Assembly: GCA_000237975.1 (NCBI GenBank)
Contig: CP003179.1
Location: 3,130,270-3,194,269 of the forward strand
Source of the DNA: Sulfobacillus acidophilus DSM 10332
GTDB taxonomy: Bacteria > Bacillota > Sulfobacillia > Sulfobacillales > Sulfobacillaceae
Length of the DNA: 64,000 nt
Direction of reading: 5' to 3'
In this document: positions 1 to 64,000 of the stretch, in pieces
Position numbering within the stretch: the stretch's first letter is position 1
Layout of the letters: each line of letters opens with the position of its first letter
Notes under the pieces: generated by a model
The model's database searches: none
Told to the model about the DNA's origin: nothing
The model's input: the letters and a program-made list of their open reading frames with translations, nothing else
Made by a program: the position numbers and the translations under genes

Positions 1-360
1 GGGTTTTCCAGTTGGCAACCCCAGTTGGCGCGGTTGATTCAACTGGGTATCGAGCACCCGGGGTTTGCCTTTATCAACGTCATTTCCCCGTGCGTGACCT
101 ACAACAAAGTGAACACGTACGACTGGTATAAGGCCCACTTGGTAAACCTGGACGAGGATCCGGACTATCATGCGACCGATCGAACGCGTGCCTTAGCCCG
201 GCTGGAGGAAACCGACGAATTAGTCACCGGACTCATTTATCGGGAATCCTCCGTCCCGTATGAAGATCGATTGCCCCGTTTTTCCTCCGAACCGCTCATC
301 AGCCAAAACTGGGAGATGGACACCAAAACCTGGGATCACATTCTCTCGCAGCTTCGGTAA
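1..360 (+). CDS. 2-oxoacid:ferredoxin oxidoreductase, beta subunit (C-terminal part)
   Basis: This is the 3' end of a gene that begins before the window; frame 1 is open from base 1 to the TAA at 358-360. The visible 119 residues contain GFAFINVISPCVTYN, the conserved C-terminal segment of KorB/PorB-type thiamine-diphosphate beta subunits, followed by the usual K-V-N-T-Y-D-W-Y-K stretch. The family decarboxylates 2-oxoglutarate, pyruvate or branched 2-oxoacids in the cytoplasm and passes electrons to ferredoxin. A ferredoxin gene lies 0.9 kb away on the other strand and is a plausible partner. Which 2-oxoacid is used cannot be judged from this fragment. Confidence 0.85.
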   Translation, partial: GFSSWQPQLARLIQLGIEHPGFAFINVISPCVTYNKVNTYDWYKAHLVNLDEDPDYHATDRTRALARLEETDELVTGLIYRESSVPYEDRLPRFSSEPLISQNWEMDTKTWDHILSQLR

Positions 361-361
361 T

Positions 362-396
362 CCGAAAGGAGGAGGGTTTCCCCTCCTCCTCTTCGG
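362..396. terminator. bidirectional hairpin terminator
   Basis: An inverted repeat with CCGAA...TTCGG outer arms and GGAGGAGGG/CCCTCCTCC inner arms fills the 36 bases between two convergent genes. It is placed to end transcription from both sides, although the T-runs are poor. Confidence 0.6.
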
Positions 397-738
397 TTAA
401 GGCTTAATATACGCCATGCCTTCTTGTTGTCGACGAACCAACTCTCCAACCGCGGAGGGGACCACTTCTAACCCCGGAATGAGCGCGTCGGCCGACACTC
501 CGCGTGCTTTCATGGTGTTGTGACAGACCGCCACCCGCACCCCTTGATCAACCAATTGACGGAGCTCGGTCACCAAGGTCGACTCCTGAGCCAATGCCAT
601 CGGCAAGGCATCGCCTTGCACAACAATTTCTACTTCGGCTTCGGGCATTTCCTTGAGCAAATTTCGGACTGTCCGCACCGCTGTCTGGTGTTTTTCCGAC
701 GACGCCTCATTCACATGAAAGAGTACGCGATAGGCCAT
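397..738 (-). CDS. DsrE/DsrF-like family protein
   Basis: A 113-residue cytoplasmic protein with the DsrE-like alpha/beta pattern: a first strand YRVLFHVNEA, a central EVEIVVQGDALP strand and a late segment RVAVCHNTMKARG with the single cysteine typical of the family. DsrE-like proteins handle sulfane sulfur or act as small oligomers of unknown role. The ATG at 738 is preferred over the ATG at 744, because the GGGGAGGG site is 6 bases from 738 but touches 744. The neighbouring fRMsr gene ends 15 bases upstream in the same direction, so these genes are probably co-transcribed. The exact function is unknown. Confidence 0.75.
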   Translation of the reverse strand: MAYRVLFHVNEASSEKHQTAVRTVRNLLKEMPEAEVEIVVQGDALPMALAQESTLVTELRQLVDQGVRVAVCHNTMKARGVSADALIPGLEVVPSAVGELVRRQQEGMAYIKP

Positions 739-753
739 CGGCATCCCTCCCCG

Positions 754-1260
754 TTAAACGCGTTCATCGTACCCGTGCCATTCGGACCAAAGAGTTCCCA
801 GTCGGTTGGCCAAGGCTTCCAAAAACGCGCGTTCAGGGGGCCCAAACCGGTCAGGCCAGGGGCTGTCGACATCAATGCCGGCGACCACCACCTGGGATGG
901 ATCACGGATGGGCACCACGATCTCCGAACGCGACGCCGCATCACATGCAATATGGCCCGGAAATTCATGAACATCCGGTACAATCAGCGATGTGCCCGAA
1001 GCGAGTGCCGTCCCCACCACCCCTTGTCCCGAAGGGATACGCGTGCAAGCCGGTTTTCCCCAAAAAGGCCCCAGAACCCAATCTCCGGTTCCTGCTTCGG
1101 CGAGGTAAAAACCCGCCCAGTTAATCCGCGGGAGATATTGTCCCAAGAGGGCGGCCAAATTGGCTAAATTCGCAATGCGATTGGTTTCGCCGGTGAGAAG
1201 CCCCTGAGCTAACGTGAAAACCTCGTCAAGCGAGGCCTCCGAAGGCAGCTCGACATCCAT
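754..1260 (-). CDS. msrC: free methionine-(R)-sulfoxide reductase (GAF domain)
   Basis: This 168-residue protein is a single GAF domain with the fRMsr signatures NWAGFYL, LGPFWGKPACTRI and FPGHIACDAASRSEIVVP. The family reduces free methionine-(R)-sulfoxide in the cytoplasm, using thioredoxin. Of the three family cysteines (84, 94 and 118 in the E. coli enzyme), C72 and C106 here match the first and last. The middle position is valine (V82, in GQGVVG), so catalysis would have to run through the C72/C106 pair. The gene lies 6 bases after the ferredoxin gene and 15 before the DsrE gene, which suggests a small redox operon. The Shine-Dalgarno sequence (AAGG) is weak and close. Confidence 0.85.
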   Translation of the reverse strand: MDVELPSEASLDEVFTLAQGLLTGETNRIANLANLAALLGQYLPRINWAGFYLAEAGTGDWVLGPFWGKPACTRIPSGQGVVGTALASGTSLIVPDVHEFPGHIACDAASRSEIVVPIRDPSQVVVAGIDVDSPWPDRFGPPERAFLEALANRLGTLWSEWHGYDERV

Positions 1261-1266
1261 GGATCC

Positions 1267-1509
1267 TTACTTACGGAAAAATGCCGCGTTACGCTCGATG
1301 GCGGCACGGTATTCTTCCGGCACCTCATCCGCTTCATAAATCGCACTCACCGGGCACTCCGGCTGGCATGCCCCACAATCGATGCAGACGTCGGGATCAA
1401 TGTAATATTGTTCCGCGTCATCGGTGGAATGAATGCAATCAACGGGGCAGACCTCCACACACGATGCGTCTTTAACCCCAATGCAGAGGTCAGTAATTAC
1501 GAAAGCCAT
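1267..1509 (-). CDS. fdxA: 7Fe ferredoxin (3Fe-4S/4Fe-4S)
   Basis: The 80-residue protein closely resembles the Bacillus schlegelii 7Fe ferredoxin. The first cluster site is C9-x7-C17-x3-C21-P, and C25 supplies a ligand to the second cluster. The second site is C42-I-D-C45-G-A-C48 followed by ECPV. It is a cytoplasmic one-electron carrier. A strong GAGGAGG sits 5-6 bases before the ATG. A possible promoter lies at 1551-1581 (TTGTCT and an ATAGTA-like -10 on the minus strand) but is only moderate. It is the first gene of the ferredoxin-fRMsr-DsrE run and could serve the 2-oxoacid oxidoreductase encoded nearby. Confidence 0.92.
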   Translation of the reverse strand: MAFVITDLCIGVKDASCVEVCPVDCIHSTDDAEQYYIDPDVCIDCGACQPECPVSAIYEADEVPEEYRAAIERNAAFFRK

Positions 1510-1736
1510 GTGTCTCCTCCTCTAGTTGCTGTGAGCCTAGTCAACTCATTTTACTATCCTGACCACAAAAACAAAAGACAACTGCCATGGCCATAAATAT
1601 ACCTGGTTTTGACTAATTTTTCGACATGGAGCCCTCCAACAAGAGGGAATTGGTCAAGCCGGGTATTTAAGCCACCGCATCGACCGCGCTTCACTCCCCG
1701 TCGGCCGGCTGGCGGCAAACCCGACGGCTCTTCTGG

Positions 1737-2519
1737 TTAATGAGATGTCAGGGCGGCATCGTAATCATTGAGCTCCGACAAACGCCGGGTACTCGCCTGA
1801 AGAACACTCACGACCGCTTGTTCCCGCTCCGCCGTCATCTCGGCCGTCATGGCTAAACACGCGATGACAAGCTCAACCTGTCCGTCATGATTAAAAATGG
1901 GTGATGCCACTGCGGAAATACCCGGGGTCAGCGAACCGTGCGATACCGAATATCCGTCCTGGCGAGTTTTTCGGAGAACGGCCACAAACTCTTCGGGATC
2001 CACAATCGACTGCGGCGTATACCGGACGAGACCGTGGTGAATGTAATCTTGCCAAGACGACTCGTCTTCATAGGCCAAAAAACACCGTCCAAACGCCACC
2101 GCGGCTAAGGGAAATTGCTGACCGGCAGCCACCGAGAGTTTCGGATGGTCGCCGGGGGGTTCTTCGACGGCCAAATACATCACGCGATCCGGACTCACCC
2201 GCCGGATGAGTACCGTGGTTAGCCCGGTTTGCTGGGCAATGACCGGTAATTCAGCCGTCGCCGTGGCCAAATGGGAATTAAGATCCAGTGCCCTTCGCCC
2301 TAACGGAACGAGGTAGGGGCCTAGACTATACTGCTTACGCTGAGGATCGTACTTTACCGCATCATGACGCTCCAACGTCCGTAATATCCGAAGACAGGTC
2401 GTTTTATTGACATTGACCAGTTCCGCAATCTCTTTCAAAGAACAGCTTTTATAGCGATATCGGCTCAATACCTTCAAGATTTTCATCGCCGTGTTGACGG
2501 ACGGCACCTCATACTCCAC
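1737..2519 (-). CDS. IclR family transcriptional regulator
   Basis: An N-terminal winged helix-turn-helix (VPSVNTAMKILKVLSRY, then LKEIAELVNVNKTTCLRILR) is followed by an IclR effector domain with the usual segment DGYSVSHGSLTPGISAVASP. The GTG at 2519 is chosen because AGGAGG lies 9 bases upstream. A longer reading from 2564 would add 15 basic residues and place that site inside the gene. IclR proteins sense small organic acids and control catabolic genes. No catabolic gene is adjacent. The diguanylate cyclase is divergent, with a palindrome in its promoter. The hpa operon is 28 kb away and has no local regulator, so a link is possible but unsupported. Confidence 0.9.
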   Translation of the reverse strand: MEYEVPSVNTAMKILKVLSRYRYKSCSLKEIAELVNVNKTTCLRILRTLERHDAVKYDPQRKQYSLGPYLVPLGRRALDLNSHLATATAELPVIAQQTGLTTVLIRRVSPDRVMYLAVEEPPGDHPKLSVAAGQQFPLAAVAFGRCFLAYEDESSWQDYIHHGLVRYTPQSIVDPEEFVAVLRKTRQDGYSVSHGSLTPGISAVASPIFNHDGQVELVIACLAMTAEMTAEREQAVVSVLQASTRRLSELNDYDAALTSH

Positions 2520-2772
2520 CGTAAGTGGCCTCCTCTCTCTATCATGCCGTCGGTACCGGGACAAGGGCCGGCTTCTTTAATCCCAATTGCTCAATACCGT
2601 CCGTCGCTCGGGCGACATCCGGACAAACCGCAGTACGAACCGGTGGGCGTATGAATGGTCCTGCCGAAAAATCTTTTGAGTCATACGGAGGATGGAACGG
2701 GCATTAGTCACATCATACCGGCTCTCGATAAATTGGGAAAGTCTTTGATAATCCCTGAGTGCCCCTAAAGGA

Positions 2773-2802
2773 TTGCGATGGTATCCTACCATCTGATATG
2801 GT
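2773..2802 (+). promoter_or_regulatory. putative promoter with palindromic operator of the diguanylate cyclase gene
   Basis: TTGCGA at 2773-2778 and TATGGT at 2797-2802 are separated by 18 bases. A perfect palindrome, GATGGTA-TCC-TACCATC at 2777-2793, fills the spacer, where a repressor would block polymerase. The rest of the gap between the IclR start and the GTG at 2843 holds no convincing gene. Confidence 0.4.
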
Positions 2803-2842
2803 AAAGGAATCCAAGGCGCATGTTCGAGTGAGGAGGATCGGC

Positions 2843-5374
2843 GTGAACGAGGGGCTGCTGGTGTGGCTGGAAGCGATTGCCGACCAGCTACCGGAAGCGG
2901 TCATAGTGACCGACCGTCACGAAGCCTGTGTTTATAGCAATCCTGCGGTCGAAGCGTTGACCGGTTATCGTCCGGAAGATTTGCTAGGCAAGACCCCCCG
3001 TATTCTCCAAGGACCTCAAACAGATCCTGAGACCCGACGGACTATCCGGCAGCACATTGATCAAGGTATCCCATTTTTCGGCCGCATTCTGAACTATCAT
3101 CAATCGGGGACTCCCTTTTGGAACCAACTGTCCATTAGTCCCTTGCGCGATCGCGATGGACAGATTACTCATTTCATTAGTTTTCAACGCGATATCAGCC
3201 AAGCCGAAAACTCGCGCCAACAATGGTACCTGAGTCAATCCCGGTTAGCCCTCTTGGCCACCCTTTATCAGGCGCTGGCCGACACCCGTCAAATATTTCG
3301 GGACCAGGAGCCAGAACCGCCGGCCAGCGTATTCGGTCAATGGTGCCAACGGCTCGTCAAGCTGTTGGCGCTTCGGTTGGCGTTTGTGGGCGTCGTGAAT
3401 CCGGGTACGTCGTTCGTGCATATCATCGCGGCCGCCGGACCGGCCCGGTCGTATGTCGACGGCCTTGTCCTCTCCGCCGATGCGGATCGCCCCGAAGGAC
3501 AAGGCCCGGCGGGACAAGCCTTGCGAAAACTAGGCGCCGTCTTCGCCAACGTCACCGACGCCAGTTTTGCCCCCTGGCGGTCACGGGCGATAGCATATCA
3601 ACTGGAAAGCAACCTCACCGCAGCCGCTCGCTGTGCCGATGGTACACGCCTCTTGCTATCCGTCTACCGCGATCCGGCGCATCCGTTTGCCCCTGATTTA
3701 GAGACCCTGTTTCACCAATTGGTCCAAGAAGCCGCAGATTTTATGGATCGTCAACGCACGTTAAAATTGGTACAGCGGCTTGAACAATATCGCGAAGCGC
3801 ACCGGGATTTGCAAACTCGTTTGTTAACCGCCACCACGGCCGACGAGATTTATACCCGGCTGATTGATACGCTGGTTCATTATACCGATGCGGAAGGAGT
3901 GGATGTGCTGGTTCCCAGTCCGGACCATACCCGACTTCGGCGCGTTCGGGTTGGCGGTGCCTTGGCGGCTGCCATGTTGAGACTGCCTACCCCGCCCCTG
4001 GCCATTTTACCCCAAGATCAGACGGTGCCTCTTCCCACCCGGGTATGGCAGGAAAAAAGCCCCATCATCATTCGTCATCCCCACCAGGACCCCATGATGC
4101 CGGCCCCTTGGCATCACCCGCCGTTGTCCCGGTTGGGTGTGGTGGGGGGATGGCCTATCGTACGGACGGGCGCGTCCGAACCCTGGGGGGTGGTGACCAT
4201 TGCCGCCGAAGATCCGGAAACCTTCACCCCGGAGCTTTCTGAGCTGATCGGAGAAATTTTGCAATCGACGGGGATTGCGCTCGGGCAGCATGAGGATCGC
4301 CGGCAGATTCAACGGCTTCATCACTACCAGCGAGCTGCCGTCAAAGCCCAGCATGAATTCTTGCAGTTACCGAATCCGGAGGCGCTCTACACCCGATTGG
4401 TCAACCTTCTGGTTCAAGAAACCGACGGCGCCGGGGCTTATATCGTGACCAACTCGCCGGGGCTCGATTCGCTTCACCTGACCGCCGTAGCGGCCAAGAC
4501 GCCGGCGCTGAAAGCGGCCCTATCCCGGCTGAAGCCTTCGAAAGATCCCCAAAAAGCCCCGGAGGGTCAATTGCTGTGTGCCCGAGCCTGGCGGGAGCGC
4601 CGGGAAATCGGGCCGATTAACCCGTTGGATGACCCGGCGCTGCGGGATTGGCTCCGTCACGACGACGATCTCAGCCGACTCGGCGGGATTGTCGCTTGGC
4701 CGATTTTTTGCACCCGCCGCCCCGAACCGGAAGCGGTGCTCGCCATCCTATCGTACCAGGTCTCGGACTTTACGCCGGAATTGATGCAACTTCTCACGTT
4801 ATTGGTGGAAAGTCTGCGGGTCGCCCTCAACCAATTACGGACACGCGACGAAATGGCCCAACTGGCCTGGCGCGATCCGTTAACCGGTCTGCCAAACCGG
4901 CGCGCTCTCGACACGGAACTCGAACAACGATTGGACGAAGCCGGCCGTCGACAGAACGCTATGGCCGTATGTTTGCTGGACCTCGACGACTTCAAACCGG
5001 TCAACGACCGATGGGGACATGCCGCCGGCGATCGGGTGTTACAAGAACTGGCCCATCGCTTGCAAGATCAGTTGCGGACCTCAGATTTTGTGGCCCGTCT
5101 GGGGGGCGATGAATTTATCATTCTGCTCGACCGGGTTTCGGATCCGGATATTGCCGCCCGCATTGTTCAATCGTTGGCCTCCGCGATTCAAGAGCCCATT
5201 TTACTCCCGGGACTTCCGCCGTTAACCGTCCACGCCAGTATGGGCCTGGCCTTCTATCCGGATAACGGTACCCGTCCCCAAGATCTGTTACGCCAAGCCG
5301 ATCAAGCCTTATATGCCGACAAGGCCCAAAAGTCTCGACGACACGAATCGCTACGCCCGCCTTTTGATATCTGA
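2843..5374 (+). CDS. PAS/GAF-regulated diguanylate cyclase
   Basis: An 843-residue cytoplasmic signalling protein. Residues about 10-125 form a LOV-like PAS domain. The usual photoactive GRNCRFLQG is here GKTPRILQG, so the flavin-binding cysteine is missing. Residues about 150-665 hold three GAF-like segments of similar design. Residues 678-835 form a GGDEF domain with an intact GGDEF at 754-758 and an RTSD inhibition site at 745-748, so product-inhibited cyclic di-GMP synthesis is expected. The GTG at 2843 is preferred, with GAGGAGG six bases upstream; an earlier in-frame ATG at 2759 would lie inside the promoter. No EAL domain is present. Confidence 0.88.
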   Translation: MNEGLLVWLEAIADQLPEAVIVTDRHEACVYSNPAVEALTGYRPEDLLGKTPRILQGPQTDPETRRTIRQHIDQGIPFFGRILNYHQSGTPFWNQLSISPLRDRDGQITHFISFQRDISQAENSRQQWYLSQSRLALLATLYQALADTRQIFRDQEPEPPASVFGQWCQRLVKLLALRLAFVGVVNPGTSFVHIIAAAGPARSYVDGLVLSADADRPEGQGPAGQALRKLGAVFANVTDASFAPWRSRAIAYQLESNLTAAARCADGTRLLLSVYRDPAHPFAPDLETLFHQLVQEAADFMDRQRTLKLVQRLEQYREAHRDLQTRLLTATTADEIYTRLIDTLVHYTDAEGVDVLVPSPDHTRLRRVRVGGALAAAMLRLPTPPLAILPQDQTVPLPTRVWQEKSPIIIRHPHQDPMMPAPWHHPPLSRLGVVGGWPIVRTGASEPWGVVTIAAEDPETFTPELSELIGEILQSTGIALGQHEDRRQIQRLHHYQRAAVKAQHEFLQLPNPEALYTRLVNLLVQETDGAGAYIVTNSPGLDSLHLTAVAAKTPALKAALSRLKPSKDPQKAPEGQLLCARAWRERREIGPINPLDDPALRDWLRHDDDLSRLGGIVAWPIFCTRRPEPEAVLAILSYQVSDFTPELMQLLTLLVESLRVALNQLRTRDEMAQLAWRDPLTGLPNRRALDTELEQRLDEAGRRQNAMAVCLLDLDDFKPVNDRWGHAAGDRVLQELAHRLQDQLRTSDFVARLGGDEFIILLDRVSDPDIAARIVQSLASAIQEPILLPGLPPLTVHASMGLAFYPDNGTRPQDLLRQADQALYADKAQKSRRHESLRPPFDI

Positions 5375-5413
5375 ATGATCCGCTAATCGGGTGGTTTGGT
5401 GATGTCACACAAT

Positions 5414-5445
5414 TTGATAACAGTTTTTTGGTATGCGGTATACCA
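5414..5445 (+). promoter_or_regulatory. putative GntR-gene promoter with operator
   Basis: TTGATA at 5414-5419 is followed, 17-19 bases on, by GGTATA/TATACC. The inverted repeat TGGTAT-GCGGT-ATACCA at 5429-5445 overlaps the -10 region. FadR/VanR-type GntR proteins often bind such GTATAC-like sites, so autoregulation of the next gene is likely. Confidence 0.45.
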
Positions 5446-5536
5446 TTACAAAAAACTCTGTCTATTAGCAGGAATTCCCCCTTCCCGTGGCGAATTATCC
5501 GCCTATCCCGACCCCTGAAGGGAGAGCACCCATTTT

Positions 5537-6232
5537 ATGGCGAGGGATACCGAATCCCCATCTTTAATCCCGATCATTCGGCCGATCGACCCGTCTATGG
5601 CTTCCGAAGAGGTCTACCGGCAACTCCGGCAACTGATTTTTGACGGTTCGCTCAAGCCGGGAGAGCGCTTGGTTGAACGGATGCTAGCGGATCACTTTCA
5701 CGTGTCGCGTACACCCATTCGGGAAGCGCTCAAAGCGCTCCAAGCCGAAGGCTTGGTCGGCGCCGACGGAAAACGCGGGTTGGTGGTCACCCGGCTCTCA
5801 CTCGAGTCTCTGGCCCATGCCTACCAAGTTCGGGAAGTCTTAGAAGGACTGGCTGCCCGTTTGGCTTGTGGTTCGACCCGTCACGACCTGCTCGAGCTCT
5901 GTCGGGCCGTCGACGACATGGAGGCGGTCGACCCGTTTTCCCCGAGCTTTGACCGGGCACATCTTCGCTTTCACGACCTCATCGCCGAAATGTCCCACAA
6001 TCAACCGCTCATTCGATACCTTAACGAATTGCGTATCTACCGGACCCGTGGCGTCAGTGTGGGTTGGATTCCCCGTTCTCGTATGCAAGAAGCGTTAAAG
6101 GAACATCGGGCAATTTACGAAGCGATTTTAGCCAACGACCCGGACCGCGCGGAAGCCGCCGCCAAACATCACGTGTATCAAACCCGCCGATCCCTATTGG
6201 CCCGCTTGGAGCGTCCCCTCACGGATGAATGA
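5537..6232 (+). CDS. GntR family regulator (FadR subfamily, FCD domain)
   Basis: The 231-residue protein has an N-terminal GntR winged helix (SEEVYRQLRQLIFDGSLKPGERL, then VSRTPIREALKALQAEGLV) and an all-helical FCD ligand domain with the metal-type residues DRAHLRFHDLIAEMSHN and a late EHRAIYEAI. It is the first gene of the peptide-type ABC operon and ends 28 bases before the binding-protein start, so it probably controls that uptake system in response to its substrate. AAGGGAG lies about 12 bases before the ATG. A palindrome at 5429-5445 is the likely operator. Confidence 0.9.
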   Translation: MARDTESPSLIPIIRPIDPSMASEEVYRQLRQLIFDGSLKPGERLVERMLADHFHVSRTPIREALKALQAEGLVGADGKRGLVVTRLSLESLAHAYQVREVLEGLAARLACGSTRHDLLELCRAVDDMEAVDPFSPSFDRAHLRFHDLIAEMSHNQPLIRYLNELRIYRTRGVSVGWIPRSRMQEALKEHRAIYEAILANDPDRAEAAAKHHVYQTRRSLLARLERPLTDE

Positions 6233-6260
6233 CCAAGGAATGACCAAGGAGGATTATTCC

Positions 6261-7811
6261 ATGAAACCACCGATTCGCCTATTGTCCACCGTTACGATAG
6301 CCGCCGCCTTAGCCTTGGCCGGTTGCGGCACGAACACCGCCAATAACACCGAGGCGCCGTCATCGAGCCGTCCCCATTCCGGGGGAACCTTATACGTCGG
6401 GATTGACTCCGACTTTGTCACGTTAAACCCGGCCATGTCTTCCGCCTTAATTGATCGCCAACTATACATCAATGTGTTTGATCCGCTGTTAAAATTGTCT
6501 CCTCGCATGCAACTAGAGCCGAACTTGGTAACCCATTGGACCATTTCCGACGGGGGGCTTACCTATACGCTGGATTTACGCCACGGCGTCACCTTCCAAG
6601 ACGGTACCCCCTTCAATGCGGCGGCGGTGATCTACAACTGGAAATGGGATATGAATCCCCAGAATGCCTCGCCTCGCCGTTCGAACCTGGCCCTGGTCGA
6701 CAGCCTGTCGGCTCCGAATCCGTACACCGTAGTTGTCCACTTAAAGGCCCCGTTTTCCCCTTTTTTGTATGCGCTCGCGGGACGCACGGGAATGATTTCC
6801 TCCCCCACCGCCATGCAAAAATGGGGAAGTCAGTATGGGCTTCATCCCGTCGGCACCGGACCGTTTGAGTTTGTTCAGTGGATTCCCAACGATCACCTAA
6901 TTTTGAAACGGAACCCGCATTACTGGCAAAAAGGGCTCCCCTACCTGAATAAAATCGTCTACACGCCGATTACCAATCCGGTCCAGGAATATGACGCCCT
7001 GACGACCGGCACCGTGAACGTGATCGACAGCGTACCCGCACAAGACATTTCGTCGCTGGCGAGTCAACCGAACATCCAATCGCAGACGATGCCCGGACTC
7101 GGATATACCGATCTCGAACTGAATACCACCGTAGCCCCCTTCACGAACGTGCATAACCGGGAAGCCATCAATTACGCAATTAACCGGCAAGCCCTCGTCA
7201 ATTTGATCTATTTCGGTCATGCCATCCCAGCCTATTCCCAATTTTCGCCCTCTTCCTGGGCCTACGATCCCGCCGTTAAGGTGCCCTTCTCCGATCCGTT
7301 AGCCCGGCAACAATTGGCGCAAGCGGGCGATCCCTCCGGGTACAGCTTTACCTTACAAGGGGACAACGATCCGGTCACCATTAAGGAAATGCAAGCCATT
7401 CAAGCCGAGTTGGCGAAAGTGGGAATTACCGTACACATCGAGCCGGAAGACTTCACGACCTTGTTGACCAATGCCATCAACGGTAATTATCAGGCGGTGG
7501 TGTTAGGCTGGAGCGGTCGTCCGGATCCCGATCAAAACGCCTACGCCTTCGATACCACGGGAGGCAGTTTTAACGATCCCCGATACTCCAACCCCCAGGT
7601 CGAACAATTGCTGCTACAAGCCCGGGAAACGTCTAATCTGGCCCAACGAAAAGCCGACTATGTCGCGGCGGCCAAAATTGTCTTGCAAGACGCCCCGTAT
7701 ATCTTTTTGGCCTATCCGCCGGTGGCCCAAGCCTGGTCTTCGTCCGTCGAAGGCTTTCAGGTATACCCGGACGGCTTGATGCGATTTGCCCAGGTCTGGC
7801 TCAAATCTTAA
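6261..7811 (+). CDS. ABC transporter substrate-binding lipoprotein (peptide/nickel family 5)
   Basis: A 516-residue SBP family 5 protein. The lipoprotein signal ends in ALALAGC with the lipidated cysteine at C22, so it sits on the outer face of the membrane. Family marks include GGTLYVGIDSDFVTLNPAMS near the N-terminus, the segment VGTGPFEFVQW, and DPDQNAYAFDTTGGSFN in the C-terminal lobe. It delivers peptides, opines or similar solutes to the permeases encoded directly downstream. The ATG at 6261 has AAGGAGG eight bases ahead; an upstream in-frame ATG at 6225 overlaps the GntR gene and lacks a signal peptide at the right place. Confidence 0.9.
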   Translation: MKPPIRLLSTVTIAAALALAGCGTNTANNTEAPSSSRPHSGGTLYVGIDSDFVTLNPAMSSALIDRQLYINVFDPLLKLSPRMQLEPNLVTHWTISDGGLTYTLDLRHGVTFQDGTPFNAAAVIYNWKWDMNPQNASPRRSNLALVDSLSAPNPYTVVVHLKAPFSPFLYALAGRTGMISSPTAMQKWGSQYGLHPVGTGPFEFVQWIPNDHLILKRNPHYWQKGLPYLNKIVYTPITNPVQEYDALTTGTVNVIDSVPAQDISSLASQPNIQSQTMPGLGYTDLELNTTVAPFTNVHNREAINYAINRQALVNLIYFGHAIPAYSQFSPSSWAYDPAVKVPFSDPLARQQLAQAGDPSGYSFTLQGDNDPVTIKEMQAIQAELAKVGITVHIEPEDFTTLLTNAINGNYQAVVLGWSGRPDPDQNAYAFDTTGGSFNDPRYSNPQVEQLLLQARETSNLAQRKADYVAAAKIVLQDAPYIFLAYPPVAQAWSSSVEGFQVYPDGLMRFAQVWLKS

Positions 7812-7832
7812 CGCCGAAAGGATGCGGACGGT

Positions 7833-8777
7833 ATGACCCTCTTTGTCGTCCGACGCTTGGTCAGTCTGATTCCGGTGGCCTTTCTCGTGCTATTGGTGAC
7901 ATTTAGCCTTATTCACCTGACGCCGGGGAACCCTGCCTATACCATTTTGGGCGAAGAGGCCAGTCGGCGGTCGGTGGCCTTGTTAGATCAAAAATTGGGG
8001 TTAAATCACCCCATTTGGTGGCAATTGGTCCACTACCTGGAACAGGTCGCCACCGGAAATCTGGGACAATCCCTCATCAATGGCCAGCCGGTATTCGGTC
8101 TGATTGTCAGTCGACTGCCGGTTACCGGCGAATTGGCCCTCGTCGGCCTGGTCGGCTCGCTCCTCATCGCGCTACCCAGCGGGCTTCTATCCGCCGCTCG
8201 ACCCAATCGCTGGATCGACGCGACGTCCCGCATTTTGGCTCTGATTGGGGCGGCTGTCCCCAATTTCTGGTTGGCCCTCGTGTTGGTCTATCTCTTTTCC
8301 GTCACCTGGCATTGGTTTCCTTCCCTGGGGTGGGTTCCCCTATCCCAGGGATTGGGGGCCAACCTCTGGCATCTGGTTTTACCGGCCGGTGTCTTGGCGT
8401 TGCAGCTGGCCGCCATCACCGCCCGGATTTTACGGGGAGAAATGCTGGAAGTGATCCATGCCCTTTATATTCAGACTGCCCGGGCCAAAGGCGCTCCTGA
8501 ACGGACCGTTTTGCTTAAACATGCTTTTCGTAACGCGTTGATTCCGGTCGCCACCGTCGTCGGCCTGCAAATGGGCACGCTCTTAGGCGGCGTCGTCATC
8601 ACCGAAACCATATTTTCTTTACCGGGTATGGGTCAACTGGTGGTGAATGCCATCTTTGAACGAGATTATCCCGTATTGGACGGCACCGTGTTATTTATGG
8701 CCTTTGTCGTCCTGATTTCGAATTTGGTGGTCGACGTGGTCTACGCCCTGCTCGATCCCCGTATTCGGTACCACTAA
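7833..8777 (+). CDS. ABC transporter permease (DppB/OppB type)
   Basis: A 314-residue inner-membrane protein with about six membrane segments, starting with FVVRRLVSLIPVAFLVLLV. It carries the DppB hallmark near the start (TPGNPAYTILGEEAS) and the EAA loop that contacts the ATPase (ARAKGAPERTVLLKHAFRNA). It forms the translocation pore with the next gene product. GAAAGGATGCGG precedes the ATG at a good distance, and the gene follows the binding protein by 21 bases. Confidence 0.92.
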   Translation: MTLFVVRRLVSLIPVAFLVLLVTFSLIHLTPGNPAYTILGEEASRRSVALLDQKLGLNHPIWWQLVHYLEQVATGNLGQSLINGQPVFGLIVSRLPVTGELALVGLVGSLLIALPSGLLSAARPNRWIDATSRILALIGAAVPNFWLALVLVYLFSVTWHWFPSLGWVPLSQGLGANLWHLVLPAGVLALQLAAITARILRGEMLEVIHALYIQTARAKGAPERTVLLKHAFRNALIPVATVVGLQMGTLLGGVVITETIFSLPGMGQLVVNAIFERDYPVLDGTVLFMAFVVLISNLVVDVVYALLDPRIRYH

Positions 8778-8812
8778 ACCAGGCAACACCATTCACTGGG
8801 AGGCGGCCCCCG

Positions 8813-9685
8813 ATGAGCGCAATCGAAAAAAATCCCTCGGTAATCACCGATTCCCGTCCTTCGTCACGGGTTTGGCGCCGTTTAACGAAAAACCCGTTAG
8901 CCGTGCTGGGGTTGGTCCTCGTCACCGCGCTTTTGCTCTTGGCGATTTGGGGCCCGGCATTAGCCCCCTACGGCCCCGATGCCACCCATTTTTCCGAAGC
9001 TTTAGCGGCGCCCTCGAGTCGACATTGGTTGGGCACCGATGACTTGGGGCGAGACATCTTGAGCCGCATTTTATGGGGAGCCCGAGGCACTCTCGTGGCC
9101 GGCCTCGGCATTGTGTTGCTTGGCGTCATTGTAGGCGTGCCGTTGGGATTGGTGGCCGGCTATCATGGGGGATGGGTCGATGACGTAATCATGCGGGTCG
9201 TCGATGCCGCCCTCGCTTTCCCTAGCCTGGTTCTCGCCCTGGCGATCGAATGGCTGCTGGGCCCTTCCCTCGTCAATGCCGTCATCGCCATCGGCGTCGT
9301 CACCATTCCCCAATTTGCCCGCATTACCCGGGGCCAGGTATTGACGATCCGTGAGCGGGAATATGTTGATGCGGCCGTCGCTTTGGGCGTCTCCCCCGTC
9401 CGCATTATGGGCCGCCATATTCTCCCCAATATCATGACCCCGCTCATTGTGATTGCCACCCTCAACCTCGGTACCAGCATATTGGCGGTCGCGAGTCTCT
9501 CTTTTCTCGGATTAGGTCCCCCTCCCCCCGCCCCTAACTGGGGGGCCATGTTGCAAGAAGGCTCGCAATATCTGAACATCGCCCCTTGGGTTTCGTTTTT
9601 CCCCGGTGCGGCCATTTTCTTAGCGGTACTAGGTTTTTCGAGCTTAGGCGATGGACTCCGGGACGTGCTCGACCCTACCCTTTAG
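8813..9685 (+). CDS. ABC transporter permease (DppC/OppC type)
   Basis: A 290-residue permease with the DppC features: a first membrane segment after RRLTKNPLAVLGLVLV, the motif HWLGTDDLGRDILSRILWG that is diagnostic for this subunit, and an EAA loop (REYVDAAVALGVSPVRIM). It pairs with the preceding DppB-type protein. GGGAGGCGG precedes the ATG. No ATP-binding gene follows, so the complex must borrow ATPases encoded elsewhere. Confidence 0.92.
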   Translation: MSAIEKNPSVITDSRPSSRVWRRLTKNPLAVLGLVLVTALLLLAIWGPALAPYGPDATHFSEALAAPSSRHWLGTDDLGRDILSRILWGARGTLVAGLGIVLLGVIVGVPLGLVAGYHGGWVDDVIMRVVDAALAFPSLVLALAIEWLLGPSLVNAVIAIGVVTIPQFARITRGQVLTIREREYVDAAVALGVSPVRIMGRHILPNIMTPLIVIATLNLGTSILAVASLSFLGLGPPPPAPNWGAMLQEGSQYLNIAPWVSFFPGAAIFLAVLGFSSLGDGLRDVLDPTL

Positions 9686-9705
9686 ACGAAAGAGGCTGAG
9701 AAAGC

Positions 9706-10518
9706 ATGAGCGGTATTAGCACCGATGATATTATGCAGTGGTCGTTAGACTTGGCCGGATTAACCGAGGTGCCGGCCGATAGCGCCATTTATGTGCCGGG
9801 GCACGATATCCGGCGCGTATTATTCGGAATTGACGTTGGCCCGGCCGATTTGCTGTTGGCTCGACAATTAGGCGTCGATTTAGTGATTGCGCATCATCCG
9901 GCGGATGCGTTACAACGTTTTCCCCGGATTTTTGAGCGCCATGTGGCCCTGATGCGAAGTGAAGGGATCCCGGAAGAAGAAGCCCGAGGCGCCATTCAAG
10001 AGCTCACCGAAAGATGGCAGGATCGCCTGCATAGCGCCAACTACGACCATGTGGTATCCGTCGCCAAACTGCTCCGGATGCCTTTTATGAATATTCATAA
10101 TCCCCTGGACGAATACGGACGTCAGCGCATGACAAAAGCGGTGGCTGCCATTCAGCCGCATGACCCGCTGTCGGCGGTGCTGGCGGCATTAAATACGATT
10201 GACGAAATTCGGACCGCACCGACCGCGGTCGAAATTGCCGTGGGATCCCCCGAGAGTCCGGCCGGCCGCATCAAAGTTGTACACGGGGCCGGCACGAATG
10301 GCGGCTATCCCGTCGCTACCGCGTATTTTCGGCATGGTGTCCGGACGGTTATCTATATCCACCTGGCGACGGAAGCCAAATGGAAACTCCGCCAAGACGC
10401 GATGGGGCAAGTCATCGTCGTCGGACACTTGGCCGGTGATTTGACGGGCATCCAACCTTTTGCCAATCTTTTGCGCGAACGGGGACTGGAAGTCACGGGA
10501 TTTTCCGGAGTACAATAA
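9706..10518 (+). CDS. NIF3-like dinuclear metal-centre protein
   Basis: A 270-residue cytoplasmic protein of the NIF3/YbgI (DUF34) family. The metal-binding HHP is at residues 63-65 (DLVIAHHPAD), and the C-terminal GHLAGD places a further ligand at H241. These proteins form toroidal hexamers with two metals per subunit; their reaction is mostly unknown. It is the last gene of the GntR-SBP-permease operon, 20 bases after the DppC gene. Its role may therefore be to process the imported compound, possibly a peptide or a metal chelate. That is inference from position only. Confidence 0.82.
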   Translation: MSGISTDDIMQWSLDLAGLTEVPADSAIYVPGHDIRRVLFGIDVGPADLLLARQLGVDLVIAHHPADALQRFPRIFERHVALMRSEGIPEEEARGAIQELTERWQDRLHSANYDHVVSVAKLLRMPFMNIHNPLDEYGRQRMTKAVAAIQPHDPLSAVLAALNTIDEIRTAPTAVEIAVGSPESPAGRIKVVHGAGTNGGYPVATAYFRHGVRTVIYIHLATEAKWKLRQDAMGQVIVVGHLAGDLTGIQPFANLLRERGLEVTGFSGVQ

Positions 10519-10569
10519 CCGGCCTCTTATATATTAAATAACATCAATTGTCAATGACCATTTGATGGA

Positions 10570-10600
10570 AATTAATACCCCTTTGGGTATTAATTTTTTT
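10570..10600 (+). terminator. rho-independent terminator of the ABC operon
   Basis: The perfect stem AATTAATACCC / GGGTATTAATT with a CTTT loop is followed by a run of seven T, 50 bases after the NIF3-like stop codon. Confidence 0.9.
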
Positions 10601-10698
10601 GGGCCGTATGTCCCTGTCGAGATATGTCTGAAAATGGGATGGTAATTAGCACAACTTAGTAGTTGCTACTTTGGTAATCGTAACCAGGAGGGATTCGA

Positions 10699-11958
10699 AT
10701 GCATGACTGGCATGGCTATCTGACATTTTTAGAATGGACGCCGGCCGACGGTGACGCGTTGGCGGCCCTCGACTGGTCCGCCCTGGCCGACGAGGTCACT
10801 CCACGCTTTTATGACAAGGTTCGCCGCGTACCGGGACTGGATCAACTGGTGCGAACCCACTCCAGTTATGACGCCTTGGGCGGTACCATGCGCGACTATT
10901 TGTCCCATTTGGGTACCCCGCCGACCAGCGACGCCTACCTAAAACGCATTCGGGCGATTGCGGCGGCCCATGTCCGCATTAACCTGACGCCGGATTGGTA
11001 TTTAGGCGCCTATCGCATCATCTGGACCGCAGCCCTTATGCAGATTGACCGCCAATGGCCGGACGATCCCCTCTTCCGGGAACAGGCCCGTCAAGCCGTG
11101 TCCAAGCGCTTAATGGCCGACATGGTCCTGACCATCACCCTCTATCAAGAAGGGGTTGACCGCGAGCGTGAAGCCTTGGATACGACCGTGCAGGATATTG
11201 CCGCCGTCGAACACACGTTAACCGATCAAGCCACCCGCTTGGCCGCCAGTGCGGAAGAAGCGCAAGCCACCGTTCACCATTTGGCGGAAACCCACGACAC
11301 GATCCGCACATCCATGCAACAAACGCTGGGACAATCGGAAACAACCGCCTCCGCCGTTACCGAAGGGACCCGCGCCGTCCACACGCTGGATCAAGGCACG
11401 AAGGCCATCGGTTCGGCGCTAAACGCGGTCTTAGAAGCCGAACAAGCTCTCCAAACCCAAACCCAGGCTATCCAACAAGCCACCCGGCTCATTCAAGATA
11501 TTGCCCGGCAAACCAACTTACTGGCGCTAAATGCCGCCATTGAAGCGGCTCGAGCCGGCGACGCGGGGCGAGGGTTTGCCGTGGTCGCCGACGAAGTCAA
11601 AAAGCTCTCGGAAGCATCGCATACCGCGACCCGCACCATTGAAGAGACCGTGACCGCCGTCGCCCGACATTTAGACGATCTGGACCAGGCGGTGAACGAG
11701 GCACGCCATACGATCGAGCAGGAAACGGTATCCAACCGGGCCGTCGTGGCCGCCTTTCAAGCCATCGAAAGCGCGGTACAAACCACCCAAGACGTGTTTG
11801 AGCGTCTTCACCAACAAGTCGAACTGGCCGCGGAGGCCGTCGGGCAAGTGCGCACCACGGCGGAAGACCAAACGCAACAAGCACAAGATTTAGCCCGGTT
11901 AGCCCAGCAATTAACCGCTATCATCAATAAAAAGCAAAAACAGCCGGCTCTCGTCTAG
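10699..11958 (+). CDS. globin-coupled chemoreceptor (HemAT-like)
   Basis: A 419-residue soluble receptor with no membrane segment. Residues 1-155 match the sensor globin of HemAT: the proximal histidine is H91 in [19 protein letters not shown]. Residues about 165-410 are the coiled-coil signalling domain, with the highly conserved tip [20 protein letters not shown] at 266-285 and [18 protein letters not shown] after it. Such receptors bind oxygen at haem and drive aerotaxis through CheW and CheA, which are encoded 40 kb away in this window. GGAGGG lies 7 bases before the ATG. It is monocistronic, with terminators on both sides. Confidence 0.92.
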
Positions 11959-11963
11959 CGGCG

Positions 11964-11997
11964 AAAAGCCCAGGGAATCTCTTGCCTGGGCTTTTTT
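11964..11997 (+). terminator. rho-independent terminator of the globin receptor gene
   Basis: AAAAGCCCAGG pairs with CCTGGGCTTTT across a 10-base loop, followed by TT, starting 6 bases after the stop codon. Confidence 0.9.
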
Positions 11998-12041
11998 CCG
12001 ATCGAATTTCTATAGCTCACTATCCGAAAAGGATGATCACC

Positions 12042-14891
12042 ATGACGTACCCCTCCGCTCTACCCATCGAATGGCTGACGCCTTTCGATACGCTTCCGAT
12101 GGGTGTGGCGGTCATTGATGCCGACCCGCCATATGCCATTTTATGGATTAACCGATATTTGTCCCGTCTCACCGGCTATGCGAAAACCTCGGTGCTTGGT
12201 CAAACCTGGCACTGGCTGCATTATACCGACCTGTCCTTTTCCCCCCATTACGAGGGTGAGCGGGTGGCTGGCGGGCCAGTTCAAATCCGGCGAGCTCATG
12301 ACGAGCCCCGTTGGCAACACATCTCCGTGATGCCGTGGCGATGGGGAGACCCCCCGGTTACCACGTATCTCGTTTTTTATCAGGATATTCAGGAGAATAG
12401 CATATCCCGTGCCCGCTTGGAATCTGAACAAGCAACGCACGATCCCCTCACCGGCCTCCTCAACCGATTGGGATGGAGTCTCGAATGGGCCCGCCAGGCA
12501 TCGTCGATCCGATTCATGGCCCTAATGGACGTCCGTGAATTTAAAAACATTAATGATACTTGGGGTCATGAAGCGGGCGATATCGTCCTAAAGACCGTCG
12601 CCGATCGGTTGCTTACCGCGGCGGATTGGGTTGTCCGATGGGGAGGTGACGAATTTTTATTAGCCTGGACGGCTGAGTTTTCCGACACGGAACCTATAGC
12701 TCAAAAAATTGCAGCACTTCTGGATAGAACGCGGGTCAACCTCGGAATAGACGGAATATCCTTGTCCATAAGGGCGTCCCTCGGGTTTGTTCGAGGTCCT
12801 TTTTCAAACGGCTCCCTCACAAAAGCTTTGGAAAAAGCCGATCAAGCCCTCTATACGGCGAAGACACAAGCGTCGGATCACTGCACCAATTGGATTGTCT
12901 GGGAACCGGACGTCCTGGTAACCGACGATTCCCGTTATGGCCACCAGCATAAGCCGCCGATATCCCGCCACCTATCGGCGGGCCCTTGGATTCAACACAT
13001 TCTTCACTCCGGAGCCGAAACGTTCGTGGAGCACTTCTATTCCGCATTAGAAGACAAGAATTCCACTAGTCGCGAGATCCTTCATACCCTCACCGACGCG
13101 GAACGAACACATCTAAAAGCGAAGCAGATGGAGCACTTAGTGGAACTTATGGATCCGGACGCGGACCCGTCCGAACTCGAGCGCCAAGCTCATGAAACCG
13201 GAAAAATTCATGCCCTTTTGGGCCTTAATGCGACCGATATCCTCGAATCGATATTGATTTACCGCGAAATCATGCGAGACTTGATTCATCACCAGCAGTG
13301 GATGCCCGGTCAAAGGTGGGCGGCCGATGCGTTCATCGATGATCGCTTGACGTTGGAAGTCATGGGCCAAATAACCGGATTAATCTATGTTGGCGATAAA
13401 TGGAACCAGGAGCTTTACGACAGCTTATCTTTGGCCCTACCCTTGAGCGATCCGATAAAAGCCTGGCAAGTTATGAGCGAGCACATAACCCGGGTCCCCG
13501 GGATTCCAGGCCTGCAAATTTGCGTACCCGACTCGACACAACCCACCGGTTGGCGCACTCTTTTAGCCGTGGGCAGCTTATGGGAGCACGTGAATTCCCA
13601 AGATTTACAGAACCGGGCCCATCTGGAAATGGCTTGGTGGCAGGAGCGAATTGTGACCATCAATTACAATCAATCGATGGCCGATCAAACACCGGACAAA
13701 AAGACCGCGTTGGCTCAACGTGTTCGATCCGCTTCCCATGTACCGTTAGTCGACGAAAGAGGTCGCCCTGCAGCCGTATTAATCCTTTATGGACACTATC
13801 CTCACCAATGGGAGGGTAAGGAAATCACGACCCGATTGCAATTATTATCGACTGCTCTGCGCCACCATTGGCCGGAAATCGGGAACGCCGAGAAACCGGG
13901 GGCAACAACGAACTTCACCCGGATGAATTTGGCGAAGGGGGAATGGGAATGGTGGTACCATCCGATTATCGAGTTCCATACCGGCCATATTCTTAAATGG
14001 GAATCTCTTGCCCGTTGGCGCGACATCCAAGGACGACTTTGGGCGCCGGCCGATTTTTTGCCCCATCTGGGCCTCACCGACCATCGAAATCTTGTCCTCG
14101 CCGGTCTTCAATCGATTAGAACCGTAGCCCCTAGGCTGGCTCCTGCCCGTATCACGTTAAATATCCTGCCAGACCTATTAACCGATGAAAAGGTGGAAAC
14201 ATGGATCAATCAAATCCTTCCGTTCCCCATCGTGTTAGAGGTTCTTGAATCCGGCCGACTCAACGGGTCGAGCGTTCAAACGATGAAACGATTAAAGGCT
14301 CGGGGCGTCGAATGGGCTATCGACGATTTTGGTTCGGGATTTGCCAATCTCGACCGTCTATGGGAAGGCGCGTGGTCATGGGTCAAATTTGACCGACATC
14401 TGTGGTCCCGTATTTGGCAGGATCCTTGGCGGTGGATTCCCGTCATCGGGCAACTCGTCCGGTTATGCCAAACACTGGGTTACCGCACCATTTTTGAAGG
14501 GGTCGAAAATCAAGATGCAGCAGCCGTGGCCATCGCCTTAGGATTTGACGCCGGCCAAGGTTACCTCTGGGGCCCCCCCGCACCTTGGCATCAATGGCAA
14601 GAATTTACGCCCGTCGTGGACGTCCTCCCGTCTTCCGGAGGTATCTGGGCCTTTTTAGCGTTCCATTGGCAAGCGGCGACAAACCCCATGGCTCCCCCGA
14701 CATGCATACGGATGGCGGACGACCCCGTTCTCAATTTGCCCGACAAGGTACGAACGGTACACGCCCAATGGCACGTTCGCCCAAGCGACCCCGAGATCAA
14801 TCGCCAATGGAACGCGCTCATGCGGCAATTCCGGGTATGGCATACGAACCCGGCGCGTGAAACCCTCGATTCAAAAACCGATGGACGGTAA
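12042..14891 (+). CDS. PAS-GGDEF-globin-GAF-EAL bifunctional cyclic di-GMP protein
   Basis: A 949-residue cytoplasmic protein. Order of parts: PAS (about 10-120); GGDEF (134-290) with intact GGDEF at 201-205 but no RxxD inhibition site (TAAD instead); a helical region (315-460) resembling sensor globins, with H390 in GKIHALLGL as the likely proximal histidine; a GAF-like region (470-620); and an EAL domain (635-870). The EAL motif reads ESL (654-656). The other catalytic positions are present: N707, E733, D761-D762, K782, E819 and Q839. It may both make and break cyclic di-GMP under oxygen or redox control. The ATG at 12042 has AAAGGA eight bases upstream. Confidence 0.85.
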   Translation: MTYPSALPIEWLTPFDTLPMGVAVIDADPPYAILWINRYLSRLTGYAKTSVLGQTWHWLHYTDLSFSPHYEGERVAGGPVQIRRAHDEPRWQHISVMPWRWGDPPVTTYLVFYQDIQENSISRARLESEQATHDPLTGLLNRLGWSLEWARQASSIRFMALMDVREFKNINDTWGHEAGDIVLKTVADRLLTAADWVVRWGGDEFLLAWTAEFSDTEPIAQKIAALLDRTRVNLGIDGISLSIRASLGFVRGPFSNGSLTKALEKADQALYTAKTQASDHCTNWIVWEPDVLVTDDSRYGHQHKPPISRHLSAGPWIQHILHSGAETFVEHFYSALEDKNSTSREILHTLTDAERTHLKAKQMEHLVELMDPDADPSELERQAHETGKIHALLGLNATDILESILIYREIMRDLIHHQQWMPGQRWAADAFIDDRLTLEVMGQITGLIYVGDKWNQELYDSLSLALPLSDPIKAWQVMSEHITRVPGIPGLQICVPDSTQPTGWRTLLAVGSLWEHVNSQDLQNRAHLEMAWWQERIVTINYNQSMADQTPDKKTALAQRVRSASHVPLVDERGRPAAVLILYGHYPHQWEGKEITTRLQLLSTALRHHWPEIGNAEKPGATTNFTRMNLAKGEWEWWYHPIIEFHTGHILKWESLARWRDIQGRLWAPADFLPHLGLTDHRNLVLAGLQSIRTVAPRLAPARITLNILPDLLTDEKVETWINQILPFPIVLEVLESGRLNGSSVQTMKRLKARGVEWAIDDFGSGFANLDRLWEGAWSWVKFDRHLWSRIWQDPWRWIPVIGQLVRLCQTLGYRTIFEGVENQDAAAVAIALGFDAGQGYLWGPPAPWHQWQEFTPVVDVLPSSGGIWAFLAFHWQAATNPMAPPTCIRMADDPVLNLPDKVRTVHAQWHVRPSDPEINRQWNALMRQFRVWHTNPARETLDSKTDGR

Positions 14892-14951
14892 CCTCGACCC
14901 GAATCGCGCTAACGCCAATTCCGGGGGGCGGCCTCTCTACCTACTGTTTAG

Positions 14952-15632
14952 TCAACTGATACGCACGTGCGTGGCAATCGCTTCTAACCAACTGCTATCG
15001 GAACGCGGCACGGTCATCAACACCTCGGCCCATTGATTCGGGGCCCATTCGATATAGAGACTTTGAGAGGCACTCGAGGCGGTGTTGTTGATGGGGGTCC
15101 CAAAAGTACCCGGGCCTAAGGGAACCGTTGCCGCGGGGGATTTTCCGGAGACCACTCCCAACACGACCCGATAACCGGTATGCGGAATCCCCCAAACCCA
15201 TTGGTTGGCCGAGGTTTGCAGCAACGTGGCCATGGTCGACGGTACCGCGACACTCAAGGTCACATTTTGGTATGTTTCGACTTCCGGTGTCAGGTGAGCC
15301 GATGTCGGCCAATTCGGCGGATAAATCGTAGTTGTGGTTAGGACGGGGTGAAGCGGCGGTAAGGATTTATGAGCCCGGACCCGGGTCGAACCGTTCGGCC
15401 CGAGGGTACCGCTCAACCAATGGAGCTGCTGATGGGCCACGTCGGCCACCACAAAGAGAACCACCGCCGCGGCAGCGATTTGTCCCCCCAAGGTCATCCA
15501 GCGTTTGGAGCTGCCCGATGATGCCACCGATTCCAACCGTCGGCCACATCGGTAGCAGAATTGGTCCTCCGGCATGACCGCTTCACCACATCGCGGGCAG
15601 ACGGTATTCCCGGAGACGGGTTTCCCTGTCAT
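14952..15632 (-). CDS. zinc-ribbon membrane-anchored protein of unknown function
   Basis: The 226-residue protein starts with a zinc ribbon (C12-P-R-C15 and C26-Y-R-C29), then a single membrane helix at about 48-66 (GGQIAAAAVVLFVVADVAH). An extracytoplasmic domain of about 155 residues follows, with beta-rich segments and no recognised family. The ribbon would face the cytoplasm and the rest the outside. AAGGGGGAG precedes the ATG. It is transcribed divergently from the XPB gene and stands alone. Function unknown. Confidence 0.75.
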   Translation of the reverse strand: MTGKPVSGNTVCPRCGEAVMPEDQFCYRCGRRLESVASSGSSKRWMTLGGQIAAAAVVLFVVADVAHQQLHWLSGTLGPNGSTRVRAHKSLPPLHPVLTTTTIYPPNWPTSAHLTPEVETYQNVTLSVAVPSTMATLLQTSANQWVWGIPHTGYRVVLGVVSGKSPAATVPLGPGTFGTPINNTASSASQSLYIEWAPNQWAEVLMTVPRSDSSWLEAIATHVRIS

Positions 15633-15741
15633 AACGCTCCCCCTTTGCTCTTGGCTCGTGGCATGCTCATCGTTACCATTGTAACAGGATTCGGGACGGC
15701 AAGTTCCACATTTGGTTCATATTCCCAGTTTCGCCAAGGAA

Positions 15742-15771
15742 TTGTCGAAATCCTGATGTACACGATACAAT
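15742..15771 (+). promoter_or_regulatory. putative promoter of the XPB operon
   Basis: TTGTCG at 15742-15747 and TACAAT at 15766-15771 (five of six consensus bases) are separated by 18 bases, 26 bases before the GTG start. Confidence 0.5.
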
Positions 15772-15797
15772 ATGCGTGAGATATAAGGGGGGATTGG

Positions 15798-17522
15798 GTG
15801 TCTCGATTACCGTTAATTGTACAGAGCGATCTCACCATTTTGTTGGAAGTGGACAACCCGCTGTTCGAGGAGGCCCGGGATGCCTTATCCGGGTTTGCCG
15901 AGTTGATCAAAAGTCCTGAACACATTCATACCTACCAATTGAGCGCCCTCTCCCTGTGGAACGCCTTGGCCGCCGGATTGACCGAATCCCAAATTCAAGA
16001 GTCGTTAACCCGATTTTCCTCCTATCCCGTCCCCGACACCGTCATCCAATTTATCCACGATCAAGTGCATCGGTTTGGTCGGATTCGCCTTCAGGTGGCA
16101 CCGGACGGAGACGGATTTTGGCTAACGGCCAACGACCAGACCATTCTCACGCAATTGGGCCGTATGAAATCCGTCATTCCTTACTTAGGGCCGCACTTGC
16201 CCCCCGGGTACCGGATTTCGCCGGAAAACCGCGGATTGGTCAAGCAAGCTTTAGCCCGGGCGGGTTGGCCGGTGACCGACGAAGCGGGTTACGTGACCGG
16301 GGCGCCCTTACCCCTGGGCTGGCGCTCTATTACGCTCAACGGACGGCCGTTTCACCTCCGCACCTACCAAGAGGCTGCTATACGGGTTTTCTGGGGGGAC
16401 GGCGAGGCCCAAAGGGGGAGCGGCGTTATCGTGTTACCCTGTGGCGCCGGCAAAACGGTGGTCGGCATGGGGGTCATGGAACGCGCCCAAACCCACACCC
16501 TGATTCTGACGACCTCCATGGCCGCCCTTCATCAATGGAAGCGGGAACTCTTGGATAAAACGACGTTAACGGACGACGTCATCGGCGAGTACAGTGCCGC
16601 CGTCAAGCACATAAAACCTGTGACCTTAACCACCTACCAGATGCTGACCCATCGGAAACATGGCGACTATGTGCACTTTCAGGAACTCGATCGAGCCCCT
16701 TGGGGCCTTATCATCTATGACGAGGTGCACCTGTTACCGGCCCCCATGTTTCGATTGACGGCCAGCCTGCAAGCCCGTCGCCGTTTAGGGCTCACCGCGA
16801 CCTTAATCCGTGAGGACGGCCATGCCGACGACGTCTTCTCCTTAATCGGCCCCAAGCGATTTGATATGCCCTGGAAAACTCTGGAATCCGAGGGCTGGAT
16901 CGCAACCGCCCATTGTCGAGAAATCCGCGTGGGTCTAGAGCCCGGTCTACGTGACCGCTACGCGAGCGCCGAAGAGCCCGAGCAAATCCGCCTGGCCGCC
17001 GAAAACCCGGCCAAAATCGGCGTGATCCGCGAGCTTTTAACCCATCATGCCCAGGATCATGTGCTGATTATCGGACAATACCTGAGTCAATTGGAACGCT
17101 TGGCGGAGGAGTTGCATGCCCCCTTAATTACCGGGAAAACCCCGGCTCGGGAGCGGGAACGCCTTTATCAAGCGTTTCGTGACGGACAGCTGCCGGTCCT
17201 CATGGTTTCCAAAGTCGGTAACTTCGCGATTGATTTACCGGACGCCAATGTGGCGATTCAAATCAGTGGCGCATTTGGATCTCGGCAAGAAGAAGCCCAA
17301 CGACTCGGTCGCATTCTCCGCCCCAAATCGGACGGCGGTGAAGCGACATTTTATACGATTGTCTCCGAAGACACCAAGGAACAGCTATTTGCGCAGAAAC
17401 GGCAATTGTTTTTGGCCGAACAAGGCTACCGCTATGAAATCGCGCATGCCGCCCCCGACGGTCGACCCGTGGACCGTCTGGCTCCGGTCATTCCTTTTCC
17501 TCGCCGGGAGGCCCGCTCATGA
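15798..17522 (+). CDS. XPB/Ssl2-type DNA repair helicase
   Basis: A 574-residue superfamily 2 helicase of the bacterial XPB type. Residues 1-100 form the family N-terminal domain (VQSDLTILLEVDNPLFEEA; TRFSSYPVPD). Walker A is LPCGAGKTVVG (213-223), motif II is DEVH (308-311), motif III is GLTATL, the XPB-specific RED triad is at 338-340, and motif VI is QRLGRILRPK (501-510). XPB opens DNA with 3'-5' polarity in repair or transcription. The start is GTG with AAGGGGGG about 6-8 bases upstream. It overlaps the next gene by four bases (ATGA), so the two are translationally coupled. Confidence 0.93.
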   Translation: MSRLPLIVQSDLTILLEVDNPLFEEARDALSGFAELIKSPEHIHTYQLSALSLWNALAAGLTESQIQESLTRFSSYPVPDTVIQFIHDQVHRFGRIRLQVAPDGDGFWLTANDQTILTQLGRMKSVIPYLGPHLPPGYRISPENRGLVKQALARAGWPVTDEAGYVTGAPLPLGWRSITLNGRPFHLRTYQEAAIRVFWGDGEAQRGSGVIVLPCGAGKTVVGMGVMERAQTHTLILTTSMAALHQWKRELLDKTTLTDDVIGEYSAAVKHIKPVTLTTYQMLTHRKHGDYVHFQELDRAPWGLIIYDEVHLLPAPMFRLTASLQARRRLGLTATLIREDGHADDVFSLIGPKRFDMPWKTLESEGWIATAHCREIRVGLEPGLRDRYASAEEPEQIRLAAENPAKIGVIRELLTHHAQDHVLIIGQYLSQLERLAEELHAPLITGKTPARERERLYQAFRDGQLPVLMVSKVGNFAIDLPDANVAIQISGAFGSRQEEAQRLGRILRPKSDGGEATFYTIVSEDTKEQLFAQKRQLFLAEQGYRYEIAHAAPDGRPVDRLAPVIPFPRREARS

Positions 17523-19312
17523 CCGGATTCGTGTCGCTCGAACGGCTGCTGCCCCGGTTAACCGACGAGGATCGCGCGACATTGGCGGCCCGCTGGGGAT
17601 TGCCCGAAGCGTCTCCCCAAGCCATTCGCGAACGCCTCAAAGATACGGCCTGGGTTGCGGCTACTTGGCGAAACCTGCCTCCGGTAGCCCAAAAAGCCAT
17701 TCAGACCTGGATTCGGCGGCGGGGCGTATGGCCGGCCTGGGTCTCCTGTGATACGGAACTCAAGGCCGGCTTATGGGCGCTGGAAGAACATGGCTGGCTT
17801 TTTGTCCTGCATGACGGATATTATCAATATCCGGTCTGGCCTTGGGAATTTATGCCCCTCGCCTTAGACAGTCTCTGGGATATCCCCTGGGCCCGCCTTA
17901 AAGGACATTCGGGGTCCCGTCCCTCCCCGACCGGTGAACCGTGGACGCCGGTTTGGCAAAACATTTTCGAGATCTTGAGTTTTTGCCGGCAAGAGCCCCT
18001 GTTATTAACCACCGAGGGCCGTCCCTACCGCCGCCAAGCCATGAAACTCGCGAAACGGCTGGTCGTGCCGCCCGCCCAATCCCACATCCCCGAAGAAGAG
18101 TGGGTGCGCCTTCATGTATGGGTGATTGAACGCCTGCATTTCGTGCGCTTTGAAGACGATCCGGCCCGCCTCCTAGTGGATGAAGACCGGGTGTCACGCT
18201 TCTTTGACCAGTCACCGGCAGAAATCTGGGGCGCGTTAAGCGAGCTCGTGTTAGAACCGGGACAAACCTACGGCCCCCATCTCTTGCTCTTTAGTCTCGC
18301 CCAATTATTGCCCCCGGATGAAACGTTACAGTTAGAAGCGGCGGCCCACTGGATGAAATCGGCGCGGGTATTTGACGGACCGGGCGGGGACGTGAAGACC
18401 TTTGGCCACATTCTGAGCCTATTAATTTTGCTTCAACTGATTGAGGTGACCGGACCGAACGAAATCCGTTTGCATGATAGCGCCTACGCCTGGTCGCATG
18501 GCCTTTTTGTCCCCGAAGAGGCTCAGAGCGTTGTGGTCCAAGCGACCGGCGAACTCTTTTTGCCGCCGGAAACCCCGTTCCGCGATCGGAATACGATTGA
18601 TCGATGGGCGACGTTGGTCAAATCGGATCGAATGACGGTCTATCGGCTCGACGCCGACAGTATTCAGCGAGCGGTGCGGCAAAATTACCCCCAGAACCAA
18701 GTCGTCGAGGACCTCCACCGTATCTCACGCACCGGAGTGCCCGACAATCTCCTGGTCAATCTACACGACTGGTATCGACTAGCTGCCCGCCATCGCATTT
18801 ATGAAGTCACGGTGATTCATAGCGAGGACGCCGGCGAATCTCGTACCCTGGAAACCGCACTGGGTGCCGAAGTCGTGGGTCGACTGTCCCCTACCGACCT
18901 CATTATCCGGGCCGATCGGGTCAAAGAGATTCTGAAGCGATTAAAGCGTGCCGGCATTCCCGTCATGCCCGACATCCTCCGACCGAGTCAGCCGCGGGCG
19001 GCATTCGCCGGGTCTCCAGAAGACCCTGTAACGCCATACCGGCTTCAGGTGGGCGGACTGCCTACCAAAACCGGTCCGACTCCCCAACGACAAAATGACG
19101 AGTTGGAACAACGAATCCAACTCCATATTCAACGCCAAACACCGTTTGAGATGACCTTTCTGATGCCGGGCGAATCGCAGGTGAGGAGGGCCATTGTCAT
19201 GGCGGTCGGCCTGAAAGGCGGGGTCGTGGACGTCTATCTGGCGGGCCAGCAACGACCGCATCGCATTCCCTTGGGCCAAATTCTAGCCGTGGAGTCCCAT
19301 TATGCGGATTGA
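17519..19312 (+). CDS. XPB-partner protein with helicase-associated (XPB N-terminal-like) domain
   Basis: A 597-residue protein coupled to the XPB gene. It has no Walker motifs. Residues about 340-480 (VVQATGELFLPPETPF ... GVPDNLLVNLHDWYRLAARH ... GRLSPTDLIIRADR) match the domain that also forms the XPB N-terminus: VQ-d start, Y-x-L segment, P-D-x-hydrophobic-x3-D-x2 pattern. The last 70 residues look like a small beta-barrel (FEMTFLMPGESQVRRAIVMA), perhaps nucleic-acid binding. It probably binds XPB or the same DNA. It is not visibly related to the archaeal nuclease Bax1. Its last 13 bases overlap the convergent EAL gene. Confidence 0.75.
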   Translation: MTGFVSLERLLPRLTDEDRATLAARWGLPEASPQAIRERLKDTAWVAATWRNLPPVAQKAIQTWIRRRGVWPAWVSCDTELKAGLWALEEHGWLFVLHDGYYQYPVWPWEFMPLALDSLWDIPWARLKGHSGSRPSPTGEPWTPVWQNIFEILSFCRQEPLLLTTEGRPYRRQAMKLAKRLVVPPAQSHIPEEEWVRLHVWVIERLHFVRFEDDPARLLVDEDRVSRFFDQSPAEIWGALSELVLEPGQTYGPHLLLFSLAQLLPPDETLQLEAAAHWMKSARVFDGPGGDVKTFGHILSLLILLQLIEVTGPNEIRLHDSAYAWSHGLFVPEEAQSVVVQATGELFLPPETPFRDRNTIDRWATLVKSDRMTVYRLDADSIQRAVRQNYPQNQVVEDLHRISRTGVPDNLLVNLHDWYRLAARHRIYEVTVIHSEDAGESRTLETALGAEVVGRLSPTDLIIRADRVKEILKRLKRAGIPVMPDILRPSQPRAAFAGSPEDPVTPYRLQVGGLPTKTGPTPQRQNDELEQRIQLHIQRQTPFEMTFLMPGESQVRRAIVMAVGLKGGVVDVYLAGQQRPHRIPLGQILAVESHYAD

Positions 19313-20025
19313 TGATAATAAAAGCCTTGGCCCAGCGGTACCCCTAATAACTGGAAGACTTCGGCGTCTTCACGCGATTCGATGCCTTCGGCCACGATCT
19401 GCGATCCAATTTGGTCCGCGAACCGGACCAAAGCCTCGACCAGCAATTGCCGGACCGGCCGCATCCGCGTGAGACGGACAAACTGCCAATCCAACTTCAC
19501 ATAATCCGGTAATAAATCACTCAACATCACGAAGTTGCTATGCCCGCTCCCCACATCGTCCAACGCCAGCCGCATGCCATAGTACCGAAACTGGTCGACC
19601 GCTTGCATAAAGCCGGGCCAATCATGTACCGGTTCTTCGGTGATCTCGAGGACAATTTGCTTCGGCGAAACATCCGCCTGATGTGCCCACTCAGCCACCT
19701 GGGCAGCTGCAATGTGTCGGCTTTCCAGAGACTCGGGCAAGACATTAATGAATAGCAGACTCTCCGTGGCCGCTTGCGCCCGAAAGTTTTTCAAGGCCGT
19801 CCGAAAACACAGCCGATCCAATATCGCACTTTGTCCCAATTCGCGGGCCATCCGGAATAATTCGGCGGGCTTGGCCAACCAAGGACTGGGTCCCCGGCTT
19901 AACGCCTCATAGCCAATCGGGGTAGACCCGGTTAGCGGCATCACGGGTTGAAACACGGTGCGGATTCCGGTATCTGTCTCCATCAGCTGTTGAAATCGCT
20001 TGATCATCCGGTTGGTTGTTGCCAC
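19300..20025 (-). CDS. stand-alone EAL-domain cyclic di-GMP phosphodiesterase
   Basis: A 241-residue protein that is only an EAL domain. Catalytic marks are all present: YEALSRG, FINVLPESL, LEITEEPV, LALDDVGSG, DYVKLDWQF, VAEGIES and GQGFYYH. It should hydrolyse cyclic di-GMP to pGpG in the cytoplasm. The start is GTG; GAGGAGG lies 14 bases away, which is longer than usual. The protein stops right after the last conserved glutamine-containing loop, so its C-terminus is a little short for the family. The 3' end overlaps the XPB-partner gene on the opposite strand by 13 bases. Confidence 0.9.
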   Translation of the reverse strand: MATTNRMIKRFQQLMETDTGIRTVFQPVMPLTGSTPIGYEALSRGPSPWLAKPAELFRMARELGQSAILDRLCFRTALKNFRAQAATESLLFINVLPESLESRHIAAAQVAEWAHQADVSPKQIVLEITEEPVHDWPGFMQAVDQFRYYGMRLALDDVGSGHSNFVMLSDLLPDYVKLDWQFVRLTRMRPVRQLLVEALVRFADQIGSQIVAEGIESREDAEVFQLLGVPLGQGFYYHQSA

Positions 20026-20135
20026 GGTTCCCAGCCCGACCTCCTCGGTTACGCCCCCGAAAGCTTCGACGCGAAAACCTTGAAATCCTCCGGATTCGCT
20101 TTATCCCGGCAAATTTTTTACCTTGCCCACCCCAT

Positions 20136-21209
20136 TCAGGGTCCCTCGACAATCGGGTAATGGTGGGGAGGCGGTATGTGGTTTTCTTGATGATTCCAAC
20201 TGGCCAAGCCTTGTTTTAAGACATAGGACCGATAGCCTAAAAGCCGCAAGACGGCATTGGCTTGAGCGGCCGACTGTAAAGATTGCGAGACCAATACCAC
20301 CGGTTCGTGGGGATTTAAACGATTAAGGTTTCCCCCCAACAGAGCAAACGGGATATTCACGCTGCCGGCGATATGCCCCGCTTGAAAGGCTTTGGGTGAG
20401 CGTAAATCAATCACTTGCGGAGGATGGGGAGCCGCTAGAGCCGCATATAAGGCACCGGGCAAGATAGTCCAGGGAAACGCGTAGCCGGCCGGATAGGGGT
20501 GGTTTAACCGGGTAAAAAACGGGGAGACCCGGGATGCCAGGGCTGGTCCCAGGATGTCCGGCCCGGTCGCCGCCGGTTTTAAAGCCACCGGGGATGCCCC
20601 CGTTGCCAGCGGCAGATCCCCCCCTGCCCCGGTAGTTCCCCGTGCGGGCCAAACATTTAAGGCGGGATTCCATAAGGCTACCCCGTCTTTCAAACCATAA
20701 GCCGAATAGCCCAATAATCGCAAAAGAACCGGCGTCATCTCGCCCCCGTTTCCGTCGTAGCACATCACCACGATGGGTTCCCGACGCGGCAAGGGAAAGA
20801 AAGTGATCCGGTCCATGCGTGTCGTGCCGGCATCGGTCACAAACGGCAACGTTCGGGTATATCGTCGGGTGGCCTCCAGTTCTTCCCCCATCCACTGCAA
20901 AGGAATATTCACCGCCCCGGGGATGTGCCCGCTTTGATAGCCCATTTGTCCATACGGTTGACGCACGTCAATCATCAGCACCGGACGCTTGTCCACCAGC
21001 CATTGATGTAATGTCGTCACGGAGATTTGATAGTTTTGGTGATGGGCCGCGTCGGCAAAATAACGGATCACCCGGGCCTCCTGTGATGCCGTCAATCCAT
21101 ACGGATTCGGGGGCAACCCATACCCGGGCGATCGTGTCAGCCACCACAGCACGGCGGCTACCCCGCCGACCAGAAGAAAAAGCGCACCTCCGACACCCAG
21201 CCGTTTCAT
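20136..21209 (-). CDS. membrane-anchored tandem rhodanese
   Basis: A 357-residue protein with an N-terminal membrane anchor (residues 5-24) and two rhodanese domains outside the membrane. The first (about 62-190) has the sulfur-accepting C150 in a loop VMCYDGNGGEMT and the usual GHIPGAVNIP. The second (about 255-345) has GHIAGSVNIPFAL, but its active loop reads LVSQSLQS, with serine and no cysteine, so it is probably a structural copy. It could move sulfane sulfur at the cell surface, sensible in a sulfur-oxidising acidophile. It lies 41 bases after the thiolase gene, at the end of the operon. AAGGAG lies about 15 bases before the ATG. Confidence 0.85.
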   Translation of the reverse strand: MKRLGVGGALFLLVGGVAAVLWWLTRSPGYGLPPNPYGLTASQEARVIRYFADAAHHQNYQISVTTLHQWLVDKRPVLMIDVRQPYGQMGYQSGHIPGAVNIPLQWMGEELEATRRYTRTLPFVTDAGTTRMDRITFFPLPRREPIVVMCYDGNGGEMTPVLLRLLGYSAYGLKDGVALWNPALNVWPARGTTGAGGDLPLATGASPVALKPAATGPDILGPALASRVSPFFTRLNHPYPAGYAFPWTILPGALYAALAAPHPPQVIDLRSPKAFQAGHIAGSVNIPFALLGGNLNRLNPHEPVVLVSQSLQSAAQANAVLRLLGYRSYVLKQGLASWNHQENHIPPPHHYPIVEGP

Positions 21210-21250
21210 CAGATAGTCACGGCGCTCCTTGTTCTTTAATGGAATGCCAC

Positions 21251-22447
21251 TTATACCGTCTCAATCACCATAGAAATTCCTTGCCCGCCACCAATGCACA
21301 GCGAAGCCAATCCATAATGGACGCGGGCCCGCTTCATTTCCAGCGCCAACGTCAGCAACAAGCGCGCCCCTGATGCCCCCACCGGATGCCCTAAGGCGAT
21401 GGCGCCGCCATGGACGTTGGTAATTTCGCGATCCAAGTTCAGCTCTTGTTCCACGGCCAAATATTGCGCGGCAAACGCTTCATTGATTTCGATACGCCCG
21501 ATGTCCTCCCATCCGAGTCCGGCCCGCTCGAGCGCTTGACGGGAGGCCGGCACGGGACCGATGCCCATTATCCGCGGATCCACCCCCGCCACCCCGTAAC
21601 TCACAATCCGGGCCCAAGGTTTTAACCCGTGGGCACGGACAAAGTCCCCGGTGGCAATCACCAACATGGCCGCTCCGTCGTTAATCCCGGACGCGTTACC
21701 CGCCGTGACGGTCCCGTCCGGCTTTTTAAACACCGGCTTTAATCGGCTCAAGCTCTCTACCGTCGTATCCGGACGGATATGTTCGTCTCGGTCCCAAAGC
21801 TCGGTCACACCGCGTTGGGTCACCGGTACGGGGACGATCTCCTCGGCAAAAATGCCGGCCGCCTCGGCCGCGTGCGCCCGTTGATGGCTTAAGGCGGCAA
21901 ACGCATCTTGCGCCTCGCGGGAAATGTGATATTGCTCCGCCAGATTTTCCGCCGTCATCCCCATCCCGAGTCCGCAAGCCGAGTCGGTTAAAGCCTCTTG
22001 TAACGTGTCATCCAATGTGGGCGGACCATCTTTGATCCCCCAACGACTCCCGAACAGGACATAGGGCGCCTGACTCATATTCTCGGTGCCGCCGACGAGC
22101 GCCACCTGTCCATCACCCAGCGCAAGAGATTGTGCTCCCGAAATCACCGCTTGTAATCCGGAACCGCATAGCCGGTTGACGGTTAAGGCCGGGGCCTCAA
22201 TCGGTGCTTGAGCCGCCAGCGCCACATGACGGGCTAAGTAGGCGGCATCGGGGGTCGACGGTAACACCCCGCCTACCACGCTGAGATCAATCGCCGAAGC
22301 GGGAATGCCGCTCCGCTCAATCGCCGCCGTCGCCGCGACGCGCGCCAGCTCGACGGCATTAACCTGCCGTAGATGCCCGCCATAACTGCCGAAAGGCGTA
22401 CGGGCACCGCCCAGCACATAGATTTCCGTATCCCGTGACATCAACAT
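21251..22447 (-). CDS. acetyl-CoA acyltransferase (thiolase)
   Basis: A 398-residue thiolase with all three active-site motifs: C94 in NRLCGSGLQA, H354 in ALGHPVGASGAR and C384 in SLCIGGGQG. It condenses or cleaves acyl-CoA and acetyl-CoA in the cytoplasm; whether it is biosynthetic (acetoacetyl-CoA) or degradative cannot be told. AGGAGG sits eight bases before the ATG at 22447. It starts only 3 bases after the small gene upstream ends and belongs to the seven-gene operon led by the HIT protein gene. Confidence 0.93.
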   Translation of the reverse strand: MLMSRDTEIYVLGGARTPFGSYGGHLRQVNAVELARVAATAAIERSGIPASAIDLSVVGGVLPSTPDAAYLARHVALAAQAPIEAPALTVNRLCGSGLQAVISGAQSLALGDGQVALVGGTENMSQAPYVLFGSRWGIKDGPPTLDDTLQEALTDSACGLGMGMTAENLAEQYHISREAQDAFAALSHQRAHAAEAAGIFAEEIVPVPVTQRGVTELWDRDEHIRPDTTVESLSRLKPVFKKPDGTVTAGNASGINDGAAMLVIATGDFVRAHGLKPWARIVSYGVAGVDPRIMGIGPVPASRQALERAGLGWEDIGRIEINEAFAAQYLAVEQELNLDREITNVHGGAIALGHPVGASGARLLLTLALEMKRARVHYGLASLCIGGGQGISMVIETV

Positions 22448-22450
22448 GCG

Positions 22451-22747
22451 TTAATCCTCCTGAGCCGCCGTAGCCACCGGGTTATACGGCAGACCCTCAA
22501 AGTCGTCGATTTCGACCGAAAAACCGCCCAAGGGCACCCGTCCGTGATTCCGTTCAATTTGCCGGTATATGGCCGCATAAATAATCGGCTTCAATTTCTG
22601 GGGTCGAAAAACCGTATAACCCAGCTGCTTCAACCCTTCTTTAGAAAACCGAATCGGACAGTGCAACAAATCGACCGACGTATTGACAATCACGACCTCC
22701 GGGTCCGACCGATCCACACTGATAATGACGATATCGGTATCTTTCAC
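22451..22747 (-). CDS. small conserved protein of unknown function
   Basis: A 98-residue soluble protein with no family I recognise. The N-terminus (MKDTDIVIISVDRSDPEVVI) and the short strands that follow suggest a small alpha/beta fold; there is one cysteine. The GTG start overlaps the stop of the glycosyltransferase gene (GTGA) with GGGGGG seven bases upstream, so it is translated by coupling. Position between a glycosyltransferase and a thiolase gives no clear hint of function. Confidence 0.7.
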   Translation of the reverse strand: MKDTDIVIISVDRSDPEVVIVNTSVDLLHCPIRFSKEGLKQLGYTVFRPQKLKPIIYAAIYRQIERNHGRVPLGGFSVEIDDFEGLPYNPVATAAQED

Positions 22748-23811
22748 ACCCGATCCCCCCTTTTTAACACCGCCTCGTAAACCGCGACCATTTGATCCAC
22801 ATTATGCTGAAAATCATAGCGTTCCGCGACCCAATCGGGGCCATTTTGCCCTAATCGTCGTACCGCCTCCGGATCATCCGCGGCCGCCGTCAAATGTCGC
22901 ACCCAATCCTCGAGGTCGCCCGGTTCAATTAAGTACCCGGTGACGTCCGAGCGAATGACTTCCGGCAAGCCACCCACCCGGTGGGCCATCACCGCCCGCC
23001 CCAGCGCTTGCATCTCCAAAGGCGCCACCCCGAAGGATTCCCGCCGAGACGGGTAAATGCCGAGATCCGCCCACGCCAGGACTTCCGGAAGATCCGCCGG
23101 CGCCACCGGACCCCGCCAATGAATGCGGTCCGCCACGCCGAGACTTACGGCTAACCGTTCCAAGCGAGCCTTTTCGGTGCCGGTGCCCAATATCTGACCT
23201 TCCCAAATCCGATCCCGCGGCACCCGGGCCCACGCTTCAAGGGCCACGTCAATGCCATACACCGGTTCCAGCGCCTTATTAATCACCCAGCGAAGCGGCC
23301 CCCGGTTCGGGGGTTTCGGCCGAAAGCGCGTCCGATCGATCCCGAAGGGCACCACCGTAACCGGCTTGGACGTATACTGCCGGGTCACCTCCGCCAAATA
23401 GCGGCTGGACGCGGTAATCCGATCCGGCTGCGCCAAAATGGCACGCAAGAGATAGCGATTAAGCCCTCCGTGGGCTTGCGGAAATACTTCGACGTCGGCC
23501 CCCCAGACAGAAAAAACCCGCGGCCAGCGGCGGCCCAACCAAGCCGCCCAAAGACCGTAGCGTGACACATAATGGGCGTGAACAATATCCGGTCGAAACG
23601 CCCCCACGCTATCGCGTAGCCGCCCTACCGAATCGGCCCAGCGCATGCGCGTCCATGACCCGCTTTTTAGCCGGTAAACGGCCACCGGTGCATCACCCGG
23701 CCACTCGCGCTCGCTCCATACCGAAACCAGGAACCCCCGGTCAACCAACCCCTGGACCCAGCGTTGCGTATGGACACTGGCCGCGTCGGCCAATACCGCA
23801 ATCCGCATCAA
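22744..23811 (-). CDS. glycosyltransferase family 4 (GT-B)
   Basis: A 355-residue GT-B glycosyltransferase. It has the N-terminal glycine-rich segment ADAASVHTQRWVQGL, HAHYVSRYG in the acceptor half, and the C-terminal donor-site ESFGVAPLEMQALGRAVM with the paired glutamates of GT4 enzymes. It would transfer a sugar from a nucleotide donor at the inner membrane face, for a cell-surface glycan. It overlaps the guanylate kinase gene by four bases (ATGA) and is followed by the small unknown gene with the same overlap. Confidence 0.9.
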   Translation of the reverse strand: MMRIAVLADAASVHTQRWVQGLVDRGFLVSVWSEREWPGDAPVAVYRLKSGSWTRMRWADSVGRLRDSVGAFRPDIVHAHYVSRYGLWAAWLGRRWPRVFSVWGADVEVFPQAHGGLNRYLLRAILAQPDRITASSRYLAEVTRQYTSKPVTVVPFGIDRTRFRPKPPNRGPLRWVINKALEPVYGIDVALEAWARVPRDRIWEGQILGTGTEKARLERLAVSLGVADRIHWRGPVAPADLPEVLAWADLGIYPSRRESFGVAPLEMQALGRAVMAHRVGGLPEVIRSDVTGYLIEPGDLEDWVRHLTAAADDPEAVRRLGQNGPDWVAERYDFQHNVDQMVAVYEAVLKRGDRV

Positions 23812-24422
23812 CCGCCCTCACGCAAATCTGCCAGCATCTTATCCAATTCGTGCTGGCCTAGCCGACGGATTCGCTCGGTGCGGATGATATATTCGACCCG
23901 TTCGATGCACGTGTCCAAGTCGTCATTTTTTACGATGTAGTCATAACTGCGGGCATGCCGTAGTTGTTCCACAGCATTCGCCAGCCGAGCATCCAAGTTG
24001 GATACCTCGGACCGGGATAAGATACGCCGCCGAAGTTCCTCTAACGACGGCGGAAGCAGGAAAATCGAGACGACCCGACGATGTCGCGATTCATATTTCA
24101 GCCGCCCTTTATAATCCAGTTCGATAATACCGTCATGGTCGGGGACAAATAATTCCCGAGGAGACCCATAAAAGTGATCATGATAGACTTGCTCATATTC
24201 AAACACCGCACCGGTTTGAATCAACCGCTGAAATTCCGTTACCGAGACAAACCGGTAATCGAATCCGTCGACCTCGCCCGGGCGCGGCTGACGGGTCGTA
24301 TAGGTGACCACTTTTTTAAGTTGGGCGTCCCGCTCCAGTAACGCTCGCATCACCGAGCCTTTGCCGGCACCGGACGGCCCCGAAAAAATAAACAAAATCG
24401 GTTCCAATGCATCCGCCCTCAC
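23808..24422 (-). CDS. gmk: guanylate kinase
   Basis: A 204-residue kinase converting GMP and ATP to GDP and ADP. The P-loop is FSGPSGAGKGSV, and the GMP-binding segment is TTRQPRPGEVDGFDYRFVS with VYHDHFYGSP. This start is uncertain: the GTG at 24422 has no clear ribosome site, while a TTG five codons later has GAGGGCGG just ahead. It follows the nitronate monooxygenase gene by 42 bases. In many Gram-positives gmk lies next to rpoZ; here it sits in an unrelated operon. Confidence 0.93.
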   Translation of the reverse strand: MRADALEPILFIFSGPSGAGKGSVMRALLERDAQLKKVVTYTTRQPRPGEVDGFDYRFVSVTEFQRLIQTGAVFEYEQVYHDHFYGSPRELFVPDHDGIIELDYKGRLKYESRHRRVVSIFLLPPSLEELRRRILSRSEVSNLDARLANAVEQLRHARSYDYIVKNDDLDTCIERVEYIIRTERIRRLGQHELDKMLADLREGG

Positions 24423-24464
24423 TGTCTCGTCACGTCGTCGGACTGGCCTGTCCCTTGATTGCGG

Positions 24465-25427
24465 CTAATCCATCGTCCAACCGCACATCTCCTGTTGTGC
24501 TTGCCGAGCCTCTTGTCGCAACCGGTCAAATAACTCGGCCACCGACGGAATGTCATGAATGAGCCCTGCCACTTGCCCGGCCCAGGCAAACCCGTTCTCC
24601 ATATCCCCGTTGACGGCAGCCCGATAATTAGCCTCCCCGGAAATCAGAGGATATAGCGCGGCAAAATCGGGCTTTTCGGCTTCTGTGGCGAGAATCCGAT
24701 CGACGTGGGGCGACGGCAGAGCCCGCCCCGGACGCCCTAACGAACGCTCGATGACGCGGGTTTCGTGAATTTCCGCATTAACCAGGGCCGCTTTATACCG
24801 CTCATGCGCCAGACACTCTTGCGTGGCCACGAAACGGGTTCCCATTTCAATGCCGGCCGCGCCCAGCGCCAGCGCCGCAACCAACTGACGCCCATCACCG
24901 ATTCCCCCGGAGGCCACGACCGGCACCCGAAGAACTTCTACCAGCCGTCGGGTCAACACGAAGGTGCCGATATCATCGCGGCCCAAATGGCCGCCGCCTT
25001 CAACCCCAACCCCAATCACCACGTCCGCGCCTAACGACTCCGCCTTTAGCCCGGCCCGGACACCGGCCACCAACACCATCAAACGGGCCCCCCGGGCCTT
25101 AATGCGGTCGACGTAGGGAGCGGGGTTACCGCCGGTCAACGACACCACCGGAACCTTTAAATCCAGCGCCTGATCCAGTAAGTCATCGATTGGCCGATGG
25201 CCGATGGCAAAGTTCACGCCAAAGGGCTCGGATGTCAAGCGTCTGACCTCGGCAATTTCCGCGGCCAACGCCTCCGGGGACTCCAACGTTGTGGCGGTGA
25301 TTTGCCCCAGTCCGCCGGCATTCGATACCGCGGCCGCCAAGCCGGCCCGCGCCAGATAGGCCAGCCCGCCCTGAATAACGGGATAACGAATGCCCAACAC
25401 CGCCGTCAATCGAGTCGCCGGATTCAT
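24465..25427 (-). CDS. nitronate monooxygenase / FabK-like flavoprotein
   Basis: A 320-residue FMN TIM-barrel of the 2-nitropropane dioxygenase family. Marks are YPVIQGGLAYLARAGLAAAV at the N-terminus, GVGVEGGGHLGRDD with the catalytic-type histidine, and VVASGGIGDG plus GAAGIEMGTRF for phosphate binding. It may oxidise nitronates or act as an enoyl-ACP reductase (FabK); the sequence alone does not decide. It overlaps the HIT gene by four bases. Confidence 0.85.
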   Translation of the reverse strand: MNPATRLTAVLGIRYPVIQGGLAYLARAGLAAAVSNAGGLGQITATTLESPEALAAEIAEVRRLTSEPFGVNFAIGHRPIDDLLDQALDLKVPVVSLTGGNPAPYVDRIKARGARLMVLVAGVRAGLKAESLGADVVIGVGVEGGGHLGRDDIGTFVLTRRLVEVLRVPVVASGGIGDGRQLVAALALGAAGIEMGTRFVATQECLAHERYKAALVNAEIHETRVIERSLGRPGRALPSPHVDRILATEAEKPDFAALYPLISGEANYRAAVNGDMENGFAWAGQVAGLIHDIPSVAELFDRLRQEARQAQQEMCGWTMD

Positions 25428-25819
25428 GCCGGTAACGCCTCACGAATCTTGCGGGCCATAGCCGCCAAGTCCTCCTGGCTTGCCGGGCGCGCTCGTTCAA
25501 ATGTCAATTCGGCCATGGAATTCACGGGAATGAGGTGCAAGTGGGCGTGAGGCACGTCAAATCCGGCAACCACCGCTCCAATCCGGGCCGCCCCGGTCAC
25601 CCGTTGAATGGCCTCGGATATCGGCCGGGCAAACACCAAAATTTCGGCCAAGAGGTCATCGCTTAAGGCAAAGAAGTGATCGACCTCGACTTTCGGGATA
25701 ACGAGGGTATGCCCCGGATTGACCGGGCGAATGTCCAAAAACGCCAAAAACCGGTCGTTTTCCCGAATGCGGTGACTCGGTATCCGACCTTCAACAATTT
25801 GGGTAAAAATCGACGGCAT
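25424..25819 (-). CDS. HIT family nucleotide hydrolase/transferase
   Basis: A 131-residue histidine-triad protein with the catalytic HAHLHLIPV near residues 95-103 and the usual N-terminus for the group (FTQIVEGRIPSHRI, then FLAFLDIRPVNPGHTLVIPK). HIT proteins cleave dinucleotide or phosphoramidate bonds. AAAGGAG precedes the ATG. It is the first gene of the operon that runs to 20136, and it is preceded by a long leader rich in hairpins. Confidence 0.92.
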   Translation of the reverse strand: MPSIFTQIVEGRIPSHRIRENDRFLAFLDIRPVNPGHTLVIPKVEVDHFFALSDDLLAEILVFARPISEAIQRVTGAARIGAVVAGFDVPHAHLHLIPVNSMAELTFERARPASQEDLAAMARKIREALPA

Positions 25820-25993
25820 GGTCGCACTCCTTTTACCGGATCTGGCCGACAGGCGGGTGGCCGCCTGCCGTTAATAGCCTTAGTATACCGTATTAAACCC
25901 GGCTCGCCGCAGAGATTAATGGGCCCAACCCCGTTCGAGGTTGGGCCCACCCGCAGGAAGGAACGTTCAGTATCTCGGATGCTGGAACTGAAC
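25820..25993 (-). promoter_or_regulatory. structured 5' leader of the HIT operon
   Basis: About 174 bases lie between the probable transcription start and the HIT ATG. They hold three stems: GTTCAG/CTGAAC (25965-25970 with 25988-25993), a very strong TGGGCCCAACC/GGTTGGGCCCA with an 8-base loop (25920-25949), and CAGGCGG/CCGCCTG (25850-25867). No T-run follows the strong stem, so it is not a simple terminator. No known riboswitch consensus was matched. The remaining bases up to 26278 hold the two divergent promoters and no gene. Confidence 0.45.
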
Positions 25994-25999
25994 AGTTGT

Positions 26000-26008
26000 A
26001 TTATATCA
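26000..26008 (-). promoter_or_regulatory. extended -10 promoter of the HIT operon
   Basis: The minus strand reads TGATATAAT, a perfect -10 with the TG extension. The -35 is weak (TTACAC at a 20-base spacing). Transcription would start near 25993. Confidence 0.55.
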
Positions 26009-26184
26009 CACATTCATTCGCTTGCGTGTAAATTTATACATATCAAGCAAAAAACTTTATTAAAATGCACAATTTATTCACGATCTTTGATTTTGCATAC
26101 CAAAACTTTTTCATAAATATTCGATACCGACTTGTCTCCTCGATTACACGCTATGATACCTGGTGGCTCATCGAGTGTTTGTGA

Positions 26185-26211
26185 TTGTCGTCAAGTATTT
26201 TTCCTTATAAT
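26185..26211 (+). promoter_or_regulatory. putative promoter of the first Liv transporter
   Basis: A perfect TATAAT at 26206-26211 has TTGTCG at 26185-26190, though the 15-base spacing is short. It lies in an AT-rich stretch 68 bases before the lipoprotein start codon. Confidence 0.4.
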
Positions 26212-26278
26212 TGTGTGATAAACCTGAAGATTTCCTGAAGATGGTAATCGCGTAAACGAACGAAGGAGGAACCTATTC

Positions 26279-27516
26279 ATGAAGCGAACCAAAGGCTTCG
26301 CGCTGGCCGGAACCGGAATCGCCGCCCTCGCGTTGGCCGGTTGCGGTCCGACCACTGCCTCAACCCCGTCCGCAAGTATTCCCCCTCGGCGCCTCAAACC
26401 ATTACCGTGGGGACCCTTTATGCCGGATCGGGCAGCTACGCCACCAGCTCCTTGCCGGAATACGCCGGACTTAAGTTTTGGATTAATCAAGTGAATAGTC
26501 AGGGAGGCGTCTACGTCAACGCCTACCACAAACGAATCAAAGTCCAGTTGGTCAGCTACAACGATCAAAGCTCCCCCACGACGGCCACTAATTTGTATAA
26601 CCAGTTAATCACAGTCAACCATGTGAATATTTTAGTGGCTGACTTTGGCTCGGTTTTGACCTCGGTGGCCGTGCCGCTCGCGGAAGAAAACAAAATGCTG
26701 TTATTTGACCAAACGGGAACCGGGGCCAGCTTCTTTTCTCCCAACAACCCGTATATTGTGTTAACCAGCTTACCGACTTCCGGCCTTTGGCCCGACTCGC
26801 TGGCACAATATTTGATCCAGAGCGGGAAAAAACACGTTGCGATTGTCTATGACACCAACGACTTTGACCAATCCCAAGACACCACCTTGGTCACCAAGCT
26901 CAAAGCGGCCGGTATCAATCCGGTGTACAACAACGGGGTCGCCACGTCGACATCGAACTACACGGTCATTTTGCACGATATTGCCGCCACCAATCCGGAT
27001 GCGGTGATTGAACTGGGCTATCCGAACAACGATATCGCGTTCTTGCAGGCGCTAAAGAGCAGCAGTGATCATTTCCCGATGGTGTTTACCATCTTCCCCG
27101 GTCAGCTGCCGCAGTTGTTTGAGAGCAATTTTGGCGGAGCCGCCGGCCTTGCCGGTCTCTACACCTACCCGGCACCGCCGCTTTTAAATCGGCCGCAAGT
27201 CAATTACGGTTTGTCATTGGCTCAGTTTGAGACCGCATACCAGAAATCTACCGGACAATCGGCCAACTTCCTTTCCGTCGCCGGTTACAACACCGGCCTC
27301 GTAATCCAAAAAACTTTAGGAACGGCCACCAGTCTCAGTCAACTGGGCCTGCGGCAAGCGGTGTCGTCTTTCTCCGGGAAGATTTCCACCCTCGACGGCA
27401 CCTTCCAAATCAACAATGAAGGGGCTCAAATCGGCGAAACCTTGCCGGTGGGTCAATTTAGCGTCGGTTCCAACGGCAACTTGGAAGTCAATCTCGTGAC
27501 TCCGTTATCGCAATAA
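26279..27516 (+). CDS. branched-chain-type ABC substrate-binding lipoprotein, frameshifted
   Basis: Two frames together encode one LivK-type protein of about 412 residues. Frame 2 from the ATG at 26279 (GAAGGAGGA ahead) gives the lipoprotein signal ending ALALAGC with C22. Frame 1, open to the stop at 27516, gives the mature periplasmic-binding fold (QTITVGTLYAGSGSYATSS onward). They would join perfectly if the C5 run at 26381-26385 had one more C, giving SIPPSAPQTITV. So the gene is one base short there. Possible reasons are a sequencing error, a true recent mutation, or slippage. The other 370 codons look intact, which favours error or a very recent event. It leads the plus-strand Liv operon. 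Confidence 0.85.
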
Positions 27517-27529
27517 AGGTCAAAAAGAG

Positions 27530-28456
27530 GTGCGGAGGGCTCAACCCCTCCGCCTCCGTACAGGAAGGGAGCGAGCTCGGCTGTTTGAGTACTCCTTGGT
27601 CTCCGGTGTCTTATTCGGGTTATATTTTGCCCTCATGGCGCTTGGCCTCAATCTCATTTTTGGGGTGATGCGCATGGTGAATTTGGCGCACGGAGACTTT
27701 GTCATGGCAGGCGCATTCGCCACGTTTTGGGCCTACCAGCATTGGCACCAAAACCCCGTGATCCTGATTATCGGGGTCATGGTCATTTTTGGGATGGCAG
27801 GATTTCTGCTGTATTTTCCGTTTGTTCCGCCGCTTCTCCGATCGTGGGATCCCGAAATGTTATCCCTGATTATGTTTTTTGGCTTCTCCCAGATTCTCGA
27901 AGCCCTGGCCGTGATGGCATTTGGGAATAATCCCCGCACGGTCAACTTCCCCATCGCCAACGCCCCGCCATACCATATGCTCGGCCAAAATTACCAAGCC
28001 TCTTGGGTTTTTGCGGCGCTGGTCAGCGTCGTCGTCATTGGGCTTATTTACTTCTATTTGTTCCGGACTCGATGGGGATATGCCACCCGGGCCGTCATGG
28101 ACAGTCGCGACGAAGCGGAAGTCAGCGGCATTCCGGTACACCGGGTATCCGCGCTGATTTTTGCGATTGGTCTGGCCACCGCCGCCGCTGCCGGCGTGTT
28201 AAGTCCCTTAATGCTGGGTGCCATTGATCCCACGATGGGCATTGACCTGACCGCGACGGCCTTTGCCGTGGTTATTATCGGATCCCTGGGTAATCCTCTG
28301 GGGACCTTACTCGGCGGTCTCGTCTACGGTGTGATTCTCATGTTGATGCAAACCTATCTGTCGTCGTGGGCCAATATGGTTCCCTATGTCGCCCTTTTAT
28401 TGATATTGCTTCTGCGGCCCGAAGGGCTTCTCGGACGGGGGGTTCGGCATGCGTAA
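27530..28456 (+). CDS. livH: branched-chain amino acid-type ABC permease (LivH)
   Basis: A 308-residue permease with eight or so membrane segments and the LivH marks ALMALGLNLIFGVMRMVNLAHG at the start and GSLGNPLGTLLGGLVYG in the late loop. It forms the inner-membrane channel with LivM. The GTG at 27530 adds a basic N-terminus that LivH proteins usually lack; a CTG at 27581, with AAGGGAG nine bases ahead, would give a more typical protein. The gene follows the binding protein by 13 bases. Confidence 0.9.
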   Translation: MRRAQPLRLRTGRERARLFEYSLVSGVLFGLYFALMALGLNLIFGVMRMVNLAHGDFVMAGAFATFWAYQHWHQNPVILIIGVMVIFGMAGFLLYFPFVPPLLRSWDPEMLSLIMFFGFSQILEALAVMAFGNNPRTVNFPIANAPPYHMLGQNYQASWVFAALVSVVVIGLIYFYLFRTRWGYATRAVMDSRDEAEVSGIPVHRVSALIFAIGLATAAAAGVLSPLMLGAIDPTMGIDLTATAFAVVIIGSLGNPLGTLLGGLVYGVILMLMQTYLSSWANMVPYVALLLILLLRPEGLLGRGVRHA

Positions 28457-29378
28457 AATTCCCGGTTCTTGGGTCTCGAGCGGTCTCACCATTTTGCTGG
28501 CATTGGCGCTCTTTTGGTTTAGTCCCCAGTTCTACCCCAACACCTCCGTCCTGTTTCAAATGATGATGTTTGCCGTGCTGGCCCAAGGCGTGAATTTGCT
28601 CTACGGCTTTACCGGCTATTTACCGTTCGGCTATGTCGGCTTTTTCGGAGCCGGGGCTTACGGCGGATCTTTGGCCATCCAATGGCTCCATTGGCCCGGG
28701 ATTCCGGCCATGATTGCCGGCGGCCTCACCGCCCTTTTGGTCGGCCTACTGCTCACCCCCCTACTCCGTCTGGCCGGGGCCTATTTTGCCATCGGCAGCA
28801 TGGCTGCGGCCCAAATCGTTGCCGATGTGGTATCGAACCCGGCCTTGGTCAAAGTCACGAATGGACCCTACGGCATTCAGCTGGTACAAAGCTACCATCC
28901 GGTCGAGAGTTATATCGTGATGTGGGCCACGCTGGGACTCGTGATGCTGGGCACCGCCATCTTGCGCCACTCGCGGGTCGGTATGGCCTTGACGGCCGTG
29001 AAAGAAGAGCCGCAAAGTGCCGCTCTCATAGGAATTCACGTGGTCTGGCTGAGGATGGGTGCTTGGCTCGTCAGCGCCTTCGTGGCCGGATTGGCCGGCG
29101 CCTTATTTGCCTGGCACACGTCCGTTTTCTATCCTTCGACCGTGTTTGATCTGAGTATTAGTGTGTTCGCTATCGTGTTTACCCTGTTTGGGGGTAGCGG
29201 CACCCTTCTGGGCCCCCTGGTGGGATCGCTCGTGCTATACGGTCTTTATAACGCCATTGGCATATCGTCCCCCCAATATTTTCAGTTGCTGTACGGGATC
29301 CTGATTGTGATATTGGTCCTATTTCTACCCAACGGACTTGCCTCGTTGGCCAAACGGAGGGGTTGGGATGTCCCCTAA
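28449..29378 (+). CDS. livM: branched-chain amino acid-type ABC permease (LivM)
   Basis: A 309-residue membrane protein. The segment LLYGFTGYLPFGYVGFFGAG matches LivM (G-x-x-S/P-x-G-x-x-x-F-x-G-x-G-A-Y). Further marks are a SRVGMALTAVKEEPQSAALIG loop, where the ATPase docks, and FGGSGTLLGPLVGS near the end. It overlaps livH by eight bases and livG by eleven, typical of a tightly coupled operon. Confidence 0.92.
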   Translation: MRKIPGSWVSSGLTILLALALFWFSPQFYPNTSVLFQMMMFAVLAQGVNLLYGFTGYLPFGYVGFFGAGAYGGSLAIQWLHWPGIPAMIAGGLTALLVGLLLTPLLRLAGAYFAIGSMAAAQIVADVVSNPALVKVTNGPYGIQLVQSYHPVESYIVMWATLGLVMLGTAILRHSRVGMALTAVKEEPQSAALIGIHVVWLRMGAWLVSAFVAGLAGALFAWHTSVFYPSTVFDLSISVFAIVFTLFGGSGTLLGPLVGSLVLYGLYNAIGISSPQYFQLLYGILIVILVLFLPNGLASLAKRRGWDVP

Positions 29379-30072
29379 TTTATTGGACGTGGATCACGTA
29401 ATTAAGCGCTTTGGCGGCTTTAAAGCCCTCAATGACGTGTCCTTTACGCTGGCCGAGGGAGAAATCCTCGGGATCGTAGGCCCGAACGGGTCGGGTAAAA
29501 CGACCCTCATTAATGTCATTTCCGGCCTCTATGCGCCGGATGGTGGCAGCGTGCGCTTTCGAGGATACGATGTGCGACACCTCGGGTTAACCGGCCGAAG
29601 CCGCCGGGGGATTAATCGCACCTTTCAAATTCCGAAACCTTTCCGTCAACTGACGGTTGCCCAAAATGTAGCATTGGCGCGTCATTACGGACGCCACGCG
29701 AGCATGCCCATCGAGGATCCGTTAGCCTTTTTAGGGCTCGCCGAAATGGCCGATTGGGAAGCCGGGCGGCTGACCAGCGCCCAACAAAAGTTGCTGGATT
29801 TGGCCCGGGCCTTGGCGACCGGTCCCCGGTTATTACTCGTCGACGAATTGGCCGCGGGCTTGAATCCCCAGGAAATGCACCAAGTCTCCGAAAAATTACT
29901 GGAAGTCGCACGGCAGGGGGTCGGGATTATCGTCGTGGAACATCTGCTCGGCTTCGTGAATCACCTGACCCGACGCGTGTTGGTCATGAATGCCGGCCAA
30001 CTCATTTTTGAAGGATCGTTAGCCGAAGCCGCCCACGATCCCACCGTCGTAGCGGTGTATTTAGGAGGTTAG
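29368..30072 (+). CDS. livG: branched-chain amino acid-type ABC ATPase (LivG)
   Basis: A 234-residue cytoplasmic ATPase. Walker A is GPNGSGKTT, Walker B LLLVDELAAGL with the catalytic glutamate, and the switch histidine is in VVEHLLG. The ABC signature is unusual: LTSAQQKLLDLARAL in place of LSxGQQ, so both signature glycines are lost or moved. The ATG at 29368 (GGAGGGG ahead) is preferred over an earlier one inside livM. It is shorter than usual for LivG by about 15 residues. Confidence 0.88.
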   Translation: MSPNLLDVDHVIKRFGGFKALNDVSFTLAEGEILGIVGPNGSGKTTLINVISGLYAPDGGSVRFRGYDVRHLGLTGRSRRGINRTFQIPKPFRQLTVAQNVALARHYGRHASMPIEDPLAFLGLAEMADWEAGRLTSAQQKLLDLARALATGPRLLLVDELAAGLNPQEMHQVSEKLLEVARQGVGIIVVEHLLGFVNHLTRRVLVMNAGQLIFEGSLAEAAHDPTVVAVYLGG

Positions 30073-30073
30073 C

Positions 30074-30796
30074 ATGACGCCAGCGACATTATCGGTTGAC
30101 CAGATAGCGACCGGCTACGGCGAGCTCCAGGTGCTCTGGGACATAACCCTCGCGGTGGAACCGGGCGAGGCGGTAATCTTGTTAGGCGCCAACGGCGCCG
30201 GCAAAACCACGTTGTTAAAAACCCTGGCGGGATTGATTCCGACGTGGCGGGGTACGATTCGCCTCGGATCCGACGACCTCACCCATGTCCCGACCAATCG
30301 ACGGATTCGCCAAGGCCTCGGGTTTGTTACCGAAACCGGCATCATCATGAATTTGACGGTGGAAGAAAATCTCCGGGTGGGCGGCTACCATTTGTCGCGG
30401 CCGGTTCTGCACCAACGGATGGCGGAACTGTTGGAGGAGTTTCCGGATCTGCGCACGAAGCGCAAGGAACTCGCCGGGAGCCTCAGTGGCGGTCAACGGA
30501 AAATGTTGGCGGTCGCCAAAGCGCTGATGGGACGTCCCCAGATTCTCTTGATGGATGAACCGTCGGCCGGCCTTTCGCCTTTATTTGTCAAAGAAGTGAT
30601 CGCCTTGTTGAAAGCCCATCGTGGCCCCGACTTAGGCCTTTTAATCGCCGAACAAAACGTGAAGTTTTTAGAACTGGCCACGCGCGTTTTTGTCCTCGAC
30701 GGAGGACGAATTCGGTTTAACGGGACGGTCGCGGAACTTGAACACAATGATGCCATCCGACAAGCCTATTTCGGACTGACCGGCCCGGAATTCTAA
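30074..30796 (+). CDS. livF: branched-chain amino acid-type ABC ATPase (LivF)
   Basis: A 240-residue ATPase with Walker A GANGAGKTT, signature LSGGQRKMLAVAKAL, Walker B ILLMDEPSAGLSP and the LivF-type ending FVLDGGRIRFNGTVAEL. AGGAGG lies five bases before the ATG. It works with LivG to power the LivHM pore. It is the last gene of the plus-strand Liv operon and is followed by a terminator shared with the convergent hpa operon. Confidence 0.93.
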   Translation: MTPATLSVDQIATGYGELQVLWDITLAVEPGEAVILLGANGAGKTTLLKTLAGLIPTWRGTIRLGSDDLTHVPTNRRIRQGLGFVTETGIIMNLTVEENLRVGGYHLSRPVLHQRMAELLEEFPDLRTKRKELAGSLSGGQRKMLAVAKALMGRPQILLMDEPSAGLSPLFVKEVIALLKAHRGPDLGLLIAEQNVKFLELATRVFVLDGGRIRFNGTVAELEHNDAIRQAYFGLTGPEF

Positions 30797-30800
30797 CTAC

Positions 30801-30836
30801 GGAAAGGCCTGACGCTTGAGGGGCGTCAGGCCTTCC
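30801..30836. terminator. bidirectional terminator between the Liv and hpa operons
   Basis: GGAAAGGCCTGACGC pairs with GCGTCAGGCCTTCC around a short TTGAGGG loop. It lies exactly between two convergent stop codons. T-runs are short, so efficiency may be moderate. Confidence 0.75.
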
Positions 30837-31360
30837 TACCGTTCCAGTAACAAAAATTCCAACGCCTCTTGTTCGCCGTTTTCCACCCGGTCAAAATAGC
30901 GGCCGCGATAAAAAATCAACGGCTGATCCTCGCTGTGCTGCGCAAAATCCACTACCCGACCAATAACGATGGTGTGATCCCCGGCATCGATCGCCTGGGC
31001 TTTTTCACAGACGAACCAGGCCAGAGCACCGGCAATGACCGGTACCTGATGCGCGGTGGGTACCCATTGGGGCGTGATGTCGGTACCGCGGCGACTGAAT
31101 GCATCCGAAACCGGTCGTTGTGTCGACTGCAGAATACTCACGGAAAATGTCACGCCCTCCGGCGCGAGAAAGCCGTGCATCCGGCTCGTCCGGTTGACAG
31201 AAATCGCAATGAGTCGGGGATTTAACGACACGGACATGAAGGCGTTGGCCGTCATCCCATGAATTTCCTCACCTTGTTGGGTAAGGATCACGGTAATCCC
31301 GGTCGCAAACGTCCCGCAAGCCTGGCGAAAAGCCCGCTCGGTGTCCAGAGCATTCATCAT
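30836..31360 (-). CDS. hpaC: flavin reductase for 4-hydroxyphenylacetate monooxygenase
   Basis: A 174-residue flavin reductase-like domain protein. Marks are GTFATGITVILTQ at the N-terminus, GMTANAFMSVSLNPRLIAIS for flavin contact and FYRGRYFDRV at the end. It supplies reduced FAD to the HpaB oxygenase encoded in the same operon. Start choice: ATG at 31360, seven bases from AAGGAGGA; a GTG one codon earlier is too close. It is the last gene of the operon, 15 bases after hpaD. The assignment as HpaC rests on fold and neighbours. Confidence 0.85.
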   Translation of the reverse strand: MMNALDTERAFRQACGTFATGITVILTQQGEEIHGMTANAFMSVSLNPRLIAISVNRTSRMHGFLAPEGVTFSVSILQSTQRPVSDAFSRRGTDITPQWVPTAHQVPVIAGALAWFVCEKAQAIDAGDHTIVIGRVVDFAQHSEDQPLIFYRGRYFDRVENGEQEALEFLLLER

Positions 31361-31378
31361 CACCGACTCCTCCTTCGC

Positions 31379-32371
31379 TTAATCGTCAAGAAACGCCGGC
31401 CGATCGGGTAGTGTCGGAGCTTCCGTCGGTTGGGGCCGGCCGGACCAGTCATAAGCCACCATCGCTTCGTCGAACCAGCGTTTGGGAGCCGGCGCCCCCC
31501 AAAACGTTTGCCGTTGGGGATGGTTCAAATCCCAGCGAATCGGTTGCCAATCCGGGTCAATCAATAAATAGTCTCCGGTGAACAGTTCAATCCGGTTCCC
31601 GTCGGGATCCCTTAAATAGAGGAAAAAGGCATTGGTCGTTCCGTGACGACCCGGTCCTCGCTCCATATTATCGACATATCCCATCGCTGCCAAGCGGTCG
31701 GCAACATCTAAAATCTTGTCTTTAGACGACGCAATAAAAGACGCGTGATGAAACCGCGGCCCGTGCCCGTTGGAAATCGCCACATCATGGGAGGTCTGCT
31801 TTCGATGGAGCCAAGCCCCCCATATCCGATCCTGTCCGTTGTCCACGCTCACCGTATATTCACTCAGGCGAAACCCCAGATGGGTTTGATACCACGCGGC
31901 GGCGTCTTGAATATGAGGCGTGATATAGTTCACATGATCGAGCCGCATAACTTCTGCCCCGTGATAGTGGTCAAATTGCTGCAACATCCACGGCACACTG
32001 TCGACCTGATAGAAAAATTCAATAGGAAACCCGAAGGGATCCACCGTGCGGAGAGCTCGCCCGATTCCTGGCTCCTCGCCGTCGACCCAATGGGTGCGAA
32101 GTCCCAACCCGACGAAATAATCCGCCAACGCCTCGAGGTCTTCTGGAGACGCCACCCGAAACCCGACATGGGCCACCCCGGGCGTGTCCGCCCGGGTCAA
32201 CACCAAATTGTGATGGGTCCGATCTTCTAACCCGCGGAGAAAGAGATGACGGTCGTCTTGATCGGTCACGGTAAATCCGACCGCTTCGACATAAAAACGA
32301 TAGGCCTTTTCGAGGTCGGTGACCCGGTATTCCACATGATGGGTCCGAAGGATATTAAATGCTTCGCCCAT
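31379..32371 (-). CDS. hpaD: 3,4-dihydroxyphenylacetate 2,3-dioxygenase
   Basis: A 330-residue extradiol dioxygenase with two vicinal-oxygen-chelate domains. Metal ligands are visible: H146 in RLDHVNY, H209 in RFHHASF and E262 in NRIELFTGDY, spaced as in the Brevibacterium fuscum homoprotocatechuate enzyme. It opens the ring of homoprotocatechuate next to the hydroxyls, giving 5-carboxymethyl-2-hydroxymuconate semialdehyde. The start ATG shares its A with the hpaB stop (TAATG). The long C-terminal tail after residue 270 is normal for this subgroup. Confidence 0.93.
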   Translation of the reverse strand: MGEAFNILRTHHVEYRVTDLEKAYRFYVEAVGFTVTDQDDRHLFLRGLEDRTHHNLVLTRADTPGVAHVGFRVASPEDLEALADYFVGLGLRTHWVDGEEPGIGRALRTVDPFGFPIEFFYQVDSVPWMLQQFDHYHGAEVMRLDHVNYITPHIQDAAAWYQTHLGFRLSEYTVSVDNGQDRIWGAWLHRKQTSHDVAISNGHGPRFHHASFIASSKDKILDVADRLAAMGYVDNMERGPGRHGTTNAFFLYLRDPDGNRIELFTGDYLLIDPDWQPIRWDLNHPQRQTFWGAPAPKRWFDEAMVAYDWSGRPQPTEAPTLPDRPAFLDD

Positions 32372-33846
32372 TACGACCGCGCCTCCTTTGTTTGCACCAG
32401 CGGATCCGGCGTTTGATTTAAGAATTCCCGAATCAACGCTTTGGCGGGTTCCTTGTCATAGCTTTGATAGAGAGCCCCCGCCATGCGGACGGGATCCCCG
32501 AAAAAGAACCGTTCATATAAGACCTGCCGACTCCCAAAGGACGAGACCGCGGCATCCCAAGCCAGCCGGAATAAGCGGGTCCGTTCCCACGCGTCGGTGT
32601 TCCGCGCCTGATAGAAGCGGTCCAAATCCGGACGCAGTTCGGGATGGGCAAAATCCTTTTCGGTCGGGATCGCCATCAGTCCCCCGGCGGCCAATTGTTG
32701 AATAATTTCCACCAGCCGCGGATACAGTCGGGGAAACGTGTTCCGGGCCATGTTAAAAGGAGTCCAATCGGGCGTCATGATGCCGTAGCGGTTGAGTTTC
32801 GCATTGGCTTCTCCGGCGACCATGAACGCCTTCATGGTTTCCAAGGCTAAAATCACCTCCGCGACCTTTTCCTGAACATGTTGAAATTGTTCAATCCCAA
32901 TCGTGTCCACAATCAAACCGGCGACGCCTAAAATAAACTCCGCCTTGGCGATGTCTTTCACAATCACTTGATGCGTCATATGCACGACGGCATCGGTGGC
33001 GGCATAGAGCTGGTTACAGCGGTCGGCGTCTTCAAGCAAAAAGATGCGCTCCCAGGGAACCAAGACATCGTGAAACACCACCACCGCATCCATTTCTTCA
33101 AATCGTGAGCCCAAGGGATGATCGAAATGGGATTTGCCATAGTCAAATGTCTCCCGACAGATTAAGCGAAGTCCCGGGGTCGAAAGCGGTAGGGCGAACG
33201 CGAACGCATACGGCTTATCTTCCGGGGTGTTCCGAATGACCGTGGACGGAAAGACCAAAATTTCGTCCGCCAACGGTAACGTGGCCAACATCCGTGCCCC
33301 GCGGATAATGACTCCCTCCGAGGTTTTTTCGACCACGCGCGCCGCCAAATAGGGATCCGCTTGCTGCGAAGGGGGCGCGGACCGGTTGGCTTGGGGCATA
33401 ATTAAGGTATGCGTTGTGCATAAATCGTGTTCCCGCACATATTCGTAATATTTCCGGATATTATCCCCAAACTCGCCGAAAAAAGGAGCGGCGGCGGCCA
33501 GCGCCATGAGTTCGCTATTCAGGTAATCGGGCGCCCTCCCCATCATGCCATGGGCATAGCGGGCCCAATGCATCATCATGGTCCGGCGCCGGACCAAATC
33601 CTCTTTCGTATGCGGTTGCAAAAACGACAATCCCACCAAATCCCCTGTCGCCGGTGAGGGATAGGTCATCTCGGCTTGGATGGCCGGATCGTGTTGCATG
33701 TCATATAGATGTGCGACGGACTGAGCAATATTCCGAAACGCCGGATGTTCGGTAATTTTCCCGGTTACCCGCTCCCCATGAATCCAAAAGTCACGCGTTG
33801 CGCCATCCAGCGCATTCAGATATTGTTCGCCGGTCCGAATCCCCAT
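32371..33846 (-). CDS. hpaB: 4-hydroxyphenylacetate 3-monooxygenase, oxygenase component
   Basis: A 491-residue FADH2-dependent hydroxylase of the HpaB family, recognised by RTGEQYLNALDGATRDFWI at the start, SFLQPHTKEDLVRRR, and the DPLGSRFEEMDAVVVF / VLVPWERIFLLEDADRCN block. It converts 4-hydroxyphenylacetate to homoprotocatechuate. The ATG at 33846 has AAAGGAGG seven bases ahead; the frame is open further upstream but adds a basic leader that overlaps hpaE. It is the first enzyme of the pathway encoded here. Confidence 0.93.
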   Translation of the reverse strand: MGIRTGEQYLNALDGATRDFWIHGERVTGKITEHPAFRNIAQSVAHLYDMQHDPAIQAEMTYPSPATGDLVGLSFLQPHTKEDLVRRRTMMMHWARYAHGMMGRAPDYLNSELMALAAAAPFFGEFGDNIRKYYEYVREHDLCTTHTLIMPQANRSAPPSQQADPYLAARVVEKTSEGVIIRGARMLATLPLADEILVFPSTVIRNTPEDKPYAFAFALPLSTPGLRLICRETFDYGKSHFDHPLGSRFEEMDAVVVFHDVLVPWERIFLLEDADRCNQLYAATDAVVHMTHQVIVKDIAKAEFILGVAGLIVDTIGIEQFQHVQEKVAEVILALETMKAFMVAGEANAKLNRYGIMTPDWTPFNMARNTFPRLYPRLVEIIQQLAAGGLMAIPTEKDFAHPELRPDLDRFYQARNTDAWERTRLFRLAWDAAVSSFGSRQVLYERFFFGDPVRMAGALYQSYDKEPAKALIREFLNQTPDPLVQTKEARS

Positions 33847-33872
33847 TTCGACGCCTCCTTTAATTGAATGAG

Positions 33873-35360
33873 CTACCCTACGCGCGGAATGCCGTGTGTA
33901 CCCAGAGCGACGTGAACGGTTTTCCATTCGGTATAAAACTCAAAACTAAATTCCCCGCCTTCTCGGCCAATCCCGCTCCATTTCGATCCGCCAAACGGCG
34001 TCCTGAGATCGCGCACATTTTGAGAGTTCAGCCACACCATGCCGGACTCGACTTGTTGACTCACCCGCGTCGCCCGGGCCATGTCCCGGGTCCAAATGTA
34101 CGCCGCCAGTCCGTAGCGAACGGCATTGGCGATTTGCACCGCTTCGGCCTCGTCATGAAACCGGAGCACGGTGAGGACCGGTCCAAAAATCTCCTCGGTG
34201 GCCACCCGCATGGACGGCGTCACGCCGGTCAAGAGAGTAGCTTCCAAATAATTACCTTGGTCCAGGCCTGCCGGTCGACGGCCGCCCACGGCCACCTCGA
34301 ATCCTTCAGAATCGGCCAGTTGGATATATCCCATCACCCGCTCCCAATGGGCCGGGTGAATAAGCGGACCTAATTCCGTGGTCTCCTCAAACGGGTCGCC
34401 GACTCGAATTCGGCGAATGCGGTCGGCCAAGCGGCGCGTAAACTCCTCGGCAATCGTCTCCTGTACCAAAAGCCGCGACCCCGCCGTACACCGCTCGCCA
34501 TTGAGGGTAAACATCCCAAATAGGGTCGCATCGAGGGCCCGCTCCAAATCCGCGTCCTCAAACACGATCACCGGCGATTTACCGCCCAATTCCATAGAAA
34601 AGCGCTTTAGATGGGTCGCACCGTTTCGCATAATCTCTTGACCGGTGGTCGTCTCGCCGGTAAACGAAATGAGGGGTACCTGCGGATGCGAAACCAGACC
34701 GGCCCCGGCCGATTCGCCTAAACCGTGCACCACGTTAAAGACACCGGCCGGCAAATCGGCGGATTGAATAATCCGGGCTAAGCGATCGGCCGTCAGCGGC
34801 GACCATTCCGCCGGCTTTAATATCGCCGTATCCCCGGCCGCCAGGCACGGAGCGATTTTCCAGGTTTCGAGCATCAAAGGGGTATTCCACGGCGTAATCA
34901 GGCCCGCCACCCCAACCGGTTGGCGAATGGCGTAATTATGGAAATGAGGGGGCATCGGATAAGATTCGCCTGTGATGTGGGGGGCCATTTCGGCAAAAAA
35001 ACGAAAGTTTTCCGCGGCCCGTTCCACCTGACCGCGCGTTTGCCGAATCGGAATACCGGTATCCAAGGTTTCCAATAGTGCGAGCGCCTCTTTATCGGCC
35101 AATATTCCGTCCGCGATACGATGTAAATACCGGGCCCGTTCTTTCGGCGGCATATCCCGCCAAACGCGGTCAAACGCCGTGTGGGCCGCCTGAAAAGCCC
35201 GGTCGACGGTTTCTCGGTCGCCCGCCGCCACGTGGGTCAATGGTTCATTGCTCGTCGGATCCAGGTCGTCAAACACCGATTCGGCGGTTTCCACAAATTC
35301 CCCCTGAATAAAGTGCCGTACCTGAGGAGGCACGAGGGCTAAAGCCGATTGGCGCGTCAT
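33873..35360 (-). CDS. hpaE: 5-carboxymethyl-2-hydroxymuconate semialdehyde dehydrogenase
   Basis: A 495-residue aldehyde dehydrogenase. The NAD site (GLITPWNTPLMLETWKIAP), the general-base glutamate in SMELGGKSPV and the catalytic cysteine in NGERCTAGSR are all intact. It oxidises the ring-cleavage aldehyde to the triacid. Family membership is certain; the substrate is inferred from the hpa neighbours. The ATG at 35360 has AAAGGAGG eight bases ahead. It lies 14 bases after hpaG and 26 before hpaB. Confidence 0.92.
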   Translation of the reverse strand: MTRQSALALVPPQVRHFIQGEFVETAESVFDDLDPTSNEPLTHVAAGDRETVDRAFQAAHTAFDRVWRDMPPKERARYLHRIADGILADKEALALLETLDTGIPIRQTRGQVERAAENFRFFAEMAPHITGESYPMPPHFHNYAIRQPVGVAGLITPWNTPLMLETWKIAPCLAAGDTAILKPAEWSPLTADRLARIIQSADLPAGVFNVVHGLGESAGAGLVSHPQVPLISFTGETTTGQEIMRNGATHLKRFSMELGGKSPVIVFEDADLERALDATLFGMFTLNGERCTAGSRLLVQETIAEEFTRRLADRIRRIRVGDPFEETTELGPLIHPAHWERVMGYIQLADSEGFEVAVGGRRPAGLDQGNYLEATLLTGVTPSMRVATEEIFGPVLTVLRFHDEAEAVQIANAVRYGLAAYIWTRDMARATRVSQQVESGMVWLNSQNVRDLRTPFGGSKWSGIGREGGEFSFEFYTEWKTVHVALGTHGIPRVG

Positions 35361-35374
35361 CAAATAGGCCTCCT

Positions 35375-36142
35375 TTATGCCTGTTCTTCTCCGAAAGTCG
35401 CGTGATCTGCCACAACCGGATTCATGAGGACTCCTAAGTTTTCGATTTCACAGGCCATCACGTCCCCTGGTACCACCGGCGAAATCCCGTCGGGGGTCCC
35501 CGTCAAAATCACGTCGCCCGGCGCCAACGTCATAAAAGACGACAAATGGGCGATAATCTCGGGAATGGCATAGATTAAATGGCGGGTATTCCCGGTTTGA
35601 CGGACTTCGCCATTGACCCGGGTGATGATGGTCAGCTGGTCGGGGTCGCCCACCTCGTCAGGGGACACCAGCCAGGGACCTAAAGGCAAGAACGTATCGA
35701 ATCCCTTGGCTCGCACCGGTGGCCGGAATGTGTTGCGGATAAAGTCACGACAGGTAAAATCATTCGCAATGGTGTACCCGAGAACATACTCCAGCGCGTG
35801 CTCGGGTGCCACGCCCCGACATGGTCGCCCGATGACGACCGCGACCTCGGTTTCGTAATGGCAGTGGGTAGCGCCGACGGGATAGCGCACAGGGTGCCCC
35901 GCACCGATGACGGCCGATGTCGGTTTAAAAAAGAGTGCCGGCTCCGACGGTTGTTCCAGCCCCAGTTCGGCCGCATGCCCGCCGTAATTTAAGGCTAAGC
36001 CGATGATATTCCGCGGATCGATCGGCGACATCCACGCCACTTGATTCGGATCCCATCGGCGGCCGTCGGCGGAAACCACCTGTCCGTGGTCATCATTCAC
36101 CCATTCGATCCGGCCGTCGACCCAAATCCGTCCACTGCGCAT
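35375..36142 (-). CDS. hpaG: 2-hydroxyhepta-2,4-diene-1,7-dioate isomerase/decarboxylase
   Basis: A 255-residue protein with one fumarylacetoacetate-hydrolase fold. Marks are IIGLALNYGGHAAELG, the metal ligands in HYETEVAVVIGRPCRG, a DFTCRDF loop, and GDVILTGTPDGI. In the homoprotocatechuate route such enzymes decarboxylate and isomerise the triacid. It is a single unit, not the fused two-domain form seen in E. coli. The ATG overlaps the stop of the aldolase gene (TGATG). The pathway's separate hydratase and tautomerase are not present in this operon. Confidence 0.85.
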   Translation of the reverse strand: MRSGRIWVDGRIEWVNDDHGQVVSADGRRWDPNQVAWMSPIDPRNIIGLALNYGGHAAELGLEQPSEPALFFKPTSAVIGAGHPVRYPVGATHCHYETEVAVVIGRPCRGVAPEHALEYVLGYTIANDFTCRDFIRNTFRPPVRAKGFDTFLPLGPWLVSPDEVGDPDQLTIITRVNGEVRQTGNTRHLIYAIPEIIAHLSSFMTLAPGDVILTGTPDGISPVVPGDVMACEIENLGVLMNPVVADHATFGEEQA

Positions 36143-37056
36143 CAGGGTGCCTCCTCTCGGAGCGAGAGGCCATATTGCATCAAGATCTCCCGAAGACCTT
36201 GTCGGTGGGCATCAGAAATCGGTGCTAAGGGCAATCGCAAACGCGGATAGATTTTTCCCATCATGCCCAAAGCCGCTTTTACCGGCCCGGGGTTGGTCTC
36301 CCAAAAAAGCGCATCGTTTAAGGGATAAAGATAATAATGAAGGTCCCGAGCTTTTTCCCATTCGCCACGAGCGGTCAAATTATATAAGTCGGCCACTTCC
36401 CGCGGTAGAATGTTCGCGGTGGCGCTGATGTGCCCGGCCCCGCCAAGGGCCAGCATGGGATAGCAGAGCGCCTCGATTCCCGAATAGACCAAAAAATCGC
36501 GTCCCATCATATGCAGCACTTTGGTCACTTGCTCAAAGTCCCGGTTAGATTCCTTCACGCCAATCACATTGGGCGCTTTAAGACCAATCCGTTTTAATGT
36601 AGCGGGTTCCAAATTGGTCGCCGTTCGGCCCGGAATGTTATAGAGGACGATCGGCAGTGTGGTCGAGGCGGCCACGGTGGTGAAATATTGGAACAGGCCT
36701 TCTTGGCTCGGTCGGTTGTAATACGGCACGATCACTAACGCGGCATCCGCCCCTAATTGTTCCGCCGTGTGGGTCAACCGGAGGGTTTCCTCGAGATTGG
36801 TGCTGCCGGTGGCTAAAAGGACCGGAACCCGATGGTTTACGGTTTCCACAGTGGTCCGAAAAATGGCTTCCCGTTCTTCTAGGCTTAACGAGCTCGGTTC
36901 ACCCGTAGTCCCGGTTACCGAAATCCCGTGACTGCCGGATGCGATTTGCCATTCAATGAGGGATTTAAGCGCCTCGTGGTCCACTCGATTATCCGCCGTA
37001 AATGGTGTCACGACGGGGGTAATCGAGCCTCTAAGCCTTTCTTGAATTGACGGCAA
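36142..37056 (-). CDS. DapA-family aldolase, likely 2,4-dihydroxyhept-2-ene-1,7-dioate aldolase
   Basis: A 304-residue TIM-barrel of the dihydrodipicolinate synthase family. The Schiff-base lysine is K168 (NVIGVKES), the tyrosine is Y139 (VLYNIPGRT), and the pyruvate loop is GTTGEPSSLS. As first gene of the hpa operon it probably carries out the last cleavage to pyruvate and succinate semialdehyde, a job done by an unrelated class II enzyme (HpaI) in E. coli. A DapA-related subgroup with this role is known from other Gram-positives. A lysine-pathway role is less likely here. The start is TTG, with AAAGGAG 10 bases ahead. Confidence 0.82.
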   Translation of the reverse strand: MPSIQERLRGSITPVVTPFTADNRVDHEALKSLIEWQIASGSHGISVTGTTGEPSSLSLEEREAIFRTTVETVNHRVPVLLATGSTNLEETLRLTHTAEQLGADAALVIVPYYNRPSQEGLFQYFTTVAASTTLPIVLYNIPGRTATNLEPATLKRIGLKAPNVIGVKESNRDFEQVTKVLHMMGRDFLVYSGIEALCYPMLALGGAGHISATANILPREVADLYNLTARGEWEKARDLHYYLYPLNDALFWETNPGPVKAALGMMGKIYPRLRLPLAPISDAHRQGLREILMQYGLSLREEAP

Positions 37057-37170
37057 ATTTAATCGACTCCTTTAATTCGGTGATTGTTGCCGACAGGCTT
37101 TCCATAATACTCGTTCAGCTACGTCTATCGCGACAGGACGCAATTGCCTCACATCTCCGTCGATAATCCC

Positions 37171-37200
37171 ATATTAGATCATATAGGATATGAGATGCAA
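37171..37200 (-). promoter_or_regulatory. putative hpa operon promoter and operator
   Basis: On the minus strand, TTGCAT (37195-37200) and TAATAT (37171-37176) are 18 bases apart. The inverted repeat TCATAT-AGG-ATATGA (37179-37193) fills the spacer. Transcription would start near 37164, about 108 bases before the aldolase start. A related motif lies at the -35 of the transporter operon upstream (about 42029-42045). Confidence 0.5.
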
Positions 37201-37234
37201 TATACGATACGATTGTTCGCGCAATAACTTGTCT

Positions 37235-37942
37235 TTACCCCACCGTTAAATAGCCCTGTTGCAGGGCTTTATGGGCTTCATCCCGGGAGCCCTCAAAAAC
37301 AATCTGTCCCTGCGACAAAACATACGCTCGGGACGCCAACTCTAACGCATAATGAATGTTTTGTTCCACCAATAAAATGGTGAGGCCTTCACGGCGTAAC
37401 CGACTCAACGCATCAAACACTTCCCGTACGATCACCGGGGCCAACCCGAGACTGGGTTCGTCCAACAGCAGTAATCCCGGGCGAACCATTAACGCCCGTC
37501 CAATCGATACCATTTGTTGCTCTCCCCCCGATAACCAGCCGGCCAATCGCCGACGGTGTTTGACTAATCCCGGAAACAAGTCCCACACGGCTTGTAGTTC
37601 GGTTTCCCAGCGCACGGAAGTCCGCCGACGGTGAAAGGCTCCCAGACGCAAGTTATCTTCTACCGTAAGATGCGGAAAAAGCTGACGTCTCTCGGGCGCG
37701 ATCGCCACCCCCCGAGCAACCCGCAGGTGCATGGGTAACCGCGTAATATCCTGTCCCCCGTAGAGCACCCGCCCTGTCGGTGTCGAATAAAGACCCATGA
37801 GCGTTCCGAGTAAAGTCGATTTCCCTGCCCCATTGGGGCCTAATAGGGCCACCACTTCACCGGGTGACACGTGCAGTGAAACCCGATGTAAAACTTGGAC
37901 TCGCCCTCGAATCGTTGCAATATTGTCCACTTCTAACTGCAT
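37235..37942 (-). CDS. livF: branched-chain amino acid-type ABC ATPase (LivF)
   Basis: A 235-residue ATPase: Walker A GPNGAGKST, signature LSGGEQQMVSIGRAL, Walker B LLLLDEPSLGLAP, and the LivF-type tail YVLSQGQIVFEGSRDEA. It is the last gene of the minus-strand Liv operon; the hpa promoter lies in the 178 bases between it and the aldolase gene. It probably powers uptake of an aromatic acid or of an amino acid precursor of 4-hydroxyphenylacetate, inferred from position. Confidence 0.92.
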   Translation of the reverse strand: MQLEVDNIATIRGRVQVLHRVSLHVSPGEVVALLGPNGAGKSTLLGTLMGLYSTPTGRVLYGGQDITRLPMHLRVARGVAIAPERRQLFPHLTVEDNLRLGAFHRRRTSVRWETELQAVWDLFPGLVKHRRRLAGWLSGGEQQMVSIGRALMVRPGLLLLDEPSLGLAPVIVREVFDALSRLRREGLTILLVEQNIHYALELASRAYVLSQGQIVFEGSRDEAHKALQQGYLTVG

Positions 37943-37987
37943 AAAACCGCCTTCCTCCGGCCTCGTTGTTGTGCCTTACCCTGATGG

Positions 37988-38764
37988 TTATCTGTCACTG
38001 ACGACCCGCGGCGACTCTTCTCCAAGATAAACACGGCGTACCGTCTCGTTTTGTTGAATTTGAGCCGGCTCACCCACCGCCACGACCTGCCCATCCGCCA
38101 ATACCAAGATACGATGGGCCACTTCCAAAACGCTTGGCAAATGATGTTCGACCCAAAGTACGGCACGCCCCTCGGCTGCCATCTGCTTTACTAATTGCAA
38201 TACGACCTGCCGTTCGCTTTCGGTCAAGCCGGACAAAGGTTCATCCAATAAAATGACCTGTGGATTCATGGCCCAGGCTCGATAAATTTCTAGAACCCGT
38301 TGATGGCCAAAGGATAAATCTCCTGCTACCGTCCCTATCTCGGAACCCAACAAGCTATTTTGCAATAAGATAGCCGCCTCACGTACGGCTTGGCGCTCGG
38401 CTCGCCATGTTGCCGGCCACCTCACTGCAGCGGCCAATAACCGACCCGGCATTCGCGATAAAAGCGCGGCCATGACATTATCGTGTACCGTAATCTGGTC
38501 AAATACCTGCGGGGTTTGTAGCGTCCGGCTCATCCCCGCCAATGCCCGTCGGTAGCTGGGCCATTGGGTAATGTCTCGCTCGGCGAACCGGATCCGCCCC
38601 CGATTGACCGCTATCAGGCCGGATAACACGTTAAATAACGTGGTCTTCCCCGCCCCGTTGGGGCCGATAATGCCCCATATTTCCCCGGGTGCAACCTCGA
38701 AGGATACATCGGTCAATGCCTGTACCCCGCCAAATACCACCGAGACTCGTTCTACCGATAACAC
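37988..38764 (-). CDS. livG: branched-chain amino acid-type ABC ATPase (LivG)
   Basis: A 258-residue ATPase with Walker A GPNGAGKTT, signature LSFGHQRVLEIYRAW, Walker B VILLDEPLSGLTE and switch histidine in WVEHHLP. The extra region around MPGRLLAAAVRWPATWRAE is typical of LivG. It lies 45 bases before livF and 26 after livH in one operon. Confidence 0.92.
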   Translation of the reverse strand: MLSVERVSVVFGGVQALTDVSFEVAPGEIWGIIGPNGAGKTTLFNVLSGLIAVNRGRIRFAERDITQWPSYRRALAGMSRTLQTPQVFDQITVHDNVMAALLSRMPGRLLAAAVRWPATWRAERQAVREAAILLQNSLLGSEIGTVAGDLSFGHQRVLEIYRAWAMNPQVILLDEPLSGLTESERQVVLQLVKQMAAEGRAVLWVEHHLPSVLEVAHRILVLADGQVVAVGEPAQIQQNETVRRVYLGEESPRVVSDR

Positions 38765-38790
38765 CGAAACCCTCCCCCTACGTTCCCCGC

Positions 38791-39666
38791 TTACACTCGA
38801 TGATCCACCGACTGTCCGAGCAATCCTTGAGGACGCACCAGCAACACCATAAACAGCACCAAATAGCTAATCCCGTCGGCCCAAGCGCTCGATATAAACC
38901 CGGAAGTCACGGCATTAATGACCCCCAGCAATAACCCCCCCAATGCCGCACCCGGCAAACTATCAATCCCGCCGATAATTGCCCCTACAAATCCACTAAG
39001 TCCCAGATTAAGCCCCATGTTGGCGTTAGCCGTCGTAATCGGGGCCAACAACGCTCCCCCCGCCGCCCCAATCAGCGCGGCCAATCCCCAGGTGTATAGA
39101 CTGAATTTGAACGGATCCATTCCAAAAAGTTGTGCCGCGACAGGGTTGTCCATGGCGGCCGTCATGCCGCGACCCACCATCGTCCGCTCCAAAAAGAGAT
39201 ACAACAACCCTGCCAGCAAAATAGCACCCCCAAAAATCCCCAGATATTGGCGACTTAATACAGCTCCCGCCAGGTGTACACTTCCGCTCCCCCAGAAGGG
39301 GTTAACCGCCACCGGGTTAACCCCCCATATCAAAGTCGCCAAACCGCGTAATGCGGTGTCGAGGCCCAACGTGATAAAAATCAGGGTCAGGGGTTTCGCC
39401 TGACGGGCAGGATACATGACCAGTCGAGCAATCAAAAGCCCGACAACGATTGCCGCGACCAGAGCCGACGCCAAAGCCCAGGGTAGGCCCCATCCCCGAC
39501 TCTCCCCCGTCCATAGTCCCATTGCACCAATCATGGCAAACTCGCCCTGGGCAAAATTGATAATGCCGGTTTCCTTATATATCAAGGAAAATCCTGTCGC
39601 CAACAGCGCGTAAATCGCCCCTGTGCCAAGTCCGGTTAATAAAATTTGCCACAATAACGCCAGCAT
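38791..39666 (-). CDS. livH: branched-chain amino acid-type ABC permease (LivH)
   Basis: A 291-residue permease: YALLATGFSLIYKETGIINFAQ and EFAMIGAM at the N-terminus and GGIDSLPGAALGGLLLG in the conserved late loop. The ATG at 39666 is preferred, with GGGAGGGG four bases ahead; a longer reading would run back into livM. It lies 11 bases after livM. Confidence 0.92.
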   Translation of the reverse strand: MLALLWQILLTGLGTGAIYALLATGFSLIYKETGIINFAQGEFAMIGAMGLWTGESRGWGLPWALASALVAAIVVGLLIARLVMYPARQAKPLTLIFITLGLDTALRGLATLIWGVNPVAVNPFWGSGSVHLAGAVLSRQYLGIFGGAILLAGLLYLFLERTMVGRGMTAAMDNPVAAQLFGMDPFKFSLYTWGLAALIGAAGGALLAPITTANANMGLNLGLSGFVGAIIGGIDSLPGAALGGLLLGVINAVTSGFISSAWADGISYLVLFMVLLVRPQGLLGQSVDHRV

Positions 39667-39677
39667 TCTACCCCTCC

Positions 39678-40718
39678 CTAGGACGCCGAAGACGCCGATG
39701 GCCGATGTGCATCCCGCACGCGTCGACGACGGCGATCCTTCCATGCGGATACCACCCCATCGGGCCAATACATCATCACGATGACCAAAATTACGCCATA
39801 GACCGCCAATTCGAGAGCGCCTCCAAGAGTCGGACTAATAGCCTGACCCAACGTTTTCAATCCTTGTCCCAATCCCTCGACCAGAACCACCCCGACGGCA
39901 GCACCATAAACGCTTCGCATACCGCCCACTACAGCCATCAAGACGAAGTTAACGGATAAGGTAAAAGTAAAGACCGTCGGATCAATATAGCCGATCCAAC
40001 TGGCATAAACCGCCCCGGCGAAGGCCGCCATAATTGCCGAAACGATAAACATTTCGCGCTTGACCCGGATCGGATCAATGCCTAACAGGGTTGCCGCGAT
40101 TTCACTGGAGCGAACGGTCTCCAGTAAGACACGCCCGCCCGAATGGACCACTCGTGAAGCCAACCACGCGGCGATCCCAACCCCAATCCAGCTCAATCCA
40201 AAATAATCCGCATTAGAAAACGCATGACCCATCCACGTAAAGCTCCCGATATTGGTTAAACCGGAATTTCCTCCCGTGAGCGGGAGCGCCTGGAAGGCAA
40301 CATCTGCCATCATGCCAAACGCTAACGTCGCCAAAGCTAAATAGTGCGTTTTTAAACGCAAAATAAAGAGGCTCAAGATCCAGGCCACAGCCGCCGCGAC
40401 CAACATCCCTAGAACCACGCCGCCCCAGACCGGCCAGATGGTCCGTGTCGTCCAAATTCCGAAAGCATAAGCCCCTAGGCCGAAAAAGCCCGCCTGCCCC
40501 AAGGACACTTGCCCGGCATACCCCATAAATAAATTGAGACCGACAACCGTCACGATATAGAGTCCCATCAGGGTTAGCTCGCTCATGGCATCGGGGCCGG
40601 CCCAGTACGCCACCGATGCCGCCAGCACGACTAGCAACGCCGCATGGATACTGGGCCACTGCCACACCTTGAGGCCAGCAACCGATTGATCGTTTTTTGC
40701 GCTGACCTTAGTTGCCAT
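39678..40718 (-). CDS. livM: branched-chain amino acid-type ABC permease (LivM)
   Basis: A 346-residue membrane protein with GLNLFMGYAGQVSLGQAGFF and GLGAYAFG, the LivM core, and VVGGMRSVYGAAVGVVLVEG late. The chosen ATG at 40718 overlaps the end of the binding-protein gene by 11 bases (ATGGCAACTAA); no clear ribosome site is seen, so translation is probably coupled. In this operon livM precedes livH, the reverse of the plus-strand Liv operon. Confidence 0.9.
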   Translation of the reverse strand: MATKVSAKNDQSVAGLKVWQWPSIHAALLVVLAASVAYWAGPDAMSELTLMGLYIVTVVGLNLFMGYAGQVSLGQAGFFGLGAYAFGIWTTRTIWPVWGGVVLGMLVAAAVAWILSLFILRLKTHYLALATLAFGMMADVAFQALPLTGGNSGLTNIGSFTWMGHAFSNADYFGLSWIGVGIAAWLASRVVHSGGRVLLETVRSSEIAATLLGIDPIRVKREMFIVSAIMAAFAGAVYASWIGYIDPTVFTFTLSVNFVLMAVVGGMRSVYGAAVGVVLVEGLGQGLKTLGQAISPTLGGALELAVYGVILVIVMMYWPDGVVSAWKDRRRRRVRDAHRPSASSAS

Positions 40719-41928
40719 CGTAACCAGGCACCCACTTCCACTGGTCGTCCACAATTTGGGTCAAGACTTCCGAACGCGGATCAAGCCCGTTATGATTCGT
40801 CGGCGTTAAATCCATGACACCGGTAACCCCGTCATATTTCAGATGTTCCAAAGCGTTACGAACGGCTGTCGGGGTGGGATTAGGTCCCGCCGCCAATAAC
40901 GCGTCGCGAAAGAGGTACACCGCGTCATAGCCAAAACCGCCAAACATGTTAGCCGGTCCCGCCGATGCTTGATAGACTTTGTCAAAATGCTGGACATAGT
41001 GATCAATTACCGTTTTTTGGGGATCGTTGGCCGGCAACTGGTCCGCTATCAGCAACTTGGTGGTGGCCACATAAGCCCCATTAACCGCCCCCTTCGCCAG
41101 GCTGATAAACACGTCGTTACTCACACCATCCGAAAAAAAGATGGGCCATGGCAGCCCAAGGGCGCGATAATCGCTGATGACCGTATCCGCCGACGGAGGA
41201 ATATCCCATACCACCACCGCCTGGGGATTGGCGGCACGGAGAGAGGCCAACTGGGGCGTCACGTTAGTGGCCGATAAATCCACCGGTTCGCTGGCGACCA
41301 CTTGGATTCCTTGAGGTGGCGCTACCCGTTCAAAGTCAGCTAATCCACCCGTGCCATAGGAAAAATTACCGTAAACAAACGCGATACGGGTCCAATGGCG
41401 AGCTTTTAAATAATTGATGATGACTTGCATGGGAATGGTATCGACCGGAGGCACCTTAAAAATCCATTGGCGCTGGGAAACCGGCTCAATGATCTCGGCG
41501 TCGGACGCCAACGAAATCAAAGGAATTTGCGCGCGTTGAATTTCGTTCAGAGATGCCATAGTCCCTCCAGTAGAAGCATCCCCGATCAAGCCCAACGGCG
41601 TGTCATTTTGGATTAGTTGCCGAAAATCTTCTACGGCACTGGTAACCGACGAATTATTGTTGAGCACATCCAGTTTCAGAGGATGCCCGTCGACCCCACC
41701 TGCCGCATTAATTTCCTTGACCGCTAATTCTGCACTATCTAATTCCGGGACACCCAAGGAGCTATACGGTCCGGTTTCCGGAATGGACATTCCCAAAACA
41801 TACGGCGTATGGGCATTGGATGTCGTTCCGGCGGTACTCGACGTTGATCCACAGGCGCTAAGCCCTATCATCAGCGTAGCGGCAGCGGCTAATAACGCCA
41901 GATTTTTTCTTCTAACGCAATTATTCAA
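40708..41928 (-). CDS. branched-chain-type ABC substrate-binding lipoprotein (LivK)
   Basis: A lipoprotein of about 406 residues with a type I periplasmic-binding fold. Its signal ends IGLSAC, lipidated C26 from the chosen start. Family marks are YVLGMSIPETGPYSSLGVPELD and KEINAAGGVDGHPLKLDVLN. The TTG at 41928 is chosen because GAGGTG lies 6-7 bases ahead; an upstream GTG at 41937 is part of that same site. It is the first gene of the minus-strand Liv operon leading towards the hpa genes. The ligand may be an aromatic acid, by context only. Confidence 0.88.
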   Translation of the reverse strand: MNNCVRRKNLALLAAAATLMIGLSACGSTSSTAGTTSNAHTPYVLGMSIPETGPYSSLGVPELDSAELAVKEINAAGGVDGHPLKLDVLNNNSSVTSAVEDFRQLIQNDTPLGLIGDASTGGTMASLNEIQRAQIPLISLASDAEIIEPVSQRQWIFKVPPVDTIPMQVIINYLKARHWTRIAFVYGNFSYGTGGLADFERVAPPQGIQVVASEPVDLSATNVTPQLASLRAANPQAVVVWDIPPSADTVISDYRALGLPWPIFFSDGVSNDVFISLAKGAVNGAYVATTKLLIADQLPANDPQKTVIDHYVQHFDKVYQASAGPANMFGGFGYDAVYLFRDALLAAGPNPTPTAVRNALEHLKYDGVTGVMDLTPTNHNGLDPRSEVLTQIVDDQWKWVPGYDGN

Positions 41929-42016
41929 CAGAATCACCTCGTAAATGAAGTATTAAACCTAACGCTAGTTTTTAATCGCTTGCGTCGGTACTAGAAATTA
42001 GGGGGCTGTGTTCTCC

Positions 42017-42045
42017 ATAGTATCTGTGATTTCGTATATGATCAA
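42017..42045 (-). promoter_or_regulatory. putative promoter of the minus-strand Liv operon
   Basis: On the minus strand TTGATC (42040-42045) and TACTAT (42017-42022) are exactly 17 bases apart. The -35 overlaps GATCATATA, continuing as CGAAATCA, a close match to GATCATATA-GGATATGA at the hpa promoter. Confidence 0.5.
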
Positions 42046-42185
42046 GACTTTTCCCTCAAATAGCATCATTGGCTGTATTCGATTTTCGTAAATCCACATG
42101 GACACGACAATCCCGGAAATTAAAAAATCCTCGCGGATCGCTCGGGGCCGTATTTATATCCTTTTTCGATAGAGCGTCCCGAATT

Positions 42186-42214
42186 TTTACATGTTCGCGC
42201 GACAGTCGGATAAG
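42186..42214 (+). promoter_or_regulatory. putative promoter of the UPF0180 gene
   Basis: TTTACA at 42186-42191 and GATAAG at 42209-42214 are 17 bases apart, ending 22 bases before the ATG. The rest of the gap between the divergent genes shows only AT-rich sequence. Confidence 0.35.
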
Positions 42215-42236
42215 CTAACGGCGGAGGTGACACCCA

Positions 42237-42488
42237 ATGACCCCAAAGACGATTGCCGTCGAAGACCAGCTGTCCCCGTTTGAAAAGGCTCTTGTCGATG
42301 CCGGTTTTCGTGTCATTCCGTTAACCGAAGAGGCCCTTAGTCAAGCCCAAGCGATTGTGGTGCAAGGCACCGACATTCACTTTTTGGGCATGGAAGATCC
42401 GATGACCCTGGCGCCTGTCATCAATGCGGATGGGCGGACCCCGGCGGACGTGGTCCATGAGGTAGAACGCCGTCTTTTACGGGAGTAG
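42237..42488 (+). CDS. UPF0180 family protein (YkuS-like)
   Basis: An 83-residue protein that follows the Bacillus YkuS pattern: KTIAVEDQLSPFEKALVDAG, then AIVVQGTDIHFLGMEDP and APVINADGRTPADVVHEVE. The family is restricted mainly to spore-forming Gram-positives and has no known function. GGAGGTGA lies seven bases before the ATG. It is a single-gene unit with its own promoter and a UUCG-type terminator. Confidence 0.85.
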   Translation: MTPKTIAVEDQLSPFEKALVDAGFRVIPLTEEALSQAQAIVVQGTDIHFLGMEDPMTLAPVINADGRTPADVVHEVERRLLRE

Positions 42489-42502
42489 TCTCCTGCATCC
42501 GT

Positions 42503-42518
42503 GGGGCCTTCGGGCCCC
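42503..42518. terminator. UUCG-loop hairpin terminator
   Basis: GGGGCC-TTCG-GGCCCC followed by TTCTC lies between the convergent UPF0180 and lipoprotein genes. Confidence 0.7.
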
Positions 42519-42526
42519 TTCTCGCA

Positions 42527-43330
42527 CTATGGGAGGCTTTGGCGAATCCACTCGGCCGGGACAACCGCATTAGAGACGGCGGAATATTGGGGGCCGGAGA
42601 CGGCGATCCAGGATCCCTTGACGCGGTTGACGGTTTTCGGCACCCATTGGCGTACCCATTTTTCTCCAGGCGCCTGATTGTCCGTAGCGGTCATCCAGAC
42701 GGCAATACCTCGTTTGCGCAAAAGGGGCAAGCTGGTCCAGGAAAATCCTTGCGTCGCCGCATCCGGCACGCCGGCGGAAATCACCCAATTTTCCGCCAGC
42801 CATCCATCCCCCGATCGCAGCCCCACATTCAAGACCGCTCGAGGATCAAAAGCATTCACCAATACCGAAAGATGTTGCCGATGGGCCCAAGCGACCGCCG
42901 CCCGAAGACGGTCCGACGAAACGCCGTAATCCGGTCCGGCACAATCGAGTAATATCCCCTGGACCCCCATCGCTCGCCAGCCGGTTAAGGCCTTCCTGAC
43001 GGCAGCGAGCGAATGATGCGGTTGGCCATGGGTCATGCCAATGTCCACATAACCGATAAAGCGAGTGCCTCGGACGCCGTGAATGAGAGAAAGGGCGGCC
43101 CCATGGTCGGGATTACGCGACCATTCGAGGCCGCCTCCCAACACCACGACCGGGTAGCCCGCCATCTCCCCCGCGAGTTCTCGGCGCGCTGCCGGAGAGG
43201 CCGGAATCCATCCGTAATAAATTAAAAAGGGCTTGACGGGCCCGCCCATCGGCTTCCCCACAGGCGTCCCGCATCCGGTTAAGACAAGCCCCCATAAGAA
43301 AACCCACGCCCATCGTCGGATGTTAATCAC
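42527..43330 (-). CDS. lipoprotein with spherulin-4 / GH114-like domain
   Basis: A 267-residue lipoprotein (signal ending VLTGC, C20). The mature part resembles the spherulation-specific family 4 / endo-alpha-galactosaminidase-like TIM barrel: PFLIYYGWIPA, VVVLGGGL, a FIGYVDIGMTHG strand, GILLDCAGPDYG with the acidic residue at the strand end, and LVNAFDP. Such proteins probably cleave surface or extracellular polysaccharide. The GTG start has GAGGGG about seven bases ahead. No glycan cluster adjoins it. Family assignment is moderate. Confidence 0.6.
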   Translation of the reverse strand: MINIRRWAWVFLWGLVLTGCGTPVGKPMGGPVKPFLIYYGWIPASPAARRELAGEMAGYPVVVLGGGLEWSRNPDHGAALSLIHGVRGTRFIGYVDIGMTHGQPHHSLAAVRKALTGWRAMGVQGILLDCAGPDYGVSSDRLRAAVAWAHRQHLSVLVNAFDPRAVLNVGLRSGDGWLAENWVISAGVPDAATQGFSWTSLPLLRKRGIAVWMTATDNQAPGEKWVRQWVPKTVNRVKGSWIAVSGPQYSAVSNAVVPAEWIRQSLP

Positions 43331-43434
43331 GGCAATTCCCCTCTATAGTCGGCTCCGTCTCCCCATCTCCCTCATCCCTCGACGGTCTCTGCCTTATGGG
43401 ATCATGATGAAAGAAGTCAATTGCGAGGAAAAGT

Positions 43435-43450
43435 TTTAAGACCTCTTAAA
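43435..43450. promoter_or_regulatory. palindrome upstream of arsB
   Basis: TTTAAGA-CC-TCTTAAA is a perfect 16-base palindrome, 70 bases before the arsB start. TTGCGA (43421-43426) upstream could be a -35, with the palindrome covering the -10. It could be an operator or part of a promoter. Confidence 0.35.
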
Positions 43451-43519
43451 GTCGGGGGTAGTCGCCTCTCGTTCTGCCCCTAGAAAGGGATCCCTAAAGG
43501 GCGTATACTCAAAGGCGAC

Positions 43520-44818
43520 ATGAGCCATGCTGGGATTGCTGCTCTCATCTTTATCGCCACCTTGACCTTCGTCATTTGGCAACCCCGGGGCCTTTCCATT
43601 GGTTGGCCTGCTACCGTCGGTGCCATTTTGGCCTGGGCGCTTCATATTGTCTCGTGGCCGGATGTCCTGACGGTGTTTCATATCGTCTGGGACGCGACAC
43701 TCGCCTTCGTCGGTATCATTTTAATTGCGACCGTGCTGGATCACTTAGGGTTTTTCGAATGGGCGGCCTTAATTTTGGCTCATCGGGCGCGTGGCAACGG
43801 TCGGGCCGTATTTTTCGGCGTCATTCTTTTGGGCGCTGTCGTATCGGCCCTTTTTGCCAATGACGGTGCCGCCCTGATTCTGACTCCCATCGTTTTAGAA
43901 AAAATTCAACTGCTGGAATTTAAGCCGCGTCATATGATTCCCTTTATTATGGCCGGGGGGTTCGTGAGCGATACGACCTCCATCCCTTTTACCATCAGTA
44001 ACCTTGTCAATATTGTCTCCGCCGACTACTTTCATGTGGGCTTTTTGGCCTATGCCGGCCGTATGATGGTGCCCGACCTCGTATCCTTAATCGCTACCGC
44101 GGGATTTCTTTATCTCTATTACCGACGCGATATTCCGGCCCGCTACCGACCGGATCGCTTGCCCCTTCCTGCCGATGCGATTAAAAATCCCGCCATGTTT
44201 CGCTGGTCATGGTGGGTCCTCGGAATATTGGTGATGGGCTATGTGATGAGCGACCTCGGGCATTTCCCGGTGTCTCTGGTGGCCTTGGCGATTGCCGCCG
44301 GGTTTTTGGCTCTGGCCCGTCATTATCGCGTGGGTTCAATCCGGGAAATGATTCAAGAGGCCCCCTGGGCCATTATCGTCTTTTCCCTGGGCATGTATGT
44401 GGTCGTCTTCGGAATCGGCCATGCCGGCCTGACCAAAATCCTGGCGAGCCAGCTAGCCCTTAGCGGTCGGTACGGGCTAATCGCCGCCACGATCTTCACC
44501 GGATTGGTGGCCGCGTTCTTGTCCAGCGTCATGAATAACCTGCCCACGGTGATGATTAATGCCTTGGCGATTCATGCCGCACACGTCACCCCGGTGATTC
44601 GTCAGGCGATGATTTATGCCAATGTCGTCGGGTCTGATCTCGGTCCGAAACTGACCCCGATTGGTTCCTTAGCCACCTTGCTCTGGCTCCACGTGCTGAA
44701 AAAACGGGGTCTCACCATTACGTGGGGCCAATATACCCGGGTCGGTCTGGCCCTGACCATCCCCATTTTAATGCTCACCCTACTGGGATTGGGGGTCTGG
44801 TTGGTGTGGGTCGAATAA
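43520..44818 (+). CDS. arsB: arsenite efflux pump ArsB
   Basis: A 432-residue membrane protein with about 12 helices, close to E. coli ArsB along its length: FVIWQPRGLSIGWPATVGA, FFEWAALIL, ALFANDGAALILTPIVLEK, and TISNLVNIVSADYF. It exports arsenite or antimonite using the proton gradient, expected in an acidophile from ore environments. AAAGGCG lies close before the ATG. No arsR, arsC or arsA is adjacent, so it is monocistronic here. A palindrome in its promoter region may bind a regulator encoded elsewhere. Confidence 0.93.
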   Translation: MSHAGIAALIFIATLTFVIWQPRGLSIGWPATVGAILAWALHIVSWPDVLTVFHIVWDATLAFVGIILIATVLDHLGFFEWAALILAHRARGNGRAVFFGVILLGAVVSALFANDGAALILTPIVLEKIQLLEFKPRHMIPFIMAGGFVSDTTSIPFTISNLVNIVSADYFHVGFLAYAGRMMVPDLVSLIATAGFLYLYYRRDIPARYRPDRLPLPADAIKNPAMFRWSWWVLGILVMGYVMSDLGHFPVSLVALAIAAGFLALARHYRVGSIREMIQEAPWAIIVFSLGMYVVVFGIGHAGLTKILASQLALSGRYGLIAATIFTGLVAAFLSSVMNNLPTVMINALAIHAAHVTPVIRQAMIYANVVGSDLGPKLTPIGSLATLLWLHVLKKRGLTITWGQYTRVGLALTIPILMLTLLGLGVWLVWVE

Positions 44819-44824
44819 CAAAAA

Positions 44825-44850
44825 AAACGGGGATCGCTCCCCGTTTATCG
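44825..44850. terminator. bidirectional terminator after arsB
   Basis: AAACGGGGA-TCGC-TCCCCGTTT has an A-run on the left and T-rich sequence on the right. It overlaps the stop codon of the convergent DUF2249 gene. Confidence 0.85.
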
Positions 44851-45075
44851 TTTTTGCACCAGAATATTGACCACGCTGTAGTTCTTTTCAAACGTCATCA
44901 ATTGAAAATCCACTTGCCCGGAAAATCCTTCGATGGTTTTGGGAATGGCCCCCCAAAAATCCTCATGGCTAATCACCAACATCGCGGTGTCTCCCGGCTC
45001 CAGGCCGGCAATCGCTTCTTGAATCTTCGGTCGCCGTTCGCTGGCCGGCAAACCCTTCAAATCCAGAACCACCAT
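44845..45075 (-). CDS. DUF2249-like small protein
   Basis: A 76-residue protein beginning MVVLDLKGLPASERRPKI, followed by EAIAGLEPGDTAMLVISHED. This is the DUF2249 pattern (L-D-x-R-G-L-P-P-x-E-R, then L-x-P-G-E, then D-H), a fold related to TusA. It lacks the CPxP cysteine of TusA, so it is not a sulfur carrier by that mechanism. Start ATG 45075 has GGAGGTG six bases ahead. Function unknown; DUF2249 proteins often accompany nitrogen-oxide or electron-transfer genes, which are not seen here. Confidence 0.65.
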   Translation of the reverse strand: MVVLDLKGLPASERRPKIQEAIAGLEPGDTAMLVISHEDFWGAIPKTIEGFSGQVDFQLMTFEKNYSVVNILVQKR

Positions 45076-45259
45076 ATACGTCACCTCCAACCCTAATTGC
45101 TATTTTCTAGGATAGCCAAAAAACGGGTCCGGACCATGCCGCAGGAGGACCATTTCCCCAAAACGAGGCTTCGGAAACTCATGCCGCGGATGAACTAGTC
45201 CTTTTTCATGGACTTTCATTTTTCTCTCGCACCACAATTCGTGATAAGATGATGCCCAG

Positions 45260-47029
45260 GTGAGATGGGTGACCCAACGCGTAATCCAGTCGATTTGGAT
45301 GGTCTTAGCCGCATTATTTATTGCAAGTTCACTCTTTGAGGGGTATTTGGTGCTTCCCGGTACCCATGGGCATTCGATTGCTAGCCTTTTGGCGCGCGGA
45401 TTTCTCGTCTTGGCTCCCCTAGCTGCCCTATTTTGGGGCCGACAATATTCGCTAACGCCTCGCGGCCCCCTCTTCCTTTTAGCCGGTTGGCTGTTGGTTG
45501 TCGCTTTGACGTTTTGGTTCGCCAGCCCCCACATCTACTATGTCGAGTACTACGTTTGGTCACAAATCACCGGAGGGCTCCTGGTGCTCACGAGTTGGAC
45601 CCTAGCCGGATTTCCCAAGGTATTTCGACAAACCCAGGTCGGAGCCCTCATTCTCTATGGATTGGCGGTCGTTGGGGTCGGTTTATGGGAAGTTCACACA
45701 GGCCATCATTTGGGACCATCCCGGGTCGGATCCCTGTCCCATATCCCTACCGGCTTTTATTACGACCAAAACAGTCTTGGGGTGGCCATTGCCCTCATCC
45801 TGCCCTATATTCTGCTGCTAGGAGGGCTATGGCCCACCTGGCCGGTCTATAGCCTCAGTGCGTTACTTGCCGTGTTATTGACCTATATCTTATATAAGAC
45901 CGGCAGCCGGGGAGGCGAGATTGCTCTTTTGCTGGATCTGGCAATCTTGGCTCTCGTCGCGCCTTTATCGTTCCGACGTCTTCTAAAATGGCTATTCGGC
46001 GGCTTGATTGTCGCGCTGGCCCTGGTGATCGGCGTATTGCACACGCTGCCCCCGACCGCTCATCTGCCTTTTGCCCTGGAGAAGATCGCCCATCTCACCC
46101 ACTTGGTTACCCACCCCAATGCCGGCCCCAGCTCGGTAACCATTCGCCTAGCCCTCTATCGGAGCGGATGGCATGCCTTTATAACCCATCCTTGGGGCCT
46201 TGGTCCGCGGGGGGCCGAACGCTATTATGCCTACTGGGTCCATCATAAATCGCCCTGGAATACTTACGGAGTGATTGATGCCCATAATATGTGGCTTGAG
46301 GTTGCGATGGATTTTGGCGTAGTGGGCTTTTTGCTCTATGCCGGCTTTTATGGCTGGCTTCTTTGGGGATTAATGCGTCTTCGGCCGGCCGGCAATCGGG
46401 AGCTGGAGTATTTCCGGGCCGCCTCCCTCAGTAGCCTGGTCGGCTTCATTGTCGGCAGTTTATCCCCTTCAAGCGTGATGATCGGCTTTCACATCATGTG
46501 GGTCATCTATGGGATCGCGCTCGGTACCTTGGTCATGGCCCAGCGTATACCAAACCCACGTCTTGATTCACGTAGACTATCAAAGGAGGAGCCCCCCATG
46601 CGAGAGGGATTGGTGCCGGGTACCAAAGCCACCGTAACCACCACCGTGACCGAACAGATGGTCGCCCGGTTGGGTGGACAAAAAGTCCATCCCGTCCTGG
46701 CCACGGCTCAAATGATTGAGTGGATGGAATGGGCCGGTCGGAAACTCATTTTGCCTTATTTGGAAGATGACGAAGATGCCGTGGGCTATGCCGTCGATAT
46801 TGTCCATCTGGCTCCCACATTGGTCGGCGAGACCTTTTCCGCCACTGCGGAACTTCTGGCGATCGACAAAAACCGGATCATCGCCCGTGTCACGGCGGAA
46901 AATGGCCGCGGATTAATCGGTCGCGGCCAATTTACCCAAGTCTTGTTGCCCAAAAAAGCCTTAGAGGATAAAATTCGGGACCTGTCCCACCACGTCTCGT
47001 CGGACAAGGAGCCTACAGCAAATGAATAA
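45260..47029 (+). CDS. O-antigen polymerase/ligase-like protein fused in frame to a thioesterase
   Basis: One open frame of 589 codons. Residues 1-446 form a membrane protein with ten or more helices. It contains the O-antigen polymerase/ligase (Wzy/WaaL) segments [14 protein letters not shown] and [20 protein letters not shown], followed by [20 protein letters not shown]. It would polymerise or attach a glycan outside the membrane. Residues 447-589 are a hot-dog thioesterase with its own ribosome site (see the entry at 46598). No stop separates them. Either the fusion is real, or a stop was lost or shifted around 46540-46590. The GTG start is poorly supported. Confidence 0.7.
46598..47029 (+). 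CDS. FlK-like hot-dog acyl-CoA thioesterase (internal start)
   Basis: The 143-residue C-terminal module of the frame above has AAAGGAGGAG placed seven bases before an internal ATG, exactly as for an independent gene. It matches fluoroacetyl-CoA thioesterase FlK: catalytic-type T36 and E44 in [14 protein letters not shown]70 in [13 protein letters not shown], and LIGRGQF late. It should hydrolyse a small acyl-CoA in the cytoplasm; the substrate is unknown. It could be made both alone and as a fusion with the upstream membrane protein. Its last 17 bases overlap the convergent mgsA gene. Confidence 0.75.
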
Positions 47030-47372
47030 GGCCCTCGGCCGTGGCTAAATTGGTGGCCACCGGAATTCCTCTCACGTCGGACACGCGCAATAACGCACTG
47101 ACATCGGGTTCATGGGGATGGGCAAATAGCGGATCTCGAAAGAAAAACAGCATATCCAACGACCCTTCGGCAATCCGGCTGCCCATTTCCTGGTCACCCC
47201 CGAGCGGTCCCGGTAACAGGCAGTTCACGGTTAAGCCGCAGCGTTCTTGAATACGCTGTCCGGTATGTCCCGTGGCCCACAGTTCATGACGGCTAAAGCG
47301 CTCCTTATGCCGTTCGACGAAATCGACCAATAAATCCTTTTTCGTATCGTGCGCAATCAACCCGACTCGCAT
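47013..47372 (-). CDS. mgsA: methylglyoxal synthase
   Basis: A 119-residue enzyme, a little short (E. coli 152). The catalytic aspartate is D60 in [12 protein letters not shown], the phosphate-binding start is [13 protein letters not shown], and [15 protein letters not shown] fits the family. It turns dihydroxyacetone phosphate into methylglyoxal, a relief valve for glycolysis when phosphate is short. The ATG at 47372 is chosen, with GGGAGG six bases ahead. It follows the dehydratase gene by 22 bases. Confidence 0.92.
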
Positions 47373-47394
47373 AACCGTCCTCCCGCCTCTATTG

Positions 47395-47781
47395 TTAAGG
47401 TGTTTGCCAGACCATCTCACCGGTTAACGCGAGATGGCCGTCCGCTTTCGTCAGCCGAATCTGCACCGTCAACTCATGAGCCGTCTGGGACTTCACCCGA
47501 CCGGTTAGGGTCAGGGATTCGCCCGGCACCACCATGCCCCGAAACCGCACCTGGTACCGCACGAGCCGGGCATCCGGCGGCACCATGGACCGTAAGGGAC
47601 TCACAACCCGGCCCATTTGTAACATCCCGTGCACAATCACCCCCGGGAGCCCCATCTGCCGGGCAAATTGGTCATCATAGTGAATCGGGTTATAATCCCC
47701 CGAAGCGCCCGCATATCGGACTAATTGCTCCCGGGTAAATTGAATCGTCCACGGTCCCCATTCTTCGTCGGCCACGGCCAT
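47395..47781 (-). CDS. MaoC-like (R)-hydroxyacyl dehydratase, catalytic subunit
   Basis: A 128-residue hot-dog protein with the full hydratase-2 motif [19 protein letters not shown], carrying the catalytic aspartate and histidine, then [12 protein letters not shown]. It hydrates or dehydrates (R)-3-hydroxyacyl thioesters. Its ATG directly follows the stop of the partner subunit gene, as in the mycobacterial HadA/HadB pair, so a heterodimer is likely. A thiolase gene lies far off at 21.3 kb. Confidence 0.88.
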
Positions 47782-48219
47782 CTACGCCACCCCCTCCGGC
47801 CAGATAATGACGGACTCCGAACGAAAGACCCGCTCTCCCGCCTGGTTGACCCCTTCGCTAGCCAACGTCACCAATGTCATCGTGCCAAACTTACCGGATC
47901 GTTGCCGAACCGATTCGACCCAGTCCGTAACCGTAATGACGTCGCCGGCGCAGATCGGCTGACCCCATTCAAACGACTGCTCTCCGTGAATCAACCCGGC
48001 GACCATCTGAAGCCCCGGAATGGGATGACGCGGCAAGCTAATCCCAAATGTCGGAGGCGCTACCACATCCCGGTAGCCTTGTTGTCGCGCGGCCTCGACA
48101 TCAAAAAAAATCGGATCGGTCTCTCCCACCGCCTCCGCAAACCGCCGAATCGCCCCCCGTTCAATTTCCGTCGGATAGGGCGTTGAGCGGCGCCCTACCG
48201 TATCCGCCAAATTTGTCAT
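47782..48219 (-). CDS. MaoC-like dehydratase, N-terminal-type (FAS1-like) subunit
   Basis: A 145-residue hot-dog protein of the FAS1/HadA kind: AIRRFAEAVGETDPIFFDVE, then VVAPPTFGISL, and FEWGQPICAGDVITVTDWVE. It lacks the catalytic D-x4-H pair of its neighbour and likely forms the acyl-chain tunnel of a heterodimer. The ATG at 48219 has GGAGG six bases ahead; the open frame runs further upstream into fliN and is not used. It starts 46 bases after fliN. Confidence 0.82.
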   Translation of the reverse strand: MTNLADTVGRRSTPYPTEIERGAIRRFAEAVGETDPIFFDVEAARQQGYRDVVAPPTFGISLPRHPIPGLQMVAGLIHGEQSFEWGQPICAGDVITVTDWVESVRQRSGKFGTMTLVTLASEGVNQAGERVFRSESVIIWPEGVA

Positions 48220-48265
48220 CCCTTGCCTCCCGTCATCATCGTACCGAGGACTCGAGCCTCCCTGC

Positions 48266-48730
48266 CTACTCGGCCCGACAAGTGCCCCACTCGGTGATTT
48301 CCACCCCAAAGTTATTGCCCACCAACATGACCCGGGCTTCCCCAATCGCCAGTCCATTTAACTTGACAACCACCGGATCTTGCCATTTCCGATTAAGCAC
48401 GAACTGACTGCCGACGCCCCAGTTCAAAACCGTTTGCACGGTCAAGATTTGTTCTCCCAGACTCGCCGAAAAGGTCACCGGCAAATGCAAAATCCGCCGA
48501 AGCCGCGGATCTTGAGCCGCCCGCGAGGACGGGGAAGAAGGAGCTTCCGCCGATACACTCGGCGGATTAACATCCGGCAGCGCCTCGTCCACCGTTTCCC
48601 CGGCTTCAACCGCAGCCGGGTTGTCCGCAGTAGCCTCTTTGGTGGATTCCCCCGCCAAGGGATTCGGTGATAACGCGGCCAATAGCGCATCGATTTCCGA
48701 TTGAGACAGGGGCCGGTTCGTATCTTCCAC
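48266..48730 (-). CDS. fliN: flagellar motor switch protein FliN with CheY-binding peptide
   Basis: A 154-residue protein. Residues 8-20 read LSQSEIDALLAAL, the CheY-phosphate binding peptide normally found in FliM or FliY. A long acidic and proline-rich linker follows, then a C-terminal SpoA/FliN domain (about 75-150: ILHLPVTFSASLGEQ, VVVKLNGLAIGEARVMLVG). It forms the C-ring switch of the flagellum. Unlike Bacillus FliY it has no CheC-type phosphatase domain; cheC is separate in this operon. Start is GTG with GGAGGAG seven bases ahead. Confidence 0.88.
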   Translation of the reverse strand: MEDTNRPLSQSEIDALLAALSPNPLAGESTKEATADNPAAVEAGETVDEALPDVNPPSVSAEAPSSPSSRAAQDPRLRRILHLPVTFSASLGEQILTVQTVLNWGVGSQFVLNRKWQDPVVVKLNGLAIGEARVMLVGNNFGVEITEWGTCRAE

Positions 48731-48754
48731 GATCGCTCTCCTCCACGACAAGAA

Positions 48755-49555
48755 TTAGCTATTCCGGCTGGATTTCCTGCCGCTTGCCGAAACTTTTTGA
48801 TATAACGACGGGGCCACCACCTGAAACCCGAAGTCGGCAAATTCCAGAAACGTTTCGGTCGCCCCCAGGAACAATAGGCCGCCGTTTTTAAGGGCCTCGG
48901 ATAACCGACTTAACACCTGCAACCGAATCTCCCGTTCAAAATAAATCAAGAGATTTCGGCATAAAATCGCATCAAATTCCCCGGGCAACGGATCCGTCAG
49001 GAGGTTATGGCGCACAAATCGTATGGCATTCGACCCGGACGATTTAACCGCCCAGTGATGGCCTTTAGCCTCCAGATAGCTTCGATAGGGTTGGGGAATT
49101 TTATCGACGTCGGCCGCCGGAAATTCTCCTTGTCGCGCTTTTTCGAGCACCAGATCATCACTGTCCGTGGCCAAAATCTCATAACGAAGTTTAAGATCCT
49201 CCATTAAAAGAGCGACCGACACGGCTTCCGCTCCCCAAGAGCAGCCGGCCGACCAAATCCGCCAATACTCCCCGCCTTGAGATTTTACCGCCTGACGAAA
49301 GCGCTCCCAATACTCCGGATCCCGAAAAAATTCCGTGACGTGAATGGTTAAATACGAATGAAACCGCCGATAGACTTCCGGGTCTTGCTGAACTGCCTGC
49401 ACAAATGCGGCCGGTCCCACAAAGCCTTCCCGTTCTAAAAACGTTGCAATACGCCGTTCTATTTGGGTTCGTTTGTATGCGGTCAAATCCAGTCCCCATT
49501 GACGGGACAGTTGGCCGATAAGCGCCCAATCGTGGTCATCGTAGCGGTACCCCAT
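48755..49555 (-). CDS. cheR: chemotaxis protein methyltransferase CheR
   Basis: A 266-residue enzyme that methylates receptor glutamates with S-adenosylmethionine. N-terminal helical domain, then HVTEFFRDPEYWERF, the SAM site IWSAGCSWGAEAVSVALLM, LATDSDD, and CRNLLIYF. The SAM motif has A in the usual E (GEE) position. It overlaps cheB by 20 bases and precedes fliN by 24. Confidence 0.93.
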   Translation of the reverse strand: MGYRYDDHDWALIGQLSRQWGLDLTAYKRTQIERRIATFLEREGFVGPAAFVQAVQQDPEVYRRFHSYLTIHVTEFFRDPEYWERFRQAVKSQGGEYWRIWSAGCSWGAEAVSVALLMEDLKLRYEILATDSDDLVLEKARQGEFPAADVDKIPQPYRSYLEAKGHHWAVKSSGSNAIRFVRHNLLTDPLPGEFDAILCRNLLIYFEREIRLQVLSRLSEALKNGGLLFLGATETFLEFADFGFQVVAPSLYQKVSASGRKSSRNS

Positions 49556-50597
49556 GTTGAATCACCTGTCTTAACCATAAACTGATGCGCCCAAGCGGCC
49601 ACACCGCATCGGCTGCGCCGGCCTCAAAAACCGCCCGCGGCATGCCCCACACCAAAGCGGTTTCCCGCGATTCGGCAATGACGGTCCCTCCCCGCTGATG
49701 CACGGCTAAAGCCCCTTGAGCCCCGTCTTCTCCCATGCCGGTCAAAATGACCACGCCCAAGTCGCGGCCAAACACGGAAACCGCATCGCTCAGGGTGACG
49801 TCGACCGACGGAATGACCCCATGCAGCCGTTCGCCCGACTCGCTCCAAGCGCCCTGACGGCTGACGCGCAGATGTTTGCCGCCCGCCGCCACAATCACCG
49901 GAGGCGGATCCCAAGGCACCATGTCCCCTTCCGGAGGCGACTCTTGAACCGGGTATCCCAACCGATCAGCCAACCGTTCGGCGAACGAACGGGTAAAGCC
50001 GGAGGGCATGTGTTGTACAATGAGTACCGGAATGCGGGGAGCCAACCGAATAGTTTCCAACAAAAACGACAACGCTTGCGGCCCGCCGGTCGAAGCCCCG
50101 ATGACGATCGCTTTGAATCCTTCGGTCCGTGGTTCCTTGTCGAAGGTGGTGCCTTTCTCGGGCTGCGGACCCTCAGACCCCCGCGGCGCCAAAGCCCGAT
50201 ACCGGTCGACAATTTGACGAACCATTGCATCCAATGTTTGATCCGCATGCGGCTTCGGAATAAAGTCGTTAGCCCCAGCCTCCAGCGCATCCCAGGTGGC
50301 CGCCGTGCCGGTATCGCTTTGGCCCGACATCATAAGAATCAATCCGGGCCACCGCCGCCTTAAAGCCCGGACCGCCGCCATCCCCCCCATGCCCGGCATG
50401 ACGACATCCATCATTACCAAATCCGGCTGAAGAAGCGGGACTACTTTTAACGCTTCTTCTCCGGAGGCCACGCTGGCCACCAACTGCCACCCTCGGCGCA
50501 CCAACCGGGATCCCAATTCATAGCGAAAAAAGGCGGAGTCGTCGACCACGACGACCCGCACTCCGCGATCCTCTGCCTCATTCATACCCGTTAGCAT
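49536..50597 (-). CDS. cheB: chemotaxis methylesterase CheB
   Basis: A 353-residue protein with an N-terminal receiver (phosphorylated D64 in VMMDVVMPGMGG) and a C-terminal methylesterase. The catalytic triad is S169 (IGASTGGPQAL), H196 (IVQHMPSG) and D291 (GMGEDGAQG). It removes methyl groups from receptors when phosphorylated by CheA. The ATG at 50597 has GAGG only four bases ahead; a second ATG four codons in is possible. Confidence 0.95.
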   Translation of the reverse strand: MLTGMNEAEDRGVRVVVVDDSAFFRYELGSRLVRRGWQLVASVASGEEALKVVPLLQPDLVMMDVVMPGMGGMAAVRALRRRWPGLILMMSGQSDTGTAATWDALEAGANDFIPKPHADQTLDAMVRQIVDRYRALAPRGSEGPQPEKGTTFDKEPRTEGFKAIVIGASTGGPQALSFLLETIRLAPRIPVLIVQHMPSGFTRSFAERLADRLGYPVQESPPEGDMVPWDPPPVIVAAGGKHLRVSRQGAWSESGERLHGVIPSVDVTLSDAVSVFGRDLGVVILTGMGEDGAQGALAVHQRGGTVIAESRETALVWGMPRAVFEAGAADAVWPLGRISLWLRQVIQHGVPLR

Positions 50598-50635
50598 AAG
50601 GCCTCGTCCAAGACTCCTTTAACGCGTGCTCTATC

Positions 50636-51193
50636 CTATGCCGGCGCCTGTTCCAAACTCGGGATCACAACAATCTCACCCGACACCGATTCCCCCGTCA
50701 CTTGAAACAAGGCTTCCGTTAACAACACCGTGGTGCCCGGAGAAATTTCCTCCGTAATCGCCTCCGCCGAAGAGAGGAGAACCCGTGGGGTGGTCGGTTC
50801 CCAAACCGTCCGGAACAAATCCGAGAAGACGTTTAAAAACGCAGTGCCCACGACGTTACCGACTTCCGCCAATGCCGAAATCCCCATGTCGTCGAGCGGC
50901 AAATGCACCGGCTCTCCCATTAAAGCACTGACCAACCGTTGACTGTTCACATCCGAAAACAAGAGCAAAATATGTGCTTGAAATAGCCCCTGGGCACCGA
51001 GATGAATCGCATAAATGGGATTTGTGATCTTGTTTTTTAGCCGATCCGACATGGTTTTCCAGGTGAAGACAGTGACGTCCGTTTCGGTCACGGCAAAATC
51101 CAGCCCGCTAAATTGCTTTAACGCCAAACCCGCCTTGGCGAGTGCCGGAACCGAAGCCCGTTCCCAAACGGCTAAAATTTGCTGTGCCTCCAA
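50636..51193 (-). CDS. cheC: CheY-phosphate phosphatase CheC
   Basis: A 185-residue CheC/CheX/FliY-type protein. One clear active-site signature is seen, S-A-L-A-E-V-G-N followed by the conserved proline region (ISALAEVGNVVGTAFLNVFS), and a weaker copy at the N-terminus. It dephosphorylates CheY-P and can work with CheD; no cheD is in this operon. It starts two bases after the HD-GYP-like gene ends. Confidence 0.82.
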   Translation of the reverse strand: MEAQQILAVWERASVPALAKAGLALKQFSGLDFAVTETDVTVFTWKTMSDRLKNKITNPIYAIHLGAQGLFQAHILLLFSDVNSQRLVSALMGEPVHLPLDDMGISALAEVGNVVGTAFLNVFSDLFRTVWEPTTPRVLLSSAEAITEEISPGTTVLLTEALFQVTGESVSGEIVVIPSLEQAPA

Positions 51194-51195
51194 AT

Positions 51196-52245
51196 CTATA
51201 ATCCTCCTTCTGGTGCTCCATTCTTTTCGGGCTCGGGCCAGTCACGGCCAAGAAAATATCCGGTGATGACCCGCACATGTTGGTCGGGATCCTTGAGCGG
51301 CACCGTTTGCCCCCGGTCACGGCCATTGAGCATCCGAATCACCGGTCGGGTCGGCCAATCGTGCGGAATGTCCCACACGATCCCCACTTCCCCGCTCCCG
51401 AGCATAACAACCGCTCCTACCGAATAGGGAGCGACGGTCCGTTGCAACAATTGAACCAACTCGAGCGGAAAATCCATCCCCGCGCCGCCTACCATCCATT
51501 CGAGCGCCTCCTGAACCGGCAGGGCTGCCTCGTCGGTACGAAAGAGCAATGCGGCCATCAGTTCGGCCATGCCTAATATGCGGGCCCCGTGATAAATTTG
51601 TTCCCCTTTCAGGGGCGGATCGCCACTGCCGTCCCACCGCGCATGATGCTGGGTAATCGTCACCCGGGTGGTTGGAGGAACCGACGATAACGGTTTAATC
51701 CGGTCCACCAAGGGAGCCAAGCGATCCTTTTGCGGCAAGGTCACCGTGCCTTGTTTCATATCGTACTCTAATCCGGTTAAGAGAGCGGCGAGACCGTAAT
51801 CTTCAACCCACTTGCTATCAACCCATTGGGTCAGTTTCATCACCAGCCCGATGGTGTTAATCCACGCCACAAACGCCGGATTGCCTCCCCGATAGAGCGG
51901 GATCCATTCAAAGGCTCTACGGCTCGCCACAGGAAACGCCTCCGCTATTTCCCGAACCAGGCGGCGAGCTTCTATCAGGCCATCGCCCAAAAGCGCTTTG
52001 GGCCCTTGTTCCACCCACTCCGCCAACGGACGAAACAAGTGATCCGGAAACCACCAATGAGGCTCCACCGCTTCGAGACCAGGCCATTGTACGGCAATCA
52101 CGGGTATCGCGTTTTCCTGCAATCGATGAATCGTTTCCGGGTCTAAAACCTGTCCCCGCTCGGCAATAATCGCTCCGGCGCGGTCTCGTACCGTATCGGC
52201 CACCACGTCGCCCGGATGGCATTGCCCGACCGCCATGAATCGCAT
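51196..52245 (-). CDS. degenerate HD-GYP-like protein in the chemotaxis operon
   Basis: A 349-residue protein. Residues about 135-260 match the second half of an HD-GYP domain: QHHARWDGSGDPPLKGEQIYH and GARILGMAELMAAL. Key changes: the HD pair is absent (LEYDMKQGT in its place), HHE is HHA, GYP is GDP, and the late aspartate is lost. It is therefore unlikely to cut cyclic di-GMP and may instead bind it or act as a scaffold. The C-terminal 90 residues (VGAVVMLGSGEVGIVWDIP) form a small beta-rich part often attached to HD-GYP proteins. It lies between cheY and cheC. Confidence 0.72.
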   Translation of the reverse strand: MRFMAVGQCHPGDVVADTVRDRAGAIIAERGQVLDPETIHRLQENAIPVIAVQWPGLEAVEPHWWFPDHLFRPLAEWVEQGPKALLGDGLIEARRLVREIAEAFPVASRRAFEWIPLYRGGNPAFVAWINTIGLVMKLTQWVDSKWVEDYGLAALLTGLEYDMKQGTVTLPQKDRLAPLVDRIKPLSSVPPTTRVTITQHHARWDGSGDPPLKGEQIYHGARILGMAELMAALLFRTDEAALPVQEALEWMVGGAGMDFPLELVQLLQRTVAPYSVGAVVMLGSGEVGIVWDIPHDWPTRPVIRMLNGRDRGQTVPLKDPDQHVRVITGYFLGRDWPEPEKNGAPEGGL

Positions 52246-52259
52246 GCGATGCCTCCTCG

Positions 52260-52631
52260 CTACGCTTTAGACGAGGGCGATTTCGCCCACTTGGCCAATG
52301 CTTGTAAGACCCGATCCGGTTCATACGGTTTAACGATAAAGTCTTTGGCCCCCGCTTGAATGGCCGATACCACCATCGCCTGTTGCCCTAATGCCGAAAC
52401 CATGATAACCCGTGCTTCGGGATCTTTTTGGCATATCGCTTGGGTCGCCGCCACCCCGTCCATTTCCGGCATCGTAATGTCCATGAGAACCGCTGCCGGC
52501 TGGTGCGCCTCATAAAGATTCACCGCTTCCACCCCGTTGGCGGCCTCGACAACCTCATAACCGGCTTCCTCCAAGACTTTTTTCAACCGCATGCGCATAA
52601 AAGCCGCATCGTCGGCAATTAAAATTTGCAT
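52260..52631 (-). CDS. cheY: chemotaxis response regulator CheY
   Basis: A 123-residue single receiver: acidic pair D7-D8, phosphorylated D51 in AAVLMDITMPEMDG, threonine/serine switch in VIMVSALGQ and lysine in DFIVKPYEP. It carries the signal from CheA to the motor, where the EIDALL peptide of FliN can bind it. ATG 52631 has AAAGGAGG seven bases ahead; the longer open frame overlaps cheA and is not used. Confidence 0.95.
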   Translation of the reverse strand: MQILIADDAAFMRMRLKKVLEEAGYEVVEAANGVEAVNLYEAHQPAAVLMDITMPEMDGVAATQAICQKDPEARVIMVSALGQQAMVVSAIQAGAKDFIVKPYEPDRVLQALAKWAKSPSSKA

Positions 52632-52644
52632 CCTCACGCCTCCT

Positions 52645-55389
52645 TTATTTCGCCCCGGCAAAAGCCGGCACATAGCGTTCGGCTTCGGTCGGATGCGGCA
52701 ATAACAAGCCGGCCGCCGTCCGCGCCAAACGGGCCGGATCAAATTTCGTCACAATGGCGTCCGCCTCGACTTGCTGAGCCCGATCCGCGTGCCAATGCCC
52801 CGACAAGGACGTGTGCAGCAATACCGGAAAAGACGCCGTCCGGGGATCGTGTTTTAATTTCTGGGTCAAGGTGTACCCGTCGAGTTGGGGCATCTCCACA
52901 TCCAGCACAAACAATTGGGGCAACGGTTCGCCGGATTCCACGGCCGCCCATAACTCCTGGCCGTCGCCAAAACTCCGGACGGTGACCCCTAAGGGCTCTA
53001 AAGCCTTTTCCACTTGTTGTCGCGCCACCCGGGAATCGTCCGCCAACCAGATCATCTGTCCCCCCATAGAGGGTACGCCCACCTGATCCGGTGCGGGATA
53101 GGCCGGGGGAGCCACTTGCGCCAAAATCTGCTCAAAATCGATTAATTGAATCGGCCCCAGTTCCGCATGGTCAATGAGACCGGTAAACCGGCGATGATCC
53201 GCGTCCGCCGCATCCAAAACCGCCGGCAGCGGTTCCACCTGATCCCAGCTCACCCGGACCATCCGCTCCACTTGGTCGACGGGGAAAGCCTGCACCGTAT
53301 GGTTAAATTCGGTGATGACGATCACTCCCGCGGTTTCCGGCTGCGGCAACCCCAACGCGCGATGGAGACTGACCACCGGCACCGTTTGTCCGCGGAGACG
53401 CAAGAAGCCGTCCAGCCACGGATGCTGACCCGGCACTTCCGTCACGTCCGCCCCCGGCAGGACCTCTCGGGTCTTGTAGACGTTAATGCCGTAGCGTTGA
53501 CCGTCACTTAACTGAAAGACCAACAGTTCCATTTGATTCGATCCCGCTCGTAAGACCGGATCGTCATGCACCCGCTCCCGCTCGCCAATCGCGGTCGGAA
53601 CCAACCGCCGCACGTCGACCATGAGCGCGAGGCGGCCGTCGCCTAATAGAGCCACCCCACTCAACCAAGGCGTCATTGTCAACCCGGCCACCGGTTTGAC
53701 CACGACCTCTTGTTGCCCGCGCACCTCATCGACCGCTAATGCCGCTTGCGTACGGCCGTCCTTCACCCGTACTACGTAATGGTCTTCATGGCTAACTGTC
53801 GCATCAAGTAACGCCGCCAACGGATAAACCGGTAAGGGGGCCTCTTGATCCGGAACCGCCGGTCGGCCCAATGCACTGCCTAATGCCGCTTGTGCCGCTT
53901 CTTCAATCCGTTCCACGGTTAAAATCGGGAGCCCGACGGTCCAAGGCCCGGCCTCCACAATTAGGGCCGTCATAATCGCCATCGTCATGGGAAGCTCCAA
54001 ATGAAAGGTCGTCCCTTGCCCCGGCTGGCTTTCGACCGTAATGGTGCCATGGATTTCGTCTAAAAAGGCCCGGACCACATCCAACCCGACCCCCCGGCCG
54101 GATAAATCGGTGATTTGTTCGGCCGTCGACACGCCGGGACGGAATAACAGCTCGGATAGCTGATCCTCCGTGGCCCGTTGAGCCTCGTCGGCACTGAGCC
54201 AGCCTTGCCGCACCGCCTTGTCCCGCAGCCGGCCCCAATCAATCCCTCGCCCATCGTCCACAATCCGCACATGGACATGGCCTTGAGAGGCTTCCGCACT
54301 GAGCCGGATGGTCCCGGTTTCCGGTTTGCCGGCACGGGTTCGCGTCCCGGGGTCCTCAATCCCGTGATCACAGGCGTTCCGTAATAAATGCAGCAGCGGT
54401 TCATGCAATCGGTCCATCACCAGTCGATCCAGTTCCGTTTCCCCGCCGCTGGTTTCCAACCGAATTTTTTTATTGAGCTTTCGGGCAATATCATGGACCG
54501 CCCGCGGATATTGTTTAAATAAGGTGTCCAACGGCAGCATGCGCGCCCGTAGGGTTAAATCCTGCAGGTCGAGCGCCCGGCGACGCAAATGGTCCAGGAC
54601 CCCTTTGGTCGTGGGATCGGCTTGGGAGCCCCACAAATGATCCAACTGCCCATGATCTAACAAGAGTTCCCCTAAACCTTCCAGGATGCGTTCCAGCGTT
54701 TCCGCCCCAATGCGAATCGTCGCCTCCCGCCGTTCGGGGCTGGTAACTCCCTTGGCGGTGTCGCCCCCGTCGGGGCTGACCTCCCCTGCGCTCTGGGCAT
54801 CCGACACGTCGACAACGTCCAGGGCTTTGGCGTTCGCCAAATCGTCCACCATCATCAGCGCGGCCCGGACCGCCTCTTCCGATAGGGTCGAGGGAATGCC
54901 CAAACGGCTCACCGTACCGGTCCAGTCGGATAACCGCTCTAAGGGGGGATCGCTAACCGTACCCGGCGCCAAATCGTGAATGACCTGCCAAGCTTGGTAC
55001 GCTCGCACCCCAGGCATTGCGCATTGCGGCGACCACTCGAGTTCCCACCAGACTAACGGTTTTTCCACCGCCACGGCGCGCCCTTCCAACTCCGCCCGCA
55101 GCGCGTCCACCGTGTCCAACACCAACTGCTGGAGTTGGGGGGTCCACCGCCAATCGGGCCGTCCCCGACGATCCATGGCGTCCTCTAAGTGGTGCGCCCG
55201 CTCGACCCATTCCGTCAGGCCGAGCATGCCACCGGATCCCTTCAACGTATGCGCGGCTCGAAACATGGCGTCCAAGGGCGGTGGCGTATCCAGCGCGCCT
55301 TGTTCCAACGCATTTAATAACTCGGTGGCTTCCTCTAAAAACAAGCTGCGTTCTTCGTCCGAATCCCATTTGACTTCGTGAAATCGCAT
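52645..55389 (-). CDS. cheA: chemotaxis histidine kinase CheA with C-terminal CheV-like module
   Basis: A 914-residue fusion. Residues 10-105 are the Hpt domain, phosphorylated H47 in AAHTLKGSGG. About 225-300 is the dimerisation helix pair. About 305-465 is the ATPase (NACDHGIEDPG; VDDGRGID; GRGVGLDVV). 470-605 is the first CheW-like domain. 617-765 is a second one that reads like CheV (GINVYKTREVLPGADVTEVP; VITEFNH). 778-897 is a receiver with D830 (FVLDVEMPQLDGY). The last two parts form a full CheV. A separate P2 domain is not obvious. ATG 55389 has GGAGGG six bases ahead. Confidence 0.93.
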   Translation of the reverse strand: MRFHEVKWDSDEERSLFLEEATELLNALEQGALDTPPPLDAMFRAAHTLKGSGGMLGLTEWVERAHHLEDAMDRRGRPDWRWTPQLQQLVLDTVDALRAELEGRAVAVEKPLVWWELEWSPQCAMPGVRAYQAWQVIHDLAPGTVSDPPLERLSDWTGTVSRLGIPSTLSEEAVRAALMMVDDLANAKALDVVDVSDAQSAGEVSPDGGDTAKGVTSPERREATIRIGAETLERILEGLGELLLDHGQLDHLWGSQADPTTKGVLDHLRRRALDLQDLTLRARMLPLDTLFKQYPRAVHDIARKLNKKIRLETSGGETELDRLVMDRLHEPLLHLLRNACDHGIEDPGTRTRAGKPETGTIRLSAEASQGHVHVRIVDDGRGIDWGRLRDKAVRQGWLSADEAQRATEDQLSELLFRPGVSTAEQITDLSGRGVGLDVVRAFLDEIHGTITVESQPGQGTTFHLELPMTMAIMTALIVEAGPWTVGLPILTVERIEEAAQAALGSALGRPAVPDQEAPLPVYPLAALLDATVSHEDHYVVRVKDGRTQAALAVDEVRGQQEVVVKPVAGLTMTPWLSGVALLGDGRLALMVDVRRLVPTAIGERERVHDDPVLRAGSNQMELLVFQLSDGQRYGINVYKTREVLPGADVTEVPGQHPWLDGFLRLRGQTVPVVSLHRALGLPQPETAGVIVITEFNHTVQAFPVDQVERMVRVSWDQVEPLPAVLDAADADHRRFTGLIDHAELGPIQLIDFEQILAQVAPPAYPAPDQVGVPSMGGQMIWLADDSRVARQQVEKALEPLGVTVRSFGDGQELWAAVESGEPLPQLFVLDVEMPQLDGYTLTQKLKHDPRTASFPVLLHTSLSGHWHADRAQQVEADAIVTKFDPARLARTAAGLLLPHPTEAERYVPAFAGAK

Positions 55390-55403
55390 GTGACTCCCTC
55401 CCG

Positions 55404-55850
55404 TTAGGCGCCGGTAGCGTGAGCGACCGCCATATCCTGCAGTCGATCCGGCAAATCCTCGGCCCATTCCCATAACCATTCGTTCCCGGTCCGATAGGCG
55501 CGCGGGATCCACCCCGCCACATGCGTCGGCACCAATCCTTGCCACAATTCCGGTGGCAGAGGATTTTGCGGATTCCAGAGGCTTTCGACCTGATCCACGG
55601 CGACGAGTGCGGCTCCCCGATGTCCGCCCCAGCGAAGGGCCAACGTCACGTCTTCCGGCGGTAGATCGAGCGCCGGCCGTAACGTCAATACGGCCAGCGG
55701 CTGGCCGCGCACGACGGCGACCCCGGCGATCACGGACGGTGTGCGGGGAATCCGCGTGACCGACGGTTTCGCCAAGATCTCGGTAACGGATGACACCGGC
55801 GCACCAAACAAATAGGGACCCACCCGCACCGCGAGTAATTGCTCATTCAT
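55404..55850 (-). CDS. cheW: chemotaxis adaptor CheW
   Basis: A 148-residue CheW fold: LLAVRVGPYLFGAPVSSVTEI, SVIAGVAVVRGQPLAVLTLR and AALVAVDQVESL. It links receptors to CheA. The C-terminal 40 residues, rich in tryptophan, are longer than usual. GGGAGG lies eight bases before the ATG. It is the first che gene in the operon, and the 139 bases ahead of it show a small hairpin (CTGGA...TCCAG, about 55924-55940) but no clean promoter. Confidence 0.88.
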   Translation of the reverse strand: MNEQLLAVRVGPYLFGAPVSSVTEILAKPSVTRIPRTPSVIAGVAVVRGQPLAVLTLRPALDLPPEDVTLALRWGGHRGAALVAVDQVESLWNPQNPLPPELWQGLVPTHVAGWIPRAYRTGNEWLWEWAEDLPDRLQDMAVAHATGA

Positions 55851-55989
55851 GTTTTCAGCCTCCCGTTTACCATGCGTGACGAGTCAAACCGTCATGATGC
55901 CTAATTCGCCACGGAAGACTGGACTCCTTTTCCAGACTGTCGATATTTGTCACGAACCGGGGAAATATTGCCGAAAAACGACCAAAACC

Positions 55990-56820
55990 TCATAAAACGC
56001 CGATCACGGCACCCCATACGTGTTGATAGGCGAGCACCGGGACGGCCATGGCGATCGTCGGTTGGCCATGATCAGCGATCAGGCCGAGGGAAAACGGGTG
56101 GGTTTCTCCAGCTAACGGAGGCAGGTCAGGGGGTTTCACCAGCAATCGATCACGAGGCGGGTTTAACCAGCCGGCATGACGAATTAACGCGATCCAGGCG
56201 GCCGACGGATAAAGCCAGGTTTTCATGCGCTTTCCCTCACGTTGATCGGGGTGACAGGTACTGATCAGAAAGCCGTTCATATCCGCGAGTAGGCATTGCC
56301 GGAAGATACCGGAGCGTTCATGGGCGACCGACAACGCCGTCGACGCCTCATAATCGAGCGCGGCATCCCAGTCCATGGCGATATGGCCGGATAGATCCGG
56401 CGAAAGTCCCCATCGACTGAGGCTTTGGTGCGGTGACCGCCAATGATAGCGAAACCGAAGGGTTTCCCAAGGAACCCACGCTTCGGCCAGATGACGCGTA
56501 TAGCGGGCGACGTTTTCTAACGCATCGCGCCATCGCGGCACGTCCTCGGCCTCCGGACGGCTGAGCCATGTCGTCAGCTGAACGCTTTCGGCTGTCATCG
56601 AGCCTTGGGTCACATCATCCCAGCTGACCGGCAAGGGGCCCCTCGGTCGCTCGAGCCACAGGGCAATGCGACCATACATCTCCCGCCCGGCCGGGTTCTG
56701 TTGCCATCCCGCCCGTAATACGGCTAATTCCGCATAAGCTAAAGCGAACCGATCAGGGAAAACCGTCGTTCCCTCGGCGCTTGGAGGAAAAGCGGGGGAC
56801 GGGGCGTCGCCTGGACCCAT
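55990..56820 (-). CDS. protein of unknown function upstream of the che operon
   Basis: A 276-residue soluble protein, rich in tryptophan, without a recognised family. Residues 20-160 are mainly helical. Residues 165-276 (FRQCLLADMNGFLISTCHPD ... PTIAMAVPVLAYQHVWGAVI) have the strand order of a small sensory domain such as Cache or GAF, ending abruptly at the last strand. ATG 56820 has AAGGTGA eight bases ahead. It lies between the divergent receptor gene and cheW, so it may be a sensor or adaptor of chemotaxis. That is inference. Confidence 0.6.
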   Translation of the reverse strand: MGPGDAPSPAFPPSAEGTTVFPDRFALAYAELAVLRAGWQQNPAGREMYGRIALWLERPRGPLPVSWDDVTQGSMTAESVQLTTWLSRPEAEDVPRWRDALENVARYTRHLAEAWVPWETLRFRYHWRSPHQSLSRWGLSPDLSGHIAMDWDAALDYEASTALSVAHERSGIFRQCLLADMNGFLISTCHPDQREGKRMKTWLYPSAAWIALIRHAGWLNPPRDRLLVKPPDLPPLAGETHPFSLGLIADHGQPTIAMAVPVLAYQHVWGAVIGVL

Positions 56821-56891
56821 CGGTCTCGTCACCTTCAATGCTGTCTTGTACTTTCGGTTTAAGTCAGTTTGTCCCGGGCGGCTAGGGTATT

Positions 56892-56914
56892 TCGATCCCT
56901 CAAATTAGGATCGA
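56892..56914. repeat. inverted repeat upstream of the receptor gene
   Basis: TCGATCC and GGATCGA arms, nine bases apart, lie in the 242 bases between the divergent unknown gene and the receptor gene. A TATACT (56944-56949) nearby could be a -10, without a good -35. It may be an operator; weak. Confidence 0.3.
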
Positions 56915-57062
56915 CATCCCCTATGGCATGACGTGGAATCTCGGTATACTTAGAAATTGTGGCATAAGAAATTATTTCTTTCTCCGAAAAAAAGGATTTT
57001 GCCATTCCTGAGCGTATTGCAATTCCTAGCAATTGCATGCTTATTAAGGAGGAGCCCTTAGA

Positions 57063-58133
57063 ATGAACGAGCAGCTTCTCGCCGCGCTCAGTGGCCTTTT
57101 ACCGGGACTTCAACAAGCGTTTAGCGATGATACCGAAGTGATTTTGACCAGTACGGATCGTTTAATCCGGGTGTTGCCCGGTCGCCGGCTTGATTTGGGT
57201 GTTCGGGACGGAGGCCCGTTACCCGCCGGCACCGTTACCCAAAAAGCGGTCGAAGAAGGACGGCTCATGGTCGACACCCGAGACGCCTCCCAATTTGGCA
57301 TCCCCTATCGCGCCACTGCCATCCCGATTTTTGCGGACGACCAGGTCATCGGATGCTTGACCACGGTCACCTCGTTAGCACGGGAAGCCGAAATTCACAC
57401 GGCGGAAAACGAGCTTTGGCAACATGCCGATCATTTATCGTCCACGGCCGAAGAAACTCATGCGGCGATTCGGCATTTAAAGGAAACCTTTCAGCAGTTG
57501 GCCGCACAAACGGCCCACATTCAGCAGCAAATGGACGATGCCCGAACCCGGGCTACCGAAGGCCACCAGACGGTGGACCGGTTGGCCGGACATACCCAAA
57601 GTTTGCGCCAAACCATGAAGGCCGTAACGGACGCCCGCGCCGCCCTGGAAGAACAAATGCAGGCGATTTCCCAGTCCACGTCCTTGATTGAGGATATTGC
57701 CCGGCAGACCAACCTCTTAGCCCTGAACGCGGCCATCGAAGCCGCACGGGCCGGCGATGCGGGGCGAGGATTCGCCGTCGTGGCGGAGGAAGTGAAGAAG
57801 TTGTCGGAGGGATCCCAAAGAGCCACCCGGCATATCGAAGAAACCATTCGGGGAATTGATACGCGTCTGACCGAACTCCGCCAGGCCCTAAAAAACGCCG
57901 ACATTCTCCAAACCGAAGGAGCCGATCTGACCGAAGCGGTCACCCGCTCTTTTGGTGTCATCGGCGACACGGTGGTCACCGGGGCAACCGCCACCGACGC
58001 CATTCATCAACAGATTGAAGCGGCCACCAGTGCCATTGAACAGCTGACGGCCGCTGCCGAGTTGACCGCTCGCCAAGCCGCCGAGGTGACAGATCTGGCC
58101 ACCCGGTTAAAAGAATCCCGTAGCATGAAGTAG
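57063..58133 (+). CDS. soluble methyl-accepting chemotaxis protein
   Basis: A 356-residue cytoplasmic receptor with no membrane helix. Residues 1-110 form a small PAS/GAF-like sensor ([36 protein letters not shown]). Residues 115-350 form the coiled-coil signalling domain with the tip [20 protein letters not shown] at 211-230 and [18 protein letters not shown] after it. The tip is nearly identical to that of the HemAT-like receptor at 10.7 kb, so both should feed the same CheA array. AAGGAGGAG lies eight bases before the ATG. The ligand is unknown; a cytoplasmic metabolite or redox state is likely. Confidence 0.9.
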
Positions 58134-58154
58134 CCTGTCCGATTTCCGTCATAA

Positions 58155-58211
58155 AAAATCGCCTCAGGAGAATGGATGTGGATGGGATCCATTCTTCCAA
58201 GGCGATTTTCT
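58155..58211. terminator. bidirectional terminator between receptor and microprotein genes
   Basis: Outer arms AAAATCGCC/GGCGATTTT and inner arms around GAATGGAT/ATCCATTC make a long stem. The plus strand ends in TTTT, and the minus strand ends in six T (plus-strand A-run at 58153-58158), so it serves both neighbours. Confidence 0.8.
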
Positions 58212-58228
58212 ATGGGACCCAGCCGACG

Positions 58229-58318
58229 TTATGCGTTTTCCTCTTGGTTAAACCATTCCCGCATCACGTCAAACCATTCGTCTTGCCGTTCTTGTTCCGG
58301 CTCCCGCACCTCATCCAT
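58229..58318 (-). CDS. 29-residue acidic microprotein
   Basis: A 29-codon frame, ATG to TAA, with AGGAGGTG seven bases ahead of the ATG, an optimal ribosome site. The product begins MDEVREPEQERQ and contains two WF pairs (EWFDVMREWFNQ): acidic, amphipathic and helix-forming. A TACAAT sits upstream at about 58355 on the minus strand, and a strong terminator follows 18 bases after the stop. So this 318-base gap between annotated genes has all the parts of a small gene. Function unknown; could be a regulator that binds a partner through the tryptophan face. Confidence 0.6.
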   Translation of the reverse strand: MDEVREPEQERQDEWFDVMREWFNQEENA

Positions 58319-58451
58319 CGTTACGCACCTCCTGGGAATCCGCTTTCCCTTATTGTAGAAACGGGTACCCCAATCGTCGCCTGGATGACCGTGAAGGGTT
58401 TATATTTTATCCTGAATCGCAATATTTGCCGGGTCAACGACAGTCGATAAG

Positions 58452-58934
58452 CTAGGGAATGCTTGTTTCACTATTGAAACACCAATCTTGGAACTGGCCA
58501 CGAATTTGCGCCATGGCCCGATCCGCGACCCGGACTTCACTGCCCCATCCCCAAATGATACCAAGCCCAATCAATTTCCACGTCGGATAGGGTTCCAACA
58601 CCGCCTTGATCGCCCGGTATAAGCGGGCTCGCATCTGTTCTTGCACGTCCGGACGGTCCATGGGTAACCCGTACCAATACCCCATTTCCGCCATCCACCC
58701 ATATAACAAGGCCAGCCAGACGGGCCCGCCGATCACCGGCCCCAAAGGGCCGGCCAAGGCCGCCAATCCGCTTTGCAACCAAAGCCGTCGCCGCCATTTA
58801 AGGCCCGTTTGACTCACTTTCATTTCCCGTTCCCGACGGTCGCCCGCCCGAGCCCGGTCTTTCGGCGGTCGCCAAAATAGGTTTTGTACCCGATGGCCCA
58901 TCCGATCGCATATCGGACTATATTCCCATCGCAT
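58452..58934 (-). CDS. membrane-associated protein of unknown function
   Basis: A 160-residue protein. Residues 1-55 are basic and soluble. The hydrophobic stretch GLAALAGPLGPVIGGPVWLALLYGWM (about 71-96) could form one or two membrane helices, and a second one lies near GLGIIWGWGSE. No family recognised. The ATG at 58934 has AAGGGG eight bases ahead; the frame runs further upstream but without support. It is divergent from the next gene, and 11-base direct repeats span its start. Confidence 0.55.
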   Translation of the reverse strand: MRWEYSPICDRMGHRVQNLFWRPPKDRARAGDRREREMKVSQTGLKWRRRLWLQSGLAALAGPLGPVIGGPVWLALLYGWMAEMGYWYGLPMDRPDVQEQMRARLYRAIKAVLEPYPTWKLIGLGIIWGWGSEVRVADRAMAQIRGQFQDWCFNSETSIP

Positions 58935-58938
58935 ATCG
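58905..58938. repeat. 11-base direct repeat at the start of the unknown membrane gene
   Basis: ATCGCATATCG occurs at 58905-58915 and again at 58928-58938, 23 bases (about two helical turns) apart. One copy covers the start codon; the copies fall in different reading frames. This spacing could suit a protein binding at the translation start. Confidence 0.5.
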
Positions 58939-59027
58939 AACGCCCCTTCTCGTGAAACAATAAGCCAAACGCGCGGTAAAGGTGCGTCGGATACGCCGTG
59001 GTAAGATAAAAGCCGGAGGCGATACCT

Positions 59028-59465
59028 ATGGGATTTGGCCCTAAACTTCCGGATGTCGAATCCGGCGTCGAAGCGGTCACACATTTAATAACTCTGTTAT
59101 ATCCCGAGCACGCGACGCCTCGCGCCCTCGAACTGCTCGGCCATACCACCCGGGCTATTCTGGCGGCGAACGTGCCGCTTACTTTTGCGACTCTGGATCG
59201 CTTTTGGCGTGACGGCGAATGGCGGCAGTGGGTTATGGGTCGATGGCGCGCACCGCTCGAAGGACCTTGGAATGGTTTAGGACCCGCGTCCTTGGCTCCG
59301 GACACCTTGGATGCCGATTTCGGCTGGATCGTGGCCGACCGCCTGCGGACCCTGAGAGAATCGGCCCTCAACGAAGAGGCGGCCGAACCTGAAGAACCGT
59401 TTACGGTTCATTGGGATCGTCCAGAAAATACTCCACCCGGGGAGGACGAATCCGAGCGTCAATAA
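59028..59465 (+). CDS. protein of unknown function
   Basis: A 145-residue soluble protein, helical in its first two thirds (VESGVEAVTHLITLLYPEHA; TRAILAANVPLTFATLDRFW), with an acidic C-terminal tail rich in glutamate and proline. No family recognised. GGAGG lies eight bases before the ATG. Its last 65 bases overlap the convergent ligase-like gene in another frame, which makes one of the two C-termini less certain. Confidence 0.6.
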   Translation: MGFGPKLPDVESGVEAVTHLITLLYPEHATPRALELLGHTTRAILAANVPLTFATLDRFWRDGEWRQWVMGRWRAPLEGPWNGLGPASLAPDTLDADFGWIVADRLRTLRESALNEEAAEPEEPFTVHWDRPENTPPGEDESERQ

Positions 59466-60507
59466 ATTGCATTTGCAGGGACGGCAAAAGATCTCGGGGG
59501 GTCATGACCCGCACGTCGGCAGCCACTCCCCAATAATGCCGGACGGTATACCGTAGCCGATCCCGCACCTCGTCCGCCTCATATCCCGGTAAAACGGTCA
59601 CGTCCAATCCCAGTTCATCCGGGCCGCCTTCATCGCGCGCCTGAATGGTGACCCGGAACCGATCCCCCAGGCCTTCCGTACCATAGAGCAACCAAGCCAA
59701 ATCCGCCGGTCCCCGAACATGGCCGCCCAACACGGCTAACCAACGGCGGCGCCCGGTCACCGGTTCGGTAATCCACGGGCTTTCGGTCTGGCAGGGACAG
59801 ACTACGGGACCGACTCGCACCACATCTTCCGTATCGTAACGTTGGAGACGATAAGACCGGTGATGCGCATCGTCCAATATCACCGTCGCCCATTCTCCTG
59901 GCCCGGCCAAGCCCGGATGGACCAGGGATTGGCCCCACACCGACAGTTCGGGGACATCCCAGTGCCAGTAGCCGTGGCTGCAAAGCCAGGCCAAAGGGCC
60001 GGGATATTCGGTCAAGGTATACACCTCATACACGTGCAACCCGGGGTTCCGTTGCTTTAAACGCGTGACCAGCCGGCCCCTGCCCGTCACGTCGCCCGTC
60101 AACACTAACGTCGTGATCCGCCGAAGCCAGCCGGCTAAATCGAGTCGAAATGCGCTGAGCGGCGTGGTAACGACTATGGACGGCTCAATTCGACTAATCG
60201 CCTCTATGAGATCATGCTCCGGTACCTGGGCCGAAACCATCCCCAAAGCTTCCCCACCCGCGGCACACCCCTCGGCAATCCCTTGATTGGAAAGCCCGAT
60301 CACCATCCGAGGACCCCGATCGATATCCCACGTGCTCAAGCGCCGTGCCCATTCCGTCGCCGCCCATTGGCGGTCGGCGGTGTCCCAAAACCACCATAAC
60401 GGATCCCCGACGGTACCGCGAGACGAAAATAGTCGTCCGGCTCCCGCTGCAGCTCCGGGCGGACGGTTAATCCAGTCCTCGCGGCGCGTCACCTGTTCGA
60501 AACCCAT
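59401..60507 (-). CDS. PaaK-like adenylate-forming ligase homologue, degenerate
   Basis: A 368-residue protein distantly like phenylacetate-CoA ligases (usually about 430). The phosphate loop, normally SSGTTGKP, reads SSRGTVGDPLWWFW. The middle motif is present as VYTLTEYPGPLAW, followed by YRLQRYDTEDVVRVGP, resembling the Y-x-T/R-x-D core. The C-terminal domain (LLPSLQMQFIDARIRPPRVE) lacks a clear catalytic lysine. It may have lost ligase activity or use another acceptor. ATG 60507 has GAGGGGG seven bases ahead, 14 bases after the aminotransferase stop; the two form an operon. Confidence 0.6.
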   Translation of the reverse strand: MGFEQVTRREDWINRPPGAAAGAGRLFSSRGTVGDPLWWFWDTADRQWAATEWARRLSTWDIDRGPRMVIGLSNQGIAEGCAAGGEALGMVSAQVPEHDLIEAISRIEPSIVVTTPLSAFRLDLAGWLRRITTLVLTGDVTGRGRLVTRLKQRNPGLHVYEVYTLTEYPGPLAWLCSHGYWHWDVPELSVWGQSLVHPGLAGPGEWATVILDDAHHRSYRLQRYDTEDVVRVGPVVCPCQTESPWITEPVTGRRRWLAVLGGHVRGPADLAWLLYGTEGLGDRFRVTIQARDEGGPDELGLDVTVLPGYEADEVRDRLRYTVRHYWGVAADVRVMTPRDLLPSLQMQFIDARIRPPRVEYFLDDPNEP

Positions 60508-60521
60508 GGCGCGTCCCCCTC

Positions 60522-61679
60522 TCACCACGCCCAGAGCGCGTGAATTAATTGGTCCAGATCGTCTACGGTATTAAATACCGCCCACGAAATCCGAATACCC
60601 TGCCGTCGCGGTTCGCCCTTGACCACGATGCGCGAGCGCAGCAAAATGTCCGCCAGCCCCGAGCCGAACGATTGGCTTTGGACCGTCATGAGGGCGGTTT
60701 GACGAAGCTCGGACGAGGGCGGCTTGTCGAGCCGTAAATCGGGAAACGCCTCCAGCCGCGCCTGGGCTTCTTCCGCCAATGACCGCTGATATAGGGCGTG
60801 ATGTAAAAATCCCTCTTCTTCAAAGTAATCCCACATAATGGACCAGGCGGTAATCCGGGGCCACGGACGCGTACCGTATTCCCAATCCGCCCCGGTCATG
60901 GTATAGACATCGAAAGGGCCATTGGCTAAGGATTCCACCTCCGCTTGAACCCGTTCCAACGGCCAACGTGTGGTCAGATCGATTTGGCGATCCTGGCGAA
61001 CCCAAAGCCCGGCCCACCCCGCCGGCGCCAACATCCATTTATGTCCGCAAAAGACGTAGAAGTCGGCACCGACAGCGGCCGGATCCACCATAATGTTGCC
61101 GAGGGCTTGAGCCCCGTCCACCAGCAATCGGCACTGAGGCCAGGCTTGTATCACTTCCGCGATGGACCCTATCGGCAATTCCCAACCCGTTAAATAGGAC
61201 ACATGGCTGACGACCACCAGGCGAGTTTTTTCGGAAAGGGCTTGCCGGATTTGATTAACGACCCCCGTCGGCGCATCGACGTCGACTACCCGAATTTTGA
61301 GGTCAAAGCGCCGCATGACGGACGATAAGGCCTGAACGACCGCCCCGTGTTCATGATTGGTCGTAATGACTTCGTCCCCCGGCTGAAAGGCAATGCCCCA
61401 AAAAACGCGAAGTAAGGCCGTACTGTTATTTTCGGTCAGGGCGACGACACCGCCCGGCATGGCGCGTTCAATGCGTTCCGCAAATTGGCGAATACGGCTT
61501 CGTGCTTCCAGATACGATTGCGGCTGTCCCGGACCCGATTCAATCCATTCCAGTTCCCGGGCGGTGGCTGCGGCCAGCGCCGTCCCCGGCGTCGGGCCAA
61601 GGGTTCCCACATTTAAATAGGTCCGATTCATGGCGGCGGGAATTAACAATTTGAGATCATGACCATACACGCCTCTCAC
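60522..61679 (-). CDS. class V aminotransferase
   Basis: A 385-residue PLP enzyme. The Schiff-base lysine is K214 (VFCGHKWMLAPAGWAG), the ring-pairing aspartate is D188 (LLVDGAQALG), and LTENNSTALLRVFWG binds phosphate. This group contains cysteine desulfurases, isopenicillin-N epimerase-like proteins and others; the absence of a cysteine loop near the C-terminus argues against NifS/IscS. The start is uncertain: GTG at 61679 or GTG at 61670, the latter with GGGGGTGAG ahead. It precedes the ligase-like gene by 14 bases, hinting at a shared amino acid or acyl substrate. Confidence 0.82.
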   Translation of the reverse strand: MRGVYGHDLKLLIPAAMNRTYLNVGTLGPTPGTALAAATARELEWIESGPGQPQSYLEARSRIRQFAERIERAMPGGVVALTENNSTALLRVFWGIAFQPGDEVITTNHEHGAVVQALSSVMRRFDLKIRVVDVDAPTGVVNQIRQALSEKTRLVVVSHVSYLTGWELPIGSIAEVIQAWPQCRLLVDGAQALGNIMVDPAAVGADFYVFCGHKWMLAPAGWAGLWVRQDRQIDLTTRWPLERVQAEVESLANGPFDVYTMTGADWEYGTRPWPRITAWSIMWDYFEEEGFLHHALYQRSLAEEAQARLEAFPDLRLDKPPSSELRQTALMTVQSQSFGSGLADILLRSRIVVKGEPRRQGIRISWAVFNTVDDLDQLIHALWAW

Positions 61680-61759
61680 CCCCGGCGGCCTTTCCGCCTC
61701 ACGGATGAGAAACCATTCGTCATGAATGCGATTAAAACCTGCTCATGGAAAAAGTTTTT

Positions 61760-62944
61760 CTAATGAATCCGCGTCGGCAACAAATCAATGGCATTGGCAA
61801 TCGCCAACCCGGCGGCTCCCATGGCCACCGCCCGATGATGAGATACCTCAACCGTCATCGATTTATTGCGATCCATCGCCCGATGCCGCATCACGCGGGA
61901 AATTTCCGGCAAAATCCATTCGCGGGCTTGAGCAATGGTTCCTCCTAGAAATATGCGTTCAGGATTAAATAAATTAGCCAAATTGGCCATCCCGATCCCG
62001 AGGTACTCGCCAAGGGTGCGCCACGCCGCCTGATAGATGGGGTTGCCCCGGTTGGCTTCACCGAGTGCATGCTTCACAAAGTCCGGCATAAACGGATCGG
62101 CTTGGCCTTCCCCCTGCTCCCGTACATAGCGGGCCAGTGCTTGCTCCGAAGCGTATTGCTCCCAACACCCGTAATTGCCGCACGAACACAGGAGCCCGAC
62201 CGTCGAAATGGTCGTATGCCCCGCCTCGCCGGCTATCCCGTGATGACCGCGATATAATTGTCCATCCACGATAATTCCTGCGCCGACGCCTATCCCGGCA
62301 TTAATAAACAGCATATTCGGAATCGATTGGGCCAAATATTCCGACCAGGCCCCACAATTGGCATCGTTATCAATCACCACCGGATACGGACGCACCTGTT
62401 TCAGCGCCTGCACAATCGGCCAATCGTGAATATCCAGGTTCGGCAGGTAGACAACCTGCCCGGTTTGGTAGTTTACCAACCCCGGCAGGGCAATCCCCAC
62501 GCCAAAAATGCCGTAAGGACTCTCCGGAAGAGCCTGACGCGCTCGATCAACGGCATCCACCAACCGCTCCAATAAAACGGATTCCCGCATCGGTTGTAAA
62601 GTCGGATCCAAATCCGCCCGGTGTTCATAAATTACACGACGGGTCGCATCCGTCATCACCGTATAGAGATGGGAAATCTGCACATCAATACCAATGGCAT
62701 AGCCCGCCCGTTCGTTAAACCGGAGAAGAATCGGACGTCGTCCTCCTCGCGAATCCCCGGGCCCGATTTCCCGCACCCACTCCTGCGCAATCAGCTCATC
62801 GACCACCGAAGACACGGTCGCCCGATTCAATCCCGTCGCTTGGGAAATCGCCACCCGCGACGTCTGGTCATGTTGGTAGATATAGCGCAGCACCGTGCGT
62901 TTATTAAAGGTCCGCATCAAACTGGCATCGACCGAGGTATACAT
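61760..62944 (-). CDS. ROK family transcriptional regulator
   Basis: A 394-residue regulator with an N-terminal winged helix (NKRTVLRYIYQHDQTSRVAI, then LNRATVSSVVDELI) and a ROK domain: GIDVQISH, GVGIALPGLV, VVIDNDANCGAWSE, and the zinc site LCSCGNYGCWEQYAS. It resembles XylR/NagC, which repress sugar uptake genes until a sugar binds. ATG 62944 (GGAG ahead) is chosen because the promoter at 62972-62999 excludes longer readings. It is divergent from a sugar-binding lipoprotein gene, its probable target. Confidence 0.92.
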   Translation of the reverse strand: MYTSVDASLMRTFNKRTVLRYIYQHDQTSRVAISQATGLNRATVSSVVDELIAQEWVREIGPGDSRGGRRPILLRFNERAGYAIGIDVQISHLYTVMTDATRRVIYEHRADLDPTLQPMRESVLLERLVDAVDRARQALPESPYGIFGVGIALPGLVNYQTGQVVYLPNLDIHDWPIVQALKQVRPYPVVIDNDANCGAWSEYLAQSIPNMLFINAGIGVGAGIIVDGQLYRGHHGIAGEAGHTTISTVGLLCSCGNYGCWEQYASEQALARYVREQGEGQADPFMPDFVKHALGEANRGNPIYQAAWRTLGEYLGIGMANLANLFNPERIFLGGTIAQAREWILPEISRVMRHRAMDRNKSMTVEVSHHRAVAMGAAGLAIANAIDLLPTRIH

Positions 62945-62971
62945 GGCTATCTCCATCTCTTTTAGGGATGT

Positions 62972-62999
62972 CTTATCAAGAATCACGAAGCATTTGCAA
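62972..62999 (-). promoter_or_regulatory. putative promoter of the ROK regulator gene
   Basis: On the minus strand TTGCAA (62994-62999) and GATAAG (62972-62977) are 16 bases apart. A TTAGTTT half-site like that of XylR operators lies just beyond, near 63010-63020, without a clear second half. Confidence 0.4.
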
Positions 63000-63180
63000 G
63001 TCTTTTGTTTTTAGTTTATCATGCATACGAAGTTGGGTATTGTCCTTGGTGACAAAATCCAAATGGAGATTATTTCCGATATTTTTTGCTAATTTTTTCA
63101 CCACATTGTTTGTTTGACATCCTATGTATCTTGGTGGTCCATGCGCCACCAAAACTTCTGAGATAGCGAGGGAGTTATTG

Positions 63181-64000
63181 ATGGGTATTCGGAAGCACGT
63201 TGCCTTAGGTCTCGTCTCGGCGTTGGCGTTAGGCGCTTTGGCCGGTTGTGGCAGCACCTCGTCCACCTCGTCCGCCTCATCCGGTGCCGCTCAATCCAGC
63301 GGCAACCAGCAACTGCAAATTTTCAGCTGGTGGACGGGTGTGGCCAGCAGCAAAGCCCTAAAAGCATTAATTGGGGTATTCAACCAAGAGTACCCGCACA
63401 TTCAGGTCATTAACGAAGCGGTTGCGGGCGGCGCCGGCTCCAATGCCAAAGCCGTTTTAGCCAGTCGAATGGAAGCCGGGAATCCGCCGGGAACGTTCCA
63501 AGTGCACGCCGGCAACGGATCGCTTCTCTCTTGGATTCAAGCCGGCGATATGGCCCCGTTGAATTCTCTTTATCAAAGCCAAGGATGGTATCACGATTTT
63601 CCGAAGAGTCTTCTGAATATGTTGACCGTCAACGGCAAAATTTACGCGGTGCCGGTCGATATGCAGCGGGCCAACGTCCTATGGTACAACCCGAAAATCT
63701 TTAACCAATATCACTTAACCCCACCAACCACCTTCAATCAATTTTTTGCCGACGCCGCCGTATTACAGTCCCATGGAATCACCCCGTTAGCGTTAGCCAA
63801 CCATGGCAACTGGGAAACCACGCTCCTTTATTCCGACGTCCTTTTGGGCACGGTCGGTCCGAAAGAATACACCGCCCTTTTAGACGGCAAAGCGTCTTGG
63901 AATTCCCCCGGGGTTGTGACCGCCACCAATACCTTTTTACACATGATGCAATACACCAATTCCGATTATGAAGCGCTCCACTGGCAACAAGCCGATCAAA
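63181..64000 (+). CDS. sugar ABC transporter substrate-binding lipoprotein (5' part)
   Basis: The gene runs off the window after 273 codons. The lipoprotein signal ends LGALAGC (C23), followed by a serine/threonine linker. The mature part is SBP family 1: LQIFSWWTGVASSKALKALI, GNPPGTFQVHAGNG, VNGKIYAVPVDMQRANVLWY and HGITPLALA. It should bind an oligosaccharide or monosaccharide for a downstream permease pair. GGGAG lies about seven bases before the ATG. The divergent ROK protein probably controls it. Confidence 0.9.
   Translation, partial: MGIRKHVALGLVSALALGALAGCGSTSSTSSASSGAAQSSGNQQLQIFSWWTGVASSKALKALIGVFNQEYPHIQVINEAVAGGAGSNAKAVLASRMEAGNPPGTFQVHAGNGSLLSWIQAGDMAPLNSLYQSQGWYHDFPKSLLNMLTVNGKIYAVPVDMQRANVLWYNPKIFNQYHLTPPTTFNQFFADAAVLQSHGITPLALANHGNWETTLLYSDVLLGTVGPKEYTALLDGKASWNSPGVVTATNTFLHMMQYTNSDYEALHWQQADQ

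Follow-up and report, generated by a model that had tools for sequence, protein, structure and literature searches.

Free CheV, a phosphorylation substrate of CheA, uses its CheW domain to bind receptors (PMC12691637), and its receiver is needed for function (PMC340952). The role of this phosphorylation is unsettled, and adaptation, receptor selection and a phosphate sink are all considered. In Bacillus subtilis it is linked to adaptation (PMC340952), in Pseudomonas aeruginosa a subset of receptors is bound by the phosphomimetic form of CheV and not by unphosphorylated CheV (PMC12691637), and a phosphate-sink role has been proposed as well (PMC4742279). A long open reading frame of Sulfobacillus acidophilus DSM 10332, located in the 64,000-nucleotide stretch of contig CP003179.1 analyzed here (the window), raises the question of whether a CheA kinase can carry a whole CheV in its own chain, and what that CheV would do there. 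A sequence-only reading had claimed, at 52645-55389, a CheA fused to a complete CheV, and this claim was borne out by the reading frame, profiles, trees and the alignment of the junction.

Position and neighbours of the fusion gene

The reading frame starts with the ATG at 55389, which is preceded by GGGAGGGAG, a good ribosome-binding site, and cheW lies directly upstream. The operon-like run has the order cheW, cheA-cheV, cheY, HD-domain gene, CheC/CheX-like gene, cheB, cheR and fliN-like gene (Table 1). Because more than 20 genomes have the same fusion, an artefact of assembly or of a frameshift was ruled out. The HD-domain protein between cheY and the CheC/CheX-like gene (51196-52245, minus strand) matches PF13487, and a 282-aa ORF upstream of cheW (55990-56838, minus strand) is without a confident family match. 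According to the text of PMC10782961, only about 7% of comparable genomes combine a CheC/CheX-like protein, here with one phosphatase motif, with a receiver on a single CheA.

Table 1. Positions of the fusion, its domains and the neighbouring che genes in the window
Feature	Position	Strand	Evidence
Free CheW, 148 aa, divergent	55404..55850	-	PF01584, 46 bits, profile 1-65 of 138; genome-wide search
CheA-CheV fusion, 914 aa (P1-P2-P3-P4-P5 + CheV)	52645..55389	-	ORF and translation, Pfam, alignment of 17 full-length homologues
P1/Hpt, residues 15-99	55093..55347	-	PF01627, 57.5 bits
H47, predicted phosphorylated histidine	55249..55251	-	AAHTLKG motif; invariant in 17 homologues
P2 CheY-binding domain, residues 118-188	54826..55038	-	PF07194, 23.8 bits, just over the cut-off of 23, with the segment scanned alone; the model has helices and strands at 112-189
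P3 dimerisation helices, about residues 222-279	54553..54726	-	PF02895, 22.4 bits, just under the cut-off of 23; segment scanned separately, query approximate at its first letter (S for E222), effect thought negligible; two helices modelled at 229-281
P4 HATPase, residues 327-469	53983..54411	-	PF02518, 70 bits
W1, CheA P5, first CheW-like domain, residues 476-597	53599..53964	-	PF01584; profile scores as CheA P5
Linker and fusion junction, residues 600-618	53536..53592	-	pLDDT <50; aligns with CheV N-terminal segment ILLESGTNELE
W2, CheV-type CheW domain, residues 622-758	53116..53526	-	PF01584, 96 bits; CheV profile, trees
CheV-type receiver, residues 780-888	52726..53052	-	PF00072; CheV receiver profile
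D830, predicted phosphoacceptor	52900..52902	-	LDVEMP motif; invariant with D784, D785, T860, K882
CheY, 122 aa	52260..52628	-	PF00072, 109.8 bits
CheC/CheX-like protein, probable CheY-P phosphatase	50636..51193	-	NCBIfam CheC, 35 bits, below its cut-off; motif S-x3-E-x2-N at residue 106
CheB	49536..50597	-	PF01339 and PF00072
CheR	48755..49555	-	PF01739

The N-terminal part is a five-domain CheA

Pfam on the whole fusion protein returned the Hpt and HATPase domains, two CheW stretches and the receiver, at the residues listed in Table 1. The matches of the P2 and P3 segments and the strands and helices modelled there add to these domains, and the N-terminal 600 residues are therefore a classical five-domain CheA, in which P1 to P5 are present as in B. 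subtilis, Thermotoga and E. coli; what distinguishes the fusion from these kinases is the added CheV. W1 scored 64 bits as CheA P5 versus 3 as CheV. P2 is an extra domain that was absent from the parts listed in the sequence-only reading, and most receiver-bearing CheAs are described in the text of PMC10782961 as being without it. Compared with the PDB by sequence, the P2 segment gave no match, although Pfam did match the same segment when it was scanned alone. The full-length AlphaFold model is of low overall confidence (pTM 0.33), and domain packing cannot be read from it.

The C-terminal part is a complete CheV module

The profiles drew on sequences from outside Sulfobacillales, namely 61 free CheV, 80 CheW, 41 CheA P5 and 28 kinases of class F5. 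The second CheW domain (W2) scored 137 bits as CheV, 79 as CheW, 20 as F5 first CheW, 16 as CheA P5 and 12 as F5 second CheW, and the receiver scored 107 bits as CheV receiver, 63 as CheY-like, 58 as F5 receiver and 49 as CheB-like, indicating the CheV type for both. In the tree, one split (starred) separates CheA P5, the first and second CheW domains of F5 and W1 from CheW, CheV and W2, and the careful tree unites W2 with CheV (100/99). The sequence-only reading had itself named the contrary outcome, a second CheW domain grouping with CheA-type ones; when W2 was constrained to the CheA-type CheW domains, the tree test rejected this placement (p-AU 0.0135). The same test ruled out W2 as a duplicate of P5, and profiles and trees together ruled out an ordinary CheA-receiver hybrid. 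An origin from cheW, which often adjoins cheA in other genomes, was rejected as well, the CheV score exceeding the CheW score by 58 bits.

Residue-level comparison agreed with this assignment. Of the 24 positions with at least 85% conservation in the CheW domains of free CheV, W2 keeps 21, among them N618, E621, N636, K639, W715 and E753, at which most CheW have a different residue; in the receiver, 17 of the 22 positions conserved in free CheV are kept. The junction VLRAGSNQMELLVF aligns with ILLESGTNELEIVEF, an N-terminal segment of free CheV whose median distance from the first methionine of the ORF is 15 residues, so that nearly the entire CheV is present in the fusion. The model of W2 and the receiver is confident (pLDDT 85, pTM 0.82), and among solved structures it best matched CheW chains, which ranked above CheA P5, and receivers. 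On the other side of the balance, the nearest free CheV are distant, with at most 39% identity.

Judged from these sequence comparisons, about residues 612-897 are a complete CheV, consisting of CheW domain and receiver, and the CheV architecture that had been read into residues 617-897 thus holds in Pfam, profiles and trees. Two landmarks given at the same time were recovered, GINVYKTREVL of the second CheW domain at residues 634-644 and D830 of the receiver within LDVEMP. The fused part is a CheV module and not a CheV protein, since it is not a separate adaptor of ~300 aa. Across the 17 full-length homologues (40-72% identity), H47, D784, D785, D830, T860, S861 and K882 are invariant in all 17, so that the fusion is not a product of chance.

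CheW domains in the genome of the window

The fusion is the only CheA of this Sulfobacillus-type bacterium. In the window genome (99.99% complete) we found eight MCPs and only three CheW domains, two in the fusion and one in cheW, and CheD was not found there. The number of CheW domains is also exactly three in each of four further Sulfobacillus-type genomes (G337-G340); some relatives have more. The separate cheW, which had been noted as still present, was confirmed (Table 1). Its stem branch in the tree is long (2.93 changes per column), VVRG replaces the CheW motif NLRG in most fusion-bearing genomes, and the mean identity is 48.9% for free CheW versus 57.7% for W2; a divergent lineage (L016/L017) has kept a canonical CheW beside the fusion. 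This greater divergence of free CheW than of W2 in most genomes is consistent with W2 having taken over part of the CheW work.

Possible role of the fused CheV

The explanation that we favour, and hold to be probable, is a five-domain CheA with a complete CheV that would act as an in-chain phospho-adaptor, with feedback and perhaps in part as a sink. The kinase is joined in frame to the CheV via a flexible linker of about 19 residues. P5 and the CheV-type CheW domain would both enter the receptor baseplate, and each kinase dimer would come with adaptors of its own, fixed at 1:1. D830 would receive phosphate from H47, and whether the tethered CheV is phosphorylated would alter the receptor coupling of that kinase, giving a feedback beside the methylation by CheR/CheB. 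The receiver and CheY must be rivals for the phosphate, so that the receiver may in part act as a sink. By inference from free CheV, the module would function as it does there, with the ratio to the kinase forced to 1:1.

It is plausible that such a kinase could adapt within one chain, with a phosphate sink as a serious rival. With CheR/CheB and the CheC/CheX-like protein present, adaptation need not depend on the receiver, and because free CheW persists, the fused adaptor may be insufficient alone. A more specific form of the proposal, in which H47 phosphorylates its own CheV receiver and the coupling of the same dimer changes, so that each core unit has a built-in feedback and the array is made largely of CheA alone, is possible but doubtful.

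The domain order itself is known. Two CheW domains occur in about 8% of CheAs; almost all of these are in class F5, with a C-terminal receiver, and some in class F1, and the F5 kinases of Azospirillum, Azorhizobium and Caulobacter have the same order, Hpt-kinase-CheW-CheW-receiver, according to the text of PMC10782961. The fusion could accordingly be an ordinary F5 member whose CheV likeness is superficial: its order is identical, it has the two CheW domains and C-terminal receiver of the F5 layout, and although its kinase core lies outside F5 in the best trees, a joint clade with F5 was not rejected (p-AU 0.32). However, the homology of the module differs, since W2 scored 12 bits as F5 versus 137 as CheV and the receiver 58 versus 107, and the F5 second CheW domains fall on the CheA side of the starred split. 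The same profiles correctly called a real F5-like kinase of the same phylum (L276), whose second CheW scored 78 bits as F5 versus 12 as CheV. Profiles and tree split rule out the F5 class for the C-terminal module, and a mere F5 kinase is very hard to believe. Because the F5 kinases sampled here have a CheA-type second CheW and a receiver of another type than CheV, whereas both are CheV-type in the fusion, the fusion is, on homology, a second, independent route to the known layout.

The two other alternatives concern what the module does. The receiver might mainly drain the phosphate of H47 and speed signal termination, the CheW part being merely a tether. This role is proposed for most CheA receivers and some CheV, and is proposed or shown in several species (text of PMC10782961; PMC4742279); the receiver active site, invariant in the 17 homologues, and the tethering, which favours transfer, agree with it. 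However, 93% of genomes with a single receiver-bearing CheA are without dedicated phosphatases (text of PMC10782961), whereas a CheC/CheX-like protein carrying a phosphatase motif is encoded in the operon here, so that there is less need for a pure sink, and a sink alone does not account for W2 keeping the 21 CheV-typical positions. We consider the pure sink unlikely. It is also conceivable that W2 is a structural adaptor only, which fills CheW positions in the array and let the separate cheW diverge, with D830 phosphorylation being minor. The stem branch of free CheW, its VVRG and its lower mean identity are as expected from this, but in the L016 and L017 lineage a canonical CheW coexists with the fusion, and the invariance of all active-site residues of the receiver in the 17 homologues argues for phosphorylation. 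Such a purely structural role is improbable.

Relation to known systems

A C-terminal receiver on CheA, as in the fusion, is also present in the CheA-receiver hybrids, namely CheA of H. pylori and C. jejuni and FrzE; to our knowledge, these have no second, CheV-type CheW domain. Free CheV of the B. subtilis, Salmonella and Pseudomonas type has the same CheW domain followed by a receiver, the N-terminal segment and the active site, and differs in being a separate protein of about 300 aa, whereas the module of the fusion is covalently on CheA and hence at 1:1. In P. aeruginosa, CheW1 is two to four times as abundant as free CheV (PMC12691637). The fixed 1:1 ratio is at odds with the idea of CheV as a minor adaptor for a receptor subset. 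With CheV fixed 1:1 to the kinase, no free CheV and a single CheW, redundancy is removed, and the fusion is a simpler setting in which to test the disputed role of CheV.

The presence of CheW-CheW-receiver in class F5 lowers the novelty of the fusion. The word CheV is absent from the main text of Berry, Andrianova and Zhulin (PMC10782961), and the F1 CheAs with two CheW domains mentioned there may include Sulfobacillus-type fusions. In the papers covered by our literature search, no phrase such as 'CheA-CheV fusion' was found, and an earlier mention elsewhere is possible. The fixed one-to-one CheA-CheV fusion seems to be new; its parts are known. How a CheA layout with two CheW domains affects array geometry is an open question in the text of PMC10782961, and the fusion is a second independent route to that layout.

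Distribution of the fusion

The CheV module was found in 24 copies in 22 of the 151 genomes of the class, which belong to one order, three families and nine genera and include Sulfobacillus thermotolerans, S. harzensis and S. acidophilus, with the kinase in the same ORF. All 24 copies are in long fused ORFs (661-1119 aa), and the profile search found no free CheV among the 151 genomes. In 299 genomes of the phylum, the CheV profile detected about 25 free CheV (some 310 aa) and no CheV fused to CheA beyond the window's own. Among 200 Pseudomonadota genomes searched at E 1e-25, every match among those listed was in an ORF shorter than 600 aa. The fusion is fixed in one order, that of Sulfobacillus and its kin. 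In the fusions, the W2-receiver parts group as a single clade (99/92) that lies beside and not inside the sampled free CheV, and the kinase parts likewise form one clade, which points to one origin of the fused CheV part and subsequent inheritance.

Two genomes, G008 and G015, have a second copy of the fusion each. That of G015 (L278, 3443-5425) is N-terminally truncated, with 661 codons and no Hpt or P2 in frame, and a full copy is also present. In a second che cluster of G015 (L279, 14070-15836, minus strand), a protein with three CheW domains is located beside another CheA without a receiver.

Follow-up and report, generated by a model that had tools for sequence, protein, structure and literature searches.

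A conserved Trp-rich microprotein as a putative member of a LytSR central-carbon regulon in Sulfobacillus and its relatives

A frame of only 29 codons in the genome of Sulfobacillus acidophilus DSM 10332, lying in a gap beside a chemoreceptor gene, raises two questions, namely, whether so short a frame encodes a protein and, if it does, in which process this protein takes part. Proteins of this size are overlooked by gene finders. In the window, that is, the whole stretch of 64,000 nucleotides analysed here, the locus comprises the following features.

57063-58133, convergent with the microprotein gene: chemoreceptor gene, flanking the gap
58151-58214, no strand assigned: long hairpin carrying a T run on either strand (found by folding; extent read from the DNA)
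58229-58318, minus strand: microprotein gene, 29 codons, core WFDVMREWF (from the frame, its homologues and codon differences)
58327-58333, minus strand: ribosome-binding site AGGAGGT (read in the DNA; matched in 32 of 33 loci, in one of them merely as GGGGG)
58352-58357, minus strand: -10 element TACAAT, at -39 to -34
58452-59084, minus strand: ORF of 210 codons, unknown family (cluster C0), the upstream flank of the gap

The minus-strand frame translates as MDEVREPEQERQDEWFDVMREWFNQEENA. The surroundings are those that the original prediction had described: the gap spans 318 bases from the end of the chemoreceptor gene (58133) to the next upstream ORF (58452), AGGAGGT stands 15 to 9 nt 5' of the ATG, TACAAT occupies the place of the possible -10, and the announced T-run terminator corresponds to the long hairpin and T run after the stop codon (z -2.93; 2 of 200 shuffles fold equally well). 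This hairpin is the predicted terminator of the microprotein gene. Since it is symmetric, it is able to end the convergent chemoreceptor gene as well, and probably does so. A simple sigma-70 scan found no promoter at the locus because the site has no -35.

Many ORFs of such a length are random, and a frame this short could have arisen by chance in an empty gap, a reading that is refuted by conservation and to which we attach practically no weight. An initial search gave matches at E up to 10 in 34 of 61 genomes, mostly one short frame each; of the 60 genomes besides the window's own, 25 had homologues with E values between 2e-7 and 4e-3. A profile search covering 154 genomes of the class gave matches at E 0.0012 or better in 32 of the 42 that belong to the window's order; four class-level matches outside the order (E 0.01-0.1) were read and judged to be chance, not homologues. 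A diverged homologue right beside lytS in genome G008, missed by the profile, was found by reading the DNA, which brings the total for the order to 33 of 42 genomes. Sampling 398 genomes of the phylum yielded two matches, both within the order, and no homologue in the 396 others. One scan identified relatives by name: Sulfobacillus thermotolerans Kr1, bins labelled S. benefaciens and S. acidophilus, and numerous bins with no name beyond Bacillota bacterium. Searches of Pfam, NCBIfam and PDB sequences returned no credible relative (best E 0.017, 0.16 and 0.12, respectively), and none was found in viral contigs and plasmid records, which gives no sign of a phage- or plasmid-borne gene.

The profile alignment has 31 rows, L050 (G003) being excluded for an in-frame stop and the lack of a core; W15, F16, R20 and W22 are invariant in it and D17, V18 and M19 nearly so, with both flanks free-running. 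Across the nine core codons (WFDVMREWF) of the 24 loci of family f1, to which the window belongs, 883 synonymous and 89 non-synonymous differences were counted, these being pairwise counts from pairs that are not independent, where random single changes of the core consensus would be expected to give 11 synonymous to 70 non-synonymous. The original prediction had stated that it would be refuted by a lack of conservation of the frame or of its ribosome site in close relatives, and had called for a synonymous-site check; both features are conserved across the order, and the synonymous excess is strong. A terminator-like hairpin, in some cases weak, follows the frame in 26 of 33 loci. On this comparative evidence, the 29-codon frame encodes a real protein of a previously unclassified family, which is confined to one order of acidophilic bacteria.

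The members of this family have 25 to 58 residues and are mostly acidic, and their sole strongly conserved part is the helix W-F-[DE]-V-[MT]-R-x-W-[FW]. For one homologue, AlphaFold2 places a helix over residues 4-25 (mean pLDDT 70.3, pTM 0.34), and the helical moment is high yet marginal, being equalled by 5% of shuffles. The microprotein is best described as the predicted cytosolic product of a short monocistronic gene, with a conserved part that is predicted to form an amphipathic helix. It had been proposed that two aromatic motifs on a helix make it a binding peptide. The helix stands, with modest confidence, and carries both WF motifs, so that its WF-x3-R-x-WF face may dock on a protein; binding itself is an inference.

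The chemoreceptor gene, to which the original prediction had drawn attention, lies beside the microprotein gene at the window's locus only and is absent from every other locus compared; its proximity is incidental, no link between the two is supported, and an obligate partnership was rejected. Just past it lies a compact chemotaxis cluster (52645-56838, minus strand) with a CheA-like ORF, a CheW-like gene and a gene for a 282-aa protein of unknown family. The 210-aa C0 protein was likewise rejected as an obligate partner, as its gene, which precedes the microprotein gene in most f1 loci (a cluster of 23 loci), is not beside it in f2, f3 and g9. C0 appears membrane-like and had no match in 14 other genomes tested, including LytSR-less ones; it is possibly a lineage-specific partner. 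A role as helper of a CstA-type transporter, in the manner of a YbdD/YjiX-like accessory protein, had come to mind because WFDVMR loosely resembles YVEHMR in YbdD; it was discarded, as CstA is absent from all 42 genomes.

The region upstream of the gene is more unusual than the peptide itself. It contains direct-repeat half-sites with the consensus GCCATTCACC, which in the window are arranged as follows.

58390-58399, minus strand: promoter-proximal half-site ACCCTTCACG, its TT 38 nt before the T of TACAAT
58411-58420, minus strand: second half-site GCGATTCAGG, 21 bp farther upstream
58432-58441, minus strand: third half-site GTCGTTGACC, lying 42 bp upstream from the promoter-proximal one

Three half-sites with TT positions 21 bp apart are present in f1 (24 loci) and f3 (one locus), and the last TT of the array lies 38-40 nt before the -10 despite a variable leader length. 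Among TTC[AG]C pairs in the 24 f1 upstream regions, 30 have a spacing of 21 and 11 a spacing of 42, while every other spacing occurs at most twice and 1000 shuffles never gave more than two pairs at any spacing. A matrix trained on f1 ranked the predicted offset first of 199 positions in three of four f2 loci (L047, L049 and L051, mutual close relatives), the site standing 38 nt before a TAGGAT-like -10; the fourth, L046, fails the array rule under this matrix. Good arrays are present at L045 and L043, and those of g9 are irregular. Within the 64-kb window, the array of the microprotein gene scores 24.9 and the next best match 10.5. Two simpler descriptions of the array were abandoned: an exact pattern of two repeats plus -10 gave 17 matches versus 6 for a reversed control in eight genomes, mostly chance, and a pattern of the repeats alone was unspecific.

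A section of PMC4847170 describes the sites of LytTR response regulators as a pair of repeats, each 9-11 nt long, separated by 11-13 nt, the YpdB repeats printed there being 21 bp apart, and a passage of PMC4227749 places AgrA sites at about -60 from the start. With 10-nt half-sites and 11-nt spacers upstream of the promoter, the layout of the microprotein array is, as far as sequence can tell, that of LytTR-type sites. A LytTR search in the order identified exactly one such regulator in 32 of 42 genomes and never more than one per genome. Among the 34 genomes that are at least 90% complete, 27 have both regulator and microprotein, seven have neither and none is discordant (Fisher 1.9e-7); by the profile alone, 26 have both, one the regulator only, none the microprotein only and seven neither (Fisher 1.5e-6), both values ignoring the relatedness of the genomes. 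The single exception in the latter count is G008, resolved by the homologue beside lytS, and all 27 of these microprotein carriers thus possess the regulator. Over all 42 genomes, five are discordant, all of them 59-87% complete: G033 and G013 have LytTR and no microprotein, and G032, G027 and G024 the reverse. As the seven genomes lacking both are spread over four genera, the agreement probably does not stem from one event.

Gene order and phylogeny point in the same direction. All seven genomes with an f2-type LytSR (five f2, two g9) have the microprotein gene and lytS side by side in divergent orientation, and in f1 and f3 the two are far apart or on different contigs, as in the window's genome (lytSR at 714 kb versus 3188 kb). 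In the LytR and LytS trees, which have some long branches and in which the placement of G041 is unsure, the genus g9, assigned to f1 by taxonomy, groups with f2 at 100/100, and f3 groups with f1. The f2-type microprotein W-F-x3-R-x-W-W is found in six of the seven genomes with an f2-type LytSR, including g9, G041 having WF, and all 25 f1 and f3 loci end in WF; since g9 has both the f2-type LytSR and the f2-type microprotein, the two types go together. The LytTR and His_kinase domains of regulator and kinase are Pfam results. By eye, a cytosolic sensor part and a short membrane part of two helices can be made out in f1 LytS, and no membrane part in f2 LytS, which shows a GAF domain; this domain layout suggests that the LytS signal probably lies inside the cell.

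Another factor, lost together with LytTR, might instead bind the array, given that AraC-type activators also use 21-bp repeats. Part of PMC5626966 moreover calls the B. subtilis LytT site palindromic, and the LytTR-array link is a putative one drawn from sequence. Against such a factor speak the presence of at most one LytTR per genome with a phylogenetic profile matching that of the microprotein, the divergent adjacency with lytS in seven genomes and the LytTR-type layout of the array, so that we consider it rather unlikely.

With regard to other targets, a sequence-only array model (R1), based on 17 of the 25 f1/f3 promoters, was searched in 42 genomes. For most f1 carriers its top-scoring site is the microprotein promoter (E between 2e-12 and 6e-8 in 21, weaker or missed in others), followed by sites ahead of malate synthase (E 2e-6 in G000, 1e-5 in G018, weaker elsewhere) and of an aldolase-phosphoribulokinase operon. 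The malate synthase and phosphoribulokinase-family identities are from Pfam, and the names aldolase and transhydrogenase from reading the sequences. Measured against 878 background tiles, 14 of 23 malate synthase loci have an upstream array that scores above the 99th percentile, the other nine having no clear array; for phosphoribulokinase, where the search was widened to 1450 nt, the figure is 14 of 16 loci. A -10-like TAnnnT follows at 38-39 nt in all 12 malate synthase promoters examined of the 14. In G000, the array sites L196, L201 and L214 stand before the genes for malate synthase, before the aldolase-phosphoribulokinase operon and, with weaker scores, before those for NAD(P) transhydrogenase, and constitute a candidate carbon regulon; membership of the transhydrogenase operon is only suggested, by three weaker matches (G000, G028 and G025). 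A second, spacer-masked model (R2), using 16 of 23 prepared rows, was insensitive, recovering four microprotein promoters in 22 genomes, and is uninformative on f2 targets. None of the seven genomes lacking LytSR and microprotein has malate synthase or phosphoribulokinase. By these searches, seven carriers (G008, G038, G020, G040, G039, G034 and G024) also have neither enzyme, which makes the microprotein the more constant companion of LytSR.

Taken together, these data make it likely, in our judgement, that LytSR governs a central-carbon regulon of which the microprotein is the invariant member, and that the microprotein probably docks its Trp/Phe helix on a protein. The LytS kinase and its partner LytTR regulator would sense a cytosolic carbon signal, upon which the regulator would bind the array and activate the microprotein gene together with glyoxylate and Calvin genes; with less certainty, the helix of the product would dock into a groove of a conserved cytosolic protein. 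Such a circuit would resemble B. subtilis LytST-pftAB and E. coli BtsSR-btsT and YpdAB-yhjX in combining a LytS-type kinase, a LytTR regulator and direct-repeat sites (21 bp apart for YpdB), and in having few targets linked to carbon metabolism. Pyruvate transporters are the targets described for B. subtilis and E. coli in sections of PMC5626966 and PMC5552118, the former giving one operon only for B. subtilis. Here, in contrast, the invariant target would be a soluble microprotein, malate synthase and Calvin genes would be targets beside it, and CstA, the BtsT family, is lacking.

On which protein the helix would dock is the point on which the readings diverge. LytS or LytR itself, under feedback or set-point control, is a plausible target that we favour tentatively, and a central-carbon enzyme a possible one, the former being slightly likelier because the microprotein persists in genomes without malate synthase and phosphoribulokinase and because its type follows that of LytSR, not the species. 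MgrB and SafA are small membrane proteins made by a two-component system on which they act back, and the microprotein would likewise be a short protein controlled by the system that it may tune; unlike these membrane peptides, it is acidic and predicted to be cytosolic, and feedback would have to be presumed. In its boldest form, which we put forward with some reserve, this reading holds that an undescribed, order-wide microprotein is an obligate third component of LytSR, made by the regulator and moving with LytSR as one module, whose WF-helix, by docking on LytS, LytR or a single shared enzyme, would decide whether carbon flow in mixotrophic acidophiles is autotrophic, glyoxylate-based or heterotrophic. 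The microprotein might instead leave LytSR alone and inhibit or steer a single central-carbon enzyme that every carrier possesses, much as CP12 binds phosphoribulokinase/GAPDH. Like CP12, it is a small acidic protein co-regulated with carbon fixation, as the array common to its own promoter and those of malate synthase and the phosphoribulokinase operon suggests, and it is soluble and helical by prediction; it differs from CP12 in having no conserved cysteines and no detected sequence relation, and in being kept where phosphoribulokinase is absent. The seven carriers devoid of both enzymes imply that neither is the general target, and the link between microprotein type and LytSR type also argues against an enzyme effector, which we regard as a serious candidate short of probable.

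A regulatory leader peptide or dual-function small RNA, with tryptophan sensed by the RNA or through its translation and the peptide as a by-product, would account for two Trp codons, a short transcript and a strong hairpin. A transcription-attenuation leader would also require a conserved co-directional biosynthetic gene after the terminator, and in the neighbourhoods compared no co-directional gene follows in a conserved position; third codon positions vary freely, residues besides Trp are fixed too, and no Rfam family scored above threshold, which leaves this reading barely credible. Peptide signalling is a frequent role of LytTR regulators, and a short, conserved, Trp-rich core would suit a secreted signal or a modified-peptide (RiPP) precursor. 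This we hold to be very improbable, as the microprotein has no signal sequence, LytS has no apparent outside sensor and the neighbourhoods have no maturase in common.

Open-licence literature, judged by titles and opening lines, contained no paper describing this microprotein/LytSR circuit in Sulfobacillus or a LytTR regulator with malate synthase, and no named regulator of carbon-route choice in Sulfobacillus was found there. If the LytSR reading is true, it provides a concrete regulon and a testable microprotein for this choice in Sulfobacillus-type mixotrophs, and extends the range of what LytSR systems control beyond pyruvate transporters, to a small protein dedicated to the circuit. In other respects, the lytSR genes often follow a nicotinamidase/isochorismatase-family gene in f1 and f3 (13 of 20 loci, e.g., L146, G000:C1:709000-721000), hinting at a link with NAD metabolism. 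Two f2 genomes carry a second, diverged copy of the microprotein gene (L048, G034:C61; L254, G038:C32), and about 3 kb away from the G034 copy is a gene whose sequence suggests an acetate/succinate transporter.
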